Positions 1 to 53,982 of a stretch of DNA of 53,982 nt are shown here, piece by piece. The DNA comes from a virus: the IMG/VR virus record IMGVR_UViG_3300044766_000063, positions 1 to 53,982 of that record. One strand, given 5' to 3'. Positions within the stretch are counted from its first letter, which is position 1; each line of letters begins with the position of its first letter. A model generated the notes under the pieces. That model ran no database searches and was not told where the DNA came from. It saw only the letters and a list, made by a program, of their open reading frames with translations. A program made the position numbers and the translations under genes.

Positions 1-96
1 TGCATACGGCAGGCATGTTGTGATCAAGCTCTGACTGTTACGCAGGCACTTGGAATGCTCGATCTTGCGAAATACGATTTGATGAGAAATATGTAA
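1..96 (+). CDS. C-terminal end of an unidentified late protein (partial)
   Basis: Reading frame 1 is open from the first base to a TAA at 94-96, giving 31 residues that end LAKYDLMRNM. A rho-independent terminator follows directly. Its place immediately before scaffold and coat is where a portal or small head protein ends in P22-like phages, but too little is visible to name it. The missing portal gene probably lies partly off this end of the window. Confidence 0.55.
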   Translation, partial: CIRQACCDQALTVTQALGMLDLAKYDLMRNM

Positions 97-110
97 CAGA
101 TAGTTTTTTG

Positions 111-134
111 AAGCCGCCTCCGGGCGGCTTTTTT
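111..134 (+). terminator. Rho-independent terminator before the scaffold gene
   Basis: An 8-bp stem AAGCCGCC/GGCGGCTT with a TCCG tetraloop is followed by a T run. It separates the upstream partial gene from scaffold and coat and may set their relative expression. Confidence 0.85.
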
Positions 135-148
135 ATTGGGAGAAATAA

Positions 149-1120
149 ATGGAAGACGACAAGGAAATCCAAACAACAGAAGAGGGTGAAGTTGTAGGTA
201 CGGGCAATGATGCCCGCCTGAAATTCCTGGCACAGATCAACGACCAAAACGATGCCACTCTGGCAGAGAACGGTGATCTGGCCGATGTGAACGATGACGG
301 CACCACTACTGCGTTTGGTAAACCGGAAACTTTGTCGGATGAAGAAGTCACCCAAAAAGAACTGGATCGTGCTGCTGAAGAAGTAAATCAGGAAGAACAC
401 ACAGAAGAACAACCCAAACACAAGATCAAGGTCAACGGCAAAGAACTGGAACTGACGACCGAGGAACTTGTTCAGCGCGCTCAGAAAGTTGAGTCCGCAG
501 ACGAATATCTGAAAGAAGCCTCCCGCAAAATGCGCGAGGCCGATTTGGTGAAAGAAGCAAAGCCAACACTACCCTCTACCGAGGATGTTGCGGCAAAAGC
601 CATGGAAGACCGGCGTGCGCTTGTCCGCGCAATACAAATGGGCACTGAAGATGAAGCAATGGAAGCAATCGAAAAGTTGCAGAGCAGAAATGTTCCATCC
701 GTTAGCGCGGACGATGTTGCTCGAACTGTTGATGAGCGTCTTACCTTCAATGATGCGGTATCGAGGTTTCAGAAGGACTACAAGGATTTGGCGGAAGACC
801 CTGTACTTTTGAATATCGTCTTGCAACGCGACAAGGAATTGATCGCCCAAGGGGATAAACGAAGCTACCAGGAACGCTATGAGGACATCGGTAACAGTGT
901 ACGGACTTGGAAAGAGGCTTTGACCAAGACTGCCACTCCCGAACCTGAAAAACCTGTATCCGACAAACAAGCCCGTAAAGCATCCGCGCCAGCCGTACCT
1001 CAAGGTGCTGGAACAAAAGCTCCTGCGGCGGTGCAAGACGAAGACAAAGAGGAAACCTCTGCGGAGATTATTTCCAAAATGGCGAAAAGCCGTGGCGGGC
1101 CGCAGTGGCTTCGAGGTTAA
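149..1120 (+). CDS. Scaffolding-like capsid assembly protein
   Basis: This 323-residue protein is highly charged, rich in Glu, Asp and Lys, with no Cys and long predicted helices (residues about 85-150 and 200-260). A low-complexity Pro/Ala/Lys linker (about 270-300) precedes a basic tail ending SRGGPQWLRG. A charged helical protein directly in front of the coat gene is the standard place and composition for a scaffold, whose basic C-terminus binds coat subunits. The start follows GGGAGA at a good distance. No sequence signature was recognised, so the call rests on position and composition. Confidence 0.7.
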   Translation: MEDDKEIQTTEEGEVVGTGNDARLKFLAQINDQNDATLAENGDLADVNDDGTTTAFGKPETLSDEEVTQKELDRAAEEVNQEEHTEEQPKHKIKVNGKELELTTEELVQRAQKVESADEYLKEASRKMREADLVKEAKPTLPSTEDVAAKAMEDRRALVRAIQMGTEDEAMEAIEKLQSRNVPSVSADDVARTVDERLTFNDAVSRFQKDYKDLAEDPVLLNIVLQRDKELIAQGDKRSYQERYEDIGNSVRTWKEALTKTATPEPEKPVSDKQARKASAPAVPQGAGTKAPAAVQDEDKEETSAEIISKMAKSRGGPQWLRG

Positions 1121-1142
1121 TCAACTTTAAAGGAGAGCCATC

Positions 1143-2135
1143 ATGGCTGGTCAAGTCTGGGCAGTAAACAGTCTGGGCGGATATATGTATTCCCGCCAAC
1201 TGTCAAACGTCCTTCGCATGGCTGTGCAACCGCTCGTAAAATTCCGTCAGTTTTCGGATGTACGCGATGCTTCGCAGCAAGGTAAAAAGAAGGGCGACAT
1301 TTTCACATGGGACGTATTCTCTGATGTTGCCAATCCGGGCGGCGTGTTGACTGAAACCAACACCATGCCGGAAACAAACTTCACGATTGTTCAGGGTACT
1401 CTGACAATCACTGAAGCTGGCAACAGCGTTCCTTACTCGGGCAAGCTGGACAACCTGTCCAAGTTCCCGGTAATGGAATTGATCCAGAAGGTTCTGAAAA
1501 ACGATGCAGTCAAAACGTTCGACAGACTGGCATGGACGCAATTCAACCAAACGCTGCTGCGCGTAATTCCGACAGCAGGCACTGCAACTGATGCCGTCAC
1601 GCTGTACACCAATGGCACCGTCACAGGCACCAATACCATTGCGTATAACAACGCACACGCCAAAGCAATCGTGGACACAATGAAGGAACGTAACATCCCC
1701 GCTTATCTGGGTGATGACTACTATGCTCTTTCGTGGCCCACCACTCTGCGCGCGTTCAAAAACAATCTGGAAACGATCCACCAGTATTCGGATACGGGTT
1801 TCAAGTTGATCATGAACGGTGAAATTGGCCGTTACGAGAACGTGCGCTACGTTGAGCAAACCAACATTGCCAAAGGTATCGGTACGACCGGCATTGCAAC
1901 TGGCTCAACAGGTGGTGATATGACCGCATGGAGTCAAGGGAAGTCTGACTGGATTTTCTTCTTCGGCAACGACACGGTAGCAGAAGCTATCGCCGTGCCG
2001 GAAGAAATGAGAGGAAAAATTCCTTCTGATTACGGTCGTTCAAAGGGTGTCGCCTGGTACTACTTGGGCGGCTTCGGAATCGTTCACACGCTGGCTGCAA
2101 ACTGCCGGATTGTGAAATGGGACAGCCTCGTTTAA
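1143..2135 (+). CDS. Major capsid protein
   Basis: This 330-residue protein is the probable major coat subunit that forms the icosahedral head. It follows the scaffold gene with a strong AAGGAGAG ribosome site. The N-terminal arm (MAGQVWAVNSLGGYMYSRQL), the long helix with RQFSDVRDASQQGKKKG, and the later beta-rich part with EEMRGKIPSDYGRSKG fit HK97-fold coat proteins of podovirus-type phages. The neighbours (scaffold before, decoration-like protein after) support this. I could not align it to a named family, so fold assignment is inference. Confidence 0.8.
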   Translation: MAGQVWAVNSLGGYMYSRQLSNVLRMAVQPLVKFRQFSDVRDASQQGKKKGDIFTWDVFSDVANPGGVLTETNTMPETNFTIVQGTLTITEAGNSVPYSGKLDNLSKFPVMELIQKVLKNDAVKTFDRLAWTQFNQTLLRVIPTAGTATDAVTLYTNGTVTGTNTIAYNNAHAKAIVDTMKERNIPAYLGDDYYALSWPTTLRAFKNNLETIHQYSDTGFKLIMNGEIGRYENVRYVEQTNIAKGIGTTGIATGSTGGDMTAWSQGKSDWIFFFGNDTVAEAIAVPEEMRGKIPSDYGRSKGVAWYYLGGFGIVHTLAANCRIVKWDSLV

Positions 2136-2147
2136 AGGAGAATAAAA

Positions 2148-2618
2148 ATGTCTCAGAAAAGTATGATGTACGACCATCCCACCTATATCACTCGCGCCAG
2201 TGAAGCTTTTGGTGCAAATACAGCGGGTGCGTCAGCAGCAACATCCAAGTGGGTTGCATTTACCGCTTCGCATGTGTTTTCGATTGCCGCCACTTCTTTT
2301 GTGGTGGGCACTTCGACAACCACAGGCTGGAACGGGACTGCAACAGTAACGGCGACCGGCACTGGCGACCTGATCAGCGGTATTAAGGTATCCGGCACTT
2401 CGACCAGCACTTATGGCCCGTATGCATTGAATGCGGCGCAGGGCGGTTTCCAGCGCATTCAGATTTTCCAGACGGGCGTAGGTTCGGCAACATCGGACGG
2501 TGGCGTGGCATTTGCGGCAGGCGATACTTTCCACATGGTACGCGGCACGGACGCGACTGCGGTGCAGGTAACCTCAATCGAGTACGCCATTGATCCGCTG
2601 GCTTCGGTCAGCGCATAA
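2148..2618 (+). CDS. Small beta-rich virion protein, possible head decoration
   Basis: This 156-residue protein is rich in Thr, Ser, Ala and Gly with alternating hydrophobic stretches typical of beta structure, and has no catalytic motif. It lies 12 bases after the coat gene with an AAGGAGAA ribosome site, which suggests high, coat-coupled expression. A head decoration or fibre role is the natural guess from position and composition. The family was not recognised. Confidence 0.5.
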   Translation: MSQKSMMYDHPTYITRASEAFGANTAGASAATSKWVAFTASHVFSIAATSFVVGTSTTTGWNGTATVTATGTGDLISGIKVSGTSTSTYGPYALNAAQGGFQRIQIFQTGVGSATSDGGVAFAAGDTFHMVRGTDATAVQVTSIEYAIDPLASVSA

Positions 2619-2630
2619 AGGAGAACTATC

Positions 2631-3020
2631 ATGTCAGTACAACCAAAATTGCCCGGAGACACCAAGCCTGTATATAAGGGCGAGGTTGAGGCTCCTACCA
2701 AGGGCAACAAGTTCGCCAAGCCTTTCGAGGAAGTAGATGGGGGTATTGCGAATATGGGCGGTCTGTATAACGACATCGGAGAGAAATCGGGCTTCGAGGC
2801 CAGTACAGATGCATATATCGTCAAGAAAGGCACCCCTTACGGCGAAGCAGCAAAGTTCAACATTCTGCCTCCGGGTATGGATATAAACGATCAACCTGTC
2901 CGTGACATCCGCGATATGTCCCTGAAGAAAGTCATTTCAGAGTCGTATCCGGGCGATGGCTGGGAACCTGCACCAAGAGATTTGGCTGAAGGTTATCCAT
3001 CCAAGGGCAGCTTGGCGTAA
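2631..3020 (+). CDS. Conserved small head-region protein with PPGMDINDQ motif (copy 1)
   Basis: This 129-residue acidic, Pro- and Gly-rich protein has a strong AAGGAGAA ribosome site. At residues 78-93 it carries KFNILPPGMDINDQPV. The next gene at 3178 has nearly the same segment (KFNLPPPGMDINDQ) in an otherwise different protein, so the two look like diverged paralogues sharing a short binding motif. Function unknown; a minor virion or assembly role is likely from position. Confidence 0.55.
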   Translation: MSVQPKLPGDTKPVYKGEVEAPTKGNKFAKPFEEVDGGIANMGGLYNDIGEKSGFEASTDAYIVKKGTPYGEAAKFNILPPGMDINDQPVRDIRDMSLKKVISESYPGDGWEPAPRDLAEGYPSKGSLA

Positions 3021-3039
3021 TTCATGTTGCACCCCTCTT

Positions 3040-3070
3040 GCACGGCCTCTAAGCGGGGCCGTGCTTTTTT
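3040..3070 (+). terminator. Rho-independent terminator after the head gene cluster
   Basis: A perfect 8-bp stem GCACGGCC/GGCCGTGC with a 9-base loop is followed by six T residues. It ends or attenuates the coat transcript just before the structured leader at 3073-3150. Confidence 0.85.
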
Positions 3071-3072
3071 CT

Positions 3073-3150
3073 GCATCAAGACGCATGAAGGTTTTTGGAT
3101 TGGATGCCGCACATCCATTACCTCGCGGGAACCTTCAGCCGTGTTGGTGT
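3073..3150 (+). ncRNA. Structured leader RNA, type-1 module (copy 1)
   Basis: The outer helix pairs GCATCAAGACG (3073-3083) with CGTGTTGGTGT (3140-3150): ten of eleven pairs form, with a single G-G mismatch. After an internal loop CAT/AGC, a second helix GAAGGTT (3087-3093) / AACCTTC (3130-3136) encloses a further small hairpin GGATG/CATCC. The same outer helix, mismatch and loop return at 52855-52974 and 53115-53201 with different but still complementary inner helices, which argues for a conserved RNA. It lies between a terminator and the ribosome site of the gene at 3178. Confidence 0.6.
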
Positions 3151-3177
3151 ACCGCAGTTTAATTTAAGGAGTAAATC

Positions 3178-3600
3178 ATGAGCGGACTTCAAGAAAAGTT
3201 TCAAGTCATTCTTCCGCCAGCACCAAATGAAGATGACGGTACGGAATGGAAAACATTCGAGTCGCAACGTCAGACAGGCGAGGCTGGACAGGCTCACGTA
3301 AACAATCAGTTTGCAGATGAAGAGGTGGACGGGAAATTCAATCTTCCACCTCCCGGTATGGATATTAATGATCAAGCCCGTTTTAATCCGAACAATTTGC
3401 CATTGTCGATGGCGGGCAGTTCGGATGCCTCAGCCGATACCAATCCGCAGGCTTTTGATCAAGGTTTCACTCGTCGTGCAATGAGTGGCACTGATGATCA
3501 ATACACAGGTGAACACGTTGATCATTTCTACGGTGAAGTGGTGGATGAGGATGGGAAAACGGGATTTGTTGAAAGAAATAATTATTTAGACCGACTTTAA
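3178..3600 (+). CDS. Conserved small head-region protein with PPGMDINDQ motif (copy 2)
   Basis: This 140-residue acidic protein carries KFNLPPPGMDINDQ at about residues 54-67, shared with the preceding gene. The N-terminal SGLQEKFQVILPPAPNEDDG and the Asp/Gly-rich C-terminus suggest an extended, poorly structured protein. A strong TAAGGAG site lies upstream, itself preceded by the structured leader at 3073-3150, so its translation or transcription may be regulated by that RNA. Function unknown. Confidence 0.55.
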   Translation: MSGLQEKFQVILPPAPNEDDGTEWKTFESQRQTGEAGQAHVNNQFADEEVDGKFNLPPPGMDINDQARFNPNNLPLSMAGSSDASADTNPQAFDQGFTRRAMSGTDDQYTGEHVDHFYGEVVDEDGKTGFVERNNYLDRL

Positions 3601-3614
3601 CGAAAGGAAAAATC

Positions 3615-3902
3615 ATGGCCGTTCGCACAGAAACAATCGTATGGGGTAATGCCCCCCCAGGTGCAATTGTTGATCACGCTGTATTGGTTGTAACCGGAGC
3701 ATTAGGCTCTGTTCAAACAATTGATATTCCCATGGGCGCAAACAGCGTTGACATCCTGCTTGTGCCGGATGTTTATACAGCAACGGTTCAAGCTGTTGAC
3801 GCCGCTCTTAACCCCATCGGCGCATCCGTTACGGATACGTTTGTAATTATGACTCCGGTAATTTTCAGTATTCCGGTGTCAATGTCGGGAACCACAGTCT
3901 GA
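3615..3902 (+). CDS. Small beta-sandwich-like virion protein
   Basis: This 95-residue protein has regular hydrophobic beta strands and the pattern VYTATVQAVDAALNPIGASVTDTFVI, which resembles Ig-like or fibronectin-like modules on phage virions. The start follows GAAAGGAAA. Such modules often decorate capsids and bind cell-surface sugars. The fold is inferred from the pattern only. Confidence 0.45.
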   Translation: MAVRTETIVWGNAPPGAIVDHAVLVVTGALGSVQTIDIPMGANSVDILLVPDVYTATVQAVDAALNPIGASVTDTFVIMTPVIFSIPVSMSGTTV

Positions 3903-3999
3903 TGTTGCGCTTGTTGCGGCGTTTTTTGTTTTGGCTTTTGTGGGTATTTTGCAAACATCATAAGCAACGTATCCCGATCAGCATGACCGGATATACCGA

Positions 4000-5013
4000 A
4001 TGAAATTGGTCTTTGCAATACCCACCTGGAATCGCGCACAACAATTATTTGATTGCGTTACCTCAATTGCAGAACAAAAGCCGGATGCGATTTTCATTTC
4101 CGATAATTATTCCAACGATCAAACACCTGAAGTTTGCAACATTCTAAAAGTTAAATATCCGTTTATCACTTTCATCCGATTGCCGGAACACGTTTTTGCC
4201 GAAGAAAATTTCAAGAAAGTCGTTTCTCTTGCAGAGGGCGACTACATCTGGACTTTTGGGGATGACGATATTTTATTGCCGGGTGCGCTGGATTTTGCAA
4301 GACGCCTGCTTGAACATGGATTGGATTTCTATCACGTAGCAGAAGAAAGCAGAAGCGGAAAGATTGGGGCAAAGAAAGGCACACTTCTTGAACTTTGTTG
4401 TAATTATGGGTTTTTGGATGTAACAGGTTTCATGACCGGCAATATTGTTCGTGCGGAAAAATTGAAAGTAGCCTGCGCAACTAAAAACTGGGGAGTTTAC
4501 GCACATAGCGCATTCGCTCATTCATTGGCGATGCTCGAAGTCCTCGCTCATTGTGAGGCAACGCTAATTGATATTCCGATGATCCGTGCCGCACAGGAAA
4601 GCCCTGAAACGATTGAACGCTGGAAACTCGAACAGACTACAGGACGTTATATCTTCATTGTCGAAGGTTTGATCGTATTGCGCGATGCCGGAATTATCCC
4701 GGACAAATTACCTGAAAAATTTTTTCGTTACCTGAATGGCACATTCATCAAAAGAATGATGAATGACTATCTGGCAAGAACCTTTAATCCAGAAATTCCG
4801 GTAACGGATCATGAATGGAAATGCTTTGAAGAAATAATCCGTTTTATTGACGAGCCTCGCGGTTCCATATTAATGGAGTGGTTCAAGCGGGTGGAAGCTG
4901 CATGTATTAGAGAATTGCCGATTATTCTTGATGCGCTTCAGTCGGTAAAGGATGTAAAGATCGAAGCCAATACGATTCAGTTGCCGGAATATCCATATAC
5001 CTATTTTGATTGA
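4000..5013 (+). CDS. Family 2 (GT-A) glycosyltransferase
   Basis: This 337-residue protein opens with the GT-A nucleotide-sugar binding strand MKLVFAIPTWNRAQQLFDCV, then SDNYSNDQTPEV and the metal-binding acidic motif WTFGDDDILLPGAL (about residues 85-98). This is the classic family 2 order. The C-terminal part is helical and unassigned. It would transfer a sugar from a nucleotide donor to an acceptor in the host cytoplasm. It lies inside the virion gene block with a TylF-like methyltransferase two genes later, so a target on the virion or on host surface sugar is plausible. No membrane segment is visible. Confidence 0.8.
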   Translation: MKLVFAIPTWNRAQQLFDCVTSIAEQKPDAIFISDNYSNDQTPEVCNILKVKYPFITFIRLPEHVFAEENFKKVVSLAEGDYIWTFGDDDILLPGALDFARRLLEHGLDFYHVAEESRSGKIGAKKGTLLELCCNYGFLDVTGFMTGNIVRAEKLKVACATKNWGVYAHSAFAHSLAMLEVLAHCEATLIDIPMIRAAQESPETIERWKLEQTTGRYIFIVEGLIVLRDAGIIPDKLPEKFFRYLNGTFIKRMMNDYLARTFNPEIPVTDHEWKCFEEIIRFIDEPRGSILMEWFKRVEAACIRELPIILDALQSVKDVKIEANTIQLPEYPYTYFD

Positions 5014-5023
5014 AAGGCGTTTT

Positions 5024-5416
5024 ATGAAACTTGATCTTAAAAAACCGCACGGCGTCATTACTGGTCATTCATGGGCACGCTATGAGCAGGACGGAATCTT
5101 GTACGACCAAATGGGGTATCCAGAAGATTATTTTTATAATAACGATGATGATACCAAGGATGCCAAGCCGAATTTCAAAGAAGACGACGCGGTTGCTTTA
5201 CCCGATCCGCCAGTCGAAAGAGATTTCGCGCTGGAACAGGCAAGCGATTTTCTGATAAATATTTTGGCTCAAGGCCCACTCGCAAGATCGGCCATTTTTA
5301 AGGAAGCCGCCCTCAATAACCAGAACTGGGACAAGATCAAAACAGCGTTTTCAAATTTAGGGGGAGAAGCTTTTCATAAAAGAAATGTGATTCATTGGAG
5401 ATTGAAGACAGCATGA
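5024..5416 (+). CDS. Small acidic protein with winged-helix-like C-terminus
   Basis: The start is ATG 5024, preceded by GAAAGG, rather than the TTG 18 bases upstream. The first half of the 130 residues is acidic and low-complexity. The second half (FALEQASDFLINILAQGPLARSAIFKEAALNNQNWDKIKTAFS in sense) resembles the small winged-helix domains found at the end of some phage primases. It overlaps the next gene by ATGA, so the two are translationally coupled. Function unknown. Confidence 0.5.
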   Translation: MKLDLKKPHGVITGHSWARYEQDGILYDQMGYPEDYFYNNDDDTKDAKPNFKEDDAVALPDPPVERDFALEQASDFLINILAQGPLARSAIFKEAALNNQNWDKIKTAFSNLGGEAFHKRNVIHWRLKTA

Positions 5417-5940
5417 GCGCACCACAATCTGCGGTCGGCCAACACGTCATCTTTGAATTAGTAAAGACAGCAAGCGAATGTCCTCAAGGATGTTTTGTTG
5501 AAGTTGGTGTCCATAAAGGAGGTACAGCGTGGCATCTTGCCAAGTGTGCCGAAGAACAGGGGAGGGAAATTTACCTGTTCGATACTTTTACGGGCATTCC
5601 ATATAAAGGGGAATTCGACTCGCATGTGGTCGGGGATTTCAGTGATACCTCACTTGAGGAAGTACAGAAAATTATCCCTTACGCAAAAATTACTCAGGGT
5701 ATTTTTCCCCAAAGTGCGGAAGGTCTCGACTTACCAGATGTGGCTTTTGTCCATCTGGATTGCGACCAATACCAATCAGTAAAAGAAGCCGCGCTGTTTC
5801 TTTCACCCAAAATGGTGAAGGGCGGGATCATGTGGTTTGACGATTACGGATGCCTTGAAGGAGCCAATATGGCAGTCGATGAATTGTTTGCCGGTCGGAT
5901 TGAAGGCAGCGTTGTAGGGAAATCATTCGTCAGGTTCTGA
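5413..5940 (+). CDS. TylF/MycF-like SAM-dependent O-methyltransferase
   Basis: This 175-residue protein (ATG 5413, overlapping the previous stop) has a class I Rossmann order: motif I CFVEVGVHKGGTAWHLA, the YLFDTFTGIP segment typical of macrocin O-methyltransferases, VAFVHLDCDQYQSVKEA and GGIMWFDDYGCLEGANMAVDE. The DxD and DDYG residues match the metal-dependent TylF family, which methylates sugar hydroxyls. It is shorter than bacterial homologues but keeps the core. With the GT2 gene it could form a glycan-building pair. Confidence 0.75.
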   Translation: MSAPQSAVGQHVIFELVKTASECPQGCFVEVGVHKGGTAWHLAKCAEEQGREIYLFDTFTGIPYKGEFDSHVVGDFSDTSLEEVQKIIPYAKITQGIFPQSAEGLDLPDVAFVHLDCDQYQSVKEAALFLSPKMVKGGIMWFDDYGCLEGANMAVDELFAGRIEGSVVGKSFVRF

Positions 5941-5941
5941 T

Positions 5942-6487
5942 ATGCCAAACAAGATTCAAGACCTGTTCGGCCAGTGGATTCAATTCGACTGCCCGACAGA
6001 TGGTGCAACATTTTCAATCGCAGTAGCAAACAGGGTTTGGGATGTAGGGACACTTACCTGGGTAAGTCAGGTTCAATCCAGCGGCGGCGGTGGAGCGATA
6101 ACTGTTGCCAATGGCGCAGACGTTACAGAAGGTGCCACTACTGACGCCGCAGTGTACGGAGATACCGCAGGGACTATCTCTGCAAAGTTGCGCGGCATAG
6201 ACGCGCTCATGCAGGGTATCGGTACAGCGATTGCTCCTGCTTCAGCCTCGGTTATATCAACAGATTCTGTTGTGATTGCGGCCAACGCTTTACGAAAAAA
6301 AATGGTTGTGATCAATGTTGGCGCGGTCAATGTGTTTTTTGGCGATGGCTTCAGTTCAGCGATGAACAGCGGAATCATGCTGACTCCGAACGGAACGTGG
6401 GTGATGGACAGATACACGTTTACCACAAACGACATTCATGCGATCTGCGCATCTAATTCAACTCTATCTATTCAGGAGTACCAATAA
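5942..6487 (+). CDS. Putative virion protein
   Basis: This 181-residue protein is rich in Val, Ala, Thr and Ser with a short glycine run SSGGGG near residue 45 separating an N-terminal part from a beta-rich remainder. It is packed tightly, one base after the methyltransferase and one base overlapping the next gene. No enzymatic motif is visible; fibre or appendage composition is the best description. Confidence 0.5.
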   Translation: MPNKIQDLFGQWIQFDCPTDGATFSIAVANRVWDVGTLTWVSQVQSSGGGGAITVANGADVTEGATTDAAVYGDTAGTISAKLRGIDALMQGIGTAIAPASASVISTDSVVIAANALRKKMVVINVGAVNVFFGDGFSSAMNSGIMLTPNGTWVMDRYTFTTNDIHAICASNSTLSIQEYQ

Positions 6488-6966
6488 TGGCCGTAGGACA
6501 AACACACGTTTCAGCGAAATTCGTCAGCAACATGTCTCTTACCGGATTGTCGGCTTTGTGGGCAACGAATACAGTCAAGATGGGGATTGTCACCAATACT
6601 TCGCCCCCGGCGATTACAGACTCCGATCCTCGCTGGGGTGCGGGTGGATCGCAAAATTACGCGACGAACGAAGTAACGCCAGGTGGTAACTATTCTGCCG
6701 GTGGCGTCTCGCTTACCGGCACAACCTCCACTCTTTCGGGTGCGGTGACTTCTCTGAACGCGGTTTCCCCGATCACGATTGCCGCCAATGCATCAAATCC
6801 CACGGGCGCATTTTGGGCGGTCTTTTATGACTCGACCGATGCCAACAAGCATGTATTCGGTTACATGGATTTGGGTGGGCCTGTGTCGCTTGTTCCCGGT
6901 CTTCAGATCAACATTAACGGTATATCCAGCGGCACACAGCCACTGATGCAAGGCACGGCAACGTAA
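6487..6966 (+). CDS. Putative virion protein, beta-rich
   Basis: This 159-residue protein contains Thr/Ser/Gly-rich beta segments such as VTPGGNYSAGGVSLTGTTS and an aromatic strand GAFWAVFYDSTD. Together with its neighbours it resembles small phage proteins of unknown function encoded beside tail and fibre genes. It is overlapped by one base at each end with adjacent genes. Confidence 0.5.
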   Translation: MAVGQTHVSAKFVSNMSLTGLSALWATNTVKMGIVTNTSPPAITDSDPRWGAGGSQNYATNEVTPGGNYSAGGVSLTGTTSTLSGAVTSLNAVSPITIAANASNPTGAFWAVFYDSTDANKHVFGYMDLGGPVSLVPGLQININGISSGTQPLMQGTAT

Positions 6967-7244
6967 TGGCAACCGGAACCGGAACTGCAACTATCGACTT
7001 CGGTGCAACGCCCGTCTCGGAAAAGCAGTTTACCGTTACTGATGCGCTGATCGCTGGGACAAATTATGTCGAAGCGTTTGTGATGGTCGATTCAACTGCC
7101 GACAACGATGTTGACGCGCACCGTCATGCTGCTGCCAGTTGGCAATTATCTTGTTTGGCCGGGACAGGAAGTTTTACGCTCGACGTTACATGCCTTGTGG
7201 ATTTGTGTACCGGCACTTTCAAGATCAGATACGCCTACGCATAA
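6966..7244 (+). CDS. Small beta-rich virion protein
   Basis: This 92-residue protein starts ATGG at the stop of the previous gene. The sequence GTGTATIDFGATPVSEKQFT and the alternating later strands suggest a single beta domain. It ends just before a terminator, closing this sub-operon. Family not recognised. Confidence 0.5.
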   Translation: MATGTGTATIDFGATPVSEKQFTVTDALIAGTNYVEAFVMVDSTADNDVDAHRHAAASWQLSCLAGTGSFTLDVTCLVDLCTGTFKIRYAYA

Positions 7245-7266
7245 AGTTTTTTAACGCAAAGCAAAA

Positions 7267-7288
7267 GCTCGCCTCGGCGGGTTTTTTT
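7267..7288 (+). terminator. Weak rho-independent terminator
   Basis: A short GC stem, CTCGC/GCGGG with a small loop, is followed by seven T residues. It is weaker than the other terminators here and may only partly stop transcription before the long fibre-like gene. Confidence 0.55.
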
Positions 7289-7311
7289 GTTGCCCACAAT
7301 AAGGAGTTGTC

Positions 7312-8703
7312 ATGGGATGGTTCAATAAATTACTCGGCAGCACATCGGGGAATGTAGCTGAAGTAAATGCCTCACAAGCATTGCTGGTTGCCCAAACCGG
7401 AATAGCTTCAGTCAGTGTTGCCAACCGCGACCGAATGGTTGACAGCTTTGAACGTTTGAGAGTATCCGAACCGCGCATTGCATTTGAGTACAGCTATGCA
7501 ACATTACCGTCCGCTTCTCCGGCAATTTGGGAAAACACAGCCTTCGGTGCCGGGACGCAAACCCTGAATGCAAACTCATGGATGACCGATCTGAATACCA
7601 CAACCGCGATCAATACCGGCTACTGGATTCAGGCGTATTGCCATGTTCGATATGCGCCGGGTATTTCAACACTGATTCGCCGTACATTCTGTTTTAATGC
7701 CCTGCAATCCGGGCTGGTAATGAAGATTGGATTTTTTACCGATCAAGGAACATTTCCAAGCAACCAGGGTGACGGCATTTATGTTCAGGCAAGCGGCTCG
7801 ACCATATCTCTTGTGCGCAGAACATTTGTAAGTGGAGGCGCAGGCGCAGAAGCCATTGCGGCTCAAGGAACATGGTCTTTGGATAATCTGGACGGGTCAG
7901 GCCCGTCAGGGGTTAATCTGGACTGGACGCTTACGCAACACTTCGTAATTGAAATGCAATGGCTTGGGGTAGGCATTATTCGTATCGGCTTTAATACTCC
8001 ACTCGGTCTGGTATTTGCGCATGAATTTTACAATGTCAACTTGCTGTCTGTGCCGTGGTGTAGAACGGGCACGTTACCAATACGAACGGAATGCTACTCA
8101 ACCTCCGGGTTGGCTACACCCGGCAAACTTTCGCTGATCAACGATGTTGTGATTCAGGAAGGTGATGTAAAGGACAAACGCGGTTGGCGATATTTTGCGG
8201 CTACATCCGGCGCTACAGCAAAGACCATTGGTACGGCAGCTTCGCTTTACCCGATTATGGCTTTAAGAGCTTTATTGACCAACGACACAAGCAAAAGAGC
8301 GCGATTTATTCCGCAAACTCTGAATATCTCTATTCTTACGGTGGGTACAGGTACTACTTCGTTGCAATGGGCATTGCTTGCGGCACCCACCCCGATGACG
8401 GGAGCTACCTTTGCTGTTAGTGCAAGTTCGACAAGTGCCATTGCGGTGGACATCGCGGCGACTGCGACAACCGCTGTAACCGGCTCAACACTGTTTACCG
8501 GAGTATTGCCAAACGTGGTTGGAACTTATGCTTTGCCGCTTGACGGACTGGATGACAACATGATCGTGCCGGGTCAAAACGCGGCAGGCAGTTTGACTAT
8601 AACCGGGATGAATGTGCTTACCTTGGCTGTTGGAACATTGACCGGAACCACGACAGTTGCGCCAGTCATAGTCGGGTCTATTGGTTGGAAAGAAATAGTG
8701 TAA
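7312..8703 (+). CDS. Large fibre-like virion protein
   Basis: This 463-residue protein has an AAGGAG ribosome site. The N-terminus MGWFNKLLGSTSGN is followed by long beta-rich, Ser/Thr/Gly-rich sequence, consistent with a fibre or appendage. The C-terminal 130 residues (from about TKRARFIPQTLNIS) look like a separate beta-sandwich. No enzyme motif is visible. Its position among small virion genes upstream of the gp4-like gene suggests a head or side fibre. Confidence 0.55.
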   Translation: MGWFNKLLGSTSGNVAEVNASQALLVAQTGIASVSVANRDRMVDSFERLRVSEPRIAFEYSYATLPSASPAIWENTAFGAGTQTLNANSWMTDLNTTTAINTGYWIQAYCHVRYAPGISTLIRRTFCFNALQSGLVMKIGFFTDQGTFPSNQGDGIYVQASGSTISLVRRTFVSGGAGAEAIAAQGTWSLDNLDGSGPSGVNLDWTLTQHFVIEMQWLGVGIIRIGFNTPLGLVFAHEFYNVNLLSVPWCRTGTLPIRTECYSTSGLATPGKLSLINDVVIQEGDVKDKRGWRYFAATSGATAKTIGTAASLYPIMALRALLTNDTSKRARFIPQTLNISILTVGTGTTSLQWALLAAPTPMTGATFAVSASSTSAIAVDIAATATTAVTGSTLFTGVLPNVVGTYALPLDGLDDNMIVPGQNAAGSLTITGMNVLTLAVGTLTGTTTVAPVIVGSIGWKEIV

Positions 8704-8706
8704 GCC

Positions 8707-9231
8707 ATGTCACTACTACTCGCCCTGACGGGTGGTGGTGGTGGAGTTGTAACCGTAAATGCCACGATAGGGGCGTATGGTTGGGCAGGTACAACATCCG
8801 ACACCGTTCAACCTCTCAATGCAATTGTCGGGCAGATTACCTGGACAGGCATTACAGGAACAACCACACAGCTAATTAATGCTTCTCCTGGAACATTTAC
8901 CTGGTCTGGGACTACCGGCACAACCTCTCAGTTAATCAACGCAAGCGTTGGCAATTACAGTTGGTCGGCAACGACCTCTGCGGTTCCACTGCTTGTGGTT
9001 GAAACGGTTGGCGCATTTGCATGGGTCGGCACAACCGCAACTTTCGGCGGCAGTATTGTCACCATAAACGCCTCGGTTGGAACGTATAGCTGGGATGGTG
9101 TGGCAGCGGGAGTGACCCAGTTAATTGATGCTTCTTTTGGCAACTATATCTGGAACGCAACCACGGCAACGTTTGGCGGGATCGTTACTACACCAAAAGC
9201 AAACAGCATCCGTGGCGGCATTTGGAATTGA
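8707..9231 (+). CDS. Seven-repeat beta virion protein
   Basis: This 174-residue protein is built almost entirely of about seven imperfect 20-23-residue repeats of the form NASVGxYxWxGTTxxxxQLI: for example NATIGAYGWAGTT, NASPGTFTWSGTT, NASVGNYSWSATT, NASVGTYSWDG and DASFGNYIWNATT. The invariant Gly and Trp suggest a repetitive beta solenoid or stacked beta module displayed on the virion. It begins after a run of glycines (GGGGGV) that may act as a hinge. Confidence 0.55.
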   Translation: MSLLLALTGGGGGVVTVNATIGAYGWAGTTSDTVQPLNAIVGQITWTGITGTTTQLINASPGTFTWSGTTGTTSQLINASVGNYSWSATTSAVPLLVVETVGAFAWVGTTATFGGSIVTINASVGTYSWDGVAAGVTQLIDASFGNYIWNATTATFGGIVTTPKANSIRGGIWN

Positions 9232-9239
9232 GGAAAAAA

Positions 9240-9503
9240 ATGGATACGAGCCAGATAAAACCCAAGGCAGTTTTTGTTGTTAAACGCATGTGGAACAACC
9301 CGGAAATCAGAGCGTATATCGACAAAAAAGAAGTCGGCGCGCAAATGCAGATAAATGATTTTTTGCGCGCACTGACAGAAGAGGTTTACGGAACTCGCAG
9401 CCGTTTTGTGTTGCTTTCAAAATCGGAATTTTTCGACAAGATTTCTCAAGCGGCAGATGGCGTGCAGAGCGCCATGAAAGAAACAACCGCGCATATTGTT
9501 TAA
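9240..9503 (+). CDS. Small charged protein of unknown function
   Basis: The likely start is ATG 9240, preceded by GAGG, rather than the TTG at 9222, giving 87 residues. It is mostly helical and mixed-charge with no recognised motif. It lies between two virion-like genes; an assembly factor is possible. Function unknown. Confidence 0.5.
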   Translation: MDTSQIKPKAVFVVKRMWNNPEIRAYIDKKEVGAQMQINDFLRALTEEVYGTRSRFVLLSKSEFFDKISQAADGVQSAMKETTAHIV

Positions 9504-9515
9504 GAGGAAACAGTA

Positions 9516-10073
9516 ATGGCTATATACGCATTTAGTGATCTTGATGGAAAACGAATTACTACCGAGTTGGTGGATAATTATTCGGGTGAAATTGTTCACA
9601 TGGAACATGATCACCATGAAATCCATGATGGAACTACATTTAGATACGCTGATGCGGTAACGCTTGGCAGTGGTGCTTCCCAGGATTATCTCATTACAAC
9701 TCCCAACACAACCAAGTGGACGCACTTTACGTTTGAGGCAGACGGAACTGCGGTGACAACGTTTACTTTGTTTGAGGCGTCAGATAAAACCGGAACAACA
9801 CCCCAGTCGGTTTGGAATGCAAATCGAAATTCAACCACTACTGCTTCAACTACTGTTCATAAGGGAACCTCGGGCGGGACAACGGATGGTACTGCATTGA
9901 TGGTGTATTCATCCGGCGCTGCGGGAGCCGCAAGAAATGCTTCCAGCGTTTCCCATGATACGGAAATCATGCTCAAACAAAACACAAAATACATTTTTCG
10001 TGTCACAAGCGGCACGGCAGGCAATCTTTGTAATGTGTTCTTGAATTGGTATGAAGCAGTAAGTGCATTTTAA
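9516..10073 (+). CDS. Virion protein with His-rich N-terminal segment
   Basis: This 185-residue protein has an AGAGGAAA ribosome site. A His/Asp/Glu-rich stretch VHMEHDHHEIHDG at about residues 27-39 could bind metal. The rest is Thr/Ser-rich beta sequence of the kind common in phage head or tail appendages. Family not named; structural role inferred from composition and context. Confidence 0.5.
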   Translation: MAIYAFSDLDGKRITTELVDNYSGEIVHMEHDHHEIHDGTTFRYADAVTLGSGASQDYLITTPNTTKWTHFTFEADGTAVTTFTLFEASDKTGTTPQSVWNANRNSTTTASTTVHKGTSGGTTDGTALMVYSSGAAGAARNASSVSHDTEIMLKQNTKYIFRVTSGTAGNLCNVFLNWYEAVSAF

Positions 10074-10091
10074 TTTACAGAGCGATAAAAC

Positions 10092-11684
10092 ATGACTTGG
10101 ACTAAAGACGCACCGTACAAAGCAGAATCAAAAAAAGTTGTTTGGGATGTTGCGCCTTATCTGAAAGGCAGAGGTCTGGATGTTGGTGCTGGCACATTCA
10201 AGGTGTTGCCGCATGTGATCAGCGTGGACAACTGCCAGGACTCTGACATGTTTGGTATTCCGATCATGCCGGATGTAAAGATCAAAACTGCCGACGATCT
10301 TGGAATATTCGCTTCACAGTCAATGGATTTTCTGTATAGCTCACATCTTCTCGAACACATGGTTGATCCCGAGAAGACCTTGAAAGAATGGTGGAGAGTC
10401 ATCAAGCCAAAGGGGTATTTGGTTCTTTATCTACCTCATGAAGACTTGTATCCGAAAGTGGGTGAAAAAGGAGCTAATCCTGATCATAAGCACAATCTGA
10501 ACGAAGAACAGGTCAGGCAATGGATGTACAAAATCGGATTCTGGGATTTGGAAGTCTGCGAAAAGCGAGATCAGGATGATGAGTATTCTTTCCTGATGGT
10601 CTTCCGCAAGCTGGATAGAGGCAGCAGACGAGAAAAGTACCCGGAAAGCTATCTTAACCCCAAGCCGGAGAAAACAGCCTGCGTGGTGCGATATGGAGCC
10701 TATGGTGACCTGATGATGGCTTCCAGCGTGTGGGCTGGCCTCAAAAAACAAGGTTACCACGTTACAGTCTTTGCTTCCCCTCCCGGATCGGATGTGATCA
10801 CTGAAGACCCGAATATCGACAAGCTGGTTCTATTCGATGTTGATCAAGTTCCAAATGGGAATCTGGGTGATTTCTGGGCAGTGCAGAAAAAGAAATACGA
10901 TAAATGGGTAAATCTCTGCGAGTCGGTGGAAATGACGTTTCTTGCATTGCCAAACCGTACACAACATTCCTGGCCTCCTGCGGTTCGGCACAAGATGTTG
11001 AACCACAATTATCTGCAACATCATCACGAACTGGCCGGAATTCCGCACGATCCGCAAATCAAGTTTTACCCGACCATCGAAGAAAGACGCTGGGCTGAAG
11101 ACATTCGCCACAAGATGAAAGCGGAGTTGGTTGTGATGTGGTCTCTGGCCGGAAGTAGTGTCCACAAAACATGGGCGGGGCTGGATCATATTATCGCCAG
11201 CATCATGCTTAACTTTCCAACAGCGCATGTAGTTCTTGTGGGCGGGGCAGATTGCGTAATTCTTGAAGCGGGCTGGGAAAAAGAACCCCGTGTTCATACA
11301 TTTTCCGGTAAATGGAAAATGCGGCAGACCATGGCGTTCATGGAGCAATGCGACCTCATTGTTGGCCCTGAAACTGGTGTTTTGAATGCCGCCTCGTGCA
11401 TGGATGTGAGCAAAGTTTGCATTCTCTCGCACAGTTCTTATGAAAATCTTACCCGTGACTGGAAAAACACCATCGCTATTGCCAGCGAGAACACGACTTG
11501 TCCTGGGCGTGGTGAAAACGAAGCTCCTGCCTGTCATTTACTACATTTCGGATGGGATCATTGTAAAAAAGATACGGAATCCGGTGTTGCCCAATGCCAG
11601 AAGGATATTGGTGTTGAAGAAGTCTGGAATCACGTTGATTGGTGCCTACAAGCCTTACAGGATCAAAAAAAGAAACGAGCGTGA
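10092..11684 (+). CDS. Fusion of SAM methyltransferase and GT9 glycosyltransferase
   Basis: The first ~175 of 530 residues are a class I methyltransferase: RGLDVGAGTFKVLPHVISVD (motif I and post I), then SSHLLEHMVDPEKTLKEWWR and IKPKGYLVLYLPHE. From about residue 195 a GT9 (heptosyltransferase-like) fold begins: VVRYGAYGDLMMASSVWAGL, later LAGSSVHKTWAGLDHIIASI, AHVVLVGGADC and CDLIVGPETGVLNAA. GT9 enzymes use nucleotide sugars to extend lipopolysaccharide cores. A fusion with a methyltransferase, inside a virion operon, is unusual. It overlaps the HNH gene by GTGA. Confidence 0.8.
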   Translation: MTWTKDAPYKAESKKVVWDVAPYLKGRGLDVGAGTFKVLPHVISVDNCQDSDMFGIPIMPDVKIKTADDLGIFASQSMDFLYSSHLLEHMVDPEKTLKEWWRVIKPKGYLVLYLPHEDLYPKVGEKGANPDHKHNLNEEQVRQWMYKIGFWDLEVCEKRDQDDEYSFLMVFRKLDRGSRREKYPESYLNPKPEKTACVVRYGAYGDLMMASSVWAGLKKQGYHVTVFASPPGSDVITEDPNIDKLVLFDVDQVPNGNLGDFWAVQKKKYDKWVNLCESVEMTFLALPNRTQHSWPPAVRHKMLNHNYLQHHHELAGIPHDPQIKFYPTIEERRWAEDIRHKMKAELVVMWSLAGSSVHKTWAGLDHIIASIMLNFPTAHVVLVGGADCVILEAGWEKEPRVHTFSGKWKMRQTMAFMEQCDLIVGPETGVLNAASCMDVSKVCILSHSSYENLTRDWKNTIAIASENTTCPGRGENEAPACHLLHFGWDHCKKDTESGVAQCQKDIGVEEVWNHVDWCLQALQDQKKKRA

Positions 11685-12067
11685 ACGAGTATATAAGAAT
11701 TTCAGGGCATCGAAAATATGCTACCTATGAGCATACAGTCATAGCAGAAAAAGTCCTCGGTAAAGAGCTTCCAAAAGAAGCAGAAGTGCATCATGTGGAT
11801 GGGGATAAAAGCAATAACGCACACCACAATCTAATTATTTGTCCAGATTCGGCATACCACAAATTACTGCACAGAAGACAGAAGGCGTTGGATGCCTGCG
11901 GTAATGCCGATTGGATCAAGTGCACTTATTGCAAGAAACATGATGATCCAAAAAATCTTACCGTAACTGTGCGCAGGGTATATGGATCACAGACGTACCT
12001 TGCATATCATAAATCTTGTAATACGGAAATTCACCGTAAATATCTCGAACGGACATTAGCATTATGA
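11681..12067 (+). CDS. HNH homing endonuclease
   Basis: This 128-residue protein starts at GTG 11681 overlapping the previous stop. It carries an HNH_3-type core: EHTVIAEKVLGKELPKEAEV, HHVDGDKSNNAHHNLIIC and YHKLLHRRQ. A CxxC pair follows (IKCTYCKKHDDP) with later H and C residues that may hold zinc. Such free-standing nucleases insert between phage genes and spread by cutting uninserted relatives. It is compactly inserted between the fusion enzyme and the gp4-like gene, overlapping both. Confidence 0.8.
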   Translation: MNEYIRISGHRKYATYEHTVIAEKVLGKELPKEAEVHHVDGDKSNNAHHNLIICPDSAYHKLLHRRQKALDACGNADWIKCTYCKKHDDPKNLTVTVRRVYGSQTYLAYHKSCNTEIHRKYLERTLAL

Positions 12068-13020
12068 CTACATCCGGCGTTTTTTCATTCACTGTGAACA
12101 GAGATCAGGTCATCCGTGACGCCATGTTAAACATCGGCAAACTGGATGAAGTAGAAACTCCCTCCGCACAGGACATCACCGACTGCAATCTGAAACTGAA
12201 TATGCTCATCAAGCAATGGATGGGTGGATCAGACTTCGCGCCCAGTCTCAAGGTCTATAAACGGAAGTGGGGTTATCTGTTCCTGAATAACTCGACCAAC
12301 AAATACACGGTTGGCCCGAACGGAACGGGTTGGACAAACACCTTTGTTCGTCCCTTGACGACAGTAACAGCGGCAGCAGGCGCAGGTTCGATCACCGTTG
12401 CCAGTGCGACAGGTATTGTGACAGGTTATTACATCGGCATTGAACTCGCCTCCGGTGCTTTGTTCTGGACAACCGTTACGACTGTTGTTGGTCTGGTTGT
12501 GTCGTTGACCGCGACTCTGCCAAGCCAATCTGCCAGCGGGTCTCAAGTCTATTGTTATCAGACAGCAGCACAGCAACCACTCAACATCGAAACTGCGGTA
12601 TTGCGCGACAACAATAACGAAGACACGCCGCTGCGCTTCCTGAGAACTGTACAAGACTACGCCAATCTACCCAGCAAGACGGATTTGCTGAACATGTCCG
12701 ATCCTACGGCAATCTATTACGAGTTTCAGTTGACGAACAGCTTCCTCTATACAGATTGCGCCGCTGCACAGGATGTGACCAAGTACATCGTGGTTTCGTT
12801 CATGGAACCTGTACAAGATATGGTGAATCCTGCGGACAATTTCGACTATGCGCAGGAATGTTTCCTGGCAATCAGTTGGGGTCTCTCCAAACAGATCGCG
12901 CCCATGTACAACATGCCTTGGACGCAGAACATGGAAGCCAACTATAACTCTGCTGTAGCCATCGCAGGTCATAAAGACGCCGAAGTAACGACACTCTACT
13001 TCCAGCCCGGAGAAGAGTAA
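12064..13020 (+). CDS. P22 gp4-like tail accessory / head completion protein
   Basis: This 318-residue protein begins RDQVIRDAMLNIGKLDEVETPSAQDI, the helical start typical of P22 gp4-type proteins that join the portal to the tail. It continues with a beta-rich insert and ends in a helical part (AQECFLAISWGLSKQIAPMY). The following gene is gp10-like, as in P22. The protein would bind below the portal after packaging. Family assignment is from N-terminal pattern plus gene order. Confidence 0.7.
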   Translation: MTTSGVFSFTVNRDQVIRDAMLNIGKLDEVETPSAQDITDCNLKLNMLIKQWMGGSDFAPSLKVYKRKWGYLFLNNSTNKYTVGPNGTGWTNTFVRPLTTVTAAAGAGSITVASATGIVTGYYIGIELASGALFWTTVTTVVGLVVSLTATLPSQSASGSQVYCYQTAAQQPLNIETAVLRDNNNEDTPLRFLRTVQDYANLPSKTDLLNMSDPTAIYYEFQLTNSFLYTDCAAAQDVTKYIVVSFMEPVQDMVNPADNFDYAQECFLAISWGLSKQIAPMYNMPWTQNMEANYNSAVAIAGHKDAEVTTLYFQPGEE

Positions 13021-14534
13021 TGAAGCAGATTCAGCTTTTCGGGACAGGGTTGTTTGCCAACTCTGCGGTGATTAGCAGGCAACGCAGACTGAATTGTTTT
13101 TTTGAAATCAGAAAAGACGGCGACAAGGAAAAAATAGTAGTACGCGGAACCCCCGGCGTAACGACTTTATTGACATTGCCCACTGCGCCGATAAGAGGCT
13201 GGCGGGTAGTCAATAATGTTCTCTATGTTGTTGGCGGACTTACTTTGTACAAAGTATTAATAGATTTATCGTGGACTGCTGTAGGTGCTTTTGATGCAAA
13301 CTCAACCGGCTTTGTGAGTATCTCGGATAACAGTGTTCAGCTTCTGATTGTTGATGGATTTGCAGGTTATATCTATACGATAGTCACTGGGACATACGCA
13401 CAGACTGCGCTTAATACAGCCGGTTCTTTCGGAAAAATTACCGATGCAAATTTCCCCAATGGAACCGCCTCAGTCACTTTTCTGGATGGCAGACTGATCG
13501 CTGTAAAACCGAACACTCGCCAGTTTTATGTGAGTGAGTATTTTGACGGAACAGGTTGGACGAATTTTCAGGGTCTCCCGACTTATGCCACAAAAGACAA
13601 CAATTCCGACTTCCTGATCGCTGTCAGCGCAATGAATGGTGTGCTGACTTTATACGGCGAACAGTCGATTGAATTCTGGCAGAACGTCGGTAGTTCACCG
13701 TTACCCTTTGGAAGAATAGCCGGTGCTACACGTAATGTTGGACTGGCGGCGATATATTCCATTGCCTATATAGATGACATCCAGTTATTCCTCGGGCAGA
13801 ACTTGTACGGTGGATATTCCGAAGTAAACATATTGCAGGGTTTCAATTTGCAGCGTGTCAGCACGGACGATATTGAACACATCATCGGTAACTTGCCTGG
13901 ACACGTATGGCGCGATGCAATTGCATTCGGATACATGCTGGATGGGCACAAGATGTTCCAGATTACCTTCCCGGCAGCAAATAAATCTCTGCTTTACGAC
14001 ATTTCATCCGATCTGTGGAGTGAACTTCAGTCCGGTGTTGGTGTAACCGGAAGACACATTGCCAATCTTGGGATTACGTTCAATGCGCTGAACTTTGCAA
14101 GCGATGCCACAACCGGAAAAATCTATCAGTTGGATGATGAATTCACTACAGACAATGGAGCGCCAATCAAACGCCAACTGATCACCCGTCACATTGATAT
14201 GGGCGGGAATACTTTCTGTATTGATGAACTATATCTGGACATGGAAACCGGGGGAAATTCGGCTATTGGACATGCCGGTGGAGATTCTCAATACGGTGCA
14301 AATATTGATCCGCAAATAATGCTGCAAGTCTCGAAGGATAACGGCAGGACTTTCGGTATTGAACGTTGGAAATCCGTTGGGAAACTGGGTCAATACAGAA
14401 CTCCGCGTGTGATCTGGAACCGACTTGGTTCAGCACGGGATTTTGTTTTTCAGATCACCATGACTGATCCGATCTTGTTTGTTGTGATTGGCGGGGCGGT
14501 GAAGATAAGGCAGCAGGAAGGAAGAGAAGGATGA
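13020..14534 (+). CDS. P22 gp10-like packaged-DNA stabilisation / tail hub protein
   Basis: This 504-residue beta-rich protein starts MKQIQLFGTGLFANSAVISRQ, followed by RRLNCFFEIRKDGDKEKIVVRGTPG. This arrangement is characteristic of the P22 gp10 family (Phage_stabilise), which forms the tail hub below gp4 and keeps DNA inside the head. Propeller-like blades such as RGWRVVNNVLYVVGGLTLYKV and LYGEQSIEFWQNVGSSPLPF continue through it. It starts one base into the gp4-like stop, so the two are coupled. Confidence 0.8.
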   Translation: MKQIQLFGTGLFANSAVISRQRRLNCFFEIRKDGDKEKIVVRGTPGVTTLLTLPTAPIRGWRVVNNVLYVVGGLTLYKVLIDLSWTAVGAFDANSTGFVSISDNSVQLLIVDGFAGYIYTIVTGTYAQTALNTAGSFGKITDANFPNGTASVTFLDGRLIAVKPNTRQFYVSEYFDGTGWTNFQGLPTYATKDNNSDFLIAVSAMNGVLTLYGEQSIEFWQNVGSSPLPFGRIAGATRNVGLAAIYSIAYIDDIQLFLGQNLYGGYSEVNILQGFNLQRVSTDDIEHIIGNLPGHVWRDAIAFGYMLDGHKMFQITFPAANKSLLYDISSDLWSELQSGVGVTGRHIANLGITFNALNFASDATTGKIYQLDDEFTTDNGAPIKRQLITRHIDMGGNTFCIDELYLDMETGGNSAIGHAGGDSQYGANIDPQIMLQVSKDNGRTFGIERWKSVGKLGQYRTPRVIWNRLGSARDFVFQITMTDPILFVVIGGAVKIRQQEGREG

Positions 14535-14977
14535 TCGCTTTTTCCAAAGAACCGTTTCAGGTTGTTGAAGATAATTTTTATCTGATCAAGGAACATTGGG
14601 ATGAGGTGGTTACAGACAGCAGGCCGCTCGATCCGTGGTGGGAATTATTCAGGGCGCAGGAAGCGGCAGGCGAATTAATTTGCTTTGTTGTACGCAAAGA
14701 AGAAACAGTAGTCGGCTATGCGGTATTTCAACTGCAACCGAACTTTCATAGTCGCAATTACAAAACAGCTTTCAACGATGCGGTGTTCTTGAGAAAAGAC
14801 TGTAGAAAAAACGGATTAGGAAAATCTTTTCTTGAATACTGCGACGAACAATTGGAAAAGACAGGCGTGAACATGATTATCTGGCATGTAAAACCTTCTG
14901 TAGATTTTTCAGGCGCATTGAAGTCCATTGGATATGAACATCATGCGACTACTTATGCAAGAACAATAGGAGGCTGA
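14531..14977 (+). CDS. GNAT-family N-acetyltransferase
   Basis: This 148-residue protein has the GNAT order: an N-terminal strand-helix region, ETVVGYAVFQL (strand 4), FNDAVFLRKDCRKNGLGKSFLEYCDEQ (motif A, with an R-x-x-G-x-G/S-like acetyl-CoA loop RKNGLGKS) and a C-terminal strand IIWHVKP. It would acetylate an amine of a protein or small molecule. Overlapping ATGA with the gp10-like gene, it is one of several modifying enzymes among the virion genes. Confidence 0.8.
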   Translation: MIAFSKEPFQVVEDNFYLIKEHWDEVVTDSRPLDPWWELFRAQEAAGELICFVVRKEETVVGYAVFQLQPNFHSRNYKTAFNDAVFLRKDCRKNGLGKSFLEYCDEQLEKTGVNMIIWHVKPSVDFSGALKSIGYEHHATTYARTIGG

Positions 14978-14978
14978 T

Positions 14979-15707
14979 ATGGGCGTTTCAGCGGTAGTCG
15001 GAATAGTTGGAGCGGTAGCGAGTGCAAGTTCTGCGCATGATGCGTCAGTTCAACAAGAAACAATGGGCAATAAAGCGATTGCGGCGCAACAACAAGCCCT
15101 GACTCAACAACAAGCTATACAGCAACCATACGTTACTGCCGGTCAGACAGCTTTGGATCGACTTGTACAAGGCACTGCGCCCGGTGGAGAGTTTGCCAAA
15201 CCATTTTCAATGGCAGATTCACCCGCACAACAATATGCCACTAAGAGTGCCTTGGCCGGAATGCAAAATCAGATGGCAGTCGGTGGACAAGGATTGTCTT
15301 CAAATGCGATTTCTGGCGCGGGCACCTTGGCTGCAAATATCGGCTCTCAATTTGAAAACCAAGCCTACAACCAGTGGCTGACTTCTCAACAGCAAGCCAT
15401 GGCACCTCTTCAGAATATAGCCTCCATGGGGCAGGCAAGTGCTTCAGGGCAAGCTGCCAATATTGGTCAATCGGCAAGCAATATTGGTAATTTGCAAACC
15501 GGGATTGGTAATGTTCAAGCTGCCGGGACAGTTGCTGGTGGCAATGCAATATCGGGAGCGGCAAACAACGCCAGTCAATATCTTATGTTGCAATCGTTGC
15601 TGGGCAAAGGCGGAACTACAGGAACGACTAACATTGGACAATTAACAAATCCGGGTCAAGCCCCTGCTGGTTATGACTGGGGAACAATGGGTCAGGCTTA
15701 TCAGTAA
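14979..15707 (+). CDS. Ala/Gln/Gly-rich DNA ejection protein
   Basis: This 242-residue protein has a small hydrophobic N-terminus (VSAVVGIVGAVASASSA) followed by Gln-rich and Ala/Gly-rich low-complexity helices (AAQQQALTQQQAIQQPYV; QAAGTVAGGNAISGAANN). This composition and position match the P22-type ejection proteins and their relatives, which are stored in the head and ejected to build a channel through the envelope. The exact equivalent (gp7, gp20 or gp16) cannot be assigned. Confidence 0.7.
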   Translation: MGVSAVVGIVGAVASASSAHDASVQQETMGNKAIAAQQQALTQQQAIQQPYVTAGQTALDRLVQGTAPGGEFAKPFSMADSPAQQYATKSALAGMQNQMAVGGQGLSSNAISGAGTLAANIGSQFENQAYNQWLTSQQQAMAPLQNIASMGQASASGQAANIGQSASNIGNLQTGIGNVQAAGTVAGGNAISGAANNASQYLMLQSLLGKGGTTGTTNIGQLTNPGQAPAGYDWGTMGQAYQ

Positions 15708-15719
15708 CAGGAGAAAAAC

Positions 15720-17189
15720 ATGGCACTCGATCCTCAAATTCCGTTGTCTTCGACACAACAACCAAGTTTTACTCAAAACATGGGGCAAGCATTTCAATTA
15801 GCTGGTGCCTATGAAAAAAATCAGGAAATGCAGCAACAAAAACAAGATCAACAAACAATCCAGGGATACCTGAAAGAAGGTGGTAGCTTTGACACGCCAG
15901 ATGGTCTTGCTACTGCTGCTGAAAAATTAAAAGGTAAAGTTTCTCTTAATGCGTATCAAACAATCACGCAGGCGCATCAAGAATCGAAGCTGAATGAGAA
16001 AAAACAGATTGAAGCGTTAGCAAATGCTGATCTGGCAAAAATGGAAGTAGCCGGTAAAAAAAATGACTTATTGTTTCGTGCTGGCAAACCAGTTTTGGAT
16101 CAATATCAGGACGACTTGAAAAAGAATGCCGACAAAGGCAGTCAAGAAGCCCAAAGAATAGCCACTGAGAATTTTCAGAAAAATTGGCAGGGACAAGTTC
16201 AAGGGGTTGCGCCGACTGGTGTATTTCAACCACAAGAATTGCAAGATGCAGGTAGTTGGACTCCTGATGTGCTGAAGAAAAAAGTTGAGGGTTCTGAGTA
16301 TTTCCAAAAAATTAGCAAAGAAGCCGCTGAGTTGCGAAAGGTAAACGCACAAACAAGTAAAGAATTGGCACAGGCGGAATATTATCGAAAAGGTAAAGGT
16401 GCTGGTGCCGGTGCCATACCGGAAGAAATCACTCAGTCAACTTTGCACGGACAAGACTTTTTGGATTTACTCAAGCCCGGTGAGGCGGCAGATGTCTTGG
16501 CGGTAGCAGAAGGCCGGAAATCAATGAGCGACATTCCTGTAAAAGATGGTCGTAAGGCCCGCATAGGACAGTACGTTACTCAATTTGATCCTGGCTTTTC
16601 AAACATAAGAAATCCCGCCGACAAAGCAGCGGCTGTAGCGATTTCAAAAGACTTGTCAGCTATTCGTCCATACATTGATATGCTGGACAAGAACGCAGAA
16701 ATCGCCGTTGATCTATCGAAGAAAGTCATCGCAACAGACAGTCGGTTGCTCAACAAAAATATTAACTGGCTGAAGCAGAATATGGGCGACAACCCAGATG
16801 TTGCCGAATTCCTTGCTCAGACTACATTCGTTCAAACTGAGGCTGCCCGCGTCTTGAATAATCCGCGCTTGGTAGGCCAACTGACTGACACTGCACGACA
16901 AGAAATGGAACATGTCATTAGCGGTGATATGCCTTTAAAATCCTATGAGCGTGTGATTCGTCGTATCCAACAAGACGGTCAAAATCGTTTTCAGGCAATG
17001 GAAAATCAGCGCAATCGGTTGTTCGGCGGAAGCATTGGGCCAAAAGAAGTGCCGCAAAGTGAATTAAGGAATACAGGGAAATCCACGGAAGTTCCACGTG
17101 GAGCAGCGTCTGCCAAAGGTGAAGCGGCGTGGAGTGCTTCAGACGAAGCGAGACTGAAAGAACTGGAAGCTAAACATGGCGCTCAGTGA
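15720..17189 (+). CDS. Ejection / internal virion protein
   Basis: This 489-residue, largely helical, Gln- and Lys-rich protein has no Cys and no enzymatic motif. The first 60 residues are Gln-rich (NQEMQQQKQDQQTIQGYLKE) and the middle forms long helices. It lies between two other ejection-like proteins with an AGGAGA ribosome site, and its C-terminus overlaps the next gene by 14 bases. It probably travels with the DNA into the cell. Confidence 0.6.
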   Translation: MALDPQIPLSSTQQPSFTQNMGQAFQLAGAYEKNQEMQQQKQDQQTIQGYLKEGGSFDTPDGLATAAEKLKGKVSLNAYQTITQAHQESKLNEKKQIEALANADLAKMEVAGKKNDLLFRAGKPVLDQYQDDLKKNADKGSQEAQRIATENFQKNWQGQVQGVAPTGVFQPQELQDAGSWTPDVLKKKVEGSEYFQKISKEAAELRKVNAQTSKELAQAEYYRKGKGAGAGAIPEEITQSTLHGQDFLDLLKPGEAADVLAVAEGRKSMSDIPVKDGRKARIGQYVTQFDPGFSNIRNPADKAAAVAISKDLSAIRPYIDMLDKNAEIAVDLSKKVIATDSRLLNKNINWLKQNMGDNPDVAEFLAQTTFVQTEAARVLNNPRLVGQLTDTARQEMEHVISGDMPLKSYERVIRRIQQDGQNRFQAMENQRNRLFGGSIGPKEVPQSELRNTGKSTEVPRGAASAKGEAAWSASDEARLKELEAKHGAQ

Positions 17190-18642
17190 AATTGAAGAAC
17201 TGGAAATGCTTCGTCTTCGTAAGCAGAAGGCGATGGCTACTGCGGATACATCGCCGAAAGACGGCTATTCGTCTGAAGAATACGAAGCACCGAAGAAAAA
17301 GGATTACGTTAAAGCCGAAAAATCCCATGACTACTTGGGAAACGTAGTTCAGGCACTTTCGGAACCTGCTATTAAATTAGCCAGTGGAATGGTGGCTAAA
17401 CCAGTGTCGGAACTTGCAGGAATGGGTGCTGCGGCTTACGGATATGCAACAGGTAAGGATGTGGACGCACAAGGCATTCAAAAGAATGTACAGGAAAAGC
17501 TGACTTATGAGCCAAAAACAATGGCTGGCAAGTCTGCATACAATCCCCTGAATGCTATCCCTATGGCAATCGGAAAAGGTATTGAGGCAATTACACCAGA
17601 GAAGGCTGCGCCGGGTGAGGCAACCACTCTTACCGGCGCACTGAGAAATGTGGCAAGCGAAGCGATTCCTCAAGCAATTGGAATTGCTGGTGCGAAGTAT
17701 GCTCCTAAAGCTGCTGCGCCTGCGCAGAAAGCCGCAGAAGCATTGCGTTCCGGCGCTGAAAGTTTGATGAAAAGTGCATTAAAACCAACCGCCAAAGATT
17801 TAATGAATGGCAAAGCGGCAAAAGCTATAGATACCATGTTGGAGAAAAACATTCCTGCTACCCCCAAAGGCATTGAACAAATTCGTACCCAGATCGACGA
17901 ATTGAACGATCAGATCAAAGAAGCTATTGCTACTTCCCCGGAGCGAGTGGAAACAAGAAAATTGATGCGTCCTGTTGTCGAAAAACTAAAGGACTTCAAA
18001 AAACAGGTCAATCCTGACGCGGATATAAGTGCAATTAAAAAGTCATGGAATGAATTTAAGGATCATCCATTGTTGCAGCATGAAACGCCGCAACAGATTA
18101 TCCCCCGAAAAGTTGATCCCCAGACGGGCGCATCCACTCCTGAAAAAGTAATTCCCGCTTCAGGAAAAGAAGATATGTCTGTTCAAACTGCGCAGGAATT
18201 AAAGCAGGGAACCTATAAACAATTGGCAAAGAAATACGGACAACTTGGGTCGGCTGATGTGGAAGCCCAAAAAGCAATCGCGCGAGGATTGAAAGAACAG
18301 GTCGCTGAAAAAGTGCCAAAAGTGGCACCTTTGAATTTGGAAGAATCAAAGCTTCTTAATGTACTGTCCGTAGCTGAGAGACGCATTGTGATGGAGGCAA
18401 ACAAGAATCCAATGGGGTTGTCATTGCTTGCGAAAGACCCAAAATCGTGGGCCTTGTTTTTGGCAGATAGGTCGGCTGCTGCCAAATCTCTTTTGGCAAG
18501 AATAATGAATAGAACTTCACAAAAACTAACCGGCTCAAGTGCAGAAAAAGCGGCGAAAGGCGGATCGGTAATCGCTCCAACACAGGCTGATAAAGAAAAG
18601 AAGCAATATGAAATGAGTCAATCTCGGGAATTGGCACAATGA
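17176..18642 (+). CDS. Large ejection / internal virion protein
   Basis: This 488-residue helical protein begins MALSEIEELEMLRLRKQKAM. It has a mid-region of small residues (IKLASGMVAKPVSELAGMGAAAYGYATG; IPQAIGIAGAKYAPKAAAPAQKAA) that could form amphipathic or membrane-active helices. It is typical of the last protein in a P22-like ejection set. It overlaps the following PurD-like gene by ATGA, so the enzyme is translated with the ejection proteins. Confidence 0.6.
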   Translation: MALSEIEELEMLRLRKQKAMATADTSPKDGYSSEEYEAPKKKDYVKAEKSHDYLGNVVQALSEPAIKLASGMVAKPVSELAGMGAAAYGYATGKDVDAQGIQKNVQEKLTYEPKTMAGKSAYNPLNAIPMAIGKGIEAITPEKAAPGEATTLTGALRNVASEAIPQAIGIAGAKYAPKAAAPAQKAAEALRSGAESLMKSALKPTAKDLMNGKAAKAIDTMLEKNIPATPKGIEQIRTQIDELNDQIKEAIATSPERVETRKLMRPVVEKLKDFKKQVNPDADISAIKKSWNEFKDHPLLQHETPQQIIPRKVDPQTGASTPEKVIPASGKEDMSVQTAQELKQGTYKQLAKKYGQLGSADVEAQKAIARGLKEQVAEKVPKVAPLNLEESKLLNVLSVAERRIVMEANKNPMGLSLLAKDPKSWALFLADRSAAAKSLLARIMNRTSQKLTGSSAEKAAKGGSVIAPTQADKEKKQYEMSQSRELAQ

Positions 18643-19961
18643 AACTCCTGATCATAGATGTTGAAAACGCAATGCTCTCCTGGGCATGGAGAGCCGCCCA
18701 AGCAGGTCATGAAGTCAGGTGGTTCGTTAAGCCTGAAGCTCTGGATCGGGAAGAAGTCGGTAACGGTTTCAAAGGTGTGGAGAAGATCGACAACTTTGTA
18801 CCCAGCCTGAAATGGGCAGACCTAATCTTGGTGAGTAGCAACAACAAATACATCGAACGCCTGACTGCTTTGAAGAAACAAGGCTTTCCAGTCTTTGGCC
18901 CGACGACCGAATCTGCCAAGCTGGAAATCTCCCGTAAAGCAGGTATGGAGTTGTTGAAGAAGGTTGGGATCGAGGTTGTGCCTTACGAGACTTTCAACAC
19001 CATGGAAGAAGCGGCCAAGCATGTGGAAAAGACCGGCCAGAGATTTGTGTTCAAGACCATGGGCGACAATGAAGATAAAGCTCTGACTTATGTTTCCAAG
19101 TCCGCTGCGGATATGCTGACGTGGATCGAGGGGAAGATCAAGCAGAACCAGAAACCGAAAGGCGAGGTGATGCTTCAGGAATTTGTTAAAGGCATTGAAA
19201 TGGGCGTGTCCCGTTTCATGGGAAGTAAAGGTTTTATCGGGCCTTGGAACGAGTCGTTCGAGTACAAGAAGATGATGCCCGGTAACTACGGCCCCAACAC
19301 GGGAGAAATGGGCACCATAGCCTATTTCACCAAAGATAGTGTCCTGGGTGCGGAGACTTTAGCCAAGGTAGAAAAAGAACTTGTCGCAATGGGCCACACA
19401 GGAGACGTTGCCATAGGCTTTATGATCCCCGAGGATGGTAAGCCTCGTCCAACTGAGTTTACGGTGCGCTGGGGCTGGCCTATTGCCAATATGATGCTGG
19501 CTTCGATTGAGGGCGATCCAATTACTTGGATGAAAGACGCTTTGGCTGGGAAAGACACAACTGCGTTCAAAGAAGACATTGGATGTTGTCTCGTACTTGC
19601 TCATGGTGACTTTCCGCACAACAAATTGCCTGTTGAAGATTTTCAGGGGCTTCCTATTTACGGCATCACCAAAGGTAACAAGAAATATCTTCATCCTCAG
19701 TCCGTGAAAATTGATGTCATGCCTGACATGGATGGAGAAAAGGTGGTAAGACGGCCTGTGTGGAATACCACTGAGCGTTATGCACTTGTCGTTACAGGTT
19801 TTGGTAAAGATGTGAAGCAAGCCAAGGATCGCGCCTATAAAACCATGGAACAGTTGCAGCTTGCTAATCCGGTAGTCCGTGATGATATAGGTGAAGACTT
19901 GAAAGAGAAGTTACCCAAGCTGCATGAAATGGGTTTCGCCACTCATGTCAACTATGATTGA
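18639..19961 (+). CDS. PurD-like ATP-grasp ligase
   Basis: This 440-residue protein follows the plan of phosphoribosylamine-glycine ligase: N-terminal Rossmann-like MKLLIIDVENAMLSW, FGPTTESAKLEISRKAGMELL (lead-in to ATP-grasp), VMLQEFVKGIEMGVSRFMGS, the diagnostic YGPNTGEMGT, and GFMIPEDGKPRPTEFTVRWG with the E-x-x-x-R metal site. PurD joins glycine to phosphoribosylamine. A phage copy among ejection genes suggests a diverged carboxylate-amine ligase with another substrate. N-terminal glycine-rich binding features look altered (DVENAM in place of GxGGREH), supporting a changed substrate. Confidence 0.75.
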   Translation: MKLLIIDVENAMLSWAWRAAQAGHEVRWFVKPEALDREEVGNGFKGVEKIDNFVPSLKWADLILVSSNNKYIERLTALKKQGFPVFGPTTESAKLEISRKAGMELLKKVGIEVVPYETFNTMEEAAKHVEKTGQRFVFKTMGDNEDKALTYVSKSAADMLTWIEGKIKQNQKPKGEVMLQEFVKGIEMGVSRFMGSKGFIGPWNESFEYKKMMPGNYGPNTGEMGTIAYFTKDSVLGAETLAKVEKELVAMGHTGDVAIGFMIPEDGKPRPTEFTVRWGWPIANMMLASIEGDPITWMKDALAGKDTTAFKEDIGCCLVLAHGDFPHNKLPVEDFQGLPIYGITKGNKKYLHPQSVKIDVMPDMDGEKVVRRPVWNTTERYALVVTGFGKDVKQAKDRAYKTMEQLQLANPVVRDDIGEDLKEKLPKLHEMGFATHVNYD

Positions 19962-20319
19962 CATCACGATCACCACGGTTCCGCAGGAGCAACAAAGATA
20001 TAGCACTGCCGGTGATTACTTCACTGATGAACCGTTGCATGTGACGATCCGTGTTTCAGACCTTGGTAATCCGAGGTATGAATTCCTGATTGCGTTGCAT
20101 GAAATTGTGGAAATGTTCCTGTGTCATGACCGTGGTGTGGGTGAAGACATGGTGGATAAATTCGACCTCGCTTGGCAAGGCGAAGGTGAACCCGGCGATG
20201 ATCTTGAATCTCCTTATTTCAGAGAACACCAATTTGCCACAATCATTGAAAGACTGATGGCCTTTGAACTGGGTGTTGACTGGCAAACCTATAACAAACG
20301 TCTGGATGAAATAATCTGA
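19945..20319 (+). CDS. Small acidic protein with HExxE motif
   Basis: The best start is ATG 19945 or 19954, inside the end of the PurD-like gene, giving about 122-124 residues. It contains ALHEIVEMFLCHD; the HEIVE helix could bind metal as in small metal-dependent phage proteins, with further Asp/His residues (VGEDMVDKFD, YFREHQFATIIERL). It is probably translated with the ligase upstream and may share its pathway. No named family was assigned. Confidence 0.55.
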   Translation: MSTMIDITITTVPQEQQRYSTAGDYFTDEPLHVTIRVSDLGNPRYEFLIALHEIVEMFLCHDRGVGEDMVDKFDLAWQGEGEPGDDLESPYFREHQFATIIERLMAFELGVDWQTYNKRLDEII

Positions 20320-20338
20320 ACGTTCTCTTCGATTAAAC

Positions 20339-20364
20339 AAAGCCGCCTAGTGCGGCTTTTTTGT
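20339..20364 (+). terminator. Rho-independent terminator before the tail fibre gene
   Basis: An 8-bp stem AAAGCCGC/GCGGCTTT with a 5-base loop is followed by a T run. It gives the tail fibre gene separate dosage from the ejection operon. Confidence 0.85.
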
Positions 20365-20384
20365 TGTCTGTAGAAAGGTAAATC

Positions 20385-22091
20385 ATGGCAGCTTTTCTCT
20401 CTCCGATCTTTGGTGCAGGGGCGCAGTTATTCAACAATCAGGGGATCGTTCTTTCTGGCGGGAAGATTTACACCTATCAGGCCGGTACGACAACTGCCCA
20501 AACAAGTTGGACTGACTCTACTCAGGTCGTGGCAAATGCCAATCCGATCATTCTGGATAGTGCGGGCCGTCCTACCTCTGAAATCTGGTTGTTGTCCGGT
20601 CAGCCTTATAAATTTATCCTGACTGACTCAAACAATAATACGCTGGGGACATGGGATAACGTCTCTGGTGTGAATGATGTGAGCTTTACTGCCGCGGTAT
20701 CCGAGTGGCAGGCTTCATCTTTAACGCCAACTTATGTCAGTGCAACTTCGTTTTCTGTACCTGGCAATAACGTTGCAATGTTTCAAACCAATCGCAGGGT
20801 TCAGATCACCGTCACTGCGGGTACGATTTATGGCTACATTGTTTCTTCAGTTTTCAGTACGGTAACGACGGTCGTTATTCAGCCGGATTCGACAAGTCTT
20901 GATTCGGGTATCTCTGTTGTTAATCTCGGTCTTCTAACGGTTACTCATCCCTCGGTGCCGCAAGAATATCCGGCATTTAATGCACCCGTAAACGTTTCTT
21001 CCGCCACTTCGCCTACGCCAATCGGTGCTGCATTGTCTGCGAACGTTACGATCACGGGGACAACGACTATTACGGCGTTTGATAACGTAATCGCCGGGAT
21101 TATCAGGTTTGCCAAATTTTCCGGCATTCTGACGCTGACATATAACGGCACAAGCTTGATTCTGCCGACTACCGCCAATATCACGACTGCGGCAAATGAT
21201 GAGGCGGTCTTTCGTTCACTTGGGTCTGGTAACTGGGAATGCATAAGTTATAACCGGGCTTCCGGCTATGCATTCTTTTCAGACTTTGCTGCTTCGATTC
21301 AAACAAACGCAACTGCCGTAACTCAGGCCGGTCAGGACAACAGCACAAAAATCGCCACGACTGCTTATGTTGATCAACAACATGACGCCCAGATATTTTC
21401 TGCGAACGGTACTTGGACAAAACCTGCATGGGTTATGCCTAATGCCACTGTCCGGGTTGAAATGTGGGGTGGTGGAGGTGGTGGTGGTGCAGGCTCTGGT
21501 GGAGGTGGTGGTGCTTATGCTTGTCGAACTTTTAAAGCTTCTGATTTAGCTGCTACGGAAGCTGTTGTTGTTGGTGCGGGTTCGGCTGCGAATAGCGGTC
21601 TTGCGGGTGGAAATACTTCGTTTAGTAGTGGAACAAAATTAATCACTGCTTATGGTGGTGGTGGTGGTGCTGCATCGAACTTTGGTGCGGGTGGTGGCGG
21701 CGGGGCTTATGGCGCAGGCACAAGCGGTTCTGGAACTACTGATGGTGTTGGTGGTGCCGGGTATTCTACCAGTGGCGTAGCTACGGCTGCTGGCGGGATT
21801 GGGGTTGGGGATGCAGGAGCAAGCGGTTTAGGTACTGGCGCTGCTGGCGCTGGCTTGCCTGCCTTTATGGGCGGCGGAAGTGGTGTACATGGAAATGTGG
21901 CAGCCGCAGGCGGGTTTTCCACTTATGGTGGAGCGGGTGGTGGTCAAACAAGTGCCGGTCTTTCATTATACGGTGGCAATGGCGGATCAAGCGGTGTTGC
22001 TGGCAGTATCCCTGGTGGCGGTGGCGGGACGAACGGTTCAAGTACTGGCACAAACGGTGCGCGTGGCGAAGTCCGTATCTATATCTTCTGA
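20385..22091 (+). CDS. Tail fibre / adhesin with glycine-rich tip
   Basis: The N-terminal ~100 of 568 residues (FGAGAQLFNNQGIVLSGGKI, then DSTQVVANANPIILDSAGRP) are the conserved virion-attachment module of many podovirus tail fibres. The middle is beta-rich. From about residue 345 (VRVEMWGGGGGGG) a glycine-rich C-terminus of ~220 residues repeats GGGG blocks with short polar loops, like the poly-glycine sandwich of T4-type gp38 adhesins, where the loops set receptor choice. It ends in GARGEVRIYIF. This is the probable receptor-binding protein. Confidence 0.8.
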   Translation: MAAFLSPIFGAGAQLFNNQGIVLSGGKIYTYQAGTTTAQTSWTDSTQVVANANPIILDSAGRPTSEIWLLSGQPYKFILTDSNNNTLGTWDNVSGVNDVSFTAAVSEWQASSLTPTYVSATSFSVPGNNVAMFQTNRRVQITVTAGTIYGYIVSSVFSTVTTVVIQPDSTSLDSGISVVNLGLLTVTHPSVPQEYPAFNAPVNVSSATSPTPIGAALSANVTITGTTTITAFDNVIAGIIRFAKFSGILTLTYNGTSLILPTTANITTAANDEAVFRSLGSGNWECISYNRASGYAFFSDFAASIQTNATAVTQAGQDNSTKIATTAYVDQQHDAQIFSANGTWTKPAWVMPNATVRVEMWGGGGGGGAGSGGGGGAYACRTFKASDLAATEAVVVGAGSAANSGLAGGNTSFSSGTKLITAYGGGGGAASNFGAGGGGGAYGAGTSGSGTTDGVGGAGYSTSGVATAAGGIGVGDAGASGLGTGAAGAGLPAFMGGGSGVHGNVAAAGGFSTYGGAGGGQTSAGLSLYGGNGGSSGVAGSIPGGGGGTNGSSTGTNGARGEVRIYIF

Positions 22092-22525
22092 TGAATTCCG
22101 CCCCAATCTCTTCCGGCTGGGGTGATGCTAAATCCGGCCCTGTTCAAATCTGGGCGTTATGGTTTCAAAATGTCTGGAACATTCTTAACGCTGCCGTTGT
22201 CGGTAACGATACCTACGTCACTACAACCAACATAACCCATGGCGGGACTTTAACCAAGTCCATGATGATCACAAAAGTCGGTCGTCAAGTTACGGTTGTT
22301 CTGGCTTATTCGGATACGGTCTCGACTTCCTCAACAATCGGCGTAACCACTTTTTCTCTTCCTTACGTTCCTCTTGCAATCTCTGTTGGTGCCGCGATCA
22401 ATGCGACTACCCATGCTTCTTTGGGAAGTGGTTATGTCGCTACCGATGGGAAGCTCTATCCACCAACTTCCACAACAGGTGCGGGACAATCTGTTGTGAT
22501 GACTGTGACTTATTTTTCTACTTAG
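22091..22525 (+). CDS. Tail-fibre-associated beta protein
   Basis: This 144-residue protein starts at the stop of the fibre gene (TGATG). The first 35 residues (SAPISSGWGDAKSGPVQIW) precede a beta-rich domain with GGTLTKSMMITKVGRQVTVVL, similar to small fibre tip or second fibre domains. It may be a fibre partner or chaperone. Its place after the adhesin supports a role in host range. Confidence 0.55.
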   Translation: MNSAPISSGWGDAKSGPVQIWALWFQNVWNILNAAVVGNDTYVTTTNITHGGTLTKSMMITKVGRQVTVVLAYSDTVSTSSTIGVTTFSLPYVPLAISVGAAINATTHASLGSGYVATDGKLYPPTSTTGAGQSVVMTVTYFST

Positions 22526-22526
22526 T

Positions 22527-22943
22527 ATGGACGCTATCCTTACCCGTGTGCCCTCGACAGAGCAGGGTACGTTCGGTACGTTTGTCCTTGAAGATGGCAC
22601 AGCTTATCACTCGTTGGAATTGCCATGGCGATCCAATATGAATGGCGTGAGTTGTATTCCGCCAGGTGAATATATCTGTCACTGGATTTTTTCACCCAAG
22701 CACGGGGAGTGTTATCAGGTAATGAATGTGGCAGAAAGAGACATGATCGAAATCCACAGTGCAAACTTTGCCGGTGATGCAAGCAAGGGTTATCTTTCCC
22801 AGTTGATGGGCTGCATTGCTTTGGGAATGTCTGTGGGTGTTTTGAACGGACAGCTTGCTGTGTTGAACAGTAAGGGCGCAATCAGGGACTTTGAAGAGAG
22901 ACAAAACCAGCAGGATTTTAAACTGACGATCAGGGAGAAATGA
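22527..22943 (+). CDS. DUF5675 family protein, putative lysis enzyme
   Basis: This 138-residue protein has the DUF5675 signature: EQGTFGTFVLEDG, LELPWRSNMNGVSCIPPGEY, then YQVMNVAERDMIEIHSANFA and GCIALGM. The conserved His in IEIHSAN and Cys in the GCIALG loop resemble a cell-wall enzyme active site. It stands directly before the holin, where an endolysin is expected, and no other muralytic enzyme is visible in the window. Activity is inferred from context. Confidence 0.7.
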   Translation: MDAILTRVPSTEQGTFGTFVLEDGTAYHSLELPWRSNMNGVSCIPPGEYICHWIFSPKHGECYQVMNVAERDMIEIHSANFAGDASKGYLSQLMGCIALGMSVGVLNGQLAVLNSKGAIRDFEERQNQQDFKLTIREK

Positions 22944-23251
22944 TGGACTCTTTTTTGGGCATGGACTTTGATGCTTTGATCGTTGGTCTCATGGCGGCTA
23001 CGTTTACGACATTCTGGCTTCAGACGGTTGATAATCTTCCCAAGGCGGCTTCTGCAATTCTTTTTTCTGCAATGCTGGCTAGTTTTGGCGGGCCTGTTGC
23101 TTCAGTTTATCTTATTTCTCAATTCGCAAGTCTTACTCAAGCATCCAGTACGTTGCCTTTGCTTGCCGCCGTGATTATCGGCGGATCGGTGACCTGGGCT
23201 TTCCCGGTTCTAATCAATTTTGTCCGTAACAAGTGGGGGAATAATGCATAG
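22943..23251 (+). CDS. Holin-like membrane protein
   Basis: About 102 residues with three hydrophobic segments: LIVGLMAATFTTFWL, ASAILFSAMLASFGGPVASVYLIS and LPLLAAVIIGGSVTWAFPVLI, then a short basic tail FVRNKWGNNA. That is the shape of a class I holin that permeabilises the inner membrane. Two ATG codons (22940 and 22943) sit side by side behind CAGGGAGAA, the arrangement by which lambda S makes holin and antiholin forms; here the difference is a single Met. Confidence 0.7.
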   Translation: MDSFLGMDFDALIVGLMAATFTTFWLQTVDNLPKAASAILFSAMLASFGGPVASVYLISQFASLTQASSTLPLLAAVIIGGSVTWAFPVLINFVRNKWGNNA

Positions 23252-23498
23252 TCCATTCATTATCGGCGTGGAAATCTTTTGTGCTGCCATTATCCTTTTT
23301 CGTTCAATCCAGATCGCTGCAAAGCTGGACTGGAAAAGCTGGAAAGGCCATCCACTTCAGTTTGTGGGTAACAGTATTTGCTATCCTTTTCTGGCCGGGG
23401 GAGCTTTGGGGGTTTTGCTGGATCGGACAGGTGGATTCGTTTTATTGTTGGTCGGGATCATGCTCATGATCCTGTCTGATAGACGGAGAGCAAGGTGA
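23244..23498 (+). CDS. Second small membrane protein of the lysis cassette
   Basis: ATG 23244 behind GGGGGA gives 84 residues. It has two or three hydrophobic segments (FIIGVEIFCAAIILF, LAGGALGVLLD, FVLLLVGIMLMILSD) and ends basic (DRRRAR). It overlaps the holin-like gene by 8 bases and the spanin start by GTGA. It may be a second holin, an antiholin or a modulator. Confidence 0.6.
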   Translation: MHSPFIIGVEIFCAAIILFRSIQIAAKLDWKSWKGHPLQFVGNSICYPFLAGGALGVLLDRTGGFVLLLVGIMLMILSDRRRAR

Positions 23499-23899
23499 TT
23501 CAAAAGATTGGCTTGTACCTGGCCGCTGTAGCGATTCTTTGTCTTGCTTTATGGTATGGCTATCACAAGATCGAACAGAAAGGCTATGACCGTGCCCAGA
23601 AAGAACTGCAAGTAGCAAATCTGGAACTGGCGATTGCCTATGCCAATCGTTTGACCAAAGCGGAAGGGGAGAGGGATGCAAACCAAACTGTTATTGATCG
23701 TCTTGCTGCTGAGTCTCACAGGGTGCAAATCCATATCCCCGTCTGTCCAAACGCCCAAAATTCAGACGGAACAGCCGGGTTACTTTCTAAGCGAGTGGAC
23801 GAAAGCTTTAGAAATCTTCAGGAACGAGGTACAGTTCTCTTCGAGCGATGCGAAGCATTGAATGCGGATGCGATCAAGGTTAATGCAGTGAGTCAATGA
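23495..23899 (+). CDS. Inner-membrane spanin (Rz-like)
   Basis: This 134-residue protein starts at GTG 23495. A single N-terminal membrane anchor (IGLYLAAVAILCLALWYGY) is followed by a charged coiled coil (KIEQKGYDRAQKELQVANLE) that spans the periplasm. The Rz1-like lipoprotein gene is nested in another frame inside it, the classic Rz/Rz1 arrangement. Together they fuse inner and outer membranes at the end of lysis. Confidence 0.85.
   Translation: MIQKIGLYLAAVAILCLALWYGYHKIEQKGYDRAQKELQVANLELAIAYANRLTKAEGERDANQTVIDRLAAESHRVQIHIPVCPNAQNSDGTAGLLSKRVDESFRNLQERGTVLFERCEALNADAIKVNAVSQ
23676..23861 (+). CDS. Outer-membrane spanin (Rz1-like lipoprotein), nested
   Basis: This 61-residue protein is wholly inside the Rz-like gene in another frame. 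Its signal peptide MQTKLLLIVLLLSLTGC ends in the lipobox LTGC, so Cys17 would be lipidated and the protein anchored in the outer membrane. The mature part is short and contains Pro and Gln, as in Rz1. Start ATG 23676 lies behind GGGGAGAGGG. Confidence 0.85.
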   Translation: MQTKLLLIVLLLSLTGCKSISPSVQTPKIQTEQPGYFLSEWTKALEIFRNEVQFSSSDAKH

Positions 23900-24042
23900 G
23901 CTTCTTGAATTCGTTTAAGTGCCCACCAGCATAGGCCGCATGATATGGCGTTTATCAAACATAAAATTTCTTTTTCTGCGAAGGCATTTCCAAGCATAAG
24001 CCAGATATTGAACCATAATGCAAATCGTATTAAATTCTTCAT
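23893..24042 (-). CDS. Small membrane protein, 49 residues
   Basis: A short leftward gene starts in a TAATG overlap with the stop of the gene upstream and ends converging on the Rz-like stop. The product starts MKNLIRFALWFNIWLMLGNA and has two hydrophobic segments, the second ending CGLCWWALKR. Function unknown; it belongs to the leftward accessory operon starting near 25.75 kb. Confidence 0.55.
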   Translation of the reverse strand: MKNLIRFALWFNIWLMLGNAFAEKEILCLINAISCGLCWWALKRIQEAH

Positions 24043-24455
24043 TAATGCCGTAACGCAATATTGACGGAATCTTCCTGTTGCTGACTCGCCGCTCTTACAT
24101 GCGCTTCGTAATTAGCAATCTGTTCCGGTGTCATGTCTTCGGGGCAGTATTCAAACATCAATGAGTCAATCATCGCTTGTTGCCTCTTAATTGTGACTGT
24201 CATTTCTTTTGTGAATGACAGCATTTCTTTCAATATTCTTGCTTGCTCATTCGCCACGTCAAACATTTTTTCCAAATAATCGCCATCTGTTTCTTTTGAT
24301 AATCTCATTGGCAGACTGCCAATGGAAGTACCAACCCACCAAGCGGAAATCGCCGGATAGACAAACATCATTACCTTATAAGGCAGCAGAAAGACCGCAA
24401 ATATCCAAACCAGAAGCAGTGAAGCCATCACGCCGAACGCATCAATTTTATTCAT
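24042..24455 (-). CDS. Membrane protein with cytoplasmic coiled coil
   Basis: This 137-residue protein has two N-terminal membrane segments (AFGVMASLLLVWIFAVFLLP; MMFVYPAISAWWVGTSIGSL), then a long charged helix (EKMFDVANEQARILKEMLSF). It ends with DMTPEQIANYEAHVRAASQQQ. A GGAGAA ribosome site precedes ATG 24455. Role unknown; superinfection exclusion is a common function for such operons but nothing here proves it. Confidence 0.6.
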   Translation of the reverse strand: MNKIDAFGVMASLLLVWIFAVFLLPYKVMMFVYPAISAWWVGTSIGSLPMRLSKETDGDYLEKMFDVANEQARILKEMLSFTKEMTVTIKRQQAMIDSLMFEYCPEDMTPEQIANYEAHVRAASQQQEDSVNIALRH

Positions 24456-24465
24456 CCCGTTCTCC

Positions 24466-24600
24466 TTAACTATTTCTGAACCAATCCCTGAAGGCTGCTT
24501 CTTCCCTGCGTGATTGCCTGTAGCTATAGAACATCATAATCAAATTTGGAAAAAGCCACCCAACCAACACGCCAGCCATAAAAATAATCCAATTACTCAT
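24466..24600 (-). CDS. Small membrane protein, 44 residues
   Basis: A short leftward gene with an AAAGGAAAA ribosome site. The product begins MSNWIIFMAGVLVGWLFPNL, one membrane segment, followed by a basic and acidic tail. It overlaps the upstream gene by ATGA. The single segment with a charged tail resembles small modulators of host membrane complexes. Function unknown. Confidence 0.55.
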   Translation of the reverse strand: MSNWIIFMAGVLVGWLFPNLIMMFYSYRQSRREEAAFRDWFRNS

Positions 24601-24797
24601 AATTTTCCTTTCAAAATAAAGATCGCTTTAATGATCCGATAAAAATATTCAGTCGCAACAAGAAATAAAAGGAATCCAAGAAATCCGGTGATAGTATGGA
24701 AATCCTGAACCGAATAAGCCCAATAAATGAAATAGCAACTCCATGCCCGTAACTGGGCGAAGGCGAAATCTCTGGCGGTTGCCCGATCAAGCTTCAC
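24597..24797 (-). CDS. Small membrane protein, 66 residues
   Basis: Two hydrophobic segments (AWSCYFIYWAYSV; FLGFLLFLVATEYFY) are followed by a basic tail ending IFILKGKL. It is coupled to genes on both sides by short overlaps, so the operon is translated as a chain. No family recognised. Confidence 0.55.
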   Translation of the reverse strand: MKLDRATARDFAFAQLRAWSCYFIYWAYSVQDFHTITGFLGFLLFLVATEYFYRIIKAIFILKGKL

Positions 24798-25354
24798 TCA
24801 AAAAATTCCCGAATATCACCAAACTTGCAGTTCGCCCCAATAAACAAAAATCCCTGAATCATATTCAGATCGCTCATATTAAAATATGGCACTTTTGCAC
24901 CCGGATTATTTTTGATGTCGCAAGGAATAGGATCATCTGCAACGCTGATGTGTGATCTGCAAATAAGCGGACGTACTTCATAGATGCTGCATTCCTTGTT
25001 TACAAGAAACGGGCAAACTTTGCCGGTATATTTTTTCACCATTTCTTCTCTGCTGTCTTCTTCGGGATTATATCCGTCAAAACTGGCAATCTTTTTGCCT
25101 GTCACCTTGGCTATCTGCGCTGCCTCCCATGAAGAAATAGCGATCATCTGATAACAACAATGGGAGCAACCTTTTTTGCATGGCGCAAGAGGTGTAACCA
25201 TTGCCGCAAGTTCATCGGTTATCTCCAACATGCGTTTTGCCCGCCAATCCAGATTTCTGGGTAAATCCAGAAGGCGCATTGCTTCCATCATTAATTGCTG
25301 AAATCGAGCGCCATGTTTTTCTTTAACGCTATCGGCTCTTTGTTCTGGTGTCAT
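24794..25354 (-). CDS. YkgJ-family cysteine cluster protein
   Basis: This 186-residue protein has the YkgJ (Fe/Zn-chelating) Cys pattern: CKKGCSHCCYQMIAISSWEA near residue 60, then VCPFLVNKECSIYEVRPLIC and CRSH. These Cys residues probably hold a metal. YkgJ-like proteins are common in phages and bacteria with no firm biochemical role. ATG at 25354 overlaps the upstream gene. Confidence 0.75.
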   Translation of the reverse strand: MTPEQRADSVKEKHGARFQQLMMEAMRLLDLPRNLDWRAKRMLEITDELAAMVTPLAPCKKGCSHCCYQMIAISSWEAAQIAKVTGKKIASFDGYNPEEDSREEMVKKYTGKVCPFLVNKECSIYEVRPLICRSHISVADDPIPCDIKNNPGAKVPYFNMSDLNMIQGFLFIGANCKFGDIREFFE

Positions 25355-25752
25355 TTCATCCCCTCAGCCAATCTTTTAGCATCCTTCGCACTCATCCCGG
25401 CATATCCCACAAAAATCGAATCAGGTCTTGGTAATTCAATCCCAATCGGCCTCCATAAATGCAGGCAGTACGGATGATTGTTCACGTAATTACTCTTTGG
25501 CGGATGGTACTGAACAACACAGTCTGTATCGTCCCAGAAGATGTCTTTCACCTGGCACATTTCTTCCCAAGTAGGACAGCGATCTACGCGGGAAACTGAG
25601 ACATGCTGCCAGCCCATTCCTTCAGATGCAATTACATTTAATTTTTGCCTGTGGCGGACAATACATATAAATGCGCCATTGTTCCCGTAACGCTCATCGG
25701 TTGCTGCCAAGCCCTTTCGGACACGGAATTTCTCAGGTACGTGAAAAGTCAT
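25351..25752 (-). CDS. Conserved phage hypothetical protein (DUF7694-like)
   Basis: This 133-residue protein has a mixed alpha/beta pattern with GWQHVSVSRVDRCPTWEEMC, VKDIFWDDTDCVVQYHPPKS and a C-terminal LHLWRPIGIELPRPDS. The order HVSVS-RxPTWEEM-KDIFW-VQYHPP-HLWRP matches a small phage family I know as DUF7694; no function is established. First gene of the leftward accessory operon. Confidence 0.65.
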   Translation of the reverse strand: MTFHVPEKFRVRKGLAATDERYGNNGAFICIVRHRQKLNVIASEGMGWQHVSVSRVDRCPTWEEMCQVKDIFWDDTDCVVQYHPPKSNYVNNHPYCLHLWRPIGIELPRPDSIFVGYAGMSAKDAKRLAEGMK

Positions 25753-25839
25753 GCAATTTCCTTAAAATTGAGCTTGACGTAGGGTTATAAGATATTGCAT
25801 TCTATTGTATAGCGCAAGGCTAATTCTTTTGGAGCATCT
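25753..25839. promoter_or_regulatory. Divergent promoter region
   Basis: This 87-bp AT-rich space separates leftward and rightward start codons. Rightward it contains TATAAG (25786-25791) with TTAAAA 18 bases upstream, and a TTGACG at 25774 without a good partner. Leftward TTATAACC can serve as a -10. The rightward gene has a TTGGAG ribosome site just before ATG 25840. Exact promoters are uncertain. Confidence 0.4.
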
Positions 25840-26271
25840 ATGGTGAATTATTACAAACTGGATGGCAAAGAGATTGTTCAATGCCGGGACATGATGGAGT
25901 GGGCCAACTGGTATGAGACTGCTTGTACTACCGGGGTGCGGCATGTTGCGCTGGATTTTATTTGCGGGATCAGAGTTTCTACCGTTTTTCTCGGGTTGGA
26001 TCATAATTTTTCCATGAGCGGTAGGCCGGTCTTGTTTGAGACGATGACGTTTATTGGGCGTTACAATGAAGCACAGTACAGATATTGTACTTATGAAGAT
26101 GCCGAAGCTGGGCACAAAGAAATTATCAAAGACATAAAACGTCACCCTTGGAGCTTAATTGCGTTGCCTTGGTTGAGATATATCTGGATGAGAATTGTGC
26201 TGCCGCGATTGCAAGCTGTAATCAATAAAATATGGGAACTGCGTGACAAGATCAAATCGAGAATCCAATGA
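25840..26271 (+). CDS. Conserved phage hypothetical protein
   Basis: This 143-residue protein contains YYKLDGKEIVQCRDMMEWAN, then VSTVFLGLDHNFS, PVLFETMTFIG and CTYEDAEAGHKEII, a recurrent phage and prophage family of unknown function. After residue 105 a hydrophobic, basic extension (ALPWLRYIWMRIVLPRLQAV) is added, which may bind membranes. First gene of a short rightward operon. Confidence 0.65.
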   Translation: MVNYYKLDGKEIVQCRDMMEWANWYETACTTGVRHVALDFICGIRVSTVFLGLDHNFSMSGRPVLFETMTFIGRYNEAQYRYCTYEDAEAGHKEIIKDIKRHPWSLIALPWLRYIWMRIVLPRLQAVINKIWELRDKIKSRIQ

Positions 26272-26492
26272 CTCTCCCAATATGGACGATTTACGATCAT
26301 CCAAGTGATTACCCAGATTACTTCATTGCCCGGAAATGGTTGGTCGGATCAAAAAAGAATGAGCCTGAAGCAACGGATGAGGTGATTGCCCGAGCTACAT
26401 TGGATGAGGTGCGCGACTCATTGCCGCCTGGTCTGTATTGTATTGGCCGGAAAGTGGGCGATGATCCGGTTATTGTTGAAGTGTGGCTTTGA
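26268..26492 (+). CDS. Small conserved phage protein
   Basis: This 74-residue protein has the recurring phage pattern IWTIYDHPSDYPDYFIARKW then VIARATLDEVRDSLPPGLYC and a C-terminal beta strand PVIVEVWL. Overlaps the upstream gene by ATGA. Small and acidic; function unknown. Confidence 0.65.
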   Translation: MTLPIWTIYDHPSDYPDYFIARKWLVGSKKNEPEATDEVIARATLDEVRDSLPPGLYCIGRKVGDDPVIVEVWL

Positions 26493-26504
26493 AAAAAGGT
26501 GTCT

Positions 26505-26645
26505 ATGTGTAATGCAAATATTGCGATTTGGCTTTTGTTGGTATGTTCATTTGCCTTTATGGTTTTGAACGTTTATTTATTTTTTAAGCTACACAAGATA
26601 CACGCTGAAATGTTGGCGCTTTTGGATTCATGGAAAGAGAATTAA
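26505..26645 (+). CDS. Small single-span membrane protein, 46 residues
   Basis: ATG 26505 follows AAAAAAGGTG. The product MCNANIAIWLLLVCSFAFMV continues hydrophobic and ends in a charged helix KIHAEMLALLDSWKEN. Single membrane anchor, N-terminus short. Stop TAA overlaps the next ATG. Confidence 0.5.
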   Translation: MCNANIAIWLLLVCSFAFMVLNVYLFFKLHKIHAEMLALLDSWKEN

Positions 26646-26731
26646 TGCAAAAACAAGAACTGAAAGTCGGCATTGATCAGTTCGCACAGTACGTGGTCTT
26701 TCATAGTTGGCCCCATGGCGTTAATTTATAG
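26645..26731 (+). CDS. Possible 28-residue peptide
   Basis: A TAATG overlap starts a peptide MQKQELKVGIDQFAQYVV that runs into the 3-prime end of the convergent gene at 26701. It may be a real small gene or the stump of a longer one cut by the junction of opposite operons. Evidence is only the coupled start. Confidence 0.3.
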   Translation: MQKQELKVGIDQFAQYVVFHSWPHGVNL

Positions 26732-26943
26732 CAGTCATCGCAAACGATCAGACATTCGGTTAAATCAAAACCATTCTGTTCTGCTTCAGCCCGAGCTTCT
26801 TCATCTTTCCAATCATCGGAAAAAGCGAAAATCCCGCCGCACATTGCGCAACGGTATTCTCCGTCTTGTACTTCAGCGTCCGGGTATTTCAATGCCGTCT
26901 TATATGCCAAAGCTTGTATGAAATCGTCAGGAATTTTAGTCAT
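26701..26943 (-). CDS. Small zinc-ribbon protein
   Basis: This 80-residue protein has two CxxC pairs, CAMCGGIFAFSDD and CDDCYKLTPWG, separated by an acidic helix (KDEEARAEAEQNG), consistent with one zinc site. Last gene of the long leftward early operon. Overlaps the HTH gene upstream. Function unknown. Confidence 0.6.
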   Translation of the reverse strand: MTKIPDDFIQALAYKTALKYPDAEVQDGEYRCAMCGGIFAFSDDWKDEEARAEAEQNGFDLTECLIVCDDCYKLTPWGQL

Positions 26944-27161
26944 TCGTACATCCTCTTAAACGTATCACTCCGCACCCATCGCTTTGAGACATTGTTCAGC
27001 ACCATATTGCCAGGTGCCAGTTGGTTGTATAGCTGAAAGTCTCGCGTTACCGTAGCTCCACCGATCCCAAAGTAATCTTCCAGTTCAGCACGGCCTACAG
27101 CGCCATAGTGAGCAAGCAGGAAGTCGATCATTCTGAGGCGTTGTTCGAGGGCGTAGTTCAT
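26940..27161 (-). CDS. Small DeoR/winged-helix DNA-binding protein
   Basis: ATG 27161 overlaps the upstream stop (ATGA), giving 73 residues. EQRLRMIDFLLAHYGAVGRAELEDYFGIGGATVTRDFQLY is a winged-helix of the DeoR/WYL N-terminal type: helix, turn around ELEDYFGIGGATVTRD, then the wing NMVLNNVSKRWVRS. It lacks any effector domain, so it is a compact regulator, perhaps of phage or host promoters. Confidence 0.65.
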   Translation of the reverse strand: MNYALEQRLRMIDFLLAHYGAVGRAELEDYFGIGGATVTRDFQLYNQLAPGNMVLNNVSKRWVRSDTFKRMYE

Positions 27162-27403
27162 TTGATCCGCTCTACGCAAATCAAATAACGAATATCTCCT
27201 GACGTGGCAGCACTTACGGCTGTAAAAAGCTCTGTCTTGAATTTGCGCTTCTTCAGTGTTGCAGGACGACGACTGATCGGCGCATTCATGGTTCGCATAT
27301 CATTTGGATATTGTTCAAGGCCGGTTTCCTCGTAACGTCTTTCGCCAAGCTCAAAGGATTCAAGCCAGCCATTCCAGCTATTCTTTCTTGCAACTTTACC
27401 CAT
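27158..27403 (-). CDS. Small basic protein
   Basis: Start ATG 27403 behind AAGAAGGGAAA gives 81 residues: MGKVARKNSWNGWLESFELG at the front, then a basic middle (RRPATLKKRKFKT) and a beta end ending YLICVERIK. It starts in a TAATG overlap with the membrane protein upstream. No family recognised. Confidence 0.5.
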   Translation of the reverse strand: MGKVARKNSWNGWLESFELGERRYEETGLEQYPNDMRTMNAPISRRPATLKKRKFKTELFTAVSAATSGDIRYLICVERIK

Positions 27404-28218
27404 TATATTTCCCTTCTTAACTCCATCGCCCTTACCTGAGAGCATCCAAGAAACTCACGGATGCCCCTGACTGACTTTTGGCACTCCCCAGCAGTAACAG
27501 CACCCCGTAACATCGTAACAATATCCGTTACTGGTTGAGTAACGCAAGTAGTACCGTTACTTAACGGTGTAATAACGGTAGACTCGCGGCGCATTGCCTC
27601 ATACCAGAGCAGGGCACCAATAAGCTCAAGCAGGACAGAGAACGTCAGGCCGATGGCTACAGCTACCTGAGACTCGTTCCAGCCCGTTACTGCGGCCAAA
27701 CGGGCTGTTACTGGATCAGTAACGGGGATATTGGCGACAGTAACAACGGCTGAAAGCCTTGCCAGATCGTCGAGCAGCACTTGAGCGCGTTTGCCTTCAG
27801 CGATTTCAGCCCTCAAAGCAGCTCTTTCCCGGCGATCCTCAGACAAGGCCAGTTCAGCCGTCACAGTAGCGATAGGGCGTGCCGCAATACGGCTCAGAGC
27901 GTCTTTGGCCGTGTCGATCTGTCTCTGGGTGCCCACGGCCAAGGCTGACTGCTGGGCACGGTTATCTGCGGCACGCTGGGCTGAATTGGTGAAAAACGTT
28001 AGATGGCCGTAAATCGCTCCCACAAGACATCCCATCCAGACCAGCCAAGTAACAGGACGGCGCGACATGGCTGGGAGTAGGTGGACGGCGACCACGATGA
28101 CGACTGACATGGCGACTAGGACGGCTTTATCGGCGAAAGTCCCACCCCGATCCCAAGCAGCGATTGCGGTCATGGTGACGGCGGTAGAAGTAACGAAAAT
28201 GGCGATGGGTTTGATCAT
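27403..28218 (-). CDS. Four-span membrane protein with coiled coil and C-terminal HTH-like tail
   Basis: Start chosen at 28218, preceded by CTGGAGGAA, giving 271 residues. Membrane segments: IKPIAIFVTSTAVTMTAIA, AVLVAMSVVIVVAVHLL, VTWLVWMGCLVGAIYGHL, then a charged coiled coil (TAELALSEDRRERAALRAEI), and a fourth span (VAIGLTFSVLLELIGALLWY). The last ~35 residues (CQKSVRGIREFLGCSQVRAM) look like a small helix-turn-helix. Its DNA is GC-rich and repeats CAGTAACGG and CCGTTACT. Role unknown. Confidence 0.55.
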   Translation of the reverse strand: MIKPIAIFVTSTAVTMTAIAAWDRGGTFADKAVLVAMSVVIVVAVHLLPAMSRRPVTWLVWMGCLVGAIYGHLTFFTNSAQRAADNRAQQSALAVGTQRQIDTAKDALSRIAARPIATVTAELALSEDRRERAALRAEIAEGKRAQVLLDDLARLSAVVTVANIPVTDPVTARLAAVTGWNESQVAVAIGLTFSVLLELIGALLWYEAMRRESTVITPLSNGTTCVTQPVTDIVTMLRGAVTAGECQKSVRGIREFLGCSQVRAMELRREI

Positions 28219-28268
28219 ATTTCCTCCAGGTTTAATCTGTTCGTAGGGTATGTGATTATTTATTTCCC

Positions 28269-28327
28269 TTGCCAAACACTTTGGCGTCACCTACTATGCG
28301 CGCCGTTGTGACTTGGTGGTTTGGCAA
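28269..28327. other. Candidate attP site beside the serine integrase
   Basis: An imperfect inverted repeat lies 32 bases beyond the integrase stop: TTGCCAAACACTTTGGCGTCAC (split here as TTGCCAAAC...GTCAC, 28269-28290) against GTGAC...GTTTGGCAA (28308-28327), centred near 28298 with a 17-base middle. Large serine integrases bind such dyad sites of ~50 bp next to their gene. It is not a terminator, since neither strand has a T run after it. The length is slightly above the usual attP. Confidence 0.5.
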
Positions 28328-28358
28328 AAAATATTTTATAGGTGTTGAAAATATTGTT

Positions 28359-29975
28359 TCATTTCAACGCTATATAAAGGCTCTGTGGTTGAAGATAATG
28401 TGCGCATCCTGCCCCCGCAACCAAATTAATCTTCAGGGCAATATGTAGCCCTGAACTCGGGACTTCTGCGGTCAAAAAGCCGTCTGTTGGCCGCAGAACC
28501 ACTTCCCCTACCAGTTGGCGTAGAGCTTCCCTAGCAATCTCAATATGTTCAGTATTCCCTAGTGAAGACACCAAATCTTCATACATTTCACGGGCACGCG
28601 GGATCAATTCGGTTGGCTGGTAACGCTCAAACTCCTTTAGTTCGCCTTGGACATCCTTTAGCTTTTGTTCGCTATCTCGCAATGCAGCTTTTACCGATGG
28701 AGAGTCAATCCCGCCCATGATTGCTTTAATCAGGTTATCTATTTCCTTTTGGGTGTCGGCAATTTTCTTTTTGATAAGCGATGCATCAGGTGCGCCAGAC
28801 TTTAAAGAGGCGCGCACATTCTTTTCAAAATCAAGGTATGCTTCTTCAGATAGAAGTTCTCTTTTAATGCCTGTCAGCAATTCTCCTTCGACTGTTGATC
28901 GTTTGATCTGTAGGTTGTTACTGCAAACACTATTACCGCGATCTTTATGAAACGCGCACCCATATTTTGTCTTGTTTACCATGGTGTAATTTGCGCCACA
29001 TACGCCGCACTTTAAAAGCCCGCTGAATAAGTATTTGGACGGCGCACTACTGCTGCATCCCTTTCCATTTGCAGAGCCTTTACCGTTTTTTCTATTCTCA
29101 TCTGCGATGGCTTTTTTTGCCCGGATACGTTTGTCACATTTAATCCATGTCTCATCGTCAATAATGCGCAGTTCCGGCAAATTAACTGTTTTCCATTCCT
29201 CCTTTGGTCGCATGGTACGTAAACGTTTCCCGGTAGTCGGGTCTTTGACCCACTTTGTTTTATCGAACATCGGACTACCGATATAAGTTGAATTGCACAA
29301 CATGCCAACTTCTTTGGCGCTGGGATGAATTGAAGAGGGAGACCACGTACCGCCTGCTGGGCCTTTTACGCCTTTTTCATTTAATTCGGTAGCGATCTGG
29401 CGTGCTGCCGCGCCTTCTGAATAACGCTTGAAAATATACCGTATCCACTGAGCCTGTTCATTATTGATAGCAAGTTTAGAACCGTTGCCATCAGGAATTA
29501 AGTTATAACCATACGGTTTAGCGCCAGCGGAATATCCTTTTAAAAATTGCCCTTCAAGACCGCGATGTGTTTTTTTGGCGAGGTCATCCAGATATAATTC
29601 ACCCATCAAGCCACGAAGACTTGTTTCGATTTTAGAGTTATCTCTTGCGGTATCAATTCCATCTGAAACACCAATTATTCTGATACCAAGAAACTTAAAT
29701 TGTCGGATGGTAGTTAGGTTTCCTATATTGTCGCGTGACAAACGATCCAAGTCATCTACCAGTAAAATATCAAATGACTTAGCATTGGCGGCAGCTAACA
29801 TTTCCAGATACCCAGGACGATCATTGCGCGATCCGCTGATAGCCTGATCTTTATAAGCGATAGGCATTGGGAGATTATTGCGAGTGCAATAATTTTGAAT
29901 ATTGCGCAACTGGTCTTCAATTGAAGCCTCGCGCTGCATATCAGATGAGTAACGAAGGTAACAAGCGGTTCTCAT
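28359..29975 (-). CDS. Large serine integrase
   Basis: This 538-residue protein is a large serine recombinase. The catalytic domain starts MRTACYLRYSSDMQREASIE with the nucleophile among Ser10/Ser11, followed by VDDLDRLSRDNIGNL and the E-helix region. The recombinase domain runs about 150-260 (GYSAGAKPYGYNLIPDGNG). A zinc ribbon follows (LLKCGVCGANYTMVNKTKYG with later CAFHKDRG, VCSNN), then a coiled coil (TQKEIDNLIKAIMGG). It integrates the phage between attP and attB without host factors. ATGA overlap with the small gene upstream. Confidence 0.9.
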   Translation of the reverse strand: MRTACYLRYSSDMQREASIEDQLRNIQNYCTRNNLPMPIAYKDQAISGSRNDRPGYLEMLAAANAKSFDILLVDDLDRLSRDNIGNLTTIRQFKFLGIRIIGVSDGIDTARDNSKIETSLRGLMGELYLDDLAKKTHRGLEGQFLKGYSAGAKPYGYNLIPDGNGSKLAINNEQAQWIRYIFKRYSEGAAARQIATELNEKGVKGPAGGTWSPSSIHPSAKEVGMLCNSTYIGSPMFDKTKWVKDPTTGKRLRTMRPKEEWKTVNLPELRIIDDETWIKCDKRIRAKKAIADENRKNGKGSANGKGCSSSAPSKYLFSGLLKCGVCGANYTMVNKTKYGCAFHKDRGNSVCSNNLQIKRSTVEGELLTGIKRELLSEEAYLDFEKNVRASLKSGAPDASLIKKKIADTQKEIDNLIKAIMGGIDSPSVKAALRDSEQKLKDVQGELKEFERYQPTELIPRAREMYEDLVSSLGNTEHIEIAREALRQLVGEVVLRPTDGFLTAEVPSSGLHIALKINLVAGAGCAHYLQPQSLYIALK

Positions 29976-30139
29976 TTTTTTATCTTTCCTAAAATTGTGC
30001 GCGCCTCTTTAATAAGTTCGGGCCGCCTTGATTTGGGGGTTGAATAATACAGATTGATCGCATCTGGATATTTCAAATAATTTTTTGCGGCTTGATCTGC
30101 AAGAAGACGAACCAGCGTTTGAATGTGTGGATTTAACAT
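29972..30139 (-). CDS. Small basic protein coupled to the integrase, 55 residues
   Basis: ATG 30139 lies close behind AAGGAGG; the stop overlaps the integrase start. The product begins MLNPHIQTLVRLLADQAAKN and is basic (KSRRPELIKEARTILGKIKK). A small basic partner encoded directly before a serine integrase could be a recombination directionality factor, but no family was recognised. Confidence 0.5.
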   Translation of the reverse strand: MLNPHIQTLVRLLADQAAKNYLKYPDAINLYYSTPKSRRPELIKEARTILGKIKK

Positions 30140-30148
30140 ATAACCTCC

Positions 30149-30358
30149 TTAATGCAATGCATGGCCGGGTTTCATTGCCCATTCTGTGTAACCCTGCATA
30201 TTTATAAGGAAATCTGAATCGCCGTCCCATACCCAAACTTCTCCTTCAGCCCACATGCCAGAATCAATCCTTTGCTGAATTTCTTCTACGGTGTATCCGG
30301 TTAATTCCGCAGCTTTGCGAACCGTAACGAACTGCGCCCTACCCAATATGGCATTCAT
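30149..30358 (-). CDS. Excisionase-like MerR-type small protein
   Basis: This 69-residue protein starts with a MerR/Xis-type winged helix: FVTVRKAAELTGYTVEEIQQ, then RIDSGMWAEGEVWVWDGDSD and a second helix. This is the layout of phage excisionase-like proteins. Two genes upstream of the integrase, it is a good candidate for direction control or for a regulator of the early operon. AAGGAGAACG gives a good ribosome site. Confidence 0.65.
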   Translation of the reverse strand: MNAILGRAQFVTVRKAAELTGYTVEEIQQRIDSGMWAEGEVWVWDGDSDFLINMQGYTEWAMKPGHALH

Positions 30359-30368
30359 ATCGTTCTCC

Positions 30369-30557
30369 TTACTTTTTCTTCGGTTTAATTTCCGGTGGCT
30401 CTACGCCGTGCATTTCAGATAAAGCCTCTTCGATCATTGCGGCTTGGCTTGTGCCTTCCTGTTCCGAATACTCGCGCATCCAGGTAACCAGCCATTGCGG
30501 CAGTCTGTAACTCACAGGTACTTTGATAATATTTTTATCTTTGAAAGGCGCTGCCAT
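30369..30557 (-). CDS. Ribbon-helix-helix-like protein
   Basis: This 62-residue protein has a short basic strand region (NIIKVPVSYRLPQWL) then helices TWMREYSEQEGTSQAAMIEEA. The strand-helix-helix shape resembles Arc/CopG-type DNA-binding proteins. GGAGAGAG precedes its ATG. It probably binds DNA as a dimer; targets unknown. Confidence 0.55.
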   Translation of the reverse strand: MAAPFKDKNIIKVPVSYRLPQWLVTWMREYSEQEGTSQAAMIEEALSEMHGVEPPEIKPKKK

Positions 30558-30654
30558 TTCTCTCTCCTTGTCGGATCAGGCCAGTCCTTCACCGTGATTA
30601 CAGTCTATACATTAATTAAATTAAAGTAAAGACATTTATTTCCTTAGCCTGTTC
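30558..30654. promoter_or_regulatory. AT-rich leader with GTCTATACATT element
   Basis: The 97-base gap upstream of the ribbon-helix-helix gene contains GTCTATACATT at 30603-30613 (leftward AATGTATAGAC) in a run of A and T. The same 11 bases occur at 48898-48908 upstream of another leftward operon. Read leftward it offers TATAGA as a -10. Likely an internal leftward promoter or a shared operator. Confidence 0.4.
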
Positions 30655-30882
30655 TTACAAATCAGACAGGCGGCAAAGCGCCTGAGTTAATTCCGGGTAT
30701 TTTTCATGGAATTCTTTTGATGCGTTTTCGTTAAGACATTTCACTCCATGCTCAAGGTCTGATTGAAGCGCATCACTGAACATATCCTGGATAGTGGCAA
30801 GTTGAGTTTCAAGCTTATTTAAGCGATCCGCCATTTCCAGTGGATTGAGCGTGCATAGACGTTTCAATTCAGACTTATTCAT
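30655..30882 (-). CDS. Small coiled-coil protein
   Basis: This 75-residue all-helical protein has a coiled-coil stretch DRLNKLETQLATIQDMFSDA. It starts two bases after the SSB stop and may be translationally coupled to it. Could be an SSB or recombinase partner. Family not recognised. Confidence 0.5.
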   Translation of the reverse strand: MNKSELKRLCTLNPLEMADRLNKLETQLATIQDMFSDALQSDLEHGVKCLNENASKEFHEKYPELTQALCRLSDL

Positions 30883-30884
30883 AC

Positions 30885-31325
30885 TTAAAACGGAATATCT
30901 GAATCGAAGTTATCATCAAATTTCTTTGCCGGTTCCGCCGAATCACTGCTTGTATGTGTTGCGGCTTGAGGTGTTTTTTCCAGATCGGTTGTACCCTTAC
31001 TCCCCAGCATCTTCATTTCGTTCACGATGATTTCAGTCGTGTAACGATCCGCGCCGGATTCCTTGTCCTGCCATTTACGTGTCTGGATTTTTCCTTCCAC
31101 GTAAATCTGCGCACCCTTTTTCAAATATTCTCCGGCGATTTCAGCGAGGCGGCGATAGAAGACCAAGTGATGCCATTCCGTCTTTTCCTTTTTTTGGCCG
31201 TCTTTATCCTTCCAGTTTTCGGAAGTCGCAAGCGACACATTGGCTACCGCTTCGCCAGTGGTCATGTAACGAATTTCCGGGTCTTTACCCAAATGGCCCA
31301 CAAGAATCACTTTGTTGACTGACAT
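30885..31325 (-). CDS. ssb: Single-stranded DNA-binding protein
   Basis: This 146-residue SSB has the OB-fold start [20 protein letters not shown], then [20 protein letters not shown] and [15 protein letters not shown] disordered acidic linker ends in the partner-binding tip FDSDIPF. It protects single-stranded DNA in replication and in annealing with the YqaJ exonuclease system upstream. Ribosome site AAAGGAACG. Confidence 0.9.
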
Positions 31326-31436
31326 ATCGTTCCTTTATTTTTTAGGTTGCCTATATCAAACAGGGAAAATACAAATCAATTACTTACTTAAAAATTATCC
31401 GAATTGGGCGGTATTAGATTGTGCTAATGTTGTTTT

Positions 31437-31667
31437 CTATATCTCGTTAGGCATCGTCAAATTCCATGCTGCTTTCCACGCTTCCCATGCGCAAATGGCT
31501 GGCCTGAACACAGGCTCTCCTTCGTGCATACCGCAAGTGTCAAGTGTTGTTGTTCTTGCCCATATCATAAATCTACCTTTGCATTCACCATGCCTATCAA
31601 GCAAGAACTTTTCGTGCCTTTCGTCCGGCTTACATCTGCTTTTCTTTAGTGATTTAGTATGCATCAT
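31437..31667 (-). CDS. Small ORF next to an integron attC site
   Basis: This 76-residue protein starts ATGATG behind GGAGAG. Cys and His are spread along it (CKPDERHEKF, GECKGRFMIW, LDTCGMHEGE). Its C-terminus PAICAWEAWKAAWNL resembles the short Trp/Ala tails of small phage hypothetical proteins. It lies against the attC at 31688-31745, and its stop codon runs just past a GTTAGGC core site at 31446. Thus it largely coincides with a possible 294-bp gene cassette, in reverse orientation. Confidence 0.5.
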   Translation of the reverse strand: MMHTKSLKKSRCKPDERHEKFLLDRHGECKGRFMIWARTTTLDTCGMHEGEPVFRPAICAWEAWKAAWNLTMPNEI

Positions 31668-31687
31668 TTACTCTCCGTAGTTAGAAT

Positions 31688-31745
31688 GCCTAACACGGCA
31701 TTCAAGGCGGACTGCTTCGCAGCCGCTTAATTTGAATCGTTAGGC
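31688..31745 (+). other. Integron attC recombination site
   Basis: This 58-base sequence has all attC parts: outer GCCTAAC (31688-31694) and GTTAGGC (31739-31745), inner ATTCAA/TTGAAT and GCGG/CCGC arms, an unpaired A in the left arm (GCGG-A-CTG / CAG-CCGC), an unpaired TTAAT spacer, and a small CTTCG loop. The wording TTCAAGGCGG...GCCGCTTAA is as in chromosomal integron cassettes of gamma-proteobacteria. A second GTTAGGC lies at 31446-31452, 294 bases upstream. No integron integrase is present. Confidence 0.75.
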
Positions 31746-31755
31746 ACCACGAACT

Positions 31756-33669
31756 TCATTGCTCCGCCCTAAGTTTCGTAACCTTTTCCTGAAGCAAATT
31801 TTCCAGCGCCGTACTATTGCCGTTACAGAACGTAAAGCCCAGATGATCCCTCATCGCTGCTTGTGTTGGATGTGAAACAAAGCGCGTCATGAGAATACCT
31901 ATATCTCCGTGCTTTATGCTCTCTCTGATCTGTTGGTTGGGCACGTTCGATCCGATAAATTTAAAGTCGAATATGTGACCGAATCGTTTCTGAATGTCAT
32001 TCGTTTGCACGGGAAGCAATCCAACGACGATAACTTTTTTCTTCTGCGGCTTTTCTTCCTTTTCTGGTTGTGGCGTGTTGACAGCGGGCATACTCATACC
32101 TCCTGCCGCCAATTGCTCTCGAACGACCTTTTCAAATGCGGCCATCATCATTGCCTGCATGTCCATTATTGGTGCCTGGACAGGGGCGACTATTTCTGGA
32201 AGCTTTACCGGCTCTGGTTCACGCACTTCCGGTGGACGCCTGCCTATCTCATCCAGCAGGGGAAGAAGCCATGGAATTGGGCTGGGTGTAGGCGGCATGT
32301 TTGCACGTTGTTTATGCGCAGGCATTTCACTATTCGCCTCATTTAAAATCTTTTGCCAGCCCCAGCCCGGATTTACTTTGCGAAGCTGGTAAGTAATTTC
32401 GGCAAAAAATTGTTTATCCTCGTCGCTTAAAAATAGTTTAGCGCCGTGTTGTTTGGATTGTTTTCTCTCTTTAACTTCCGGTGCCCGATCTTCAGCTTTT
32501 GGAAGCGTTCCGCGATGATCAATCACGACTTTGCTCTTGTCAGCCTCTTCCAGTTTGGCAAGGGCACGTTGTAGCCATGGCACGCTGCTTGGATTAATGA
32601 CGCTATCGGCGATCTTATGCCCCTCTGGCATAAAAGCATTAGCTTCCTTCATGCAACGAGTCCATGTGGCTCCACCTTTTCTTAAACCGTAAACAATTTC
32701 GGCAAACTTTTCTTTATCCTTGTCCGTCAGTACGCATTCCCATTTTGACTTAACCTTGGGCGGATTTTCAAGTTGCTCAAGCAAAGGAATGATCCATGTA
32801 ATTTGTTTCACACTATCTATACCCGCGCCGACTTTACGATCATCTGGAAGAAGAGAGTTTGCATGACGAATGGCATGTAGATTACCGGCTTCGGGATTAG
32901 ACTTTTTGAATTCAAAAAAGGCTGTGGCAAAAGCCAGTCTTTCATCGGTACTCAGCGGCTGTCTTTTTAATGGCTTTTCGAGTTGTTCGAGCATAGGCTT
33001 TATCCAGGGTATTTGGTTAATACTATCCAGCGAATCATGTAGTCGCCGATTTTCAGGTAATGCTTTATTGGCTTCACGAAGACAGGCAAGGGGTCTATTG
33101 TCTGAATTATTTTTCTGCGCGGCGTGGAAAGCCTTCGCAAAAATCCACCTCTCTTCTTTGGTTAGGTCAATTCGTTTTAATTCTCCCGGCGCAGATTGTC
33201 TTCTTGATTGAGGCTTTTTGGGTTCGGCTTGAATTTGCTCGATCAGGTCTTTTAGCCATCTAAGATGATTCAAAGCAGAAATACGTTCACCCACTCTTCG
33301 ATCCGCTGGCATTTGATCGTTTGCATAACGAATGGCATTCGCATAACCGCCTTTGGGATTGCTTTGTATGGCAGATAAAACATTTTCTGCAAAAATACGT
33401 TTTTCAACATCCCGCAACATTAAGTTCTTTGGTTGTGATGAATCAACATTGCCGCCCATTTTTTCAAGTAGAGGCTCTAACCACGTCACTTTGCTTGGAT
33501 GGTCGATTTTCTCACTTAGTCGTCTTTTAGTTGGTAGAGCGGCACGCGCCTGCGCAAAAACAGTTTTCCAGGGCAAATCTGGATTGGCTTTTTTGGCTTT
33601 ATAAATTGCCGTGGCAAATATCATTCTTTCCTCATCATTAAGAACGGTTGGTGCAGATTTCGTTGCCAT
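31756..33669 (-). CDS. Six-repeat protein with C-terminal DUF2325-like domain
   Basis: This 637-residue protein contains six ~65-residue helical repeats at about 10-71, 83-146, 169-231, 239-301, 314-377 and 416-478. Each has L(T/S/N)DEER-x-FA near its start, a central (E/R)AN-x-x-(L/M)P, and an end such as WLEPLLEKM, WIKPMLEQL, WIIPLLEQL or WLLPLLDEI. Linkers are basic and Pro-rich. The last ~90 residues (KKKVIVVGLLPVQTNDIQKR; GILMTRFVSHPTQAAMRDHL) resemble the DUF2325 fold. It sits between the exonuclease and SSB. Function unknown; a DNA-bound scaffold is possible. Confidence 0.6.
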   Translation of the reverse strand: MATKSAPTVLNDEERMIFATAIYKAKKANPDLPWKTVFAQARAALPTKRRLSEKIDHPSKVTWLEPLLEKMGGNVDSSQPKNLMLRDVEKRIFAENVLSAIQSNPKGGYANAIRYANDQMPADRRVGERISALNHLRWLKDLIEQIQAEPKKPQSRRQSAPGELKRIDLTKEERWIFAKAFHAAQKNNSDNRPLACLREANKALPENRRLHDSLDSINQIPWIKPMLEQLEKPLKRQPLSTDERLAFATAFFEFKKSNPEAGNLHAIRHANSLLPDDRKVGAGIDSVKQITWIIPLLEQLENPPKVKSKWECVLTDKDKEKFAEIVYGLRKGGATWTRCMKEANAFMPEGHKIADSVINPSSVPWLQRALAKLEEADKSKVVIDHRGTLPKAEDRAPEVKERKQSKQHGAKLFLSDEDKQFFAEITYQLRKVNPGWGWQKILNEANSEMPAHKQRANMPPTPSPIPWLLPLLDEIGRRPPEVREPEPVKLPEIVAPVQAPIMDMQAMMMAAFEKVVREQLAAGGMSMPAVNTPQPEKEEKPQKKKVIVVGLLPVQTNDIQKRFGHIFDFKFIGSNVPNQQIRESIKHGDIGILMTRFVSHPTQAAMRDHLGFTFCNGNSTALENLLQEKVTKLRAEQ

Positions 33670-33756
33670 TTCATTACTCCTAAGTAGATAACTTGATTAA
33701 AGTTGCCCGAATGTAAAATTAGCATTCCGCTATACATTCTAATCAAATTACCCTAC

Positions 33757-34371
33757 TTAGCCAATAGACTTTAAAATCTCCTGTACCAACTCTAAAAACT
33801 CCTGTCTGCGCTCGTTTAGCCTTATAATCTCGTTCTTCACCTGATCCTTGTAGACCCTGTAGGTGATCAATTGTTTGTGGGCAGGGAAGTCTGAACAGTA
33901 ACTTGCAAAGTCCACCCAGTCCCTTCCTGTGCAGTCCAAATGCCCAACGAGTTGCCACTTATAAACCGGATCAAAACTTCCCCGGCGCAGGGTTGCGTAG
34001 TGTGTTTTGGCGATGACTGATTTGACCTCCAAAACGCCTTCATCGCCAACCAGCCCGTCCGGTGAGTCGCCATAATCGTTCCAGTCAAAAAATCCGCCAT
34101 TGGTTACTGTTGCAAAGTGTTCTTCTTCGTACAACATCCTGGCAACAGGCTCTTGTTCGTGGCCTCGCTCGGTGTGTTCGTTGCTGAAGCTGAATTCAGC
34201 CCTCTTACCTGTTGCCAGTTCCAGCGCAAGTTGCAGCGCATAGTCTTTTGCTGGATCGCCAAAAGCTTTTCCATCGTTTGCCATGAAGCAACCAAATCTT
34301 GAGGCTGTAGCTTTACCCAGTCGCAGGTCAAACCAACCCTCGGAATTTTGTTCGACATCATGGAATTTCAC
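33757..34371 (-). CDS. YqaJ/lambda-exonuclease-family nuclease
   Basis: This 204-residue protein begins MKFHDVEQNSEGWFDLRLGK with the typical TASRF, then HTERGHEQEPVARMLYEEE. The PD-(D/E)xK core is SPDGLVGDEGVLEVKSVIAK (D, E and K present), followed by KWQLVGHLDCTGRDW. It degrades one DNA strand to feed annealing recombination. SSB lies downstream; an annealing protein may be one of the two genes upstream. ATG overlaps the previous stop region. Confidence 0.85.
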   Translation of the reverse strand: MKFHDVEQNSEGWFDLRLGKATASRFGCFMANDGKAFGDPAKDYALQLALELATGKRAEFSFSNEHTERGHEQEPVARMLYEEEHFATVTNGGFFDWNDYGDSPDGLVGDEGVLEVKSVIAKTHYATLRRGSFDPVYKWQLVGHLDCTGRDWVDFASYCSDFPAHKQLITYRVYKDQVKNEIIRLNERRQEFLELVQEILKSIG

Positions 34372-34879
34372 TCGTAACCTCTTTGCATTGTTCGATCAAC
34401 AGCATTTGATGCTCGTCGGACATCAAGACACGTTCCAGCACTGTTTTGAGATTACCGTCACGCCTGAAAGCTGCCTTGGCACCTTCCCAGAGTTTTTCAT
34501 TGCCGGGTGTGAGAAATATTTTCTTGGATTCATGCGCCCGGATACGCAAGCCGTCCATCGTCTCTTTGCCAAAACGAACGTTGTGATCCACATAGACCAT
34601 CACTTGTATGTTGTTCCAGTCATTGATATAGGGTGAGTCGGCCAAAGTCTTCATGGTCTTGCTGTTACCGGCATTCAGGATCATGGGTTTCAACTTTTCA
34701 CCTGGACGGATTTCTTTTTCAACAAAATGCGCTGTGTTGAAAACGTCCTTGGTTTTCTTTGTCCGATCCGGCTCAAGCGTGACATGATCTATTGTCAGCA
34801 CAACAGGCTCAACGATGTCTGCGCTGGACAGGTAAGGGGAGTCAAAAGCTTTTCTGTAATGTGTTTTCGTTTCAGCCAT
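34358..34879 (-). CDS. Conserved partner of the exonuclease
   Basis: Start ATG 34879 gives 173 residues (MAETKTHYRKAFDSPYLSSA). It contains VEPVVLTIDHVTLEPDRTKK, EIRPGEKLKPMILNAGNSKT and WNNIQVMVYVDHNVRFGK. A beta-rich core with a helical C-terminus is visible. Genes of this type often lie next to YqaJ exonucleases in phages, so it may help in recombination or DNA binding. It overlaps both neighbours. Function not established. Confidence 0.55.
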   Translation of the reverse strand: MAETKTHYRKAFDSPYLSSADIVEPVVLTIDHVTLEPDRTKKTKDVFNTAHFVEKEIRPGEKLKPMILNAGNSKTMKTLADSPYINDWNNIQVMVYVDHNVRFGKETMDGLRIRAHESKKIFLTPGNEKLWEGAKAAFRRDGNLKTVLERVLMSDEHQMLLIEQCKEVTSEIP

Positions 34880-35228
34880 TTTTCTTAGCCTCATGTTTTG
34901 CACAACCAAGCCAATACTTCTCCACCAGTTGCTGAATGGCAGTAAGCGCCAAGTGATTGGCATATTGATTATTGAGTTGCAGATCAACAGCGGAAGCAAC
35001 TGAAGCAAACACAGCAATACGATCACCATTGGGCGCGTTGCCAATAGCCTCTTCAAAGTGTTCAAACGTCCACGGGTGAAATTCTTGGCCGACCTCAACC
35101 AAATACAAGGCTTCTTCCTCGATCAGTTGATTCTGGCGCTCTTTGGCAGCTTCGGCATCAAGGTAGCGGCTCAGATCGCTCCTGAACGCTTTCCTTTCAA
35201 TATCCGCTGTATTGGTTCCAAACATCAT
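34872..35228 (-). CDS. First gene of the leftward early operon, unknown
   Basis: This 118-residue, mostly helical acidic protein contains TADIERKAFRSDLSRYLDAE and FHPWTFEHFEEAIGNAPNGD. Start ATG 35228 lies close behind AAGGGGC. It is the first gene read from the repressed leftward promoter, a position that in lambda-like phages belongs to early regulators or recombination helpers. Family not recognised. Confidence 0.55.
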   Translation of the reverse strand: MMFGTNTADIERKAFRSDLSRYLDAEAAKERQNQLIEEEALYLVEVGQEFHPWTFEHFEEAIGNAPNGDRIAVFASVASAVDLQLNNQYANHLALTAIQQLVEKYWLGCAKHEAKKNG

Positions 35229-35257
35229 TGCCCCTTTGGTAGCATTGTGTTGGAGAG

Positions 35258-35304
35258 AGAATATTAGCGTGACGCATACTTGTCAAGTTTATTTTGCGTC
35301 ACGC
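35258..35304 (-). promoter_or_regulatory. Leftward early promoter with two repressor operators
   Basis: Read leftward, TTGACA (35286-35281), 17-base spacer and TATTCT (35263-35258) form a strong promoter. The spacer holds GTATGCGTCACGCTAA, whose core GCGTCACGC lies at 35267-35275. A second copy of the core lies at 35296-35304, just upstream of the -35. Repressor bound here would block RNA polymerase. The same core recurs at the Cro promoter and at 42162. Confidence 0.75.
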
Positions 35305-35314
35305 ATATTATTGG

Positions 35315-35341
35315 CAATAAAAAACCAGCCGAAGCTGGTTT
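35315..35341 (-). terminator. Leftward rho-independent terminator
   Basis: A stem AAACCAGC/GCTGGTTT with CGAA loop (35322-35341) is followed leftward by a T run (AAAAA on the plus strand at 35319-35323 and upstream AATAA). It ends the repressor transcript after the 40-residue gene and insulates the leftward promoter next to it. Confidence 0.75.
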
Positions 35342-35360
35342 CTTATAATGTGCAAGCTGG

Positions 35361-35483
35361 TTAGTCAGTTGCTTGTTCCAATTGCTCTTTTATTAATTTC
35401 TGTGCAGTTTCCATTAATTGCTGCTTTTGCTCATCTGTCATCCCTCTGTACAGAGCCAGCAGTTCGTCAAGTTCAGCTTGCAT
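35361..35483 (-). CDS. 40-residue helical peptide downstream of the repressor
   Basis: ATG 35483 is close behind GAGGGGGC. The product MQAELDELLALYRGMTDEQK continues with Gln-rich helix. Its place at the end of the repressor transcript, before the terminator, suggests a small immunity-region protein. Unknown family. Confidence 0.5.
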   Translation of the reverse strand: MQAELDELLALYRGMTDEQKQQLMETAQKLIKEQLEQATD

Positions 35484-35521
35484 AAAGCCCCCTCGCGTAT
35501 CGAACCCTAAACCCTCCTACA

Positions 35522-35586
35522 CTCTCCCAATAACATGAACTTATTATTACCAGCCGAAATTGTTCATGTAATTTTTATCGGGAGAG
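35522..35586. repeat. Long inverted repeat in the immunity region
   Basis: CTCTCCC (35522-35528) and ACATGAAC (35533-35540) on the left mirror GTTCATGT (35562-35569) and GGGAGAG (35580-35586) on the right, around a 21-base centre. The left and right gaps between the two blocks differ in length, so it is a two-part dyad. It may be a binding site for a dimeric regulator or an RNA hairpin in the repressor transcript. Confidence 0.55.
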
Positions 35587-35626
35587 GGATTCTACATAGC
35601 CGATGAAAAAAAACAAGGGGAAATTA

Positions 35627-35655
35627 TTGACTTTTACTTGGATACGTAGTTATAC
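35627..35655 (+). promoter_or_regulatory. Candidate rightward promoter antisense to the repressor
   Basis: TTGACT (35627-35632), a 17-base spacer and TTATAC (35650-35655) point into the end of the repressor gene. It overlaps a small palindrome ATACGTA/TACGTAT (35642-35657). If active, it would make antisense RNA over the repressor gene and could tune the switch. Sequence-only prediction. Confidence 0.35.
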
Positions 35656-35659
35656 GTAT

Positions 35660-36052
35660 TCACTTCTTTTTCCCGATCTGGGAAATTAAACGCGCTTGAG
35701 CCACAAGAGTAGCTTTCCCGGATTCATCCATAGCTGCATAAAGAAGGCGTAATTCATTTTCTGCCGAATCAACATCGTCATGTCTGACATCCATCCAGCC
35801 AACAGGCTTCTTTGCTCCTTTTTCCAGTTTCCTGGCAAGCTCAGTACCGACTTCCCGAATGTTGCCGCTGGGATTGCGAAAGCGAATAAGGATTTGACTC
35901 AGATAAGAAGCTGAAGTCTTGCTCATGGCAGCAAGGGCGGCAGCGGTGCCTGCGCGGTAAGTCTTCTTGCCCATAGTAGCAGCTTCGCACTCTTCAATGA
36001 GTAGCCGTAGATTGGCTAACCTGATTTCTTCAACTGTGTTTTTGGTTTTCAT
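35660..36052 (-). CDS. Short repressor (CI-like) without peptidase domain
   Basis: Start ATG 36052 gives 130 residues. The N-terminal half is helical with the HTH-like run GTAAALAAMSKTSASYLSQI; the second half (SAENELRLLYAAMDESGKAT) is a helical oligomerisation-like tail. There is no S24 LexA-type domain, so SOS self-cleavage is not expected. It has no ribosome site, and its -10 (AATAAT leftward, 36067-36062) puts the start of the RNA within about 3 bases of the ATG, so the message is probably leaderless, as with lambda cI. Confidence 0.65.
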   Translation of the reverse strand: MKTKNTVEEIRLANLRLLIEECEAATMGKKTYRAGTAAALAAMSKTSASYLSQILIRFRNPSGNIREVGTELARKLEKGAKKPVGWMDVRHDDVDSAENELRLLYAAMDESGKATLVAQARLISQIGKKK

Positions 36053-36147
36053 GATGCGGCTATTATTTAGCTGTGCGCTACATTTTGCAAGTATTTTCTG
36101 TGTCGCTTGACAAACGTTAGCGTCACGCACAATAATATGCGTCATGG
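36053..36147. promoter_or_regulatory. Divergent repressor/Cro promoter-operator region
   Basis: Rightward: TTGACA (36107-36112), 18-base spacer containing GCGTCACGC (36120-36128) and AATAAT (36131-36136). A partial operator GCGTCATGG (36139-36147) overlaps the Cro start codon. Leftward: TTGCAA with 17-base spacer to AATAAT (36067-36062) drives the repressor. RNA starts would fall at or next to both start codons, giving two leaderless messages. Confidence 0.65.
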
Positions 36148-36377
36148 ATAACCAAGTCGAAATTCTCGATCTTTCTGTGGATGAACGGCACACCCTGGCC
36201 CGCAAGGCCGGTATCAAGCCGATTTATCTGTGGCAGTGCGGTGCAGGGATCAGAACGCCGCGTTTACGCATCGCCGAAAAACTCATGAAGCACGAACCAC
36301 GGTTGACCGTCACCAGTTTGATGGCTCCCTACCATCGCCTTCTGGCAAAGCAGGCAAAACTGAAAAAAACAAAGTAA
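36144..36377 (+). CDS. Cro-like (YdaS-type) DNA-binding protein
   Basis: This 77-residue protein has the YdaS/Cro-like HTH: SVDERHTLARKAGIKPIYLW, then QCGAGIRTPRLRIAEKLMKH. Divergent from the repressor, it is the first gene of the rightward early operon, as cro is in lambda. ATG 36144 lies 7 bases after the -10, with no ribosome site, so translation is probably from a leaderless message. Confidence 0.75.
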   Translation: MDNQVEILDLSVDERHTLARKAGIKPIYLWQCGAGIRTPRLRIAEKLMKHEPRLTVTSLMAPYHRLLAKQAKLKKTK

Positions 36378-36415
36378 GTCTGAAGTCACACCTTTCAAGG
36401 AAAGGGCGTACCGGA

Positions 36416-36994
36416 ATGACCGACACACAAAATCTTGCTCCCAATGTTCAGGCGTTCCTGGATATTGCTTCCAAACAGTACGGCAAAATTAAAGCTGCCG
36501 ATTTCAAACAGGATATGTATTGCCAAGTGATTGAAGGGCAAATGCAGTCGCCCATCGAACACTTGTTTCTCATTGCCTGTCATGCAATGTGTGCTTTGCA
36601 ATGTGTAGAAATCAATCCTGATCCGCTTATTAATGATGATTATGAACTCGATAGCGCAAAGGGTTTTTATATCCATCAACAGGCAATGATCAGTAAATAT
36701 CGCGTTGATTTTTTAATTTTCCAAATCGGATGGGCACCATCCAAAATGTTTACGCCGGTAATTGTGGAGCTTGATGGTCATGCATTTCATGACAAAAACA
36801 AAGAACAGCGCGCATACGAAAAAGCCAGAGATAGAGCGTTGGTAAGGGATGGTTACAAAGTCTTGCATTTTACTGGCAGTGAAGTAAATGCCGATCCATT
36901 CAAGGTTGCTTTTGAAGCACTTTCGCTGGCGGGTTTGTTCGTTGGTGCTGACAACGAAGAATACGATCCGAAAAATCCATTGGGAGTCGAATAA
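36416..36994 (+). CDS. DUF559/VSR-like endonuclease
   Basis: The start at ATG 36416 gives 192 residues. A PD-(D/E)xK pattern is visible: KYRVDFLIF, then VIVELDGHAFHDKNKEQRAY, EKARDRALVRDGYKVLHFTG and SEVNADP. DUF559-type proteins share this ELDGxxFH...R...L...G...V.RF/HFT order with VSR repair nucleases. N-terminal helices and HLFLIACHAMCALQCVEINP precede the core. It lies just before the replication initiator, suggesting DNA processing or restriction of foreign DNA. Confidence 0.75.
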   Translation: MTDTQNLAPNVQAFLDIASKQYGKIKAADFKQDMYCQVIEGQMQSPIEHLFLIACHAMCALQCVEINPDPLINDDYELDSAKGFYIHQQAMISKYRVDFLIFQIGWAPSKMFTPVIVELDGHAFHDKNKEQRAYEKARDRALVRDGYKVLHFTGSEVNADPFKVAFEALSLAGLFVGADNEEYDPKNPLGVE

Positions 36995-37806
36995 TGGCGC
37001 GAGCGCGAAACATTAAACCGAGTTTTTTCACAAACGAAATACTTGGTGAGCTTGATCCTTTGATCTGTTTGTTGTTCATCAATCTCTGGATGCTGGCCGA
37101 CCGTGAAGGCAGGCTGGAAGATCGCCCAAAACGCATTCTGGGTGAAACATTTCGCCATCGTCGTGAAATTGCGGACGTTAACGGTTATTTAACGGTGCTT
37201 GTCCAACACGGATTTATCGAACGCTACAAAGTGGGCGATTTATCCATAATTCAGATCGTCAATTTCAGAAAACATCAATCGCCACATAACACGGAAAAAC
37301 CATCCGTACTTCCCGAGAAGCCAATAGATTCGCCGATAACCGTTAAACAATCGTTACCAGACGAAAAAGTGGTAGAAGCGAAACGCCCTGATTCACTGAT
37401 TCCTGATTCTCCGAATCCTGATTCACTGATTCCTGATTTACCGATTCCTGATCCCGTATCGGATGCTAACGCATCCTCGTCACTTCCGACAGAAAAACCG
37501 CCGAAAGCTGACCCGATTCCGTATAAAAAAATTATCGACCTTTACCACGAACATCTTCCGATGTGTCCGCGTGTTCAAAGGCTGGATGAAACACGAAAAG
37601 GACAAATCGCTGCGCGCTGGAAGGGAGGAGAAATGCCCGATCTGGAAACTTGGAAATGCTATTTTATTTTTGTTGGACAATCAAAGTATCTCACGGGCCG
37701 TGTTGACCCGACGCCTGGAAAAAGACGCTTTGTTGCAGACCTGCAATGGATAACAAAAAGTAATAACTTCACCAAAATTTGGGAAAAGAAATATCACGGG
37801 GATTAA
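36994..37806 (+). CDS. O-like replication initiator
   Basis: This 270-residue protein has an N-terminal winged-helix region typical of phage replication proteins: MARARNIKPSFFTNEILGEL, then LFINLWMLADREGRLEDRP and LVQHGFIERYKVGDLSIIQI. A disordered Pro/Asp repeat (DSLIPDSPNPDSLIPDLPIP) is encoded by direct DNA repeats that may be the origin. The C-terminal part (TWKCYFIFVGQSKYLTGRVD; FVADLQWITKSNNFTKIWEK) is the usual helicase-loading tail. No helicase gene is present, so host DnaB is probably loaded. Confidence 0.8.
   Translation: MARARNIKPSFFTNEILGELDPLICLLFINLWMLADREGRLEDRPKRILGETFRHRREIADVNGYLTVLVQHGFIERYKVGDLSIIQIVNFRKHQSPHNTEKPSVLPEKPIDSPITVKQSLPDEKVVEAKRPDSLIPDSPNPDSLIPDLPIPDPVSDANASSSLPTEKPPKADPIPYKKIIDLYHEHLPMCPRVQRLDETRKGQIAARWKGGEMPDLETWKCYFIFVGQSKYLTGRVDPTPGKRRFVADLQWITKSNNFTKIWEKKYHGD
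37387..37452 (+). repeat. Iteron-like direct repeats inside the initiator gene (candidate origin)
   Basis: CCTGATTCACTGATTCCTGATT occurs at 37387-37408 and again at 37417-37438 (30-base period), followed by the partial CCGATTCCTGAT at 37441. Shorter ATTCCTGATT/CTGATTC units repeat within. In lambda the origin lies as iterons inside gene O, in the region coding a flexible linker. The position here, between the two domains of an O-like protein, is the same. Described as a candidate only. Confidence 0.55.
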
Positions 37807-37811
37807 ATATC

Positions 37812-38195
37812 ATGGCGAAGTTTGAATACAAACCGAATGATCCTCAAGACAGTCCTGCGCAGACTAGTCGCGGCCATTGCGCCGTGTACGGTTGCCCCCG
37901 CAAAGGTCAAATTTACACAACCGTCTGGAATTGCCGTTATCACGCAGGCAAAGGCGGATCGTCCCTGGCGCACGTCACCCTGACATTGCGCAACCATGCG
38001 CAAGAGTTTAACTGGTACGAACACGTACTGGCCGCAACGCCTGTTGATTTTCTAGTTGGTGATATTGCGAAAAAAGCGCCGGATGATTTACGTGTTTTGC
38101 CGAACGAAGATTTTAAAACTTACGCTGAACGGGTGAAGCGCCATATCGACATTTTGCTGATCCCGAAAAGTCGCTTGCAGGAAGTTACGCAGTGA
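37812..38195 (+). CDS. Zinc-finger-like small protein in the early operon
   Basis: ATG 37812 gives 127 residues. It contains CAVYGCPRKGQIYTTVWNCR and YHAGKGG, a possible C/C/C/H zinc site, then a helical part (HVTLTLRNHAQEFNWYEHVL). Similar small metal-binding proteins follow O-like genes in lambdoid and related phages. Function unknown. Confidence 0.6.
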   Translation: MAKFEYKPNDPQDSPAQTSRGHCAVYGCPRKGQIYTTVWNCRYHAGKGGSSLAHVTLTLRNHAQEFNWYEHVLAATPVDFLVGDIAKKAPDDLRVLPNEDFKTYAERVKRHIDILLIPKSRLQEVTQ

Positions 38196-38377
38196 AACAT
38201 TGCTTTCTCTGCCGGTGGTCGTTCGGTGCCACGGAATATTCCGGTGATGACGAATCGCCTCTGACCCCGACTTTGAAATGCCATCCGAACGGTGATGTGG
38301 TGAAATTTAAAAAGGCGGACAAGCTGTGCAAGTTTTACGACCCTGAAGATACGACAGGAGAGGGCTATGAGCAATAA
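38192..38377 (+). CDS. Small Cys-rich protein, 61 residues
   Basis: GTG start overlapping the previous stop (GTGA). MKHCFLCRWSFGATEY with CHPNGDV and LCKFYDP gives four Cys and one or two His, probably one zinc site. It overlaps NinB by 11 bases. Known function: none. Confidence 0.55.
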   Translation: MKHCFLCRWSFGATEYSGDDESPLTPTLKCHPNGDVVKFKKADKLCKFYDPEDTTGEGYEQ

Positions 38378-38831
38378 GCGCGTGTTTATTTTTTCTAACG
38401 CTACTGCAAGGCAGTATGCAAAAGCGCAATGTGATCTGGCACCTGAAGGCTGTATGGCTACGTTCGATTACGAGCCAAAAAAATCTCGTCTTCAGGAAGA
38501 AAAATATCACAGCATGATTGGTGATATTGCCAAGTCCTGCAAGTTCATGGGGCAATCTTGGGGTGCGGAAGAATGGAAGCGTTTGCTGATTGACGCATTT
38601 GTTCGTGTGATGCGTGAAGAAGCAAAACAGAAAAACGAACCCGATTCGTTTTATGAACAAGGCCAAGTTGTGCCCGCTCTGGATGGAAAAGGATTTGTTC
38701 AGCTTGGTATTCAGTCGCGCAATTTTTCCAAAAAAATGGCCGCGCAGTTTATTGAATATCTCTATGCGTGGGGAACATGGAACAACGCTGTATGGAGCAA
38801 TGAGTGGGCTGAAAAGGTAGAGGCGAATTGA
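38367..38831 (+). CDS. ninB: NinB-family recombination protein
   Basis: This 154-residue protein carries the NinB pattern: KSRLQEEKYHSMIGDIAKSC, AEEWKRLLIDAFVRVMREEA and MAAQFIEYLYAWGTWNNAVW. NinB (Orf of lambda) binds single-stranded DNA and SSB and replaces RecFOR functions in recombination. AGGAGAGGG-type ribosome site. Its stop lies directly before the ATG of the overlapping ORF at 38832. Confidence 0.85.
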   Translation: MSNKRVFIFSNATARQYAKAQCDLAPEGCMATFDYEPKKSRLQEEKYHSMIGDIAKSCKFMGQSWGAEEWKRLLIDAFVRVMREEAKQKNEPDSFYEQGQVVPALDGKGFVQLGIQSRNFSKKMAAQFIEYLYAWGTWNNAVWSNEWAEKVEAN

Positions 38832-40037
38832 ATGAGTTGGCTCTTTTCTCAAAGGTTTTTAAATGAACACTTGTCCTATTTGCTTTCAAGAATTCAAACC
38901 GAAGCGGAAAGAGCAGCGGTTTTGCTCAATGAAATGCGGCCACAAGAACAACGGTCATGGGCGGCTTGGTCAGAAAACAGGAGTGCAGTCGAAGCATTAC
39001 AAAACTCGAATAACGAAGGATGGCTACTTGCGGATGTATTCGGGAAAACATCCATACGCCAATGGGCGAAAGGAAATTGCTGTCCATATTATGGTAATGG
39101 AAATGCACATCGGCAGGGCGATAAACACGGACGAGTGTGTTCATCACATCAACGGAATCAAGATGGACAACCGACTGGAGAATTTGGAATTGATGTTGCA
39201 CAGTCAACACTCACGAGAACACAACATCAAATTGGCGACAACGAGGGGGCGAGATGCATGGGGCAGGTTTGCGTGAGCTTGCGCTGTTTGCAGGCGCTGG
39301 TGGTGGATTGCTTGCAAGCAAAATGCTTGGCTGGCGAACCGTTTGCGCAGTTGAACGTGATGCCTACTGCGCACAAGTTTTGGCACAAAGACAAAACGAT
39401 GGATCACTTGAACCTTTCCCAATTTGGTCTGACGTTGAAAGTTTTGACGGAAGACCGTGGCGCGGAATTGTTGATGTCATATCTGGCGGGTTTCCCTGTC
39501 AGGACATTAGTGCCCAAGGGGGGGGAGTTGGACTCAGTGGAGAGCGTTCAGGATTGTGGGCACAAATGGCCCGAATCATTGGCGAAGTACGACCGCGCTA
39601 CGCATTTGTGGAAAACAGCCCCTTGCTCTCCCGCAGAGGACTCGGGATCGTCCTTAGTGATCTGGCCGAAATGGGGTTCGATGCGGAGTGGGGTGTGTTA
39701 TCAGCAGCAGATGTTGGTGCGCCGCACCAAAGAAAACGTATCTGGATTGTTGCCTACTCCCATGGCGTCAGACTGGAAAGGCGGAACAGTGTCGATCAGA
39801 AGAGATACGGGAAAACAGAGATTGGATCAGTTTCGGGATTGGTGCAAATGTATGCATGGCCTGACGTATCCAATCCCGGATCATTCGGAAGTTGTCATGG
39901 GGTGGCCTATCGGATGGAGCGACTTAAAGCCATTGGAAACGGGCAAGTTCCAGTTTGTGCAGCAACCGCTTTCAGACTTTTGCACGAAAGAATCTGAACA
40001 TGTAAAGGAAATGGGTCAAAGTAGTTTTTGCTTCTGA
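38832..40037 (+). CDS. Alternative-frame ORF overprinting HNH and Dcm genes
   Basis: An unbroken 401-codon frame has its own GGTAGAGG ribosome site and starts MSWLFSQ. From about residue 155 it reads ALVVDCLQAKCLAGEPFAQL, NVMPTAHKFWHKDKTMDHLN, KVLTEDRGAELLMSYLAGFP, LLPTPMASDWKGGTVS and MGWPIGWSDLKPLETGKFQ. I recall phage proteins that begin MSWL and contain GEPxAQLNVMPT, so this part looks like a real protein family encoded in a different frame from Dcm. Residues 8-150 overlap the HNH gene and look like inserted DNA kept open. Confidence 0.45.
   Translation: MSWLFSQRFLNEHLSYLLSRIQTEAERAAVLLNEMRPQEQRSWAAWSENRSAVEALQNSNNEGWLLADVFGKTSIRQWAKGNCCPYYGNGNAHRQGDKHGRVCSSHQRNQDGQPTGEFGIDVAQSTLTRTQHQIGDNEGARCMGQVCVSLRCLQALVVDCLQAKCLAGEPFAQLNVMPTAHKFWHKDKTMDHLNLSQFGLTLKVLTEDRGAELLMSYLAGFPVRTLVPKGGELDSVESVQDCGHKWPESLAKYDRATHLWKTAPCSPAEDSGSSLVIWPKWGSMRSGVCYQQQMLVRRTKENVSGLLPTPMASDWKGGTVSIRRDTGKQRLDQFRDWCKCMHGLTYPIPDHSEVVMGWPIGWSDLKPLETGKFQFVQQPLSDFCTKESEHVKEMGQSSFCF
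38863..39276 (+). CDS. HNH homing endonuclease inserted before Dcm
   Basis: This 137-residue protein has an N-terminal zinc finger (CPICFQEFKPKRKEQRFCSMKC) and an HNH_3 core (IAVHIMVMEMHIGRAINTDE; CVHHINGIKMDNRLENLELM). Its AAAGG site and start fall 11 bases after the MSWLFSQ start of the overlapping ORF. Its end overlaps the Dcm start by 23 bases. It appears to have inserted into the 5-prime end of the alternative-frame gene. Confidence 0.8.
   Translation: MNTCPICFQEFKPKRKEQRFCSMKCGHKNNGHGRLGQKTGVQSKHYKTRITKDGYLRMYSGKHPYANGRKEIAVHIMVMEMHIGRAINTDECVHHINGIKMDNRLENLELMLHSQHSREHNIKLATTRGRDAWGRFA
39254..39997 (+). CDS. C5-cytosine DNA methyltransferase (Dcm-like)
   Basis: This 247-residue protein carries cytosine-5 methyltransferase motifs in order: I ELALFAGAGGGLLASKMLGW, IV ISGGFPCQDISAQG (catalytic Cys), VI FVENSPLL (usual ENV becomes ENS), VIII GAPHQRKRIWIVA and X LKAIGNGQVPVCAATAF. 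The target-recognition part is short. It methylates phage DNA, probably against restriction. The start ATG 39254 lies behind GAGGGGGCG inside the HNH gene. Entirely overlapped by the frame at 38832. Confidence 0.85.
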   Translation: MHGAGLRELALFAGAGGGLLASKMLGWRTVCAVERDAYCAQVLAQRQNDGSLEPFPIWSDVESFDGRPWRGIVDVISGGFPCQDISAQGGGVGLSGERSGLWAQMARIIGEVRPRYAFVENSPLLSRRGLGIVLSDLAEMGFDAEWGVLSAADVGAPHQRKRIWIVAYSHGVRLERRNSVDQKRYGKTEIGSVSGLVQMYAWPDVSNPGSFGSCHGVAYRMERLKAIGNGQVPVCAATAFRLLHERI

Positions 40038-40182
40038 CTGCGACGAAGATTGGAATTGTCCGGTGTGCGGAATTGATTACGCGGAATGTGATTGTCCCGG
40101 CCCAACCATGGAAGATGAATATGAGTACAAGGAAGACAAAGACGGTGAATTGTGGGCACGCAGAAAAAAGGATGTGAAGTGA
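40006..40182 (+). CDS. Small Cys-rich phage protein lacking an obvious start
   Basis: The frame reads RKWVKVVFASDCDEDWNCPV then CGIDYAECDCPGPTMEDEYE and ends ARRKKDVK. The four-Cys CPVCGIDYAECDCPGPT pattern is a known small phage protein of unknown function. In frame, TAA (40003-40005) is followed by AGG where relatives would be expected to have ATG, and no ATG, GTG or TTG comes before the Cys region (GTG in CCGGTGTGC is the first). Either the start was lost or an unusual start is used. Confidence 0.5.
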   Translation, partial: RKWVKVVFASDCDEDWNCPVCGIDYAECDCPGPTMEDEYEYKEDKDGELWARRKKDVK

Positions 40183-40481
40183 GCAAAATAACTGAAAGCG
40201 CCCGTGGTGAAGATTGCCAAGTACGCATTCCCTACGTGTGCAACTTCAATCCTGAAACGACCGTCTGGGCGCACGCCAATGGGTTGGCGGCAGGAAAAGC
40301 AAGGGGATTGAAATCGCCCGATCCGCTGGGTGCGTATGCTTGTTCAAAATGTCATGACGTTATTGATGGTCGTGTTCGTGTTCCTGGTTTGAGTTATGGC
40401 GAAGTGCAATTGGCATTCCATGAGGGGCATCAAAGATCGTTTATCAAGCTGGTTGAAAAAGGATTGGTGAATTGGAAATGA
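40179..40481 (+). CDS. YbcO-like nuclease (DUF1364)
   Basis: This 100-residue protein starts at GTG 40179 overlapping the previous stop. It has the DUF1364/YbcO pattern: SARGEDCQVRIPYVCNFNPE, TTVWAHANGLAAGKARGLKS, then GAYACSKCHDVIDGRVRVPG and an HEGHQR end. YbcO proteins of cryptic phages are small HNH-like metal nucleases. The Cys and His residues fit a zinc-supported ββα nuclease. Typical of the nin region. Confidence 0.8.
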   Translation: MSKITESARGEDCQVRIPYVCNFNPETTVWAHANGLAAGKARGLKSPDPLGAYACSKCHDVIDGRVRVPGLSYGEVQLAFHEGHQRSFIKLVEKGLVNWK

Positions 40482-40885
40482 ATGTTCATTTTTCAAGCCA
40501 AACAGATTTGTGGGCAACACCACAAGATTTCTTTAATAAGTTGAATGAAGAATTCAATTTTCAACTGGATGTATGAGCACGACATGAAAATGCAAAATGC
40601 AAAAAATATTTCACCAAAGAACAGGATGGATTGTCGCAGGAATGGAAAGGTGTTTGCTGGATGAATCCGCCCTATGGGCGCGAGATTGGTAAATGGATGC
40701 AGAAAGCTTATGAAGCGGCTCAGGGGGGGGCAACAGTCGTTTGTCTTGTTCCTGCAAGAACCGATACGCGGTGGTGGCATGAGTACGCAATCAAACATGA
40801 GGTCAGATTTATTCGGGGCCGTTTGAAATTTAATGAGGGAAAAGGAAATGCACCGTTTCCTTCCGCTGTTGTGGTGATGAAATGA
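40478..40885 (+). pseudogene. Phage N6-adenine methyltransferase interrupted by one TGA
   Basis: The frame from ATG 40478 reads SSQTDLWATPQDFFNKLNEE, FNFQLDV, then TGA (40574-40576), then ARHENAKCKKYFTKEQDGLS, CWMNPPYGREIGKW (catalytic NPPY-type motif) and ATVVCLVPARTDTRWW to the end, 135 sense codons. Relatives have LDVCA or LDVAA at the stop position, so only one codon is broken, by what could be a TGC-to-TGA change. Frame, length and all other motifs are intact, so decay is recent or the stop is read through. Confidence 0.75.
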
Positions 40886-41092
40886 ATGTCCGACTGCAAA
40901 CAATGCCGACACAGGAAATGGAAGCCGACAAAAGCAACTGGCGGCAAATGGGCGGTCTGTATTTGTGAGGCGCGCAATTTATGTTTTGGCACAGAACGGG
41001 ATGTATGGATGAACAAGGGCGACAAGAAGTTTGGGATAGTGGCGCAACCGACAACGTGCGGGCAGTTTGAAAGGAGAGGTCAAAATGTATAA
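40886..41092 (+). CDS. Small Cys-rich early protein
   Basis: This 68-residue protein contains CKQCRHRKWKPTKATGGKW, VCICEARNLCFGTE and a last Cys (TTCGQFE); zinc binding is probable. ATG 40886 follows the stop of the Dam-like gene directly. Similar Cys-rich nin-region proteins are common and uncharacterised. Confidence 0.6.
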   Translation: MSDCKQCRHRKWKPTKATGGKWAVCICEARNLCFGTERDVWMNKGDKKFGIVAQPTTCGQFERRGQNV

Positions 41093-41333
41093 ATGCAAAT
41101 TGTGCGGCAAAGTATTTTCGACTCGCTTTGTTATTGAGCAGCATCATTGTCCAAGGCGAATTGCAACTCAAGAAACACAAACAAATAACGATCCTTTGTT
41201 CCTGGCAGAAATGGCCGCGATTGATTTGATGTGTTACGAGCCTGCCTCTGATAGTTCATCCAGTTCGTCCAGCGATTCTTTTTCTGGTGGAGGCGGTGAT
41301 TCTGGTGGCGGTGGTGCCAGTTCGGATTTTTGA
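41085..41333 (+). CDS. Small zinc-finger protein with Ser/Gly tail
   Basis: ATG 41085 is behind AAAGGAGAGG, giving 82 residues. MYKCKLCGKVFSTRFVIEQH, then HCP, is a C2H2-like finger. The C-terminus is a low-complexity Ser run followed by GGGGDSGGGG and ends SSDF. Such tails are common in small phage proteins. Target unknown. Overlaps both neighbours. Confidence 0.6.
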   Translation: MYKCKLCGKVFSTRFVIEQHHCPRRIATQETQTNNDPLFLAEMAAIDLMCYEPASDSSSSSSSDSFSGGGGDSGGGGASSDF

Positions 41334-41665
41334 TGAGTAACGCTGAAGAACTTCTTGCGTTTCACATCAAAGCCACAAAACTCTGGGAGCCAGTGCGTGA
41401 ATACAGATTCGATTCTGTACGCAAGTGGAGATTTGATTTTGCATGGCCGAATATTTTGCTTGCAGCAGAAGTTGAAGGTGGCATTTGGACTGGTGGGCGA
41501 CATACGCGAGGTAAAGGTTTTTTGGATGATTGTGAAAAATACAATCAAGCCGTAATGGCGGGATGGAAAGTTTTACGCTTCCCAGTTGAAGTAATTGAAT
41601 CAGGCGAAGCTTTGCAGGTTATCGAAAAAGCCTTAAAACAAAATGAGGTAAAACATGGGCCATGA
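41333..41665 (+). CDS. VSR/DUF559-like small endonuclease
   Basis: ATG 41333 overlaps the previous stop; 110 residues. The core VRKWRFDFAWPNILLAAEVE, GGIWTGGRHTRGKGFLDDCE and KYNQAVMAGWKVLRFPVEVI shows a PD-(D/E)xK nuclease of the kind often found in phage nin regions in place of RusA. Conserved D (FDF), E (VEG) and later R/F fit. It may cut branched or mismatched DNA. Confidence 0.75.
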   Translation: MSNAEELLAFHIKATKLWEPVREYRFDSVRKWRFDFAWPNILLAAEVEGGIWTGGRHTRGKGFLDDCEKYNQAVMAGWKVLRFPVEVIESGEALQVIEKALKQNEVKHGP

Positions 41666-42152
41666 ACGTTTGATCAGATGCATTCCCGCGCGTTCTTTGG
41701 GATGGGATGAAACTCAGGAAGTTTCGATTGATCGAATAACCGCTATCGGGTTTGCATCTAGGTACAACGAAATAGGCGAGGCCATGTTGCGGGTGGATGC
41801 CCTCGATGTCAGTGCATTACATAAAGTCATTTTGCTGGTGATCCGGCGACTGAATCATCATCACAAAATTGACCGTGGCTTTGCCAGGAAGATCGCTTTT
41901 GCTACGTTGCATGAGTATATGCGGCCCAACTGCATTTATTGCGGCGGCAAAGGTGAGGAACACAGAAAAGGCCGGGTTGTTACGGTCTGTTCGTATTGTG
42001 AAGGCTCCGGCCTGCACAGGTATAGTGATAAGGATCGCAAGGCGCTCGTTGGGGGTGGTTTTAACACTCGGGCCTATGAAGATACCCTGACCTATGTTCG
42101 GGACGCTGTACGGGCCATTGTGGTCAATTCTGACAGGCGTTTGGGTGGTTGA
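41655..42152 (+). CDS. Q-like antitermination protein (zinc-binding)
   Basis: This 165-residue protein contains a DnaJ-like double CxxCxGxG: CIYCGGKGEEHRKGRVVTVC and SYCEGSGLHRYSDKDRKALV. Combined with a helical N-terminus and its place as the last gene of the rightward early operon, it fits the phage antitermination Q family. It would load on RNA polymerase at a late promoter and switch on structural genes. A repressor-regulated promoter begins in its stop region. Confidence 0.65.
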   Translation: MGHERLIRCIPARSLGWDETQEVSIDRITAIGFASRYNEIGEAMLRVDALDVSALHKVILLVIRRLNHHHKIDRGFARKIAFATLHEYMRPNCIYCGGKGEEHRKGRVVTVCSYCEGSGLHRYSDKDRKALVGGGFNTRAYEDTLTYVRDAVRAIVVNSDRRLGG

Positions 42153-42176
42153 CTTTCGTATGCGTCATGCTAAACT
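42149..42176 (+). promoter_or_regulatory. Third repressor-regulated promoter
   Basis: TTGACT (42149-42154), 16-base spacer and TAAACT (42171-42176). The spacer contains GTATGCGTCATGCTAA, matching the leftward early operator GTATGCGTCACGCTAA at 15 of 16 bases in the same place relative to the -10. The RNA start would be at or next to ATG 42183, again leaderless. Position just after Q is that of lambda pR-prime. Confidence 0.7.
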
Positions 42177-42182
42177 TTGGGT

Positions 42183-42401
42183 ATGTACTGCTTACCTGTA
42201 GATGATCTATGTCACCTTGAATTTGATCATAAAGTCATGATCGAGGAAAAGGCGCGTGATAATTATATTTATGACAATGCTTTTGAACTGGGTACGTTCA
42301 ATGGCCGCAGATACGTTTACACCTGGTTTGACAAGCAACCTGTGATCCTGATCGATAACACAGGCCAGCTATCTGAAACGCCGGATATATTGGGAGAGTA
42401 A
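42183..42401 (+). CDS. Small acidic protein, probably leaderless message
   Basis: ATG 42183 lies 7 bases after the -10 with no ribosome site, so translation is probably leaderless. The 72-residue product (MYCLPVDDLCHLEFDHKVMI; NGRRYVYTWFDKQPVILIDN) is acidic and partly beta. It is the first gene of a short repressor-controlled unit. Unknown family. Confidence 0.55.
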   Translation: MYCLPVDDLCHLEFDHKVMIEEKARDNYIYDNAFELGTFNGRRYVYTWFDKQPVILIDNTGQLSETPDILGE

Positions 42402-42403
42402 TT

Positions 42404-42640
42404 ATGACAACTCCAGAACAAAAAGCACTTAATGAGAAGTTGAGGAAAGAAGCGATGGACGCGAAATTTGCCCGCGAGACAAAGCAAACTCCCAACGGGA
42501 AAGAGCAAACCGAGTATCACCCAAAAGAACACAAAGTAATCACCCAACCTGACGATACAACTACCATTTCCAAAGAATTCGGCGGTCTGTTGGGAAAGGC
42601 CGCAGAAGCATTGAGAAATCGCAGGCGTGAACCTGATTAA
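42404..42640 (+). CDS. Small charged helical protein
   Basis: This 78-residue protein follows closely after the previous gene with GGGAGAG as ribosome site. MTTPEQKALNEKLRKEAMDA is helical; the end EALRNRRREPD is basic. It converges on the leftward gene at 42637, sharing four bases. Unknown function. Confidence 0.55.
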   Translation: MTTPEQKALNEKLRKEAMDAKFARETKQTPNGKEQTEYHPKEHKVITQPDDTTTISKEFGGLLGKAAEALRNRRREPD

Positions 42641-43125
42641 TGCGTCATCCCTTCGCGCGGCAGGAAGGTGCTGAAACGGCCTTCCAGTTCTTTCGTCAGT
42701 TCAAACTGTAGATCGTCAAACCCGCGCGCATTGTCTCCCAAAGATTTGATCCGGCTATAACCAAACCAGAGTCCTTCCCGCGTTTCCAGCGTGAGAAATA
42801 CCGCGTCAATCCGGTCTGGATGATCGGAGAGTCCTGTGTACGACTTTAAATATTCATCGTTTTCTACTCTGGATTCTTTGCGCTCAACCATCCAAGCCTC
42901 GGAAATCATCATGACGTAATCCGGCCTTGTAATTTTGCAGATTGCTTTAACCATTGCTGCCGCCCGATCCTTGTCTCCCATGTGTACGGGAATAGGAACA
43001 ACGCCTTCCCCGAACTTCCCCAGAAAAGCCATTGCCTGAAGATCGCCTCCTTCAGATAAAAATCCGCGCGCCGCAGAAACGATCATTTCAATGTGAGCGT
43101 GATACTTCTCCGGGATCATCTTCAT
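42637..43125 (-). CDS. Hypothetical protein, 162 residues
   Basis: Start ATG 43125 overlaps the HTH gene stop (ATGA). It contains HAHIEMIVSAARGFLSEGGD, MVKAICKITRPDYVMMISEA and DRIDAVFLTLETREGLWFGY. A compact alpha/beta protein with no named motif. Similar phage proteins exist without known role. Confidence 0.55.
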   Translation of the reverse strand: MKMIPEKYHAHIEMIVSAARGFLSEGGDLQAMAFLGKFGEGVVPIPVHMGDKDRAAAMVKAICKITRPDYVMMISEAWMVERKESRVENDEYLKSYTGLSDHPDRIDAVFLTLETREGLWFGYSRIKSLGDNARGFDDLQFELTKELEGRFSTFLPREGMTH

Positions 43126-43358
43126 TCGCCCAACTCCTTGACCTTGATTTTGAACAACTCCCAAAACGCCGGATGCATACGCCTGTGATTGACCGTATCC
43201 TCTTCCGCTTCCCATTGCTGCCACTTCCCGCAGGTGGTGTGTACCAGTTCGGCGGCGGCAGTTTGGGATAGACCTGCATCCAGGCGCAGGGCAATGACTT
43301 CTTGCGGTTTGGGATTACGCGAAGAACCCCGACCGCTTCGATTGGGGTGATTTGCCAT
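43122..43358 (-). CDS. XRE-like HTH small protein
   Basis: This 78-residue protein contains VIALRLDAGLSQTAAAELVH and TTCGKWQQWEAEED, a lambda-repressor-like HTH without further domain. The basic N-terminus (NHPNRSGRGSSRNPK) may add DNA contacts. May regulate this accessory operon or a host gene. Confidence 0.65.
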   Translation of the reverse strand: MANHPNRSGRGSSRNPKPQEVIALRLDAGLSQTAAAELVHTTCGKWQQWEAEEDTVNHRRMHPAFWELFKIKVKELGE

Positions 43359-43561
43359 TAGTAAACCTCAACCGAAGACGGGCAGTTGCCGACGAATGCG
43401 CGCCAGAATCTGTTGCCCGCATACATGTATTCACAGTTTGCCACGTATTGGCCGGTAACAGATTGACCGTAACGCACCTGTCCTGTCCAGAATGCAGTTG
43501 CAGCAGACGCTGTACCAGAAATAGCCATGCCAACTACCAGTGCCAAGATAAGCTTTTTCAT
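43358..43561 (-). CDS. Small secreted protein
   Basis: This 67-residue protein begins with a signal peptide MKKLILALVVGMAISGTASA and likely cleavage after ASA. The mature 47 residues hold two Cys (NCEYMYAGNRFWRAFVGNCP) that could form a disulfide in the periplasm. AAAGGAGAAATGAAATG gives ribosome site and start. Candidate envelope modifier. Confidence 0.65.
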   Translation of the reverse strand: MKKLILALVVGMAISGTASAATAFWTGQVRYGQSVTGQYVANCEYMYAGNRFWRAFVGNCPSSVEVY

Positions 43562-43809
43562 TTCATTTCTCCTTTCAAAATTTCATTTACTACATCATGA
43601 ATTGCATCCTTTGGATGCTTACCTAACAAAATGCTTGCGCGGATCGCTTCTTTAATTTCTTCATCTGCGACTACTGTTAGACTTAGCTTTCGCGCGACTG
43701 ACCAACTCATTCTTTTCGCGCGATTACGTGCTACAGCGATTCTTCGAGCGGCTATTCCTGCGAATTCTTCTAGGCTGGTATCATCCAGCACACCACTAAA
43801 TTCAATCAT
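43558..43809 (-). CDS. Small helical protein
   Basis: This 83-residue protein is helical and charged (EFAGIAARRIAVARNRAKRM; IRASILLGKHPKDAIHDVVN). It overlaps the secreted protein by ATGA. Its leader carries the repeated CAACCGCGCCTC element (43840-43850). Unknown function. Confidence 0.5.
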   Translation of the reverse strand: MIEFSGVLDDTSLEEFAGIAARRIAVARNRAKRMSWSVARKLSLTVVADEEIKEAIRASILLGKHPKDAIHDVVNEILKGEMK

Positions 43810-43873
43810 TTCTTACTCCTTGTGGCCCACTGAAACCCAGAGGCGCGGTTGCCTGTAAATCAGGCGGAAACTA

Positions 43874-44296
43874 TTAACCTTCTAGTGCATCCGAATAGGC
43901 TCGTGCTACTTCTTCCAGCGCAAACCAGGCGAGAGCGTTTGCAATCTGGCTATCCTCTTTTGATTTGGGGCCGTACAGGGTTTGAGCAACTTCGTCTGTT
44001 GAATAGTTATTATCCAAACAGCGAAATTTTTTGATCATTTCGATGACGCCCATTCCGGCATCTTCTGCCATAGTGGTCGCGTATTGGCGGATCAAGTCGC
44101 GGTGGCTGGTGAAAAACTTCACCGTATCGACGTAATAGATAAAGCCTGAATTACAGCCGGTATCGGCACCATGATTTACAACATCAAGGGCGGATTCTTT
44201 GAATTGCTCCCAGTCGCCCGATTGACGTACTACTGCGCGTATAAGACCTTCTGGGATATTGGACTTGCTGATTAGCTCTTTGATGGTTTTCATCAT
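43874..44296 (-). CDS. Conserved phage protein (DUF7222-like)
   Basis: ATG 44296 or 44293 behind AAGGAATATG gives 139-140 residues. It has SALDVVNHGADTGCNSGFIY, YYVDTVKFFTSHRDLIRQYA and WFALEEVARAYSDALEG, a pattern of a common phage protein of unknown function (DUF7222 in my memory). First gene of its leftward operon. Confidence 0.65.
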   Translation of the reverse strand: MMKTIKELISKSNIPEGLIRAVVRQSGDWEQFKESALDVVNHGADTGCNSGFIYYVDTVKFFTSHRDLIRQYATTMAEDAGMGVIEMIKKFRCLDNNYSTDEVAQTLYGPKSKEDSQIANALAWFALEEVARAYSDALEG

Positions 44297-44352
44297 ATTC
44301 CTTCGGCCCCCAAGACCCGAGGCGTGGTGCCAGCAACATGCCGACAATTGGA

Positions 44353-44380
44353 AGTTTACTACGTTGTTTGTTTATGTCAA
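44353..44380 (-). promoter_or_regulatory. Leftward promoter for the 42.6-44.3 kb genes
   Basis: Leftward TTGACA (44380-44375), 16-base spacer and TAAACT (44358-44353). It lies 57 bases from the first ATG and close to a rightward promoter, forming a divergent pair. Confidence 0.65.
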
Positions 44381-44401
44381 TACTTTATCTAAAAAATATG
44401 C

Positions 44402-44430
44402 TTGACGCGATATATTCGTTTTGATATAAA
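44402..44430 (+). promoter_or_regulatory. Rightward promoter
   Basis: TTGACG (44402-44407), 17-base spacer and TATAAA (44425-44430), close to consensus. RNA would start near 44437 and meet a terminator at about 44483-44515 before the first gene. Confidence 0.7.
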
Positions 44431-44436
44431 GTCGTA

Positions 44437-44515
44437 TCGACCAATTAAAGTCTTACCGCATGGTGAGACGCATAACGATAAGGCCGCCCATGATTGAACG
44501 GGCGGCTTTTTCTTT
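44437..44515 (+). ncRNA. Candidate ~80-nt small RNA or attenuated leader
   Basis: A good promoter is followed after about 45 bases by a terminator stem GCCGCCC (44483-44489) / GGGCGGC (44500-44506) with a 10-base loop and a T run. No ORF with ribosome site fits between. The product would be a free small RNA of ~75-80 nt, with read-through feeding the rightward genes. Prediction from promoter plus terminator only. Confidence 0.5.
44483..44515 (+). terminator. Rho-independent terminator
   Basis: 7-bp GC stem GCCGCCC/GGGCGGC, then TTTTTCTTTTTTT. Strong; 17 bases before the ATG at 44532. Confidence 0.8.
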
Positions 44516-44531
44516 TTTTCTGGAGAATCCC

Positions 44532-44756
44532 ATGAGATACCCGCGCGGAGTGCCTTCACATGGCAGGCTCGGTTGCTGCCCCGATGACTGGGACAAAATC
44601 CCCGACATTACCGGATCGTATGAGCTTGACGCTGTGATCAAGCAAAGCAAGAACAAAGACGTACCGGCCAGGTTGCAGGTCTATTGCCAGCGGGTGAACT
44701 CTTACGGCCCCTTGACCGCGTATGACGGCTACAACGGCTATTCTGGCGATAATTAG
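44532..44756 (+). CDS. Small protein of unknown function, 74 residues
   Basis: ATG 44532 follows TGGAGAATCCC. It contains RLGCCPDDWDKIPDITGSYE and ends GYNGYSGDN. Two adjacent Cys and a Tyr/Gly/Asp-rich tail. First gene after the terminator. No family recognised. Confidence 0.5.
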   Translation: MRYPRGVPSHGRLGCCPDDWDKIPDITGSYELDAVIKQSKNKDVPARLQVYCQRVNSYGPLTAYDGYNGYSGDN

Positions 44757-44829
44757 ACGCCTTCTTTTTGGCGCGCGTGTGCGTCGATACGTTGACGGGC
44801 GCGAAGTCCCGAATTTCAGGAGTGACACC

Positions 44830-44907
44830 ATGGCAAAGCCAAAAGAAAAAGTACCAATGGGCAAAGGTAAGGGCAAGGGCAAAGGGCCGTTTGGCCCGAA
44901 GTGCTGA
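44830..44907 (+). CDS. 25-residue Lys/Gly-rich peptide
   Basis: ATG 44830 follows CAGGAGTGACACC. The product MAKPKEKVPMGKGKGKGKGP ends FGPKC. Its strong basic charge suggests nucleic-acid or membrane contact. Short, but the ribosome site is good. Confidence 0.5.
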   Translation: MAKPKEKVPMGKGKGKGKGPFGPKC

Positions 44908-44950
44908 ACACTACGCGCGTATCCAGCATACGCGCGTATAGGAGATAACG

Positions 44951-45145
44951 ATGCCCTGGTCACTTTCAAGCGGGATAAAGCACACGAAGAAGGCCGACAC
45001 TTCGGCCAAAAAGAAACAATGGGCCAGCACGGCCAATGCTGTACTTGAAAAATCCGGCGACGAAGGCAAGGCCGTTCGGGTAGCAAATGCCGCAGTTAAA
45101 AAACATCCCAGCAAAAAGAAAAAATTACCCCAGTCGCGCGTATAG
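44951..45145 (+). CDS. Small basic Lys/Ala-rich phage protein
   Basis: This 64-residue protein starts behind TAGGAGATAACG. KKKQWASTANAVLEKSGDEG, KAVRVANAAVKKHPSKKKK is a pattern known from many small phage proteins of unknown function. The terminal codons CGC GTA TAG are part of the repeated CGCGCGTATAGG motif, which thus supplies its stop codon. Confidence 0.65.
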   Translation: MPWSLSSGIKHTKKADTSAKKKQWASTANAVLEKSGDEGKAVRVANAAVKKHPSKKKKLPQSRV

Positions 45146-45211
45146 GCCGTCCTCGCGCGTATAGGGGTAGGGATTGCCATATTTAAATCGGGTAGCACAT
45201 GCCGCTATTAA

Positions 45212-45358
45212 ATGAAAACCGCGCCCCTGATTGAAGGCAAACTCTCCAAGCCTGCCGCGCGCCTGTGCAAGTCCTGTCCGCCAGTTGACTGGATCAAGTG
45301 TTACCAGACTAACGGCAAGTGGAAGCAGTGCGACAAGCAAGCCGCAAAACAGCCTTAG
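45212..45358 (+). CDS. Small Cys-containing protein, 48 residues
   Basis: ATG 45212 starts MKTAPLIEGKLSKPAARLCK with later KSCPPVDWIKCYQTNGKWKQ and CDKQ: four Cys that may bind a metal. The ribosome site is weak. Its stop is followed directly by another CGCGCGTATAGG motif. Confidence 0.5.
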   Translation: MKTAPLIEGKLSKPAARLCKSCPPVDWIKCYQTNGKWKQCDKQAAKQP

Positions 45359-45372
45359 TCGCGCGTATAGGG

Positions 45373-45579
45373 CTATTCAGCCGCTATGCTGGCAACAAAA
45401 AAACAAATACCGGCAAGGATCAAAAAACCCATAGCCCCCAGTATCTGGAAACTGATAATGCTGGCAAGCATGGCAAAGACTGAAGCAATACCCCCAAGCC
45501 ATCCGGCAAGAATCCAGAACCAACGCTGAAAGGCTAGATAAGCGGCAACGATTAAAGTAATTACAATTGTTATTTCCAT
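45373..45579 (-). CDS. Small membrane protein, 68 residues
   Basis: Three hydrophobic segments (MEITIVITLIVAAYLAF; FWILAGWLGGIASVFAML; GAMGFLILAGICFFVASIA). Leader contains a GGGCTAAAGGAT ribosome-site variant of the repeated element. Last gene of the leftward accessory cluster. Function unknown. Confidence 0.6.
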   Translation of the reverse strand: MEITIVITLIVAAYLAFQRWFWILAGWLGGIASVFAMLASIISFQILGAMGFLILAGICFFVASIAAE

Positions 45580-45670
45580 GATGATCCTTTAGCCCTTCAG
45601 TAACGCCGGGGCGCGCGTATAAACCGGCAAAATTGCCACAATGCGCCCTTAGTATCAAAGGCGCATAATG

Positions 45671-46069
45671 TCAGGCTTGCACGGCCTTGGCGATTGCGGC
45701 GCGGGCAGCTTCAAGCCTTTGCGCTTGCGTCTTCCCGAGTGTGGTTGTATAGCTGAATGCCTCAAGAATGCGAGTTACACCTTGCAAGGCTTCCAGCAAT
45801 TCAGGTGCGGCGGCAATTAAGCGCGCGTTAGCCTCAAGGTTTGAATGGCCTGTTGAATTTATTAGCGCCCCCATATCAAAAATATGGGTTCCGTCAGTTT
45901 CAATAATATTCATAAAGCTGGAATTCTCGCGCGAATAGAGCCACGGTCCAGGCGTATGTTTGGTGTTCACGTTGGTAATTCCGGCAATCGCCACCGCCTC
46001 ACCGCGCACAATTGCGCCGGTTACGTGATGACGTAATGCGTTCAATGGTGCGTTGTTTTTCGTGTTCAT
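45671..46069 (-). CDS. Conserved phage hypothetical protein
   Basis: This 132-residue protein has the widespread phage pattern KHTPGPWLYSRENSSFMNII and NLEANARLIAAAPELLEALQ. The family is common in accessory early regions and its role is unknown. GAAAGGAT precedes its ATG. Confidence 0.75.
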   Translation of the reverse strand: MNTKNNAPLNALRHHVTGAIVRGEAVAIAGITNVNTKHTPGPWLYSRENSSFMNIIETDGTHIFDMGALINSTGHSNLEANARLIAAAPELLEALQGVTRILEAFSYTTTLGKTQAQRLEAARAAIAKAVQA

Positions 46070-46102
46070 GGTTTTATCCTTTCGTATGCGCGTATAGGCG
46101 CT

Positions 46103-46384
46103 TTAGTTATTGCGCAAGCGTGCATGAATGGCTAAAGCCTCATCCCCGTATTTGGCGCAGTATTGCGTATAGTGCGCAATCAATGCTTGGCACGCTGTAC
46201 GCTCATCGTCAGACGATGCAGGGCGGGTTTTTTCGCGGTAATAGCTAACGCACCCTTCGGAATGCTGTTCTTCGCGCGTATAGACACTTAGCGCATAGCC
46301 GTTATACTTAACTGGGTTGCGGTAAAATATTGCAGGCTTGCCGGTTAGCTTTTCGATCCTGATAACTGCATGTAAAGTTTTCAT
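46103..46384 (-). CDS. Small phage protein, 93 residues
   Basis: Starts MKTLHAVIRIEKLTGKPAIF, with beta strands then a helical C-terminus (CQALIAHYTQYCAKYGDEAL). ATGA overlap with the 43-residue gene upstream. Resembles small single-domain phage proteins of unknown role. Confidence 0.55.
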   Translation of the reverse strand: MKTLHAVIRIEKLTGKPAIFYRNPVKYNGYALSVYTREEQHSEGCVSYYREKTRPASSDDERTACQALIAHYTQYCAKYGDEALAIHARLRNN

Positions 46385-46512
46385 GCTTGCGCCCCTTTCA
46401 TTGCATTAAGCCATAACGTAACCTGCGCCGGACTAACCCCGTACTCCTCAGCCTTAGCGACTGCAAAAATAACGGACTCTTTCGCTGTTTCAATAAATTC
46501 CTTTTGAGACAT
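46381..46512 (-). CDS. 43-residue helical protein
   Basis: ATG 46512 lies behind CTAAGGGG. Product MSQKEFIETAKESVIFAVAK continues AEEYGVSPAQVTLWLNAMKG: two helices, the second with a turn like a minimal HTH. Translationally coupled to the next gene by ATGA. Its leader has the repeated TAACCGCGCCTCGG element. Confidence 0.6.
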   Translation of the reverse strand: MSQKEFIETAKESVIFAVAKAEEYGVSPAQVTLWLNAMKGAQA

Positions 46513-46602
46513 AGCAACCCCTTAGCCCCTGTTTACCCGAGGCGCGGTTAGAGTGTTTAGCCACTCCCTGCGCCCCCTTATGGGAAGAGGCGCAAGGCGG
46601 GA

Positions 46603-47148
46603 CTAAACGCCGCAAGCCATAGCATCCTGGAAACGATGTTCTACGGCATACGCGCGGTAGGCTTGCTCTGTTAGGTCTTGCGCGGTCTCTTCGATGTAGT
46701 CGTCATCTTCGGAACCGATACCCCAAAGCGCGAAGGTGTAGTCAATAGGCGCGTCTTCGTTGTCGGTTATGTCGGTAACGACTACGCCGCACCAATGCCA
46801 ATTATCATTAGCCCATCCGCTTAAATATTCAAAATCATGGCGGACTGACTCGGCGGTAATTTCACCCTTTGTTGGGGTGCGGCCTAGTTTGGCGGTAAGT
46901 GTGGCGAGACGATCCGCACCTAACCCCCAGCCTTCAGCCTTTGCCTTTTTCATAGTTGCGGCATGATCATAAAAACGTTTGGAATGACGGTCTGAGCTTA
47001 ACAACCATTCTCCCGCGTGTTTGTCGCGTGTAACCCAGTCGCTTACTATGCCGTGTCCGTCATGTTCATTCCATGGTGCGCCCATGTCTTGATCGTCTGA
47101 CGTGTCAATGCGGTAAGTACGGCTATTTAGTTCAATAGTGTTTTGCAT
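46603..47148 (-). CDS. Conserved phage hypothetical protein, 181 residues
   Basis: Contains GAPWNEHDGHGIVSDWVTRD, GEWLLSSDRHSKRFYDHAAT and MKKAKAEGWGLGADRLATLT, a pattern of phage proteins of unknown function. Acidic C-terminus (DITDNEDAPIDYTFALWGIG). GAAAGGATT precedes its ATG. Confidence 0.7.
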   Translation of the reverse strand: MQNTIELNSRTYRIDTSDDQDMGAPWNEHDGHGIVSDWVTRDKHAGEWLLSSDRHSKRFYDHAATMKKAKAEGWGLGADRLATLTAKLGRTPTKGEITAESVRHDFEYLSGWANDNWHWCGVVVTDITDNEDAPIDYTFALWGIGSEDDDYIEETAQDLTEQAYRAYAVEHRFQDAMACGV

Positions 47149-47176
47149 GGTAATCCTTTCGTTATTTAACGGTTGT

Positions 47177-47392
47177 TTAACGGTCTTCTAACGTGTATTC
47201 GTCCGGTACAGTCTCGGGGCTTGTGAATGGCTCTAGGCAATCATCCACACAACCTACGCCGCTATCAGTAAAATCATCGGGGGCTTCTGCTGCAAGCTCT
47301 GAAGCCGTCAAACACTCGGGGCAATCGGTAGGCAGTGCGAAGACCTGCAAGGCCAAAACCAGGCACACGGCAAGGGAGAGGGCGCGGATCAT
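47177..47392 (-). CDS. Small secreted acidic Cys-rich protein
   Basis: 71 residues with signal peptide MIRALSLAVCLVLALQVFAL. The mature part is acidic with four Cys (CPECLTASEL; VGCVDDCLEP), probably disulfide-bonded in the periplasm. Coupled by ATGA to the gene upstream. With the secreted protein at 43358 it is the second exported accessory product. Confidence 0.65.
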   Translation of the reverse strand: MIRALSLAVCLVLALQVFALPTDCPECLTASELAAEAPDDFTDSGVGCVDDCLEPFTSPETVPDEYTLEDR

Positions 47393-47739
47393 GACTGCAC
47401 CTTCTCACGCTTCAAAACAAGGCGAAACGGTGCGGACTCATTCGCGCGGTATTCTTTCAGCCGTTCGCGCGCTTCTTTGCGGGTCTCTTCGGCTGTTACA
47501 CATTCCCAGCCGTGCTCATATTGGCCTTGAACCTCCCAACTATCAACAGTGGAGCGGATCAAGGCATACGTGGTGCCCGCTGGCATACGCGATACAGGCG
47601 GCAAACCATCATGGGCGCGGCATGAGTTATAGTCCTGCAAAGCGCAAGCCCTGAAGGTTTGGCCGTATCCATCGGCGGCTATAGTTGAATAGCTCCCCTG
47701 TTCAGCCGTAGGGGGTACGGTTACGTTATAGCGGGCCAT
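47389..47739 (-). CDS. Small accessory protein, 116 residues
   Basis: ATG 47739 gives MARYNVTVPPTAEQGSYSTI. A possible C/H site appears in RACALQDYNSCRAHDGLP. Charged helical end (ETRKEARERLKEYRANESAP). No family recognised. Confidence 0.55.
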   Translation of the reverse strand: MARYNVTVPPTAEQGSYSTIAADGYGQTFRACALQDYNSCRAHDGLPPVSRMPAGTTYALIRSTVDSWEVQGQYEHGWECVTAEETRKEARERLKEYRANESAPFRLVLKREKVQS

Positions 47740-47740
47740 T

Positions 47741-48142
47741 TTAGTTAATCTCCGCAAGTTGGTTAAGTTCATCCACATTGAACAGACGCGCAAGCCCTGC
47801 ATTCTGGCGCTTTAATTCGCGGGCTATCTTTTCCAGCTTGCGCACGTCTTCCATGCTGTGGACTTCGTAGCCGTAAGAGTTGATTAAATCGTCTACGGTC
47901 TCGGGTTCGTTAGAATCAAGACAAGCCAAAATATCATAGGCGGAAGGCTCCACCCCAGCGTTAGCGATTGACTGCCCAAACTTGGCAGTATAGGACTTGC
48001 CATTGCGCGACAAGGTAAAGCGGTAAATATCGCGGCAATCCTTGTCATCGGCAAAATAGAAGTCATGCTCTACAAAGACAATGGTTAATTTTGTGCCTGT
48101 TGACTTCAGGAAGTCTTGAGCCTGTTTAATATATTCGTTCAT
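47741..48142 (-). CDS. Conserved accessory protein, 133 residues
   Basis: Contains LTIVFVEHDFYFADDKDCRD, IYRFTLSRNGKSYTAKFGQS and PSAYDILACLDSNEPETVDD. The run GKSYTAKFGQS-(x)-PSAYDILACL is a pattern known from mobile elements and phages, function unknown. Leader TACTCC... lacks the repeated element. AAGGAG ribosome site. Confidence 0.65.
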   Translation of the reverse strand: MNEYIKQAQDFLKSTGTKLTIVFVEHDFYFADDKDCRDIYRFTLSRNGKSYTAKFGQSIANAGVEPSAYDILACLDSNEPETVDDLINSYGYEVHSMEDVRKLEKIARELKRQNAGLARLFNVDELNQLAEIN

Positions 48143-48186
48143 GTTTCTATACTCCTTTGGTAGTAGCCCTTATCCGAAAGGCGCGG

Positions 48187-48369
48187 TTATTCTATTTCGA
48201 TCAAGTCCGATGCCAGGTAAACGGCAGTCGGGACAAACCCAGCACTAAAGCCTGAGTTTTGAGCCTGAACCAATACGCGAGGCCCGCGCAATTCCATCAC
48301 GGTGAAACATTCCCCTGCTTCGTTCTCTGTTAGCGGGTGCTTAAACTTCACTGTTTGGCCTTGTTTCAT
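48187..48369 (-). CDS. Small beta protein, 60 residues
   Basis: ATG 48369 gives MKQGQTVKFKHPLTENEAGE, then CFTVMELRGPRVLVQAQNSG and a short acidic end. An SH3-like beta barrel pattern. Good GGGGGC ribosome region. Unknown function. Confidence 0.6.
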   Translation of the reverse strand: MKQGQTVKFKHPLTENEAGECFTVMELRGPRVLVQAQNSGFSAGFVPTAVYLASDLIEIE

Positions 48370-48379
48370 GGTTGCCCCC

Positions 48380-48499
48380 TTATACCGGATCATGCGAAGC
48401 CATTTCAACCAATGCCGCAAGCTCTGCCGCTTCAATGGTCAGGAATTGCTCAATAGTGACTTCTTGCTTGTTGCCGTTGTTGTCATAGATAGTGATCAT
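48380..48499 (-). CDS. 39-residue acidic peptide
   Basis: ATG 48499 behind AAGGAAAATATC gives MITIYDNNGNKQEVTIEQFL then an acidic helix ending ASHDPV. Its leader carries the repeated TAACCGCGCGCCT element (48531-48543). Unknown. Confidence 0.5.
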   Translation of the reverse strand: MITIYDNNGNKQEVTIEQFLTIEAAELAALVEMASHDPV

Positions 48500-48635
48500 G
48501 ATATTTTCCTTTAGCCCGAAAGTATCGCCTAGGCGCGCGGTTAACGATTGTTAACGGGTAGAACGTAAAGAAGCGATTGCATGAGCCAATAGGCTAGGCT
48601 CTTTTGTTTGTTTGGTCTTATCAAACCCACAGCGG
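48500..48635. other. Non-coding leader of the 48.4 kb genes
   Basis: This 136-base gap holds the GGCGCGCGGTTAACGATTGTTAACGGG sequence in part (direct GTTAACG repeats at 48540-48558) and a copy of the repeated leader element. No convincing gene. Confidence 0.4.
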
Positions 48636-48827
48636 CTATTTGCGGCTTAAGTTATGGATTGCTTCTGTTAAGTCTTCAAGTGCCAGCATGTAACCCTGAT
48701 TCTTTACAATCATTCCCGCAACTTGAGGATTGAGCTTTAATGGCATTAATTCATTAATCCGTTTTTCTGCCTCATGCCATAGTTTATCGGCTTGGGTAAG
48801 TACTGCTTTATGAGTCTTATTTAACAT
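48636..48827 (-). CDS. Small helical protein, first gene of leftward accessory cluster
   Basis: 63 residues: MLNKTHKAVLTQADKLWHEA, ending EDLTEAIHNLSRK; all helical. ATG 48827 behind GGGAGAAGC. Transcribed from the AT-rich region around 48.9 kb with the GTCTATACATT element. Unknown function. Confidence 0.55.
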   Translation of the reverse strand: MLNKTHKAVLTQADKLWHEAEKRINELMPLKLNPQVAGMIVKNQGYMLALEDLTEAIHNLSRK

Positions 48828-48897
48828 GGCTTGCTTCTCCCTGGTAATGATTAAGTAACAACCTACAACCCAAACTCTACAGAACTCATTGGTAAAT

Positions 48898-48908
48898 GTC
48901 TATACATT
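48898..48908. promoter_or_regulatory. GTCTATACATT element, second copy
   Basis: Identical 11 bases to 30603-30613, again upstream of a leftward unit. Leftward it gives AATGTATAGAC with TATAGA as possible -10. Shared control of two leftward units is plausible. Confidence 0.4.
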
Positions 48909-49004
48909 TATGCAAATAAACGTTAGTACCCGATTCGGATAAAGTGGGAATATTATGTCAAATGCCAAGCGCCAATGAATACAAACACTTGATAATTTTT
49001 GATT

Positions 49005-49361
49005 ATGAAAGTTAGCGAAAAACCGCCAGCCGCCTACAGTGTCCGCGCTTCGGTGGAGAAGTCAGGCCTTCCTACCCGTGCCAGGAATAAGATTTATCAG
49101 CAGGCCGAAGTAAAGCCGCTTAACGTGATGATGCAAGCCCTTGCAGAGCGTTACAAGCTGGCAGACGCCATCCAGGACGATCCAGAAGCCCGCGCTAAGG
49201 CCATGAGTGAGGCTGTAGCCGTAGCGGAGAAGGTAGCGCCATATCTTCACCCCAAGCTTCAGGCTACAACGATTAAGGGGGATGCGGATAACCCCCTAGC
49301 CTTCTCTGTAAGCCTGCCTGATAGCCTGCTACTTATGGCGGCTATACGTGGTAAGCGGTAA
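49005..49361 (+). CDS. Putative terminase small subunit
   Basis: ATG 49005 gives 118 residues. KPLNVMMQALAERYKLADAI, then VAPYLHPKLQATTIKGDADN and a hydrophobic end resemble phage small terminase proteins, where P-L-x-x-M...APYxHPKLxxTT is common. It binds packaging sites and recruits TerL, the next gene. No clear ribosome site; context is the main support. Confidence 0.65.
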   Translation: MKVSEKPPAAYSVRASVEKSGLPTRARNKIYQQAEVKPLNVMMQALAERYKLADAIQDDPEARAKAMSEAVAVAEKVAPYLHPKLQATTIKGDADNPLAFSVSLPDSLLLMAAIRGKR

Positions 49362-49502
49362 ATGGTGTACGTATCGGGTGCCCGCTTTGTACATCATCTT
49401 GCCCGTACACTTGCCAATGCATAGGCGCTCTTACGTAAGTGCTTGATTATCTCGAAGAAGTGGAGACAAGGGCACAGGTTGTTAGCCTGTACCCCATAAC
49501 CC
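49362..49502 (+). other. TerS-TerL spacer with hairpin
   Basis: This 141-base gap contains a hairpin GGGCACAGG (49470-49478) / CCTGTACCC (49486-49494) that ends 8 bases before the TerL ATG, where a ribosome site would be expected; none is seen. A 20-codon frame (49362-49424) also exists but is not convincing. The hairpin could restrain TerL translation, or the gap could hold a packaging signal. Confidence 0.4.
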
Positions 49503-52409
49503 ATGAGACCTGAAGACATAGCGCGACTGATTAGAGAGGAGGCGAGGCGAGGCGCACAGCCTAAAGACCTGGGCATTGAAGGCGAAAAAGGGCAGCTACA
49601 ATCCAGCCCTTCAAAACCGGAAAAGCAAAATGAAATTGCTGATGCTGAGATTCCCCCCCCCTCAGCATCTCCCCATCCGCAACCTGAAATTTTTTCCGCC
49701 CAAAATTTTTCAGATCGTAAAGATTCGTCTCCTTACGCTGACACTCCAAAATTTTTCCGCCAATTTTTGGAGCCAGATAACGGTAGTCTAACCAAAGCCG
49801 TACCGTTACTTAACGCAACTCTGTGCCAGCAGTACGACTCATGCCTTGATGTGCCTTTCCTGGACATCTTCAAGTGGTGGGAAGAGAAGACCGACCGGTA
49901 CAAGAACCTGCCTCTCGTCAGAGCGTTGTGCATGTACGACAGGTTCTTCTTGCTCGTTCAGATGTTCGGTCGTCAGGACATGCTTCATGAATGGCTTTAT
50001 GAGCGTTGTAGGGAAGTGGAGAGAGAGCCGGATAACTGTCTCGATCTGTGGAGTCGATTTCACTATAAAGCGGTGGACTTGCGTGAAGTTGTTCCGACTC
50101 CTTCTGGATGGAAGCGTCATGGAGATTTAGAGCCGGAAGATTATGTTTTTGGCCCGGACGGAAAACCGAAGAAAGTTCTTGCTCGGACAGAAGTGTTTAC
50201 GGATGCTGATTGTTGGGTTGTGAAGTTTGATAAAGGGTATGAAGTTGTCGTTTCAGCCGAACATCTTTGGACGGTGGACATCGCTTCAAAGGTAAGAGTT
50301 GGTGATGGTCGTGAAGGCAGGAAGACTGTAACGATCAACACCAGAGAACTTGCTGCTGAAGTCGCTCATTCCAAAGCAGTTGAGAGCAGAGTCTTACCTT
50401 CCGTTCCGGTAGCGAAAGCACTTGAGTATTCCGCATCAAGTCTTCCTGTCCCTCCCTATGTGTTGGGTGTGTGGTTGGGGGATGGAAATAAGGCTGACGG
50501 ACGTATCTCGAAAGATTTTCAGGATGAAATCATCTTGGAGAAAATCCGCGCCTGTGGTTTTGCAGTTGAACGTAAAGCTGGATTGAGCGTACAAATCTTC
50601 GGCCTTCTGCCGAAGTTGAAGACGTTGGGAGTCTGGAATGATAAGCACGTTCCAGTGAGTTATCTCACTGCCTCAATTGCGGATCGCTGGGAGCTTTTGA
50701 GTGGTTTGATGGATACAGATGGTCACTGTGATATTCGCGGTACAGCGACTTTCGTAAACAAGAGCGCAGCTCTCGCTGGGAATGTTTTTGAACTGGCCGT
50801 ATCGTTAGGTTTAAAACCTTCGCTACGGCATGTGGATGGAACTTACAACGACCAACCTTATCCGTATTATCAGGTCTCTCTTCAGTCCAGACATGATAAG
50901 CAAGTCTTCAGTCTTCCCAGAAAACAGGAACGCTCTACCGATGGGAAGGTGACTCGCTCTGGTCGTCATGCAATAGTCTCTGTAGAACCGGCTGATACGA
51001 TTCCTGTGTCTTGTATTCAAGTGGAAGGTGGAGAGTACCTGATCGGGGAACACTGCATCCCGACTCACAACTCCACCATCATTACTTACGCTGGGGTAAT
51101 TCAGGAGATTTTGAAAGACCCGGAGCTGACGGTTGGAATCTTTAGCCATGTGAAACCCATCGCTAAAGGTTTCTTGAGCCAGATCAAGCGGGAGCTTGAG
51201 TCTAATGAGCAGTTGAAGAAGCTGTTCCCTGATGTTCTATACGACAATCCTGAACGTCAGAGTCCGTCATGGTCGGTGGATAACGGGCTGATCGTGAAGA
51301 GACGGGGTAACCCGAAAGAACCTACGATTTCGGCCTGGGGTCTTGTTGACGGTCAACCTGTCTCAGCTCACTACAGACTGAGAGTCTATGATGACGTGGT
51401 GACTCAGGCATCTGTCTCGACTCCCGAGCAGGTCTCGAAAACGACTGAGGCGTTTGAACAATCCGCGAACTTGGGAACTGAGGACGGTCGGCGTTGGATG
51501 GTGGGTACGCGGTGGTCTTATGCGGATACTTACGCCGAGATCATGAAGAAGAAGATGGTGAAAGTCCGTCTTTATCCTGCCACGGACGATGGGACGTTTA
51601 CCGGGAACCCGGTATTGTGGTCGCCCGAGTTTAACGAGCAGATGAAACTTGAACAGGGAGAGGCGACTTATGCAACGCAATGTCTTCAGAACCCACTTGC
51701 AGGCAACCAGAAGATGTTCGATGTGGCCGATCTTCAGACTTACGAAGTCAGACCTGAAACGCTTGCAGTTTACATCCTCATTGACCCGGCGAGATCGAAA
51801 AAGACGGATTCTGACAACACGGCTATGGTTGTTGTGGGTCTGGACTACGCAGCGAACAAATACATCCTTGATGGGTTTAACCACAAGATGGACTTGCAAG
51901 AACGCTGGCAAAATACAGCCCGTCTCTATGAACGATGGAAACGAGCTACAGGGGTACAAGCTTTATATGTCGGATACGAAAGTTTCGCTGCGCAAGCCGA
52001 CTTGGACTATTTCCACGAACAGCAGAACCTGACGAAGATTCACTTCAACATAGTTGAGTTGGCTTGGCCCCGAGAAGGAGGTGGTTCAAAGATGGATCGT
52101 GTACAAAGACTTGGCCCGGATATGCGAAGTCACAAAATCTTCCTGCCTTATCCAACCGACGAAAAAAACCTGACTGCGGGTCAGAGAAAAATGACCCAGG
52201 GTTATGACTACCGTATTGCTCACAAGATCAAACGGAAAGATGAGAACAATGAGGCTTACGATTTGGCAGAACAACTCAAAGAACAGATATTTTATTTTCC
52301 ATTTGGAGGGAAGAAGGATTTGGTGGATGCGCTCTCCCGGATTTATGACATGGAACCCAGGGCACCAAGTTATCGTGAGCAGCGTTATTCAGAACCGGAG
52401 TTTGTATGA
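49503..52409 (+). CDS. Terminase large subunit precursor containing an intein
   Basis: 968 residues; 634 after removal of the 334-residue intein. The N-terminal ~80 residues are variable and Pro-rich. The ATPase starts near DVPFLDIFKWWEEKTDRYKN. The Walker A motif, HYK plus STIITYAGVIQ, is split by the intein between Lys189 and Ser. Walker B is LRVYDDVV. The RNase-H-like nuclease follows (AVYILIDPARSKKTDSDNTA and FVDALSRIYD-type end). It packages DNA into the head. Without intein splicing the ATPase site cannot form. Confidence 0.9.
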   Translation: MRPEDIARLIREEARRGAQPKDLGIEGEKGQLQSSPSKPEKQNEIADAEIPPPSASPHPQPEIFSAQNFSDRKDSSPYADTPKFFRQFLEPDNGSLTKAVPLLNATLCQQYDSCLDVPFLDIFKWWEEKTDRYKNLPLVRALCMYDRFFLLVQMFGRQDMLHEWLYERCREVEREPDNCLDLWSRFHYKAVDLREVVPTPSGWKRHGDLEPEDYVFGPDGKPKKVLARTEVFTDADCWVVKFDKGYEVVVSAEHLWTVDIASKVRVGDGREGRKTVTINTRELAAEVAHSKAVESRVLPSVPVAKALEYSASSLPVPPYVLGVWLGDGNKADGRISKDFQDEIILEKIRACGFAVERKAGLSVQIFGLLPKLKTLGVWNDKHVPVSYLTASIADRWELLSGLMDTDGHCDIRGTATFVNKSAALAGNVFELAVSLGLKPSLRHVDGTYNDQPYPYYQVSLQSRHDKQVFSLPRKQERSTDGKVTRSGRHAIVSVEPADTIPVSCIQVEGGEYLIGEHCIPTHNSTIITYAGVIQEILKDPELTVGIFSHVKPIAKGFLSQIKRELESNEQLKKLFPDVLYDNPERQSPSWSVDNGLIVKRRGNPKEPTISAWGLVDGQPVSAHYRLRVYDDVVTQASVSTPEQVSKTTEAFEQSANLGTEDGRRWMVGTRWSYADTYAEIMKKKMVKVRLYPATDDGTFTGNPVLWSPEFNEQMKLEQGEATYATQCLQNPLAGNQKMFDVADLQTYEVRPETLAVYILIDPARSKKTDSDNTAMVVVGLDYAANKYILDGFNHKMDLQERWQNTARLYERWKRATGVQALYVGYESFAAQADLDYFHEQQNLTKIHFNIVELAWPREGGGSKMDRVQRLGPDMRSHKIFLPYPTDEKNLTAGQRKMTQGYDYRIAHKIKRKDENNEAYDLAEQLKEQIFYFPFGGKKDLVDALSRIYDMEPRAPSYREQRYSEPEFV
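50070..51071 (+). other. Class 3 intein with LAGLIDADG homing endonuclease
   Basis: 334 residues between Lys189 and Ser of TerL. It begins with Ala (AVDLREVVPTPSGWKRHGDL), not Cys or Ser. It has the class 3 triad: Trp in block B (SAEHLWTV), Cys in block F (PVSCIQVEGGEYLI) and Thr before the terminal HN (CIPTHN), followed by Ser as extein +1. The endonuclease motifs YVLGVWLGDGNKADG and LLSGLMDTDGHCD are intact. Splicing would restore HYKSTIITYAG. Confidence 0.9.
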
Positions 52410-52582
52410 AGATCGGTGTAATCATTAAATTGAGTAGTGGCATGAAAATCGAACTTACCGAAGCGGAAATTTTGGAACTACGAAATCATCTGAATGTGAT
52501 ATACGGCACAACTAATGTGCGGTCTTATCAGACATCACTTCAAATTGGGCCTGTCCCATTATATTACGGGGCGGGTTGTTGA
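52406..52582 (+). CDS. Small protein after TerL, 58 residues
   Basis: ATGA overlap with the TerL stop. MKIGVIIKLSSGMKIELTEA continues EILELRNHLNVIYG, with a beta-helix-beta shape. Probably co-translated with TerL. Unknown function. Confidence 0.5.
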   Translation: MKIGVIIKLSSGMKIELTEAEILELRNHLNVIYGTTNVRSYQTSLQIGPVPLYYGAGC

Positions 52583-52583
52583 T

Positions 52584-52805
52584 ATGAACGTAATCCTGCA
52601 CGGTGAAGGCAAGGAAATCAGAATGCACCGCACAGATATAGACCAGGTTCAGCACAAGCTCGTTGTCCCAACCAAGGTCTTCTCAAGAAAAAACAAGTGG
52701 GCTGATCCGGTCGGTGTTGATCGGAACTTAACTTATAAGTTCGCTTGCCAGATCGGTGATTATTACCACTATCAATTGAGCCACGTCACAAGCAAACAAT
52801 CATAG
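52584..52805 (+). CDS. Small beta-rich protein, 73 residues
   Basis: ATG 52584 gives MNVILHGEGKEIRMHRTDID, then VQHKLVVPTKVFSRKNKWAD. One base after the previous stop. It is followed by the long RNA-like region. Function unknown. Confidence 0.5.
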   Translation: MNVILHGEGKEIRMHRTDIDQVQHKLVVPTKVFSRKNKWADPVGVDRNLTYKFACQIGDYYHYQLSHVTSKQS

Positions 52806-52854
52806 GGTACTTTCGGACTACTCTCGTTCACTGGACGTGGCAATAAATAGTAAC

Positions 52855-52974
52855 ACATCAAGACGCATGGCGATTAGCCGCAAGGCCAAACAGTAGGGCG
52901 GATACAACCCGGATGGTTTCGGCCATGGTGCGGGTGTCCTCGGAAAGCCGCTTAGTCGCCAGCCGTGTTGGTGT
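52855..52974 (+). ncRNA. Structured RNA, type-1 module (copy 2)
   Basis: Outer helix ACATCAAGACG (52855-52865) / CGTGTTGGTGT (52964-52974) with the same single G-G mismatch as at 3073. The internal loop CAT/AGC is identical. The inner helix is different, TGGCGA...TCGCCA, yet still pairs. Extra hairpins (ACCCGGATGG / CCATGGTGCGGGT area) fill the middle. Changed bases that keep pairing support an RNA. Confidence 0.6.
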
Positions 52975-53098
52975 AAATGGGCAGTAATGCGTATGCGCAG
53001 GCTGTTGCGCGCCGGGGGATTAAAGTTCCAGAAAAGTTTGCCAGACCCGGAAGCCAAAAATCAAAACTGGATTGGAGAGATCAGCACTTCACACCAAC
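52967..53098 (+). ncRNA. Structured RNA, type-2 module (copy 1)
   Basis: GTTGGTGT (52967-52974), the 3-prime strand of the type-1 helix, can instead pair with ACACCAAC (53091-53098). Before the latter stands GAGATCAGCAC (53077-53087). After the former comes AATGCGTATGCGCAGGCTG-like sequence. The same parts recur at 53194-53260. The shared strand makes type 1 and type 2 mutually exclusive folds. Confidence 0.5.
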
Positions 53099-53114
53099 AA
53101 CATAATCGTAAGTT

Positions 53115-53201
53115 GTACCAAGACGTATATCAGTTAGCTTTAGGGTAATACCACGCGCCGGTTAATATCCGGGGAGGTTAGCTGATATATCGTGTTGGTG
53201 T
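53115..53201 (+). ncRNA. Structured RNA, type-1 module (copy 3)
   Basis: Outer helix GTACCAAGACG (53115-53125) / CGTGTTGGTGT (53191-53201); a T-G pair of the other copies is here C-G, a compensating change, while the G-G mismatch stays. The inner helix ATATCAG/CTGATAT extends further with wobble pairs (TTAGC/GGTTAG). The middle holds CCGG-type hairpins. Confidence 0.6.
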
Positions 53202-53260
53202 AATGCGTAGGCTGAAAATAACATTTCGCAAACTTCTGAGATCAGCACAGAAACACCAAC
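53194..53260 (+). ncRNA. Structured RNA, type-2 module (copy 2)
   Basis: GTTGGTGT (53194-53201) pairs with ACACCAAC (53253-53260). It shares TAATGCGTAGGCTG-like and GAGATCAGCAC (53238-53248) sequence with copy 1 but is half as long. About 70 bases then lead to the ribosome site of the gene at 53329. Confidence 0.5.
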
Positions 53261-53328
53261 TTCAATTCGCAGGTGCAACTTAACACAAAGCCTGTAACCG
53301 CCCGCAAGGGTCTTTATAGGAGAGCAGC

Positions 53329-53571
53329 ATGAACGCAGTCGTTGCAAAGATGAATTGCCATTACATCCAGACGCAGGATTTTGGATACAACGCCCAGTAC
53401 CACAAAGTAATGTTGGGTGCCGTGTACGGCCAAGAAGGCGAGAACAAGGACTTTGCTGATGCAACGCCTTCCGGCGAGTGCTGGATGAATATTAATACAG
53501 GCCGTCCAGCGTTGGGATTTTTCAAGCCGAACAAAAAGTATTACGTCACTTTCACGGAGGCACCTGATTGA
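53329..53571 (+). CDS. Small protein downstream of the RNA modules
   Basis: 80 residues: MNAVVAKMNCHYIQTQDFGY, AQYHKVMLGAVYGQEGENKD, then SGECWMNINTGRPALGFFKP and a beta end. Strong TAGGAGAGCAGC ribosome site. The single beta domain resembles small phage virion or modulation proteins. Its expression may be set by the RNA modules. Family not recognised. Confidence 0.6.
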   Translation: MNAVVAKMNCHYIQTQDFGYNAQYHKVMLGAVYGQEGENKDFADATPSGECWMNINTGRPALGFFKPNKKYYVTFTEAPD

Positions 53572-53753
53572 AACGACTCTGGATCACCCAGAAGATAGCC
53601 CACTTGTTGGGCTATTTTTTTTGCCCGATGTGCGAAAAGTTTACCCGGAATAAATCAAAGTATCTGATTGGTGGTCATCATCTTTGCAATATATGTACCA
53701 GTGAAGTAATCAGCCAGAATATCAAGAGCTGGTACGGTGATTACAAATCTTGA
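53568..53753 (+). CDS. Zinc-ribbon small protein, start uncertain
   Basis: TTG 53568 overlaps the previous stop, behind CACGGAGG, giving 61 residues with two CxxC pairs (FFCPMCEKFTRNKS; LCNICTSEV). A terminator hairpin lies inside the first 20 codons. ATG 53628 would start after it and give 41 residues, losing the first CxxC. Zinc binding probable, function unknown. Confidence 0.5.
   Translation: MKRLWITQKIAHLLGYFFCPMCEKFTRNKSKYLIGGHHLCNICTSEVISQNIKSWYGDYKS
53595..53622 (+). terminator. Strong terminator within a small gene
   Basis: Perfect 8-bp stem ATAGCCCA/TGGGCTAT (53595-53602 / 53608-53615), 5-base loop, then eight T. It stands 24 bases after the stop of the 53329 gene, inside the frame starting TTG 53568. 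Confidence 0.8.
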
Positions 53754-53947
53754 ACTACGCCAGATCAACAAAAGCCGGAATGACATTTTCTTCCAATATC
53801 TGCGAGGTCTGCGGCAAGAGCCGGAATTTACCTGTCCACAAAGAATGTTCAAAACTGAAACAGAAAGTTTATGCAGCACAACGAGCTAAGACTTATCAAT
53901 CTTTACATCTCGCTGAAGGTGGCGAAAGCCAAAGCGAATCTGTTTAA
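53750..53947 (+). CDS. Small CxxC protein
   Basis: TTG 53750 overlaps the previous stop (TTGA); ATG 53780 is an alternative. It contains ICEVCGKSRNLPVHKECSKL, a C-C-H-C zinc site, then a basic helix. 55-65 residues. It overlaps the partial gene at 53871 in another frame. Confidence 0.45.
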   Translation: MNYARSTKAGMTFSSNICEVCGKSRNLPVHKECSKLKQKVYAAQRAKTYQSLHLAEGGESQSESV

Positions 53948-53982
53948 AGATAAGGAAATCGAAATACCCAATTCATTGATGG
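53871..53982 (+). CDS. N-terminal part of an unidentified gene (runs off window)
   Basis: ATG 53871 opens a frame (MQHNELRLINLYISLKVAKA; KANLFKDKEIEIPNSLM) to the last base. Helical and charged. If the window were a closed circle this frame would stop after about eight more codons, so it does not continue into the partial gene at base 1. The missing portal gene is expected beyond here. Confidence 0.4.
   Translation, partial: MQHNELRLINLYISLKVAKAKANLFKDKEIEIPNSLM

Follow-up and report, generated by a model that had tools for sequence, protein, structure and literature searches.

Closest described systems

The stable RNAs C and D of phage T4 (species 1 and 2), which are of unknown function, are encoded in a tRNA cluster, and put of phage HK022, which lies near early promoters, consists of two simple hairpins. 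Transfer RNA, tmRNA, the lambda late leader (6S RNA and tR') and the integron attC site also bear likenesses to the locus analyzed here. The window, by which we mean the full 53,982-nt stretch of IMG/VR record IMGVR_UViG_3300044766_000063 (positions 1–53,982), carries hairpins of one type (T1) and a second type of domain (T2) whose 5' strand is also the 3' strand of the hairpin before it.

Like tRNA (RF00005), T2 combines an acceptor-like stem with D-like and T-like arms and a contact between D-loop and T-loop, and copies of it occur in or beside phage tRNA clusters. It differs in its long variable middle and usual lack of CCA, in going mostly unrecognized as tRNA, in the 9-nt T-like loop and 6-bp kissing helix of the class called class 0 below, and in the second pairing of its 5' strand, with a hairpin upstream. 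The tRNA-like ends and long inserted middle recall tmRNA, but T2 has a D-like stem and no Rfam tmRNA match at the gathering score; weak sub-threshold beta_tmRNA and permuted matches fell outside T2. HK022 put and the lambda late leader likewise place hairpins beside terminators in a phage leader, and a related unit of lambda lies just after tR'; the 6S RNA, however, ends at tR', before that unit. The T1 hairpin is imperfect, its outer and inner boxes separated by an unpaired spacer and its end variable, and it occurs in arrays of variable units, as attC does, but there is no IntI gene, the R' consensus is not followed, and covariation of RNA type is found between hairpins. The likeness of T2s to T4 RNAs C and D, as stable phage RNAs encoded in a tRNA cluster, is by description only and serves as a lead.

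T1 and T2 elements in the window

Matches to T1 were scored with R1, a covariance model derived from 77 T1 sequences with distinct interiors, the 3073 copy of the window among them. The elements and their neighbors are as follows.

1143..2135 (+), major head protein gene (phrog_1357, E 4e-17), context of T1-C
3040..3070 (+), intrinsic-terminator-like hairpin GCACGGCCTCTAAGCGGGGCCGTGC-TTTTTT, recognized from sequence, immediately 5' of T1-C
3073..3151 (+), T1-C hairpin, in the 5' leader of ORF 3178–3600 (R1 E 8.3e-13; fold z -4.40)
49503..52409 (+), terminase large subunit gene, upstream of T1-A (PHROG phrog_38, E 2e-49)
52855..52975 (+), T1-A hairpin, from R1 and folding (R1 E 6.1e-12; fold z -3.26): outer helix CATCAAGACG/CGTGTTGGTG with a G-G mismatch, CAT/AGC internal loop, inner helix GGCGATTA/TAGTCGCC and variable apex
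52967..53098 (+), T2-A tRNA-shaped domain: 5' strand 52967–52974 in common with T1-A, closing strand ACACCAAC at 53091–53098, tail AAC; exact 8-bp stem, with covariation in homologous domains
52995..53010 (+), T2-A D-like arm, GCGC-AGGCTGTT-GCGC
53074..53090 (+), T2-A T-like arm, GGAG-AGATCAGCA-CTTC, abutting the closing strand (inferred register)
53115..53202 (+), T1-B hairpin, divergent, CCAAGACGTATATCAG...CTGATATATCGTGTTGG (R1 E 0.0016; fold z -6.23)
53194..53260 (+), T2-B tRNA-shaped domain: 53194–53201 in common with T1-B, closing strand ACACCAAC at 53253–53260, from the exact 8-bp stem
53205..53229 (+), T2-B D-like arm, GCG...CGC
53234..53252 (+), T2-B T-like arm, TTCTG-AGATCAGCA-CAGAA, stacked on the closing stem (from sequence, probable register)
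53329..53571 (+), 80-aa ORF downstream of T2-B, with a GGAG ribosome site (phrog_6978, unknown function, E 2e-7)

A sequence-only reading of the window had described three type-1 modules sharing an outer helix with one G-G mismatch, and a U-G pair that becomes C-G; arms, mismatch and pair change were all found where it had placed them. Each of the three folds was better than every one of 200 shuffled sequences (0/200), and R1, which includes the 3073 copy, recovered all three. As that reading had also noted, every copy precedes late genes equipped with ribosome sites, GGAG before the ATG at 53329 and AAGGAG before the ATG at 3178. T1-C is a T1 alone, with no T2 domain, and some T1s elsewhere also lack one.

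The T1 3' strand GTTGGTGT is reused by both T2 domains of the window, forming with ACACCAAC the two exact 8-bp stems that had been predicted, and GAGATCAGCAC occurs in the window in two exact copies. Single-sequence folds of the type-2 stretches were no better than shuffles (z = -0.7 and -1.7), and the exact stems and repeated GAGATCAGCAC are weak taken alone, so the case for type 2 is made by the comparative evidence below. Beyond what had been noticed from the letters, the comparison brought out the tRNA shape of type 2, the interchangeability of the parts and an architecture shared with lambda and P1.

Elsewhere in the window, the terminase large subunit gene is of unusual length (968 aa); separate stretches of the product match several PHROG terminases, one of which is also DNA primase-like, and the gene is possibly a fusion or insertion product. 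A large serine integrase is encoded on the minus strand at 28359–29975 (phrog_95, E 5e-82), suggesting that the phage is probably temperate.

The T1 hairpin and its homologs

Searching IMG/VR for CAAGACG..CGTGTTGGTGTA returned 41 contigs, nearly all with the same hairpin, in which the interiors were different yet complementary. Three further patterns returned at least 120, 43 and at least 120 stretches. T1 was found by pattern in 284 collected loci (numbered with L below) and is present across hundreds of IMG/VR contigs; R1 matched the element in 41 of 43 long records, usually as one array per record. The T1 consensus consists of an outer helix YCAA[C/G]ACG/CGTGTTGG, an internal loop CA(U)/(A)GY, an inner helix with AUUG/CAGU and a variable apex. 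Because the gathering patterns fix ACGCAT and CGTGTTGG, the invariance of those two stretches is a selection effect; the covarying columns were left free.

In the 77-sequence set, whose interiors differ, pairing held in 96.3% of cells. Changes on both sides of a pair were seen in 69 cells against 16.5 in shuffles, and the covariation score was 0.272 against 0.153, a value reached by 0 of 500 shuffles, in controls that retain the relatedness among the sequences, whose interiors had been picked to be distinct. When the partner strand was slid by 1–3 columns the signal was gone. G-U pairs outnumbered A-C pairs by 271 to 8, which argues that the working strand is the RNA sense strand of the downstream gene; T1 lay on the strand of that gene in 207 of 264 cases. 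Covariation among homologs, one of the observations called for with the original description, was strong in both T1 helices and in the tertiary kissing helix described below.

Against 84,980 bacterial and archaeal genomes, the exact T1 patterns gave 0 and then 2 matches, one at the end of a Burkholderiales MAG contig and one on a Polynucleobacter contig whose first 8 kb are prophage-like. Going by these two matches, the hosts are probably freshwater Burkholderiales.

The T2 domain and its likeness to tRNA

An earlier test of T2 closure, which allowed any wobble pairing within 150 nt, was positive in 84% of units against 58% of shuffled ones; because of this high background it was replaced by an anchored test. 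YCAACA[ACG] was found within 220 nt after T1 in 198 of 273 cases, where 24 were expected, and in units that do not read GTTGGTG the next two T2 pairs still formed in 59% (10% when shuffled). An unanchored scan of the enteric units was likewise weak taken alone.

The general form of T2 is a 7–9 bp acceptor-like stem, a D-like arm, a variable middle and a T-like arm, with a kissing helix between the D-loop and the T-loop. In class 0 the D-like arm reads GCGC-AGGCTGAT-GCGC and the T-like arm, hard against the closing strand, reads GCCGG-AGATCAGCA-CCGGC, and the two loops are complementary (GCTGAT/ATCAGC). The four helices (acceptor, D arm, T arm and kissing helix) were 97.5% paired in 32 trimmed rows from which the variable middle had been removed (alignment A4). 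Double changes numbered 35 against 7.2 in shuffles and fell in the two arms and the kissing helix; variation in the acceptor part was one-sided only. The kissing helix itself was 95.3% paired and covarying: GTCGA/TCGAC replaces GCTGA/TCAGC in L438, and in other T2 classes AGC/GCU becomes GGC/GCC. This covariation was independent in two T2 groups (Fisher p 7e-5 and 2e-5). Together with the T arm abutting the acceptor, the covarying arms and complementary loops indicate that T2 is tRNA-shaped.

By their GGCTG and GAGATCAGCAC motifs the two window T2s appear to belong to class 0, with which BLAST did not cluster them. The T2-A T-like arm is the counterpart of the class-0 element AAGCCGG-AGATCAGCA-CCGGC, and the D-like arm and kissing helix of T2-A are backed through alignment A4. 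In a register set by eye, the T2-A D-like loop at 53001–53004 (GCTG) would pair with 53082–53085 (CAGC); in T2-B, GCTGA at 53211–53215 is complementary to TCAGC of the T-like loop at 53242–53246, a putative register with the kissing covariation of the class behind it.

A minority of T2s scored above the gathering threshold of RF00005, with 43–49 bits (L029 7569–7639, L037 1841–1911, L263 2791–2888). ARAGORN called no genes in the window, and most T2s received no tRNA call. The 3' tails read AAC in the freshwater units, and in the enteric units they start with CCA in 11 of 44 and with NCCA in 2 of 44, most being without an encoded CCA.

Several loci show individual peculiarities. A T2 class in L261 (1773–1848) and L249 has two T-arm-like hairpins, CGGTTTGATTCCG and GGTGGGTTCGACTCCCACC, and resembles a tRNA with a duplicated T arm. 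T2s in L255, L258, L261, L264 and L269 resemble tRNAs whose D-loop region carries a long insertion. At L266 1334–1408 and L252 4272–4346 a regular tRNA-Met gene ends immediately before the T1 hairpin.

One strand in two competing folds

GTTGG, or GTTGT in enterobacterial phages, is used twice, on the 3' side of the T1 outer helix and on the 5' side of the T2 acceptor. Because one strand serves both, the full T1 outer helix and the T2 acceptor exclude each other; the T1 inner helix could coexist with T2. The T1 positions opposite GTTGG keep pairing (C or U against G in 97–99%), and the T2 partners YCAAC are enriched and covarying. Two linker families, CGTGTTGGTG in freshwater units and CCGTTGTGGTG in enteric ones, both keep the common strand. 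Past GTTGG, the T1 helix showed no covariation with the T2 strand, whether T2 was present or absent.

Predicted energies of the T1 and T2 folds were -80.6 and -78.8 kcal/mol for the first window unit, -48.7 and -45.8 for the second and -49.9 and -49.3 for lambda, gaps of 1.8, 2.9 and 0.6 kcal/mol, in calculations that exclude co-transcriptional folding and pseudoknots; kissing helices, if counted, would favor T2. The two folds lay within 3 kcal/mol in 58% of 157 units, a figure to be read knowing that overlapping helices of like length tend toward like energy anyway. The median over the 157 units slightly favored T1, more so when C-G replaces the G-G mismatch, and the median over 41 enteric units favored T2.

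Sequence conservation and the near-equal predicted energies thus back the proposal that the two folds are mutually exclusive through a common strand. Of the wider claim that this is a new phage RNA class or switch, the class part held, given the covariation, the sense-strand G-U bias, the lack of an Rfam family and the hundreds of homologs; a two-fold switch is plausible on the modeled energies.

A proposed mechanism

We favor, at about even confidence and from sequence comparison, a reading in which the units are late-leader elements whose T1 would control formation of the T2 acceptor, either releasing tRNA-like RNAs or marking a processing site. The tRNA-like-RNA reading is favored because T2 has a tRNA frame, genuine tRNAs fill the same slots, and the common-strand design is kept with two hairpin sequences. 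The units would be transcribed as leader or spacer RNA of a late operon, and T1 would fold first, masking the T2 5' strand. As the T2 3' strand emerges, or when T1 is cut or unwound, the common strand would move to T2. The formed T2 would then present a tRNA-like elbow and a stack of acceptor and T arm that tRNA-processing enzymes could recognize, and it might be freed as a stable tRNA-like RNA, or its folding might mark a processing site on the late mRNA. A released RNA could act as a decoy for tRNA-directed host enzymes, as a sponge or in another role. Points that weigh against this reading are that no CCA is encoded in most T2s, that ARAGORN passes over most of them, that T1-C and some further T1s stand alone, and that the outer T1 helix past GTTGG does not covary with the T2 strand.

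Through the tRNA shape of T2 the units touch on two open puzzles, the presence of tRNA clusters in phage genomes and the stable phage RNAs that lack an explanation.

Modular exchange and turnover

The interiors fall into about 124 classes for T1 and about 103 for T2, which reassort freely; the commonest T1 class adjoins 15 T2 classes. To judge by these sequences, T1 and T2 interiors are swapped as independent modules. We know of no other case in which two sets of about a hundred RNA domains are exchanged freely around one strand. A domain GGTTCATGTGGTTGCCGCC..TTGCGCC..CCTCTGGTAATTCC (L184, L205, L238, L255 and L295) served as interior of T1 and of T2 alike, which suggests that some modules can occupy either slot.

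At the window 3073 site, relatives with 95–98% identical head proteins carry wholly different interiors, and in L051 the element is absent from the equivalent site. L047 has there a shrunken T1 copy, GGCATCATGCAGATCAACAGCCGTCATCCGTGTTGGTGCC, apparently a deletion derivative. Two identities that could have undone the RNA interpretation appear unlikely: coding sequence, as relatives with near-identical head proteins differ wholly in the interiors, and a transposon end, of which the single empty-site comparison (L051) gave no sign.

High class diversity within a constant tRNA-like frame, free reassortment, fast interior turnover at one locus among close relatives and the empty site of L051 would all suit small stable RNA decoys, in which T2s titrate host anticodon nucleases, synthetases or modification and defense enzymes and shuffling reflects an arms race. 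Most phages have a single array, however, and no defense partner was identified, and we regard this account as unlikely.

Reassortment of T1 and T2 classes, and a T1 anatomy (R box, spacer, L box, variable end) that resembles attC, could instead point to DNA-level cassettes, with T1 a folded single-strand recombination site and the T2s tiny cassettes. This is largely refuted and scarcely credible: an IntI-type integrase (TIGR02249) was found in 0 of 40 long records, the usual forms GTTGGTG and GTTGTGG depart from the R' consensus GTTRRRY, the G-U bias identifies the sense strand as the active one, and a cassette body would have no need of a covarying acceptor, D arm, T arm and kissing helix.

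The units might also be decayed or selfish tRNA remnants and spacer hairpins with no phage function, as some T2s are tRNA homologs, interiors vary widely and some copies are degenerate (L047). Yet compensatory changes in the helices, the tertiary one included, occur in both the Burkholderiales-type freshwater phages and the enterobacterial phages, which requires continuing selection, and we disfavor remnants as very improbable.

Lambda, P1 and the genomic context

The freshwater arrays had no match among 50,697 phage records. A two-arm probe for class 0 matched 208 phage records, including P1, P7, D6, HK629, CUS-3, PY54, Pseudomonas D3 and Burkholderia CSP3, and a longer class-0 probe matched 937 of 5426 E. 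coli genomes, many of the matches spanning part of the probe. Enterobacterial phages have a different hairpin before class 0, T1' (CAACAGGTAAGAGCATTG..CAGTGCTCTTTCCGTTGTGG), whose inner helix covaries and which carries the same AUUG/CAGU U-G pair (35 of 48 T1', compared with 64 of 77 T1). R1 does not detect enteric T1', and a common origin of T1 and T1' is suggested by the architecture and the common T2 class, with no link through a covariance model.

The lambda unit occupies 44785–44942, T1' beginning at 44785 and a T2 that falls in a different class spanning 44858–44942, closed by GTTGTGCTG/CAGCACAAC; it lies directly after tR' and before S, and 431 of 5426 E. coli genomes contain the stretch. 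In HK629 and CUS-3 the unit separates Q from the holin gene, and in P1, D3, KP591P1, HC6 and ST4 it is located within or beside tRNA clusters. The units of cultured phages either have no annotation or are covered by 'hypothetical protein' genes. At L415 2684–3420 (phage P1 ~69501–70238), at least three T1'/T2'-like units lie between tRNA-Thr and tciA, on the strand opposite plp and upl, whose gene calls overlap them.

Units of the family are commonly adjacent to terminase or lysis genes or placed among phage tRNA genes. Neighbors on either side in environmental contigs include terminase small and large subunits (Sf6-type TerS among them), HNH endonucleases, ParB-like proteins and DUF5856. A terminator-like hairpin stands directly before 10% of first T1s against 0.6% of random positions, as at window 3040–3070 and in lambda, and an intrinsic-terminator-like site lies directly upstream of 23 of 98 T1'. 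A promoter at the T1 start was considered and set aside, as enrichment of a -10 element there was modest (11% against 4.6%).

These positions bear on the main rival, a purely cis-acting late-leader element that works on the polymerase or the mRNA, with nothing released; it could take the form of factor-independent antitermination (as by HK022 put), mRNA protection or translation control of the next gene. The agreement of T1 with the downstream gene strand, the terminator-like sites before T1 and T1', the lambda site between tR' and S, the usual single array per genome and the ability of T1 to stand alone (window 3073–3151) are all as such an element would have them. It leaves unexplained why T2 is tRNA-shaped, why true tRNA homologs serve as T2 and why units sit in tRNA clusters at a distance from late genes (near ban in P1), and about 100 T2 classes would have to share one cis job. 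Rfam gave no match, and we know of no special match between T1/T2 units and put. We consider a purely cis-acting element somewhat unlikely.

Extended to cultured phages, the favored reading of released or exposed tRNA-like RNAs becomes a phage-wide modular system, lambda included, in which swappable hairpins and tRNA-shaped domains would be joined through one common strand into bistable units that release or expose tRNA-like RNAs during late gene expression; we advance this wider form tentatively, well short of even confidence. If true, it would add a large RNA class to the lambda late leader from tR' to S, among the best mapped of viral stretches, and would place the same class in hundreds of environmental phages. 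With the unit present in lambda and P1, its function is testable at once in laboratory E. coli.

Comparison with catalogued RNAs

Rfam 15 gave no matches, at gathering score or E <= 10, in the window or in 52780–53340, and none over T1'/T2' in nine annotated loci. The open-access literature contained no description that we could find; subscription journals and preprints were mostly outside this coverage, and an earlier mention is possible, especially of the lambda stretch or in catalogs of predicted viral RNAs. On the sequence comparison, T1 and T2 form a conserved modular phage RNA family, apparently undescribed, with no Rfam 15 match beyond ordinary tRNA.

Three small phage RNAs were considered and set aside. 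PreS of lambda lies elsewhere, between ea10 and ral (PMC12197685), and svsR, at the cI end, is unrelated (PMC12803456). P22E, a small RNA upstream of P22 gene 13 found where lysis-leader RNAs were sequenced (PMC13397905), has a different sequence, and counts against the reading that tRNA-like RNAs are released from late leaders.

On the other loci, Rfam matches above threshold were just tRNA and one abiF RNA (Rfam RF03085, 55.6 bits). The latter lies at L382 1719–1755, on a viral contig that also carries T1-T2 arrays.
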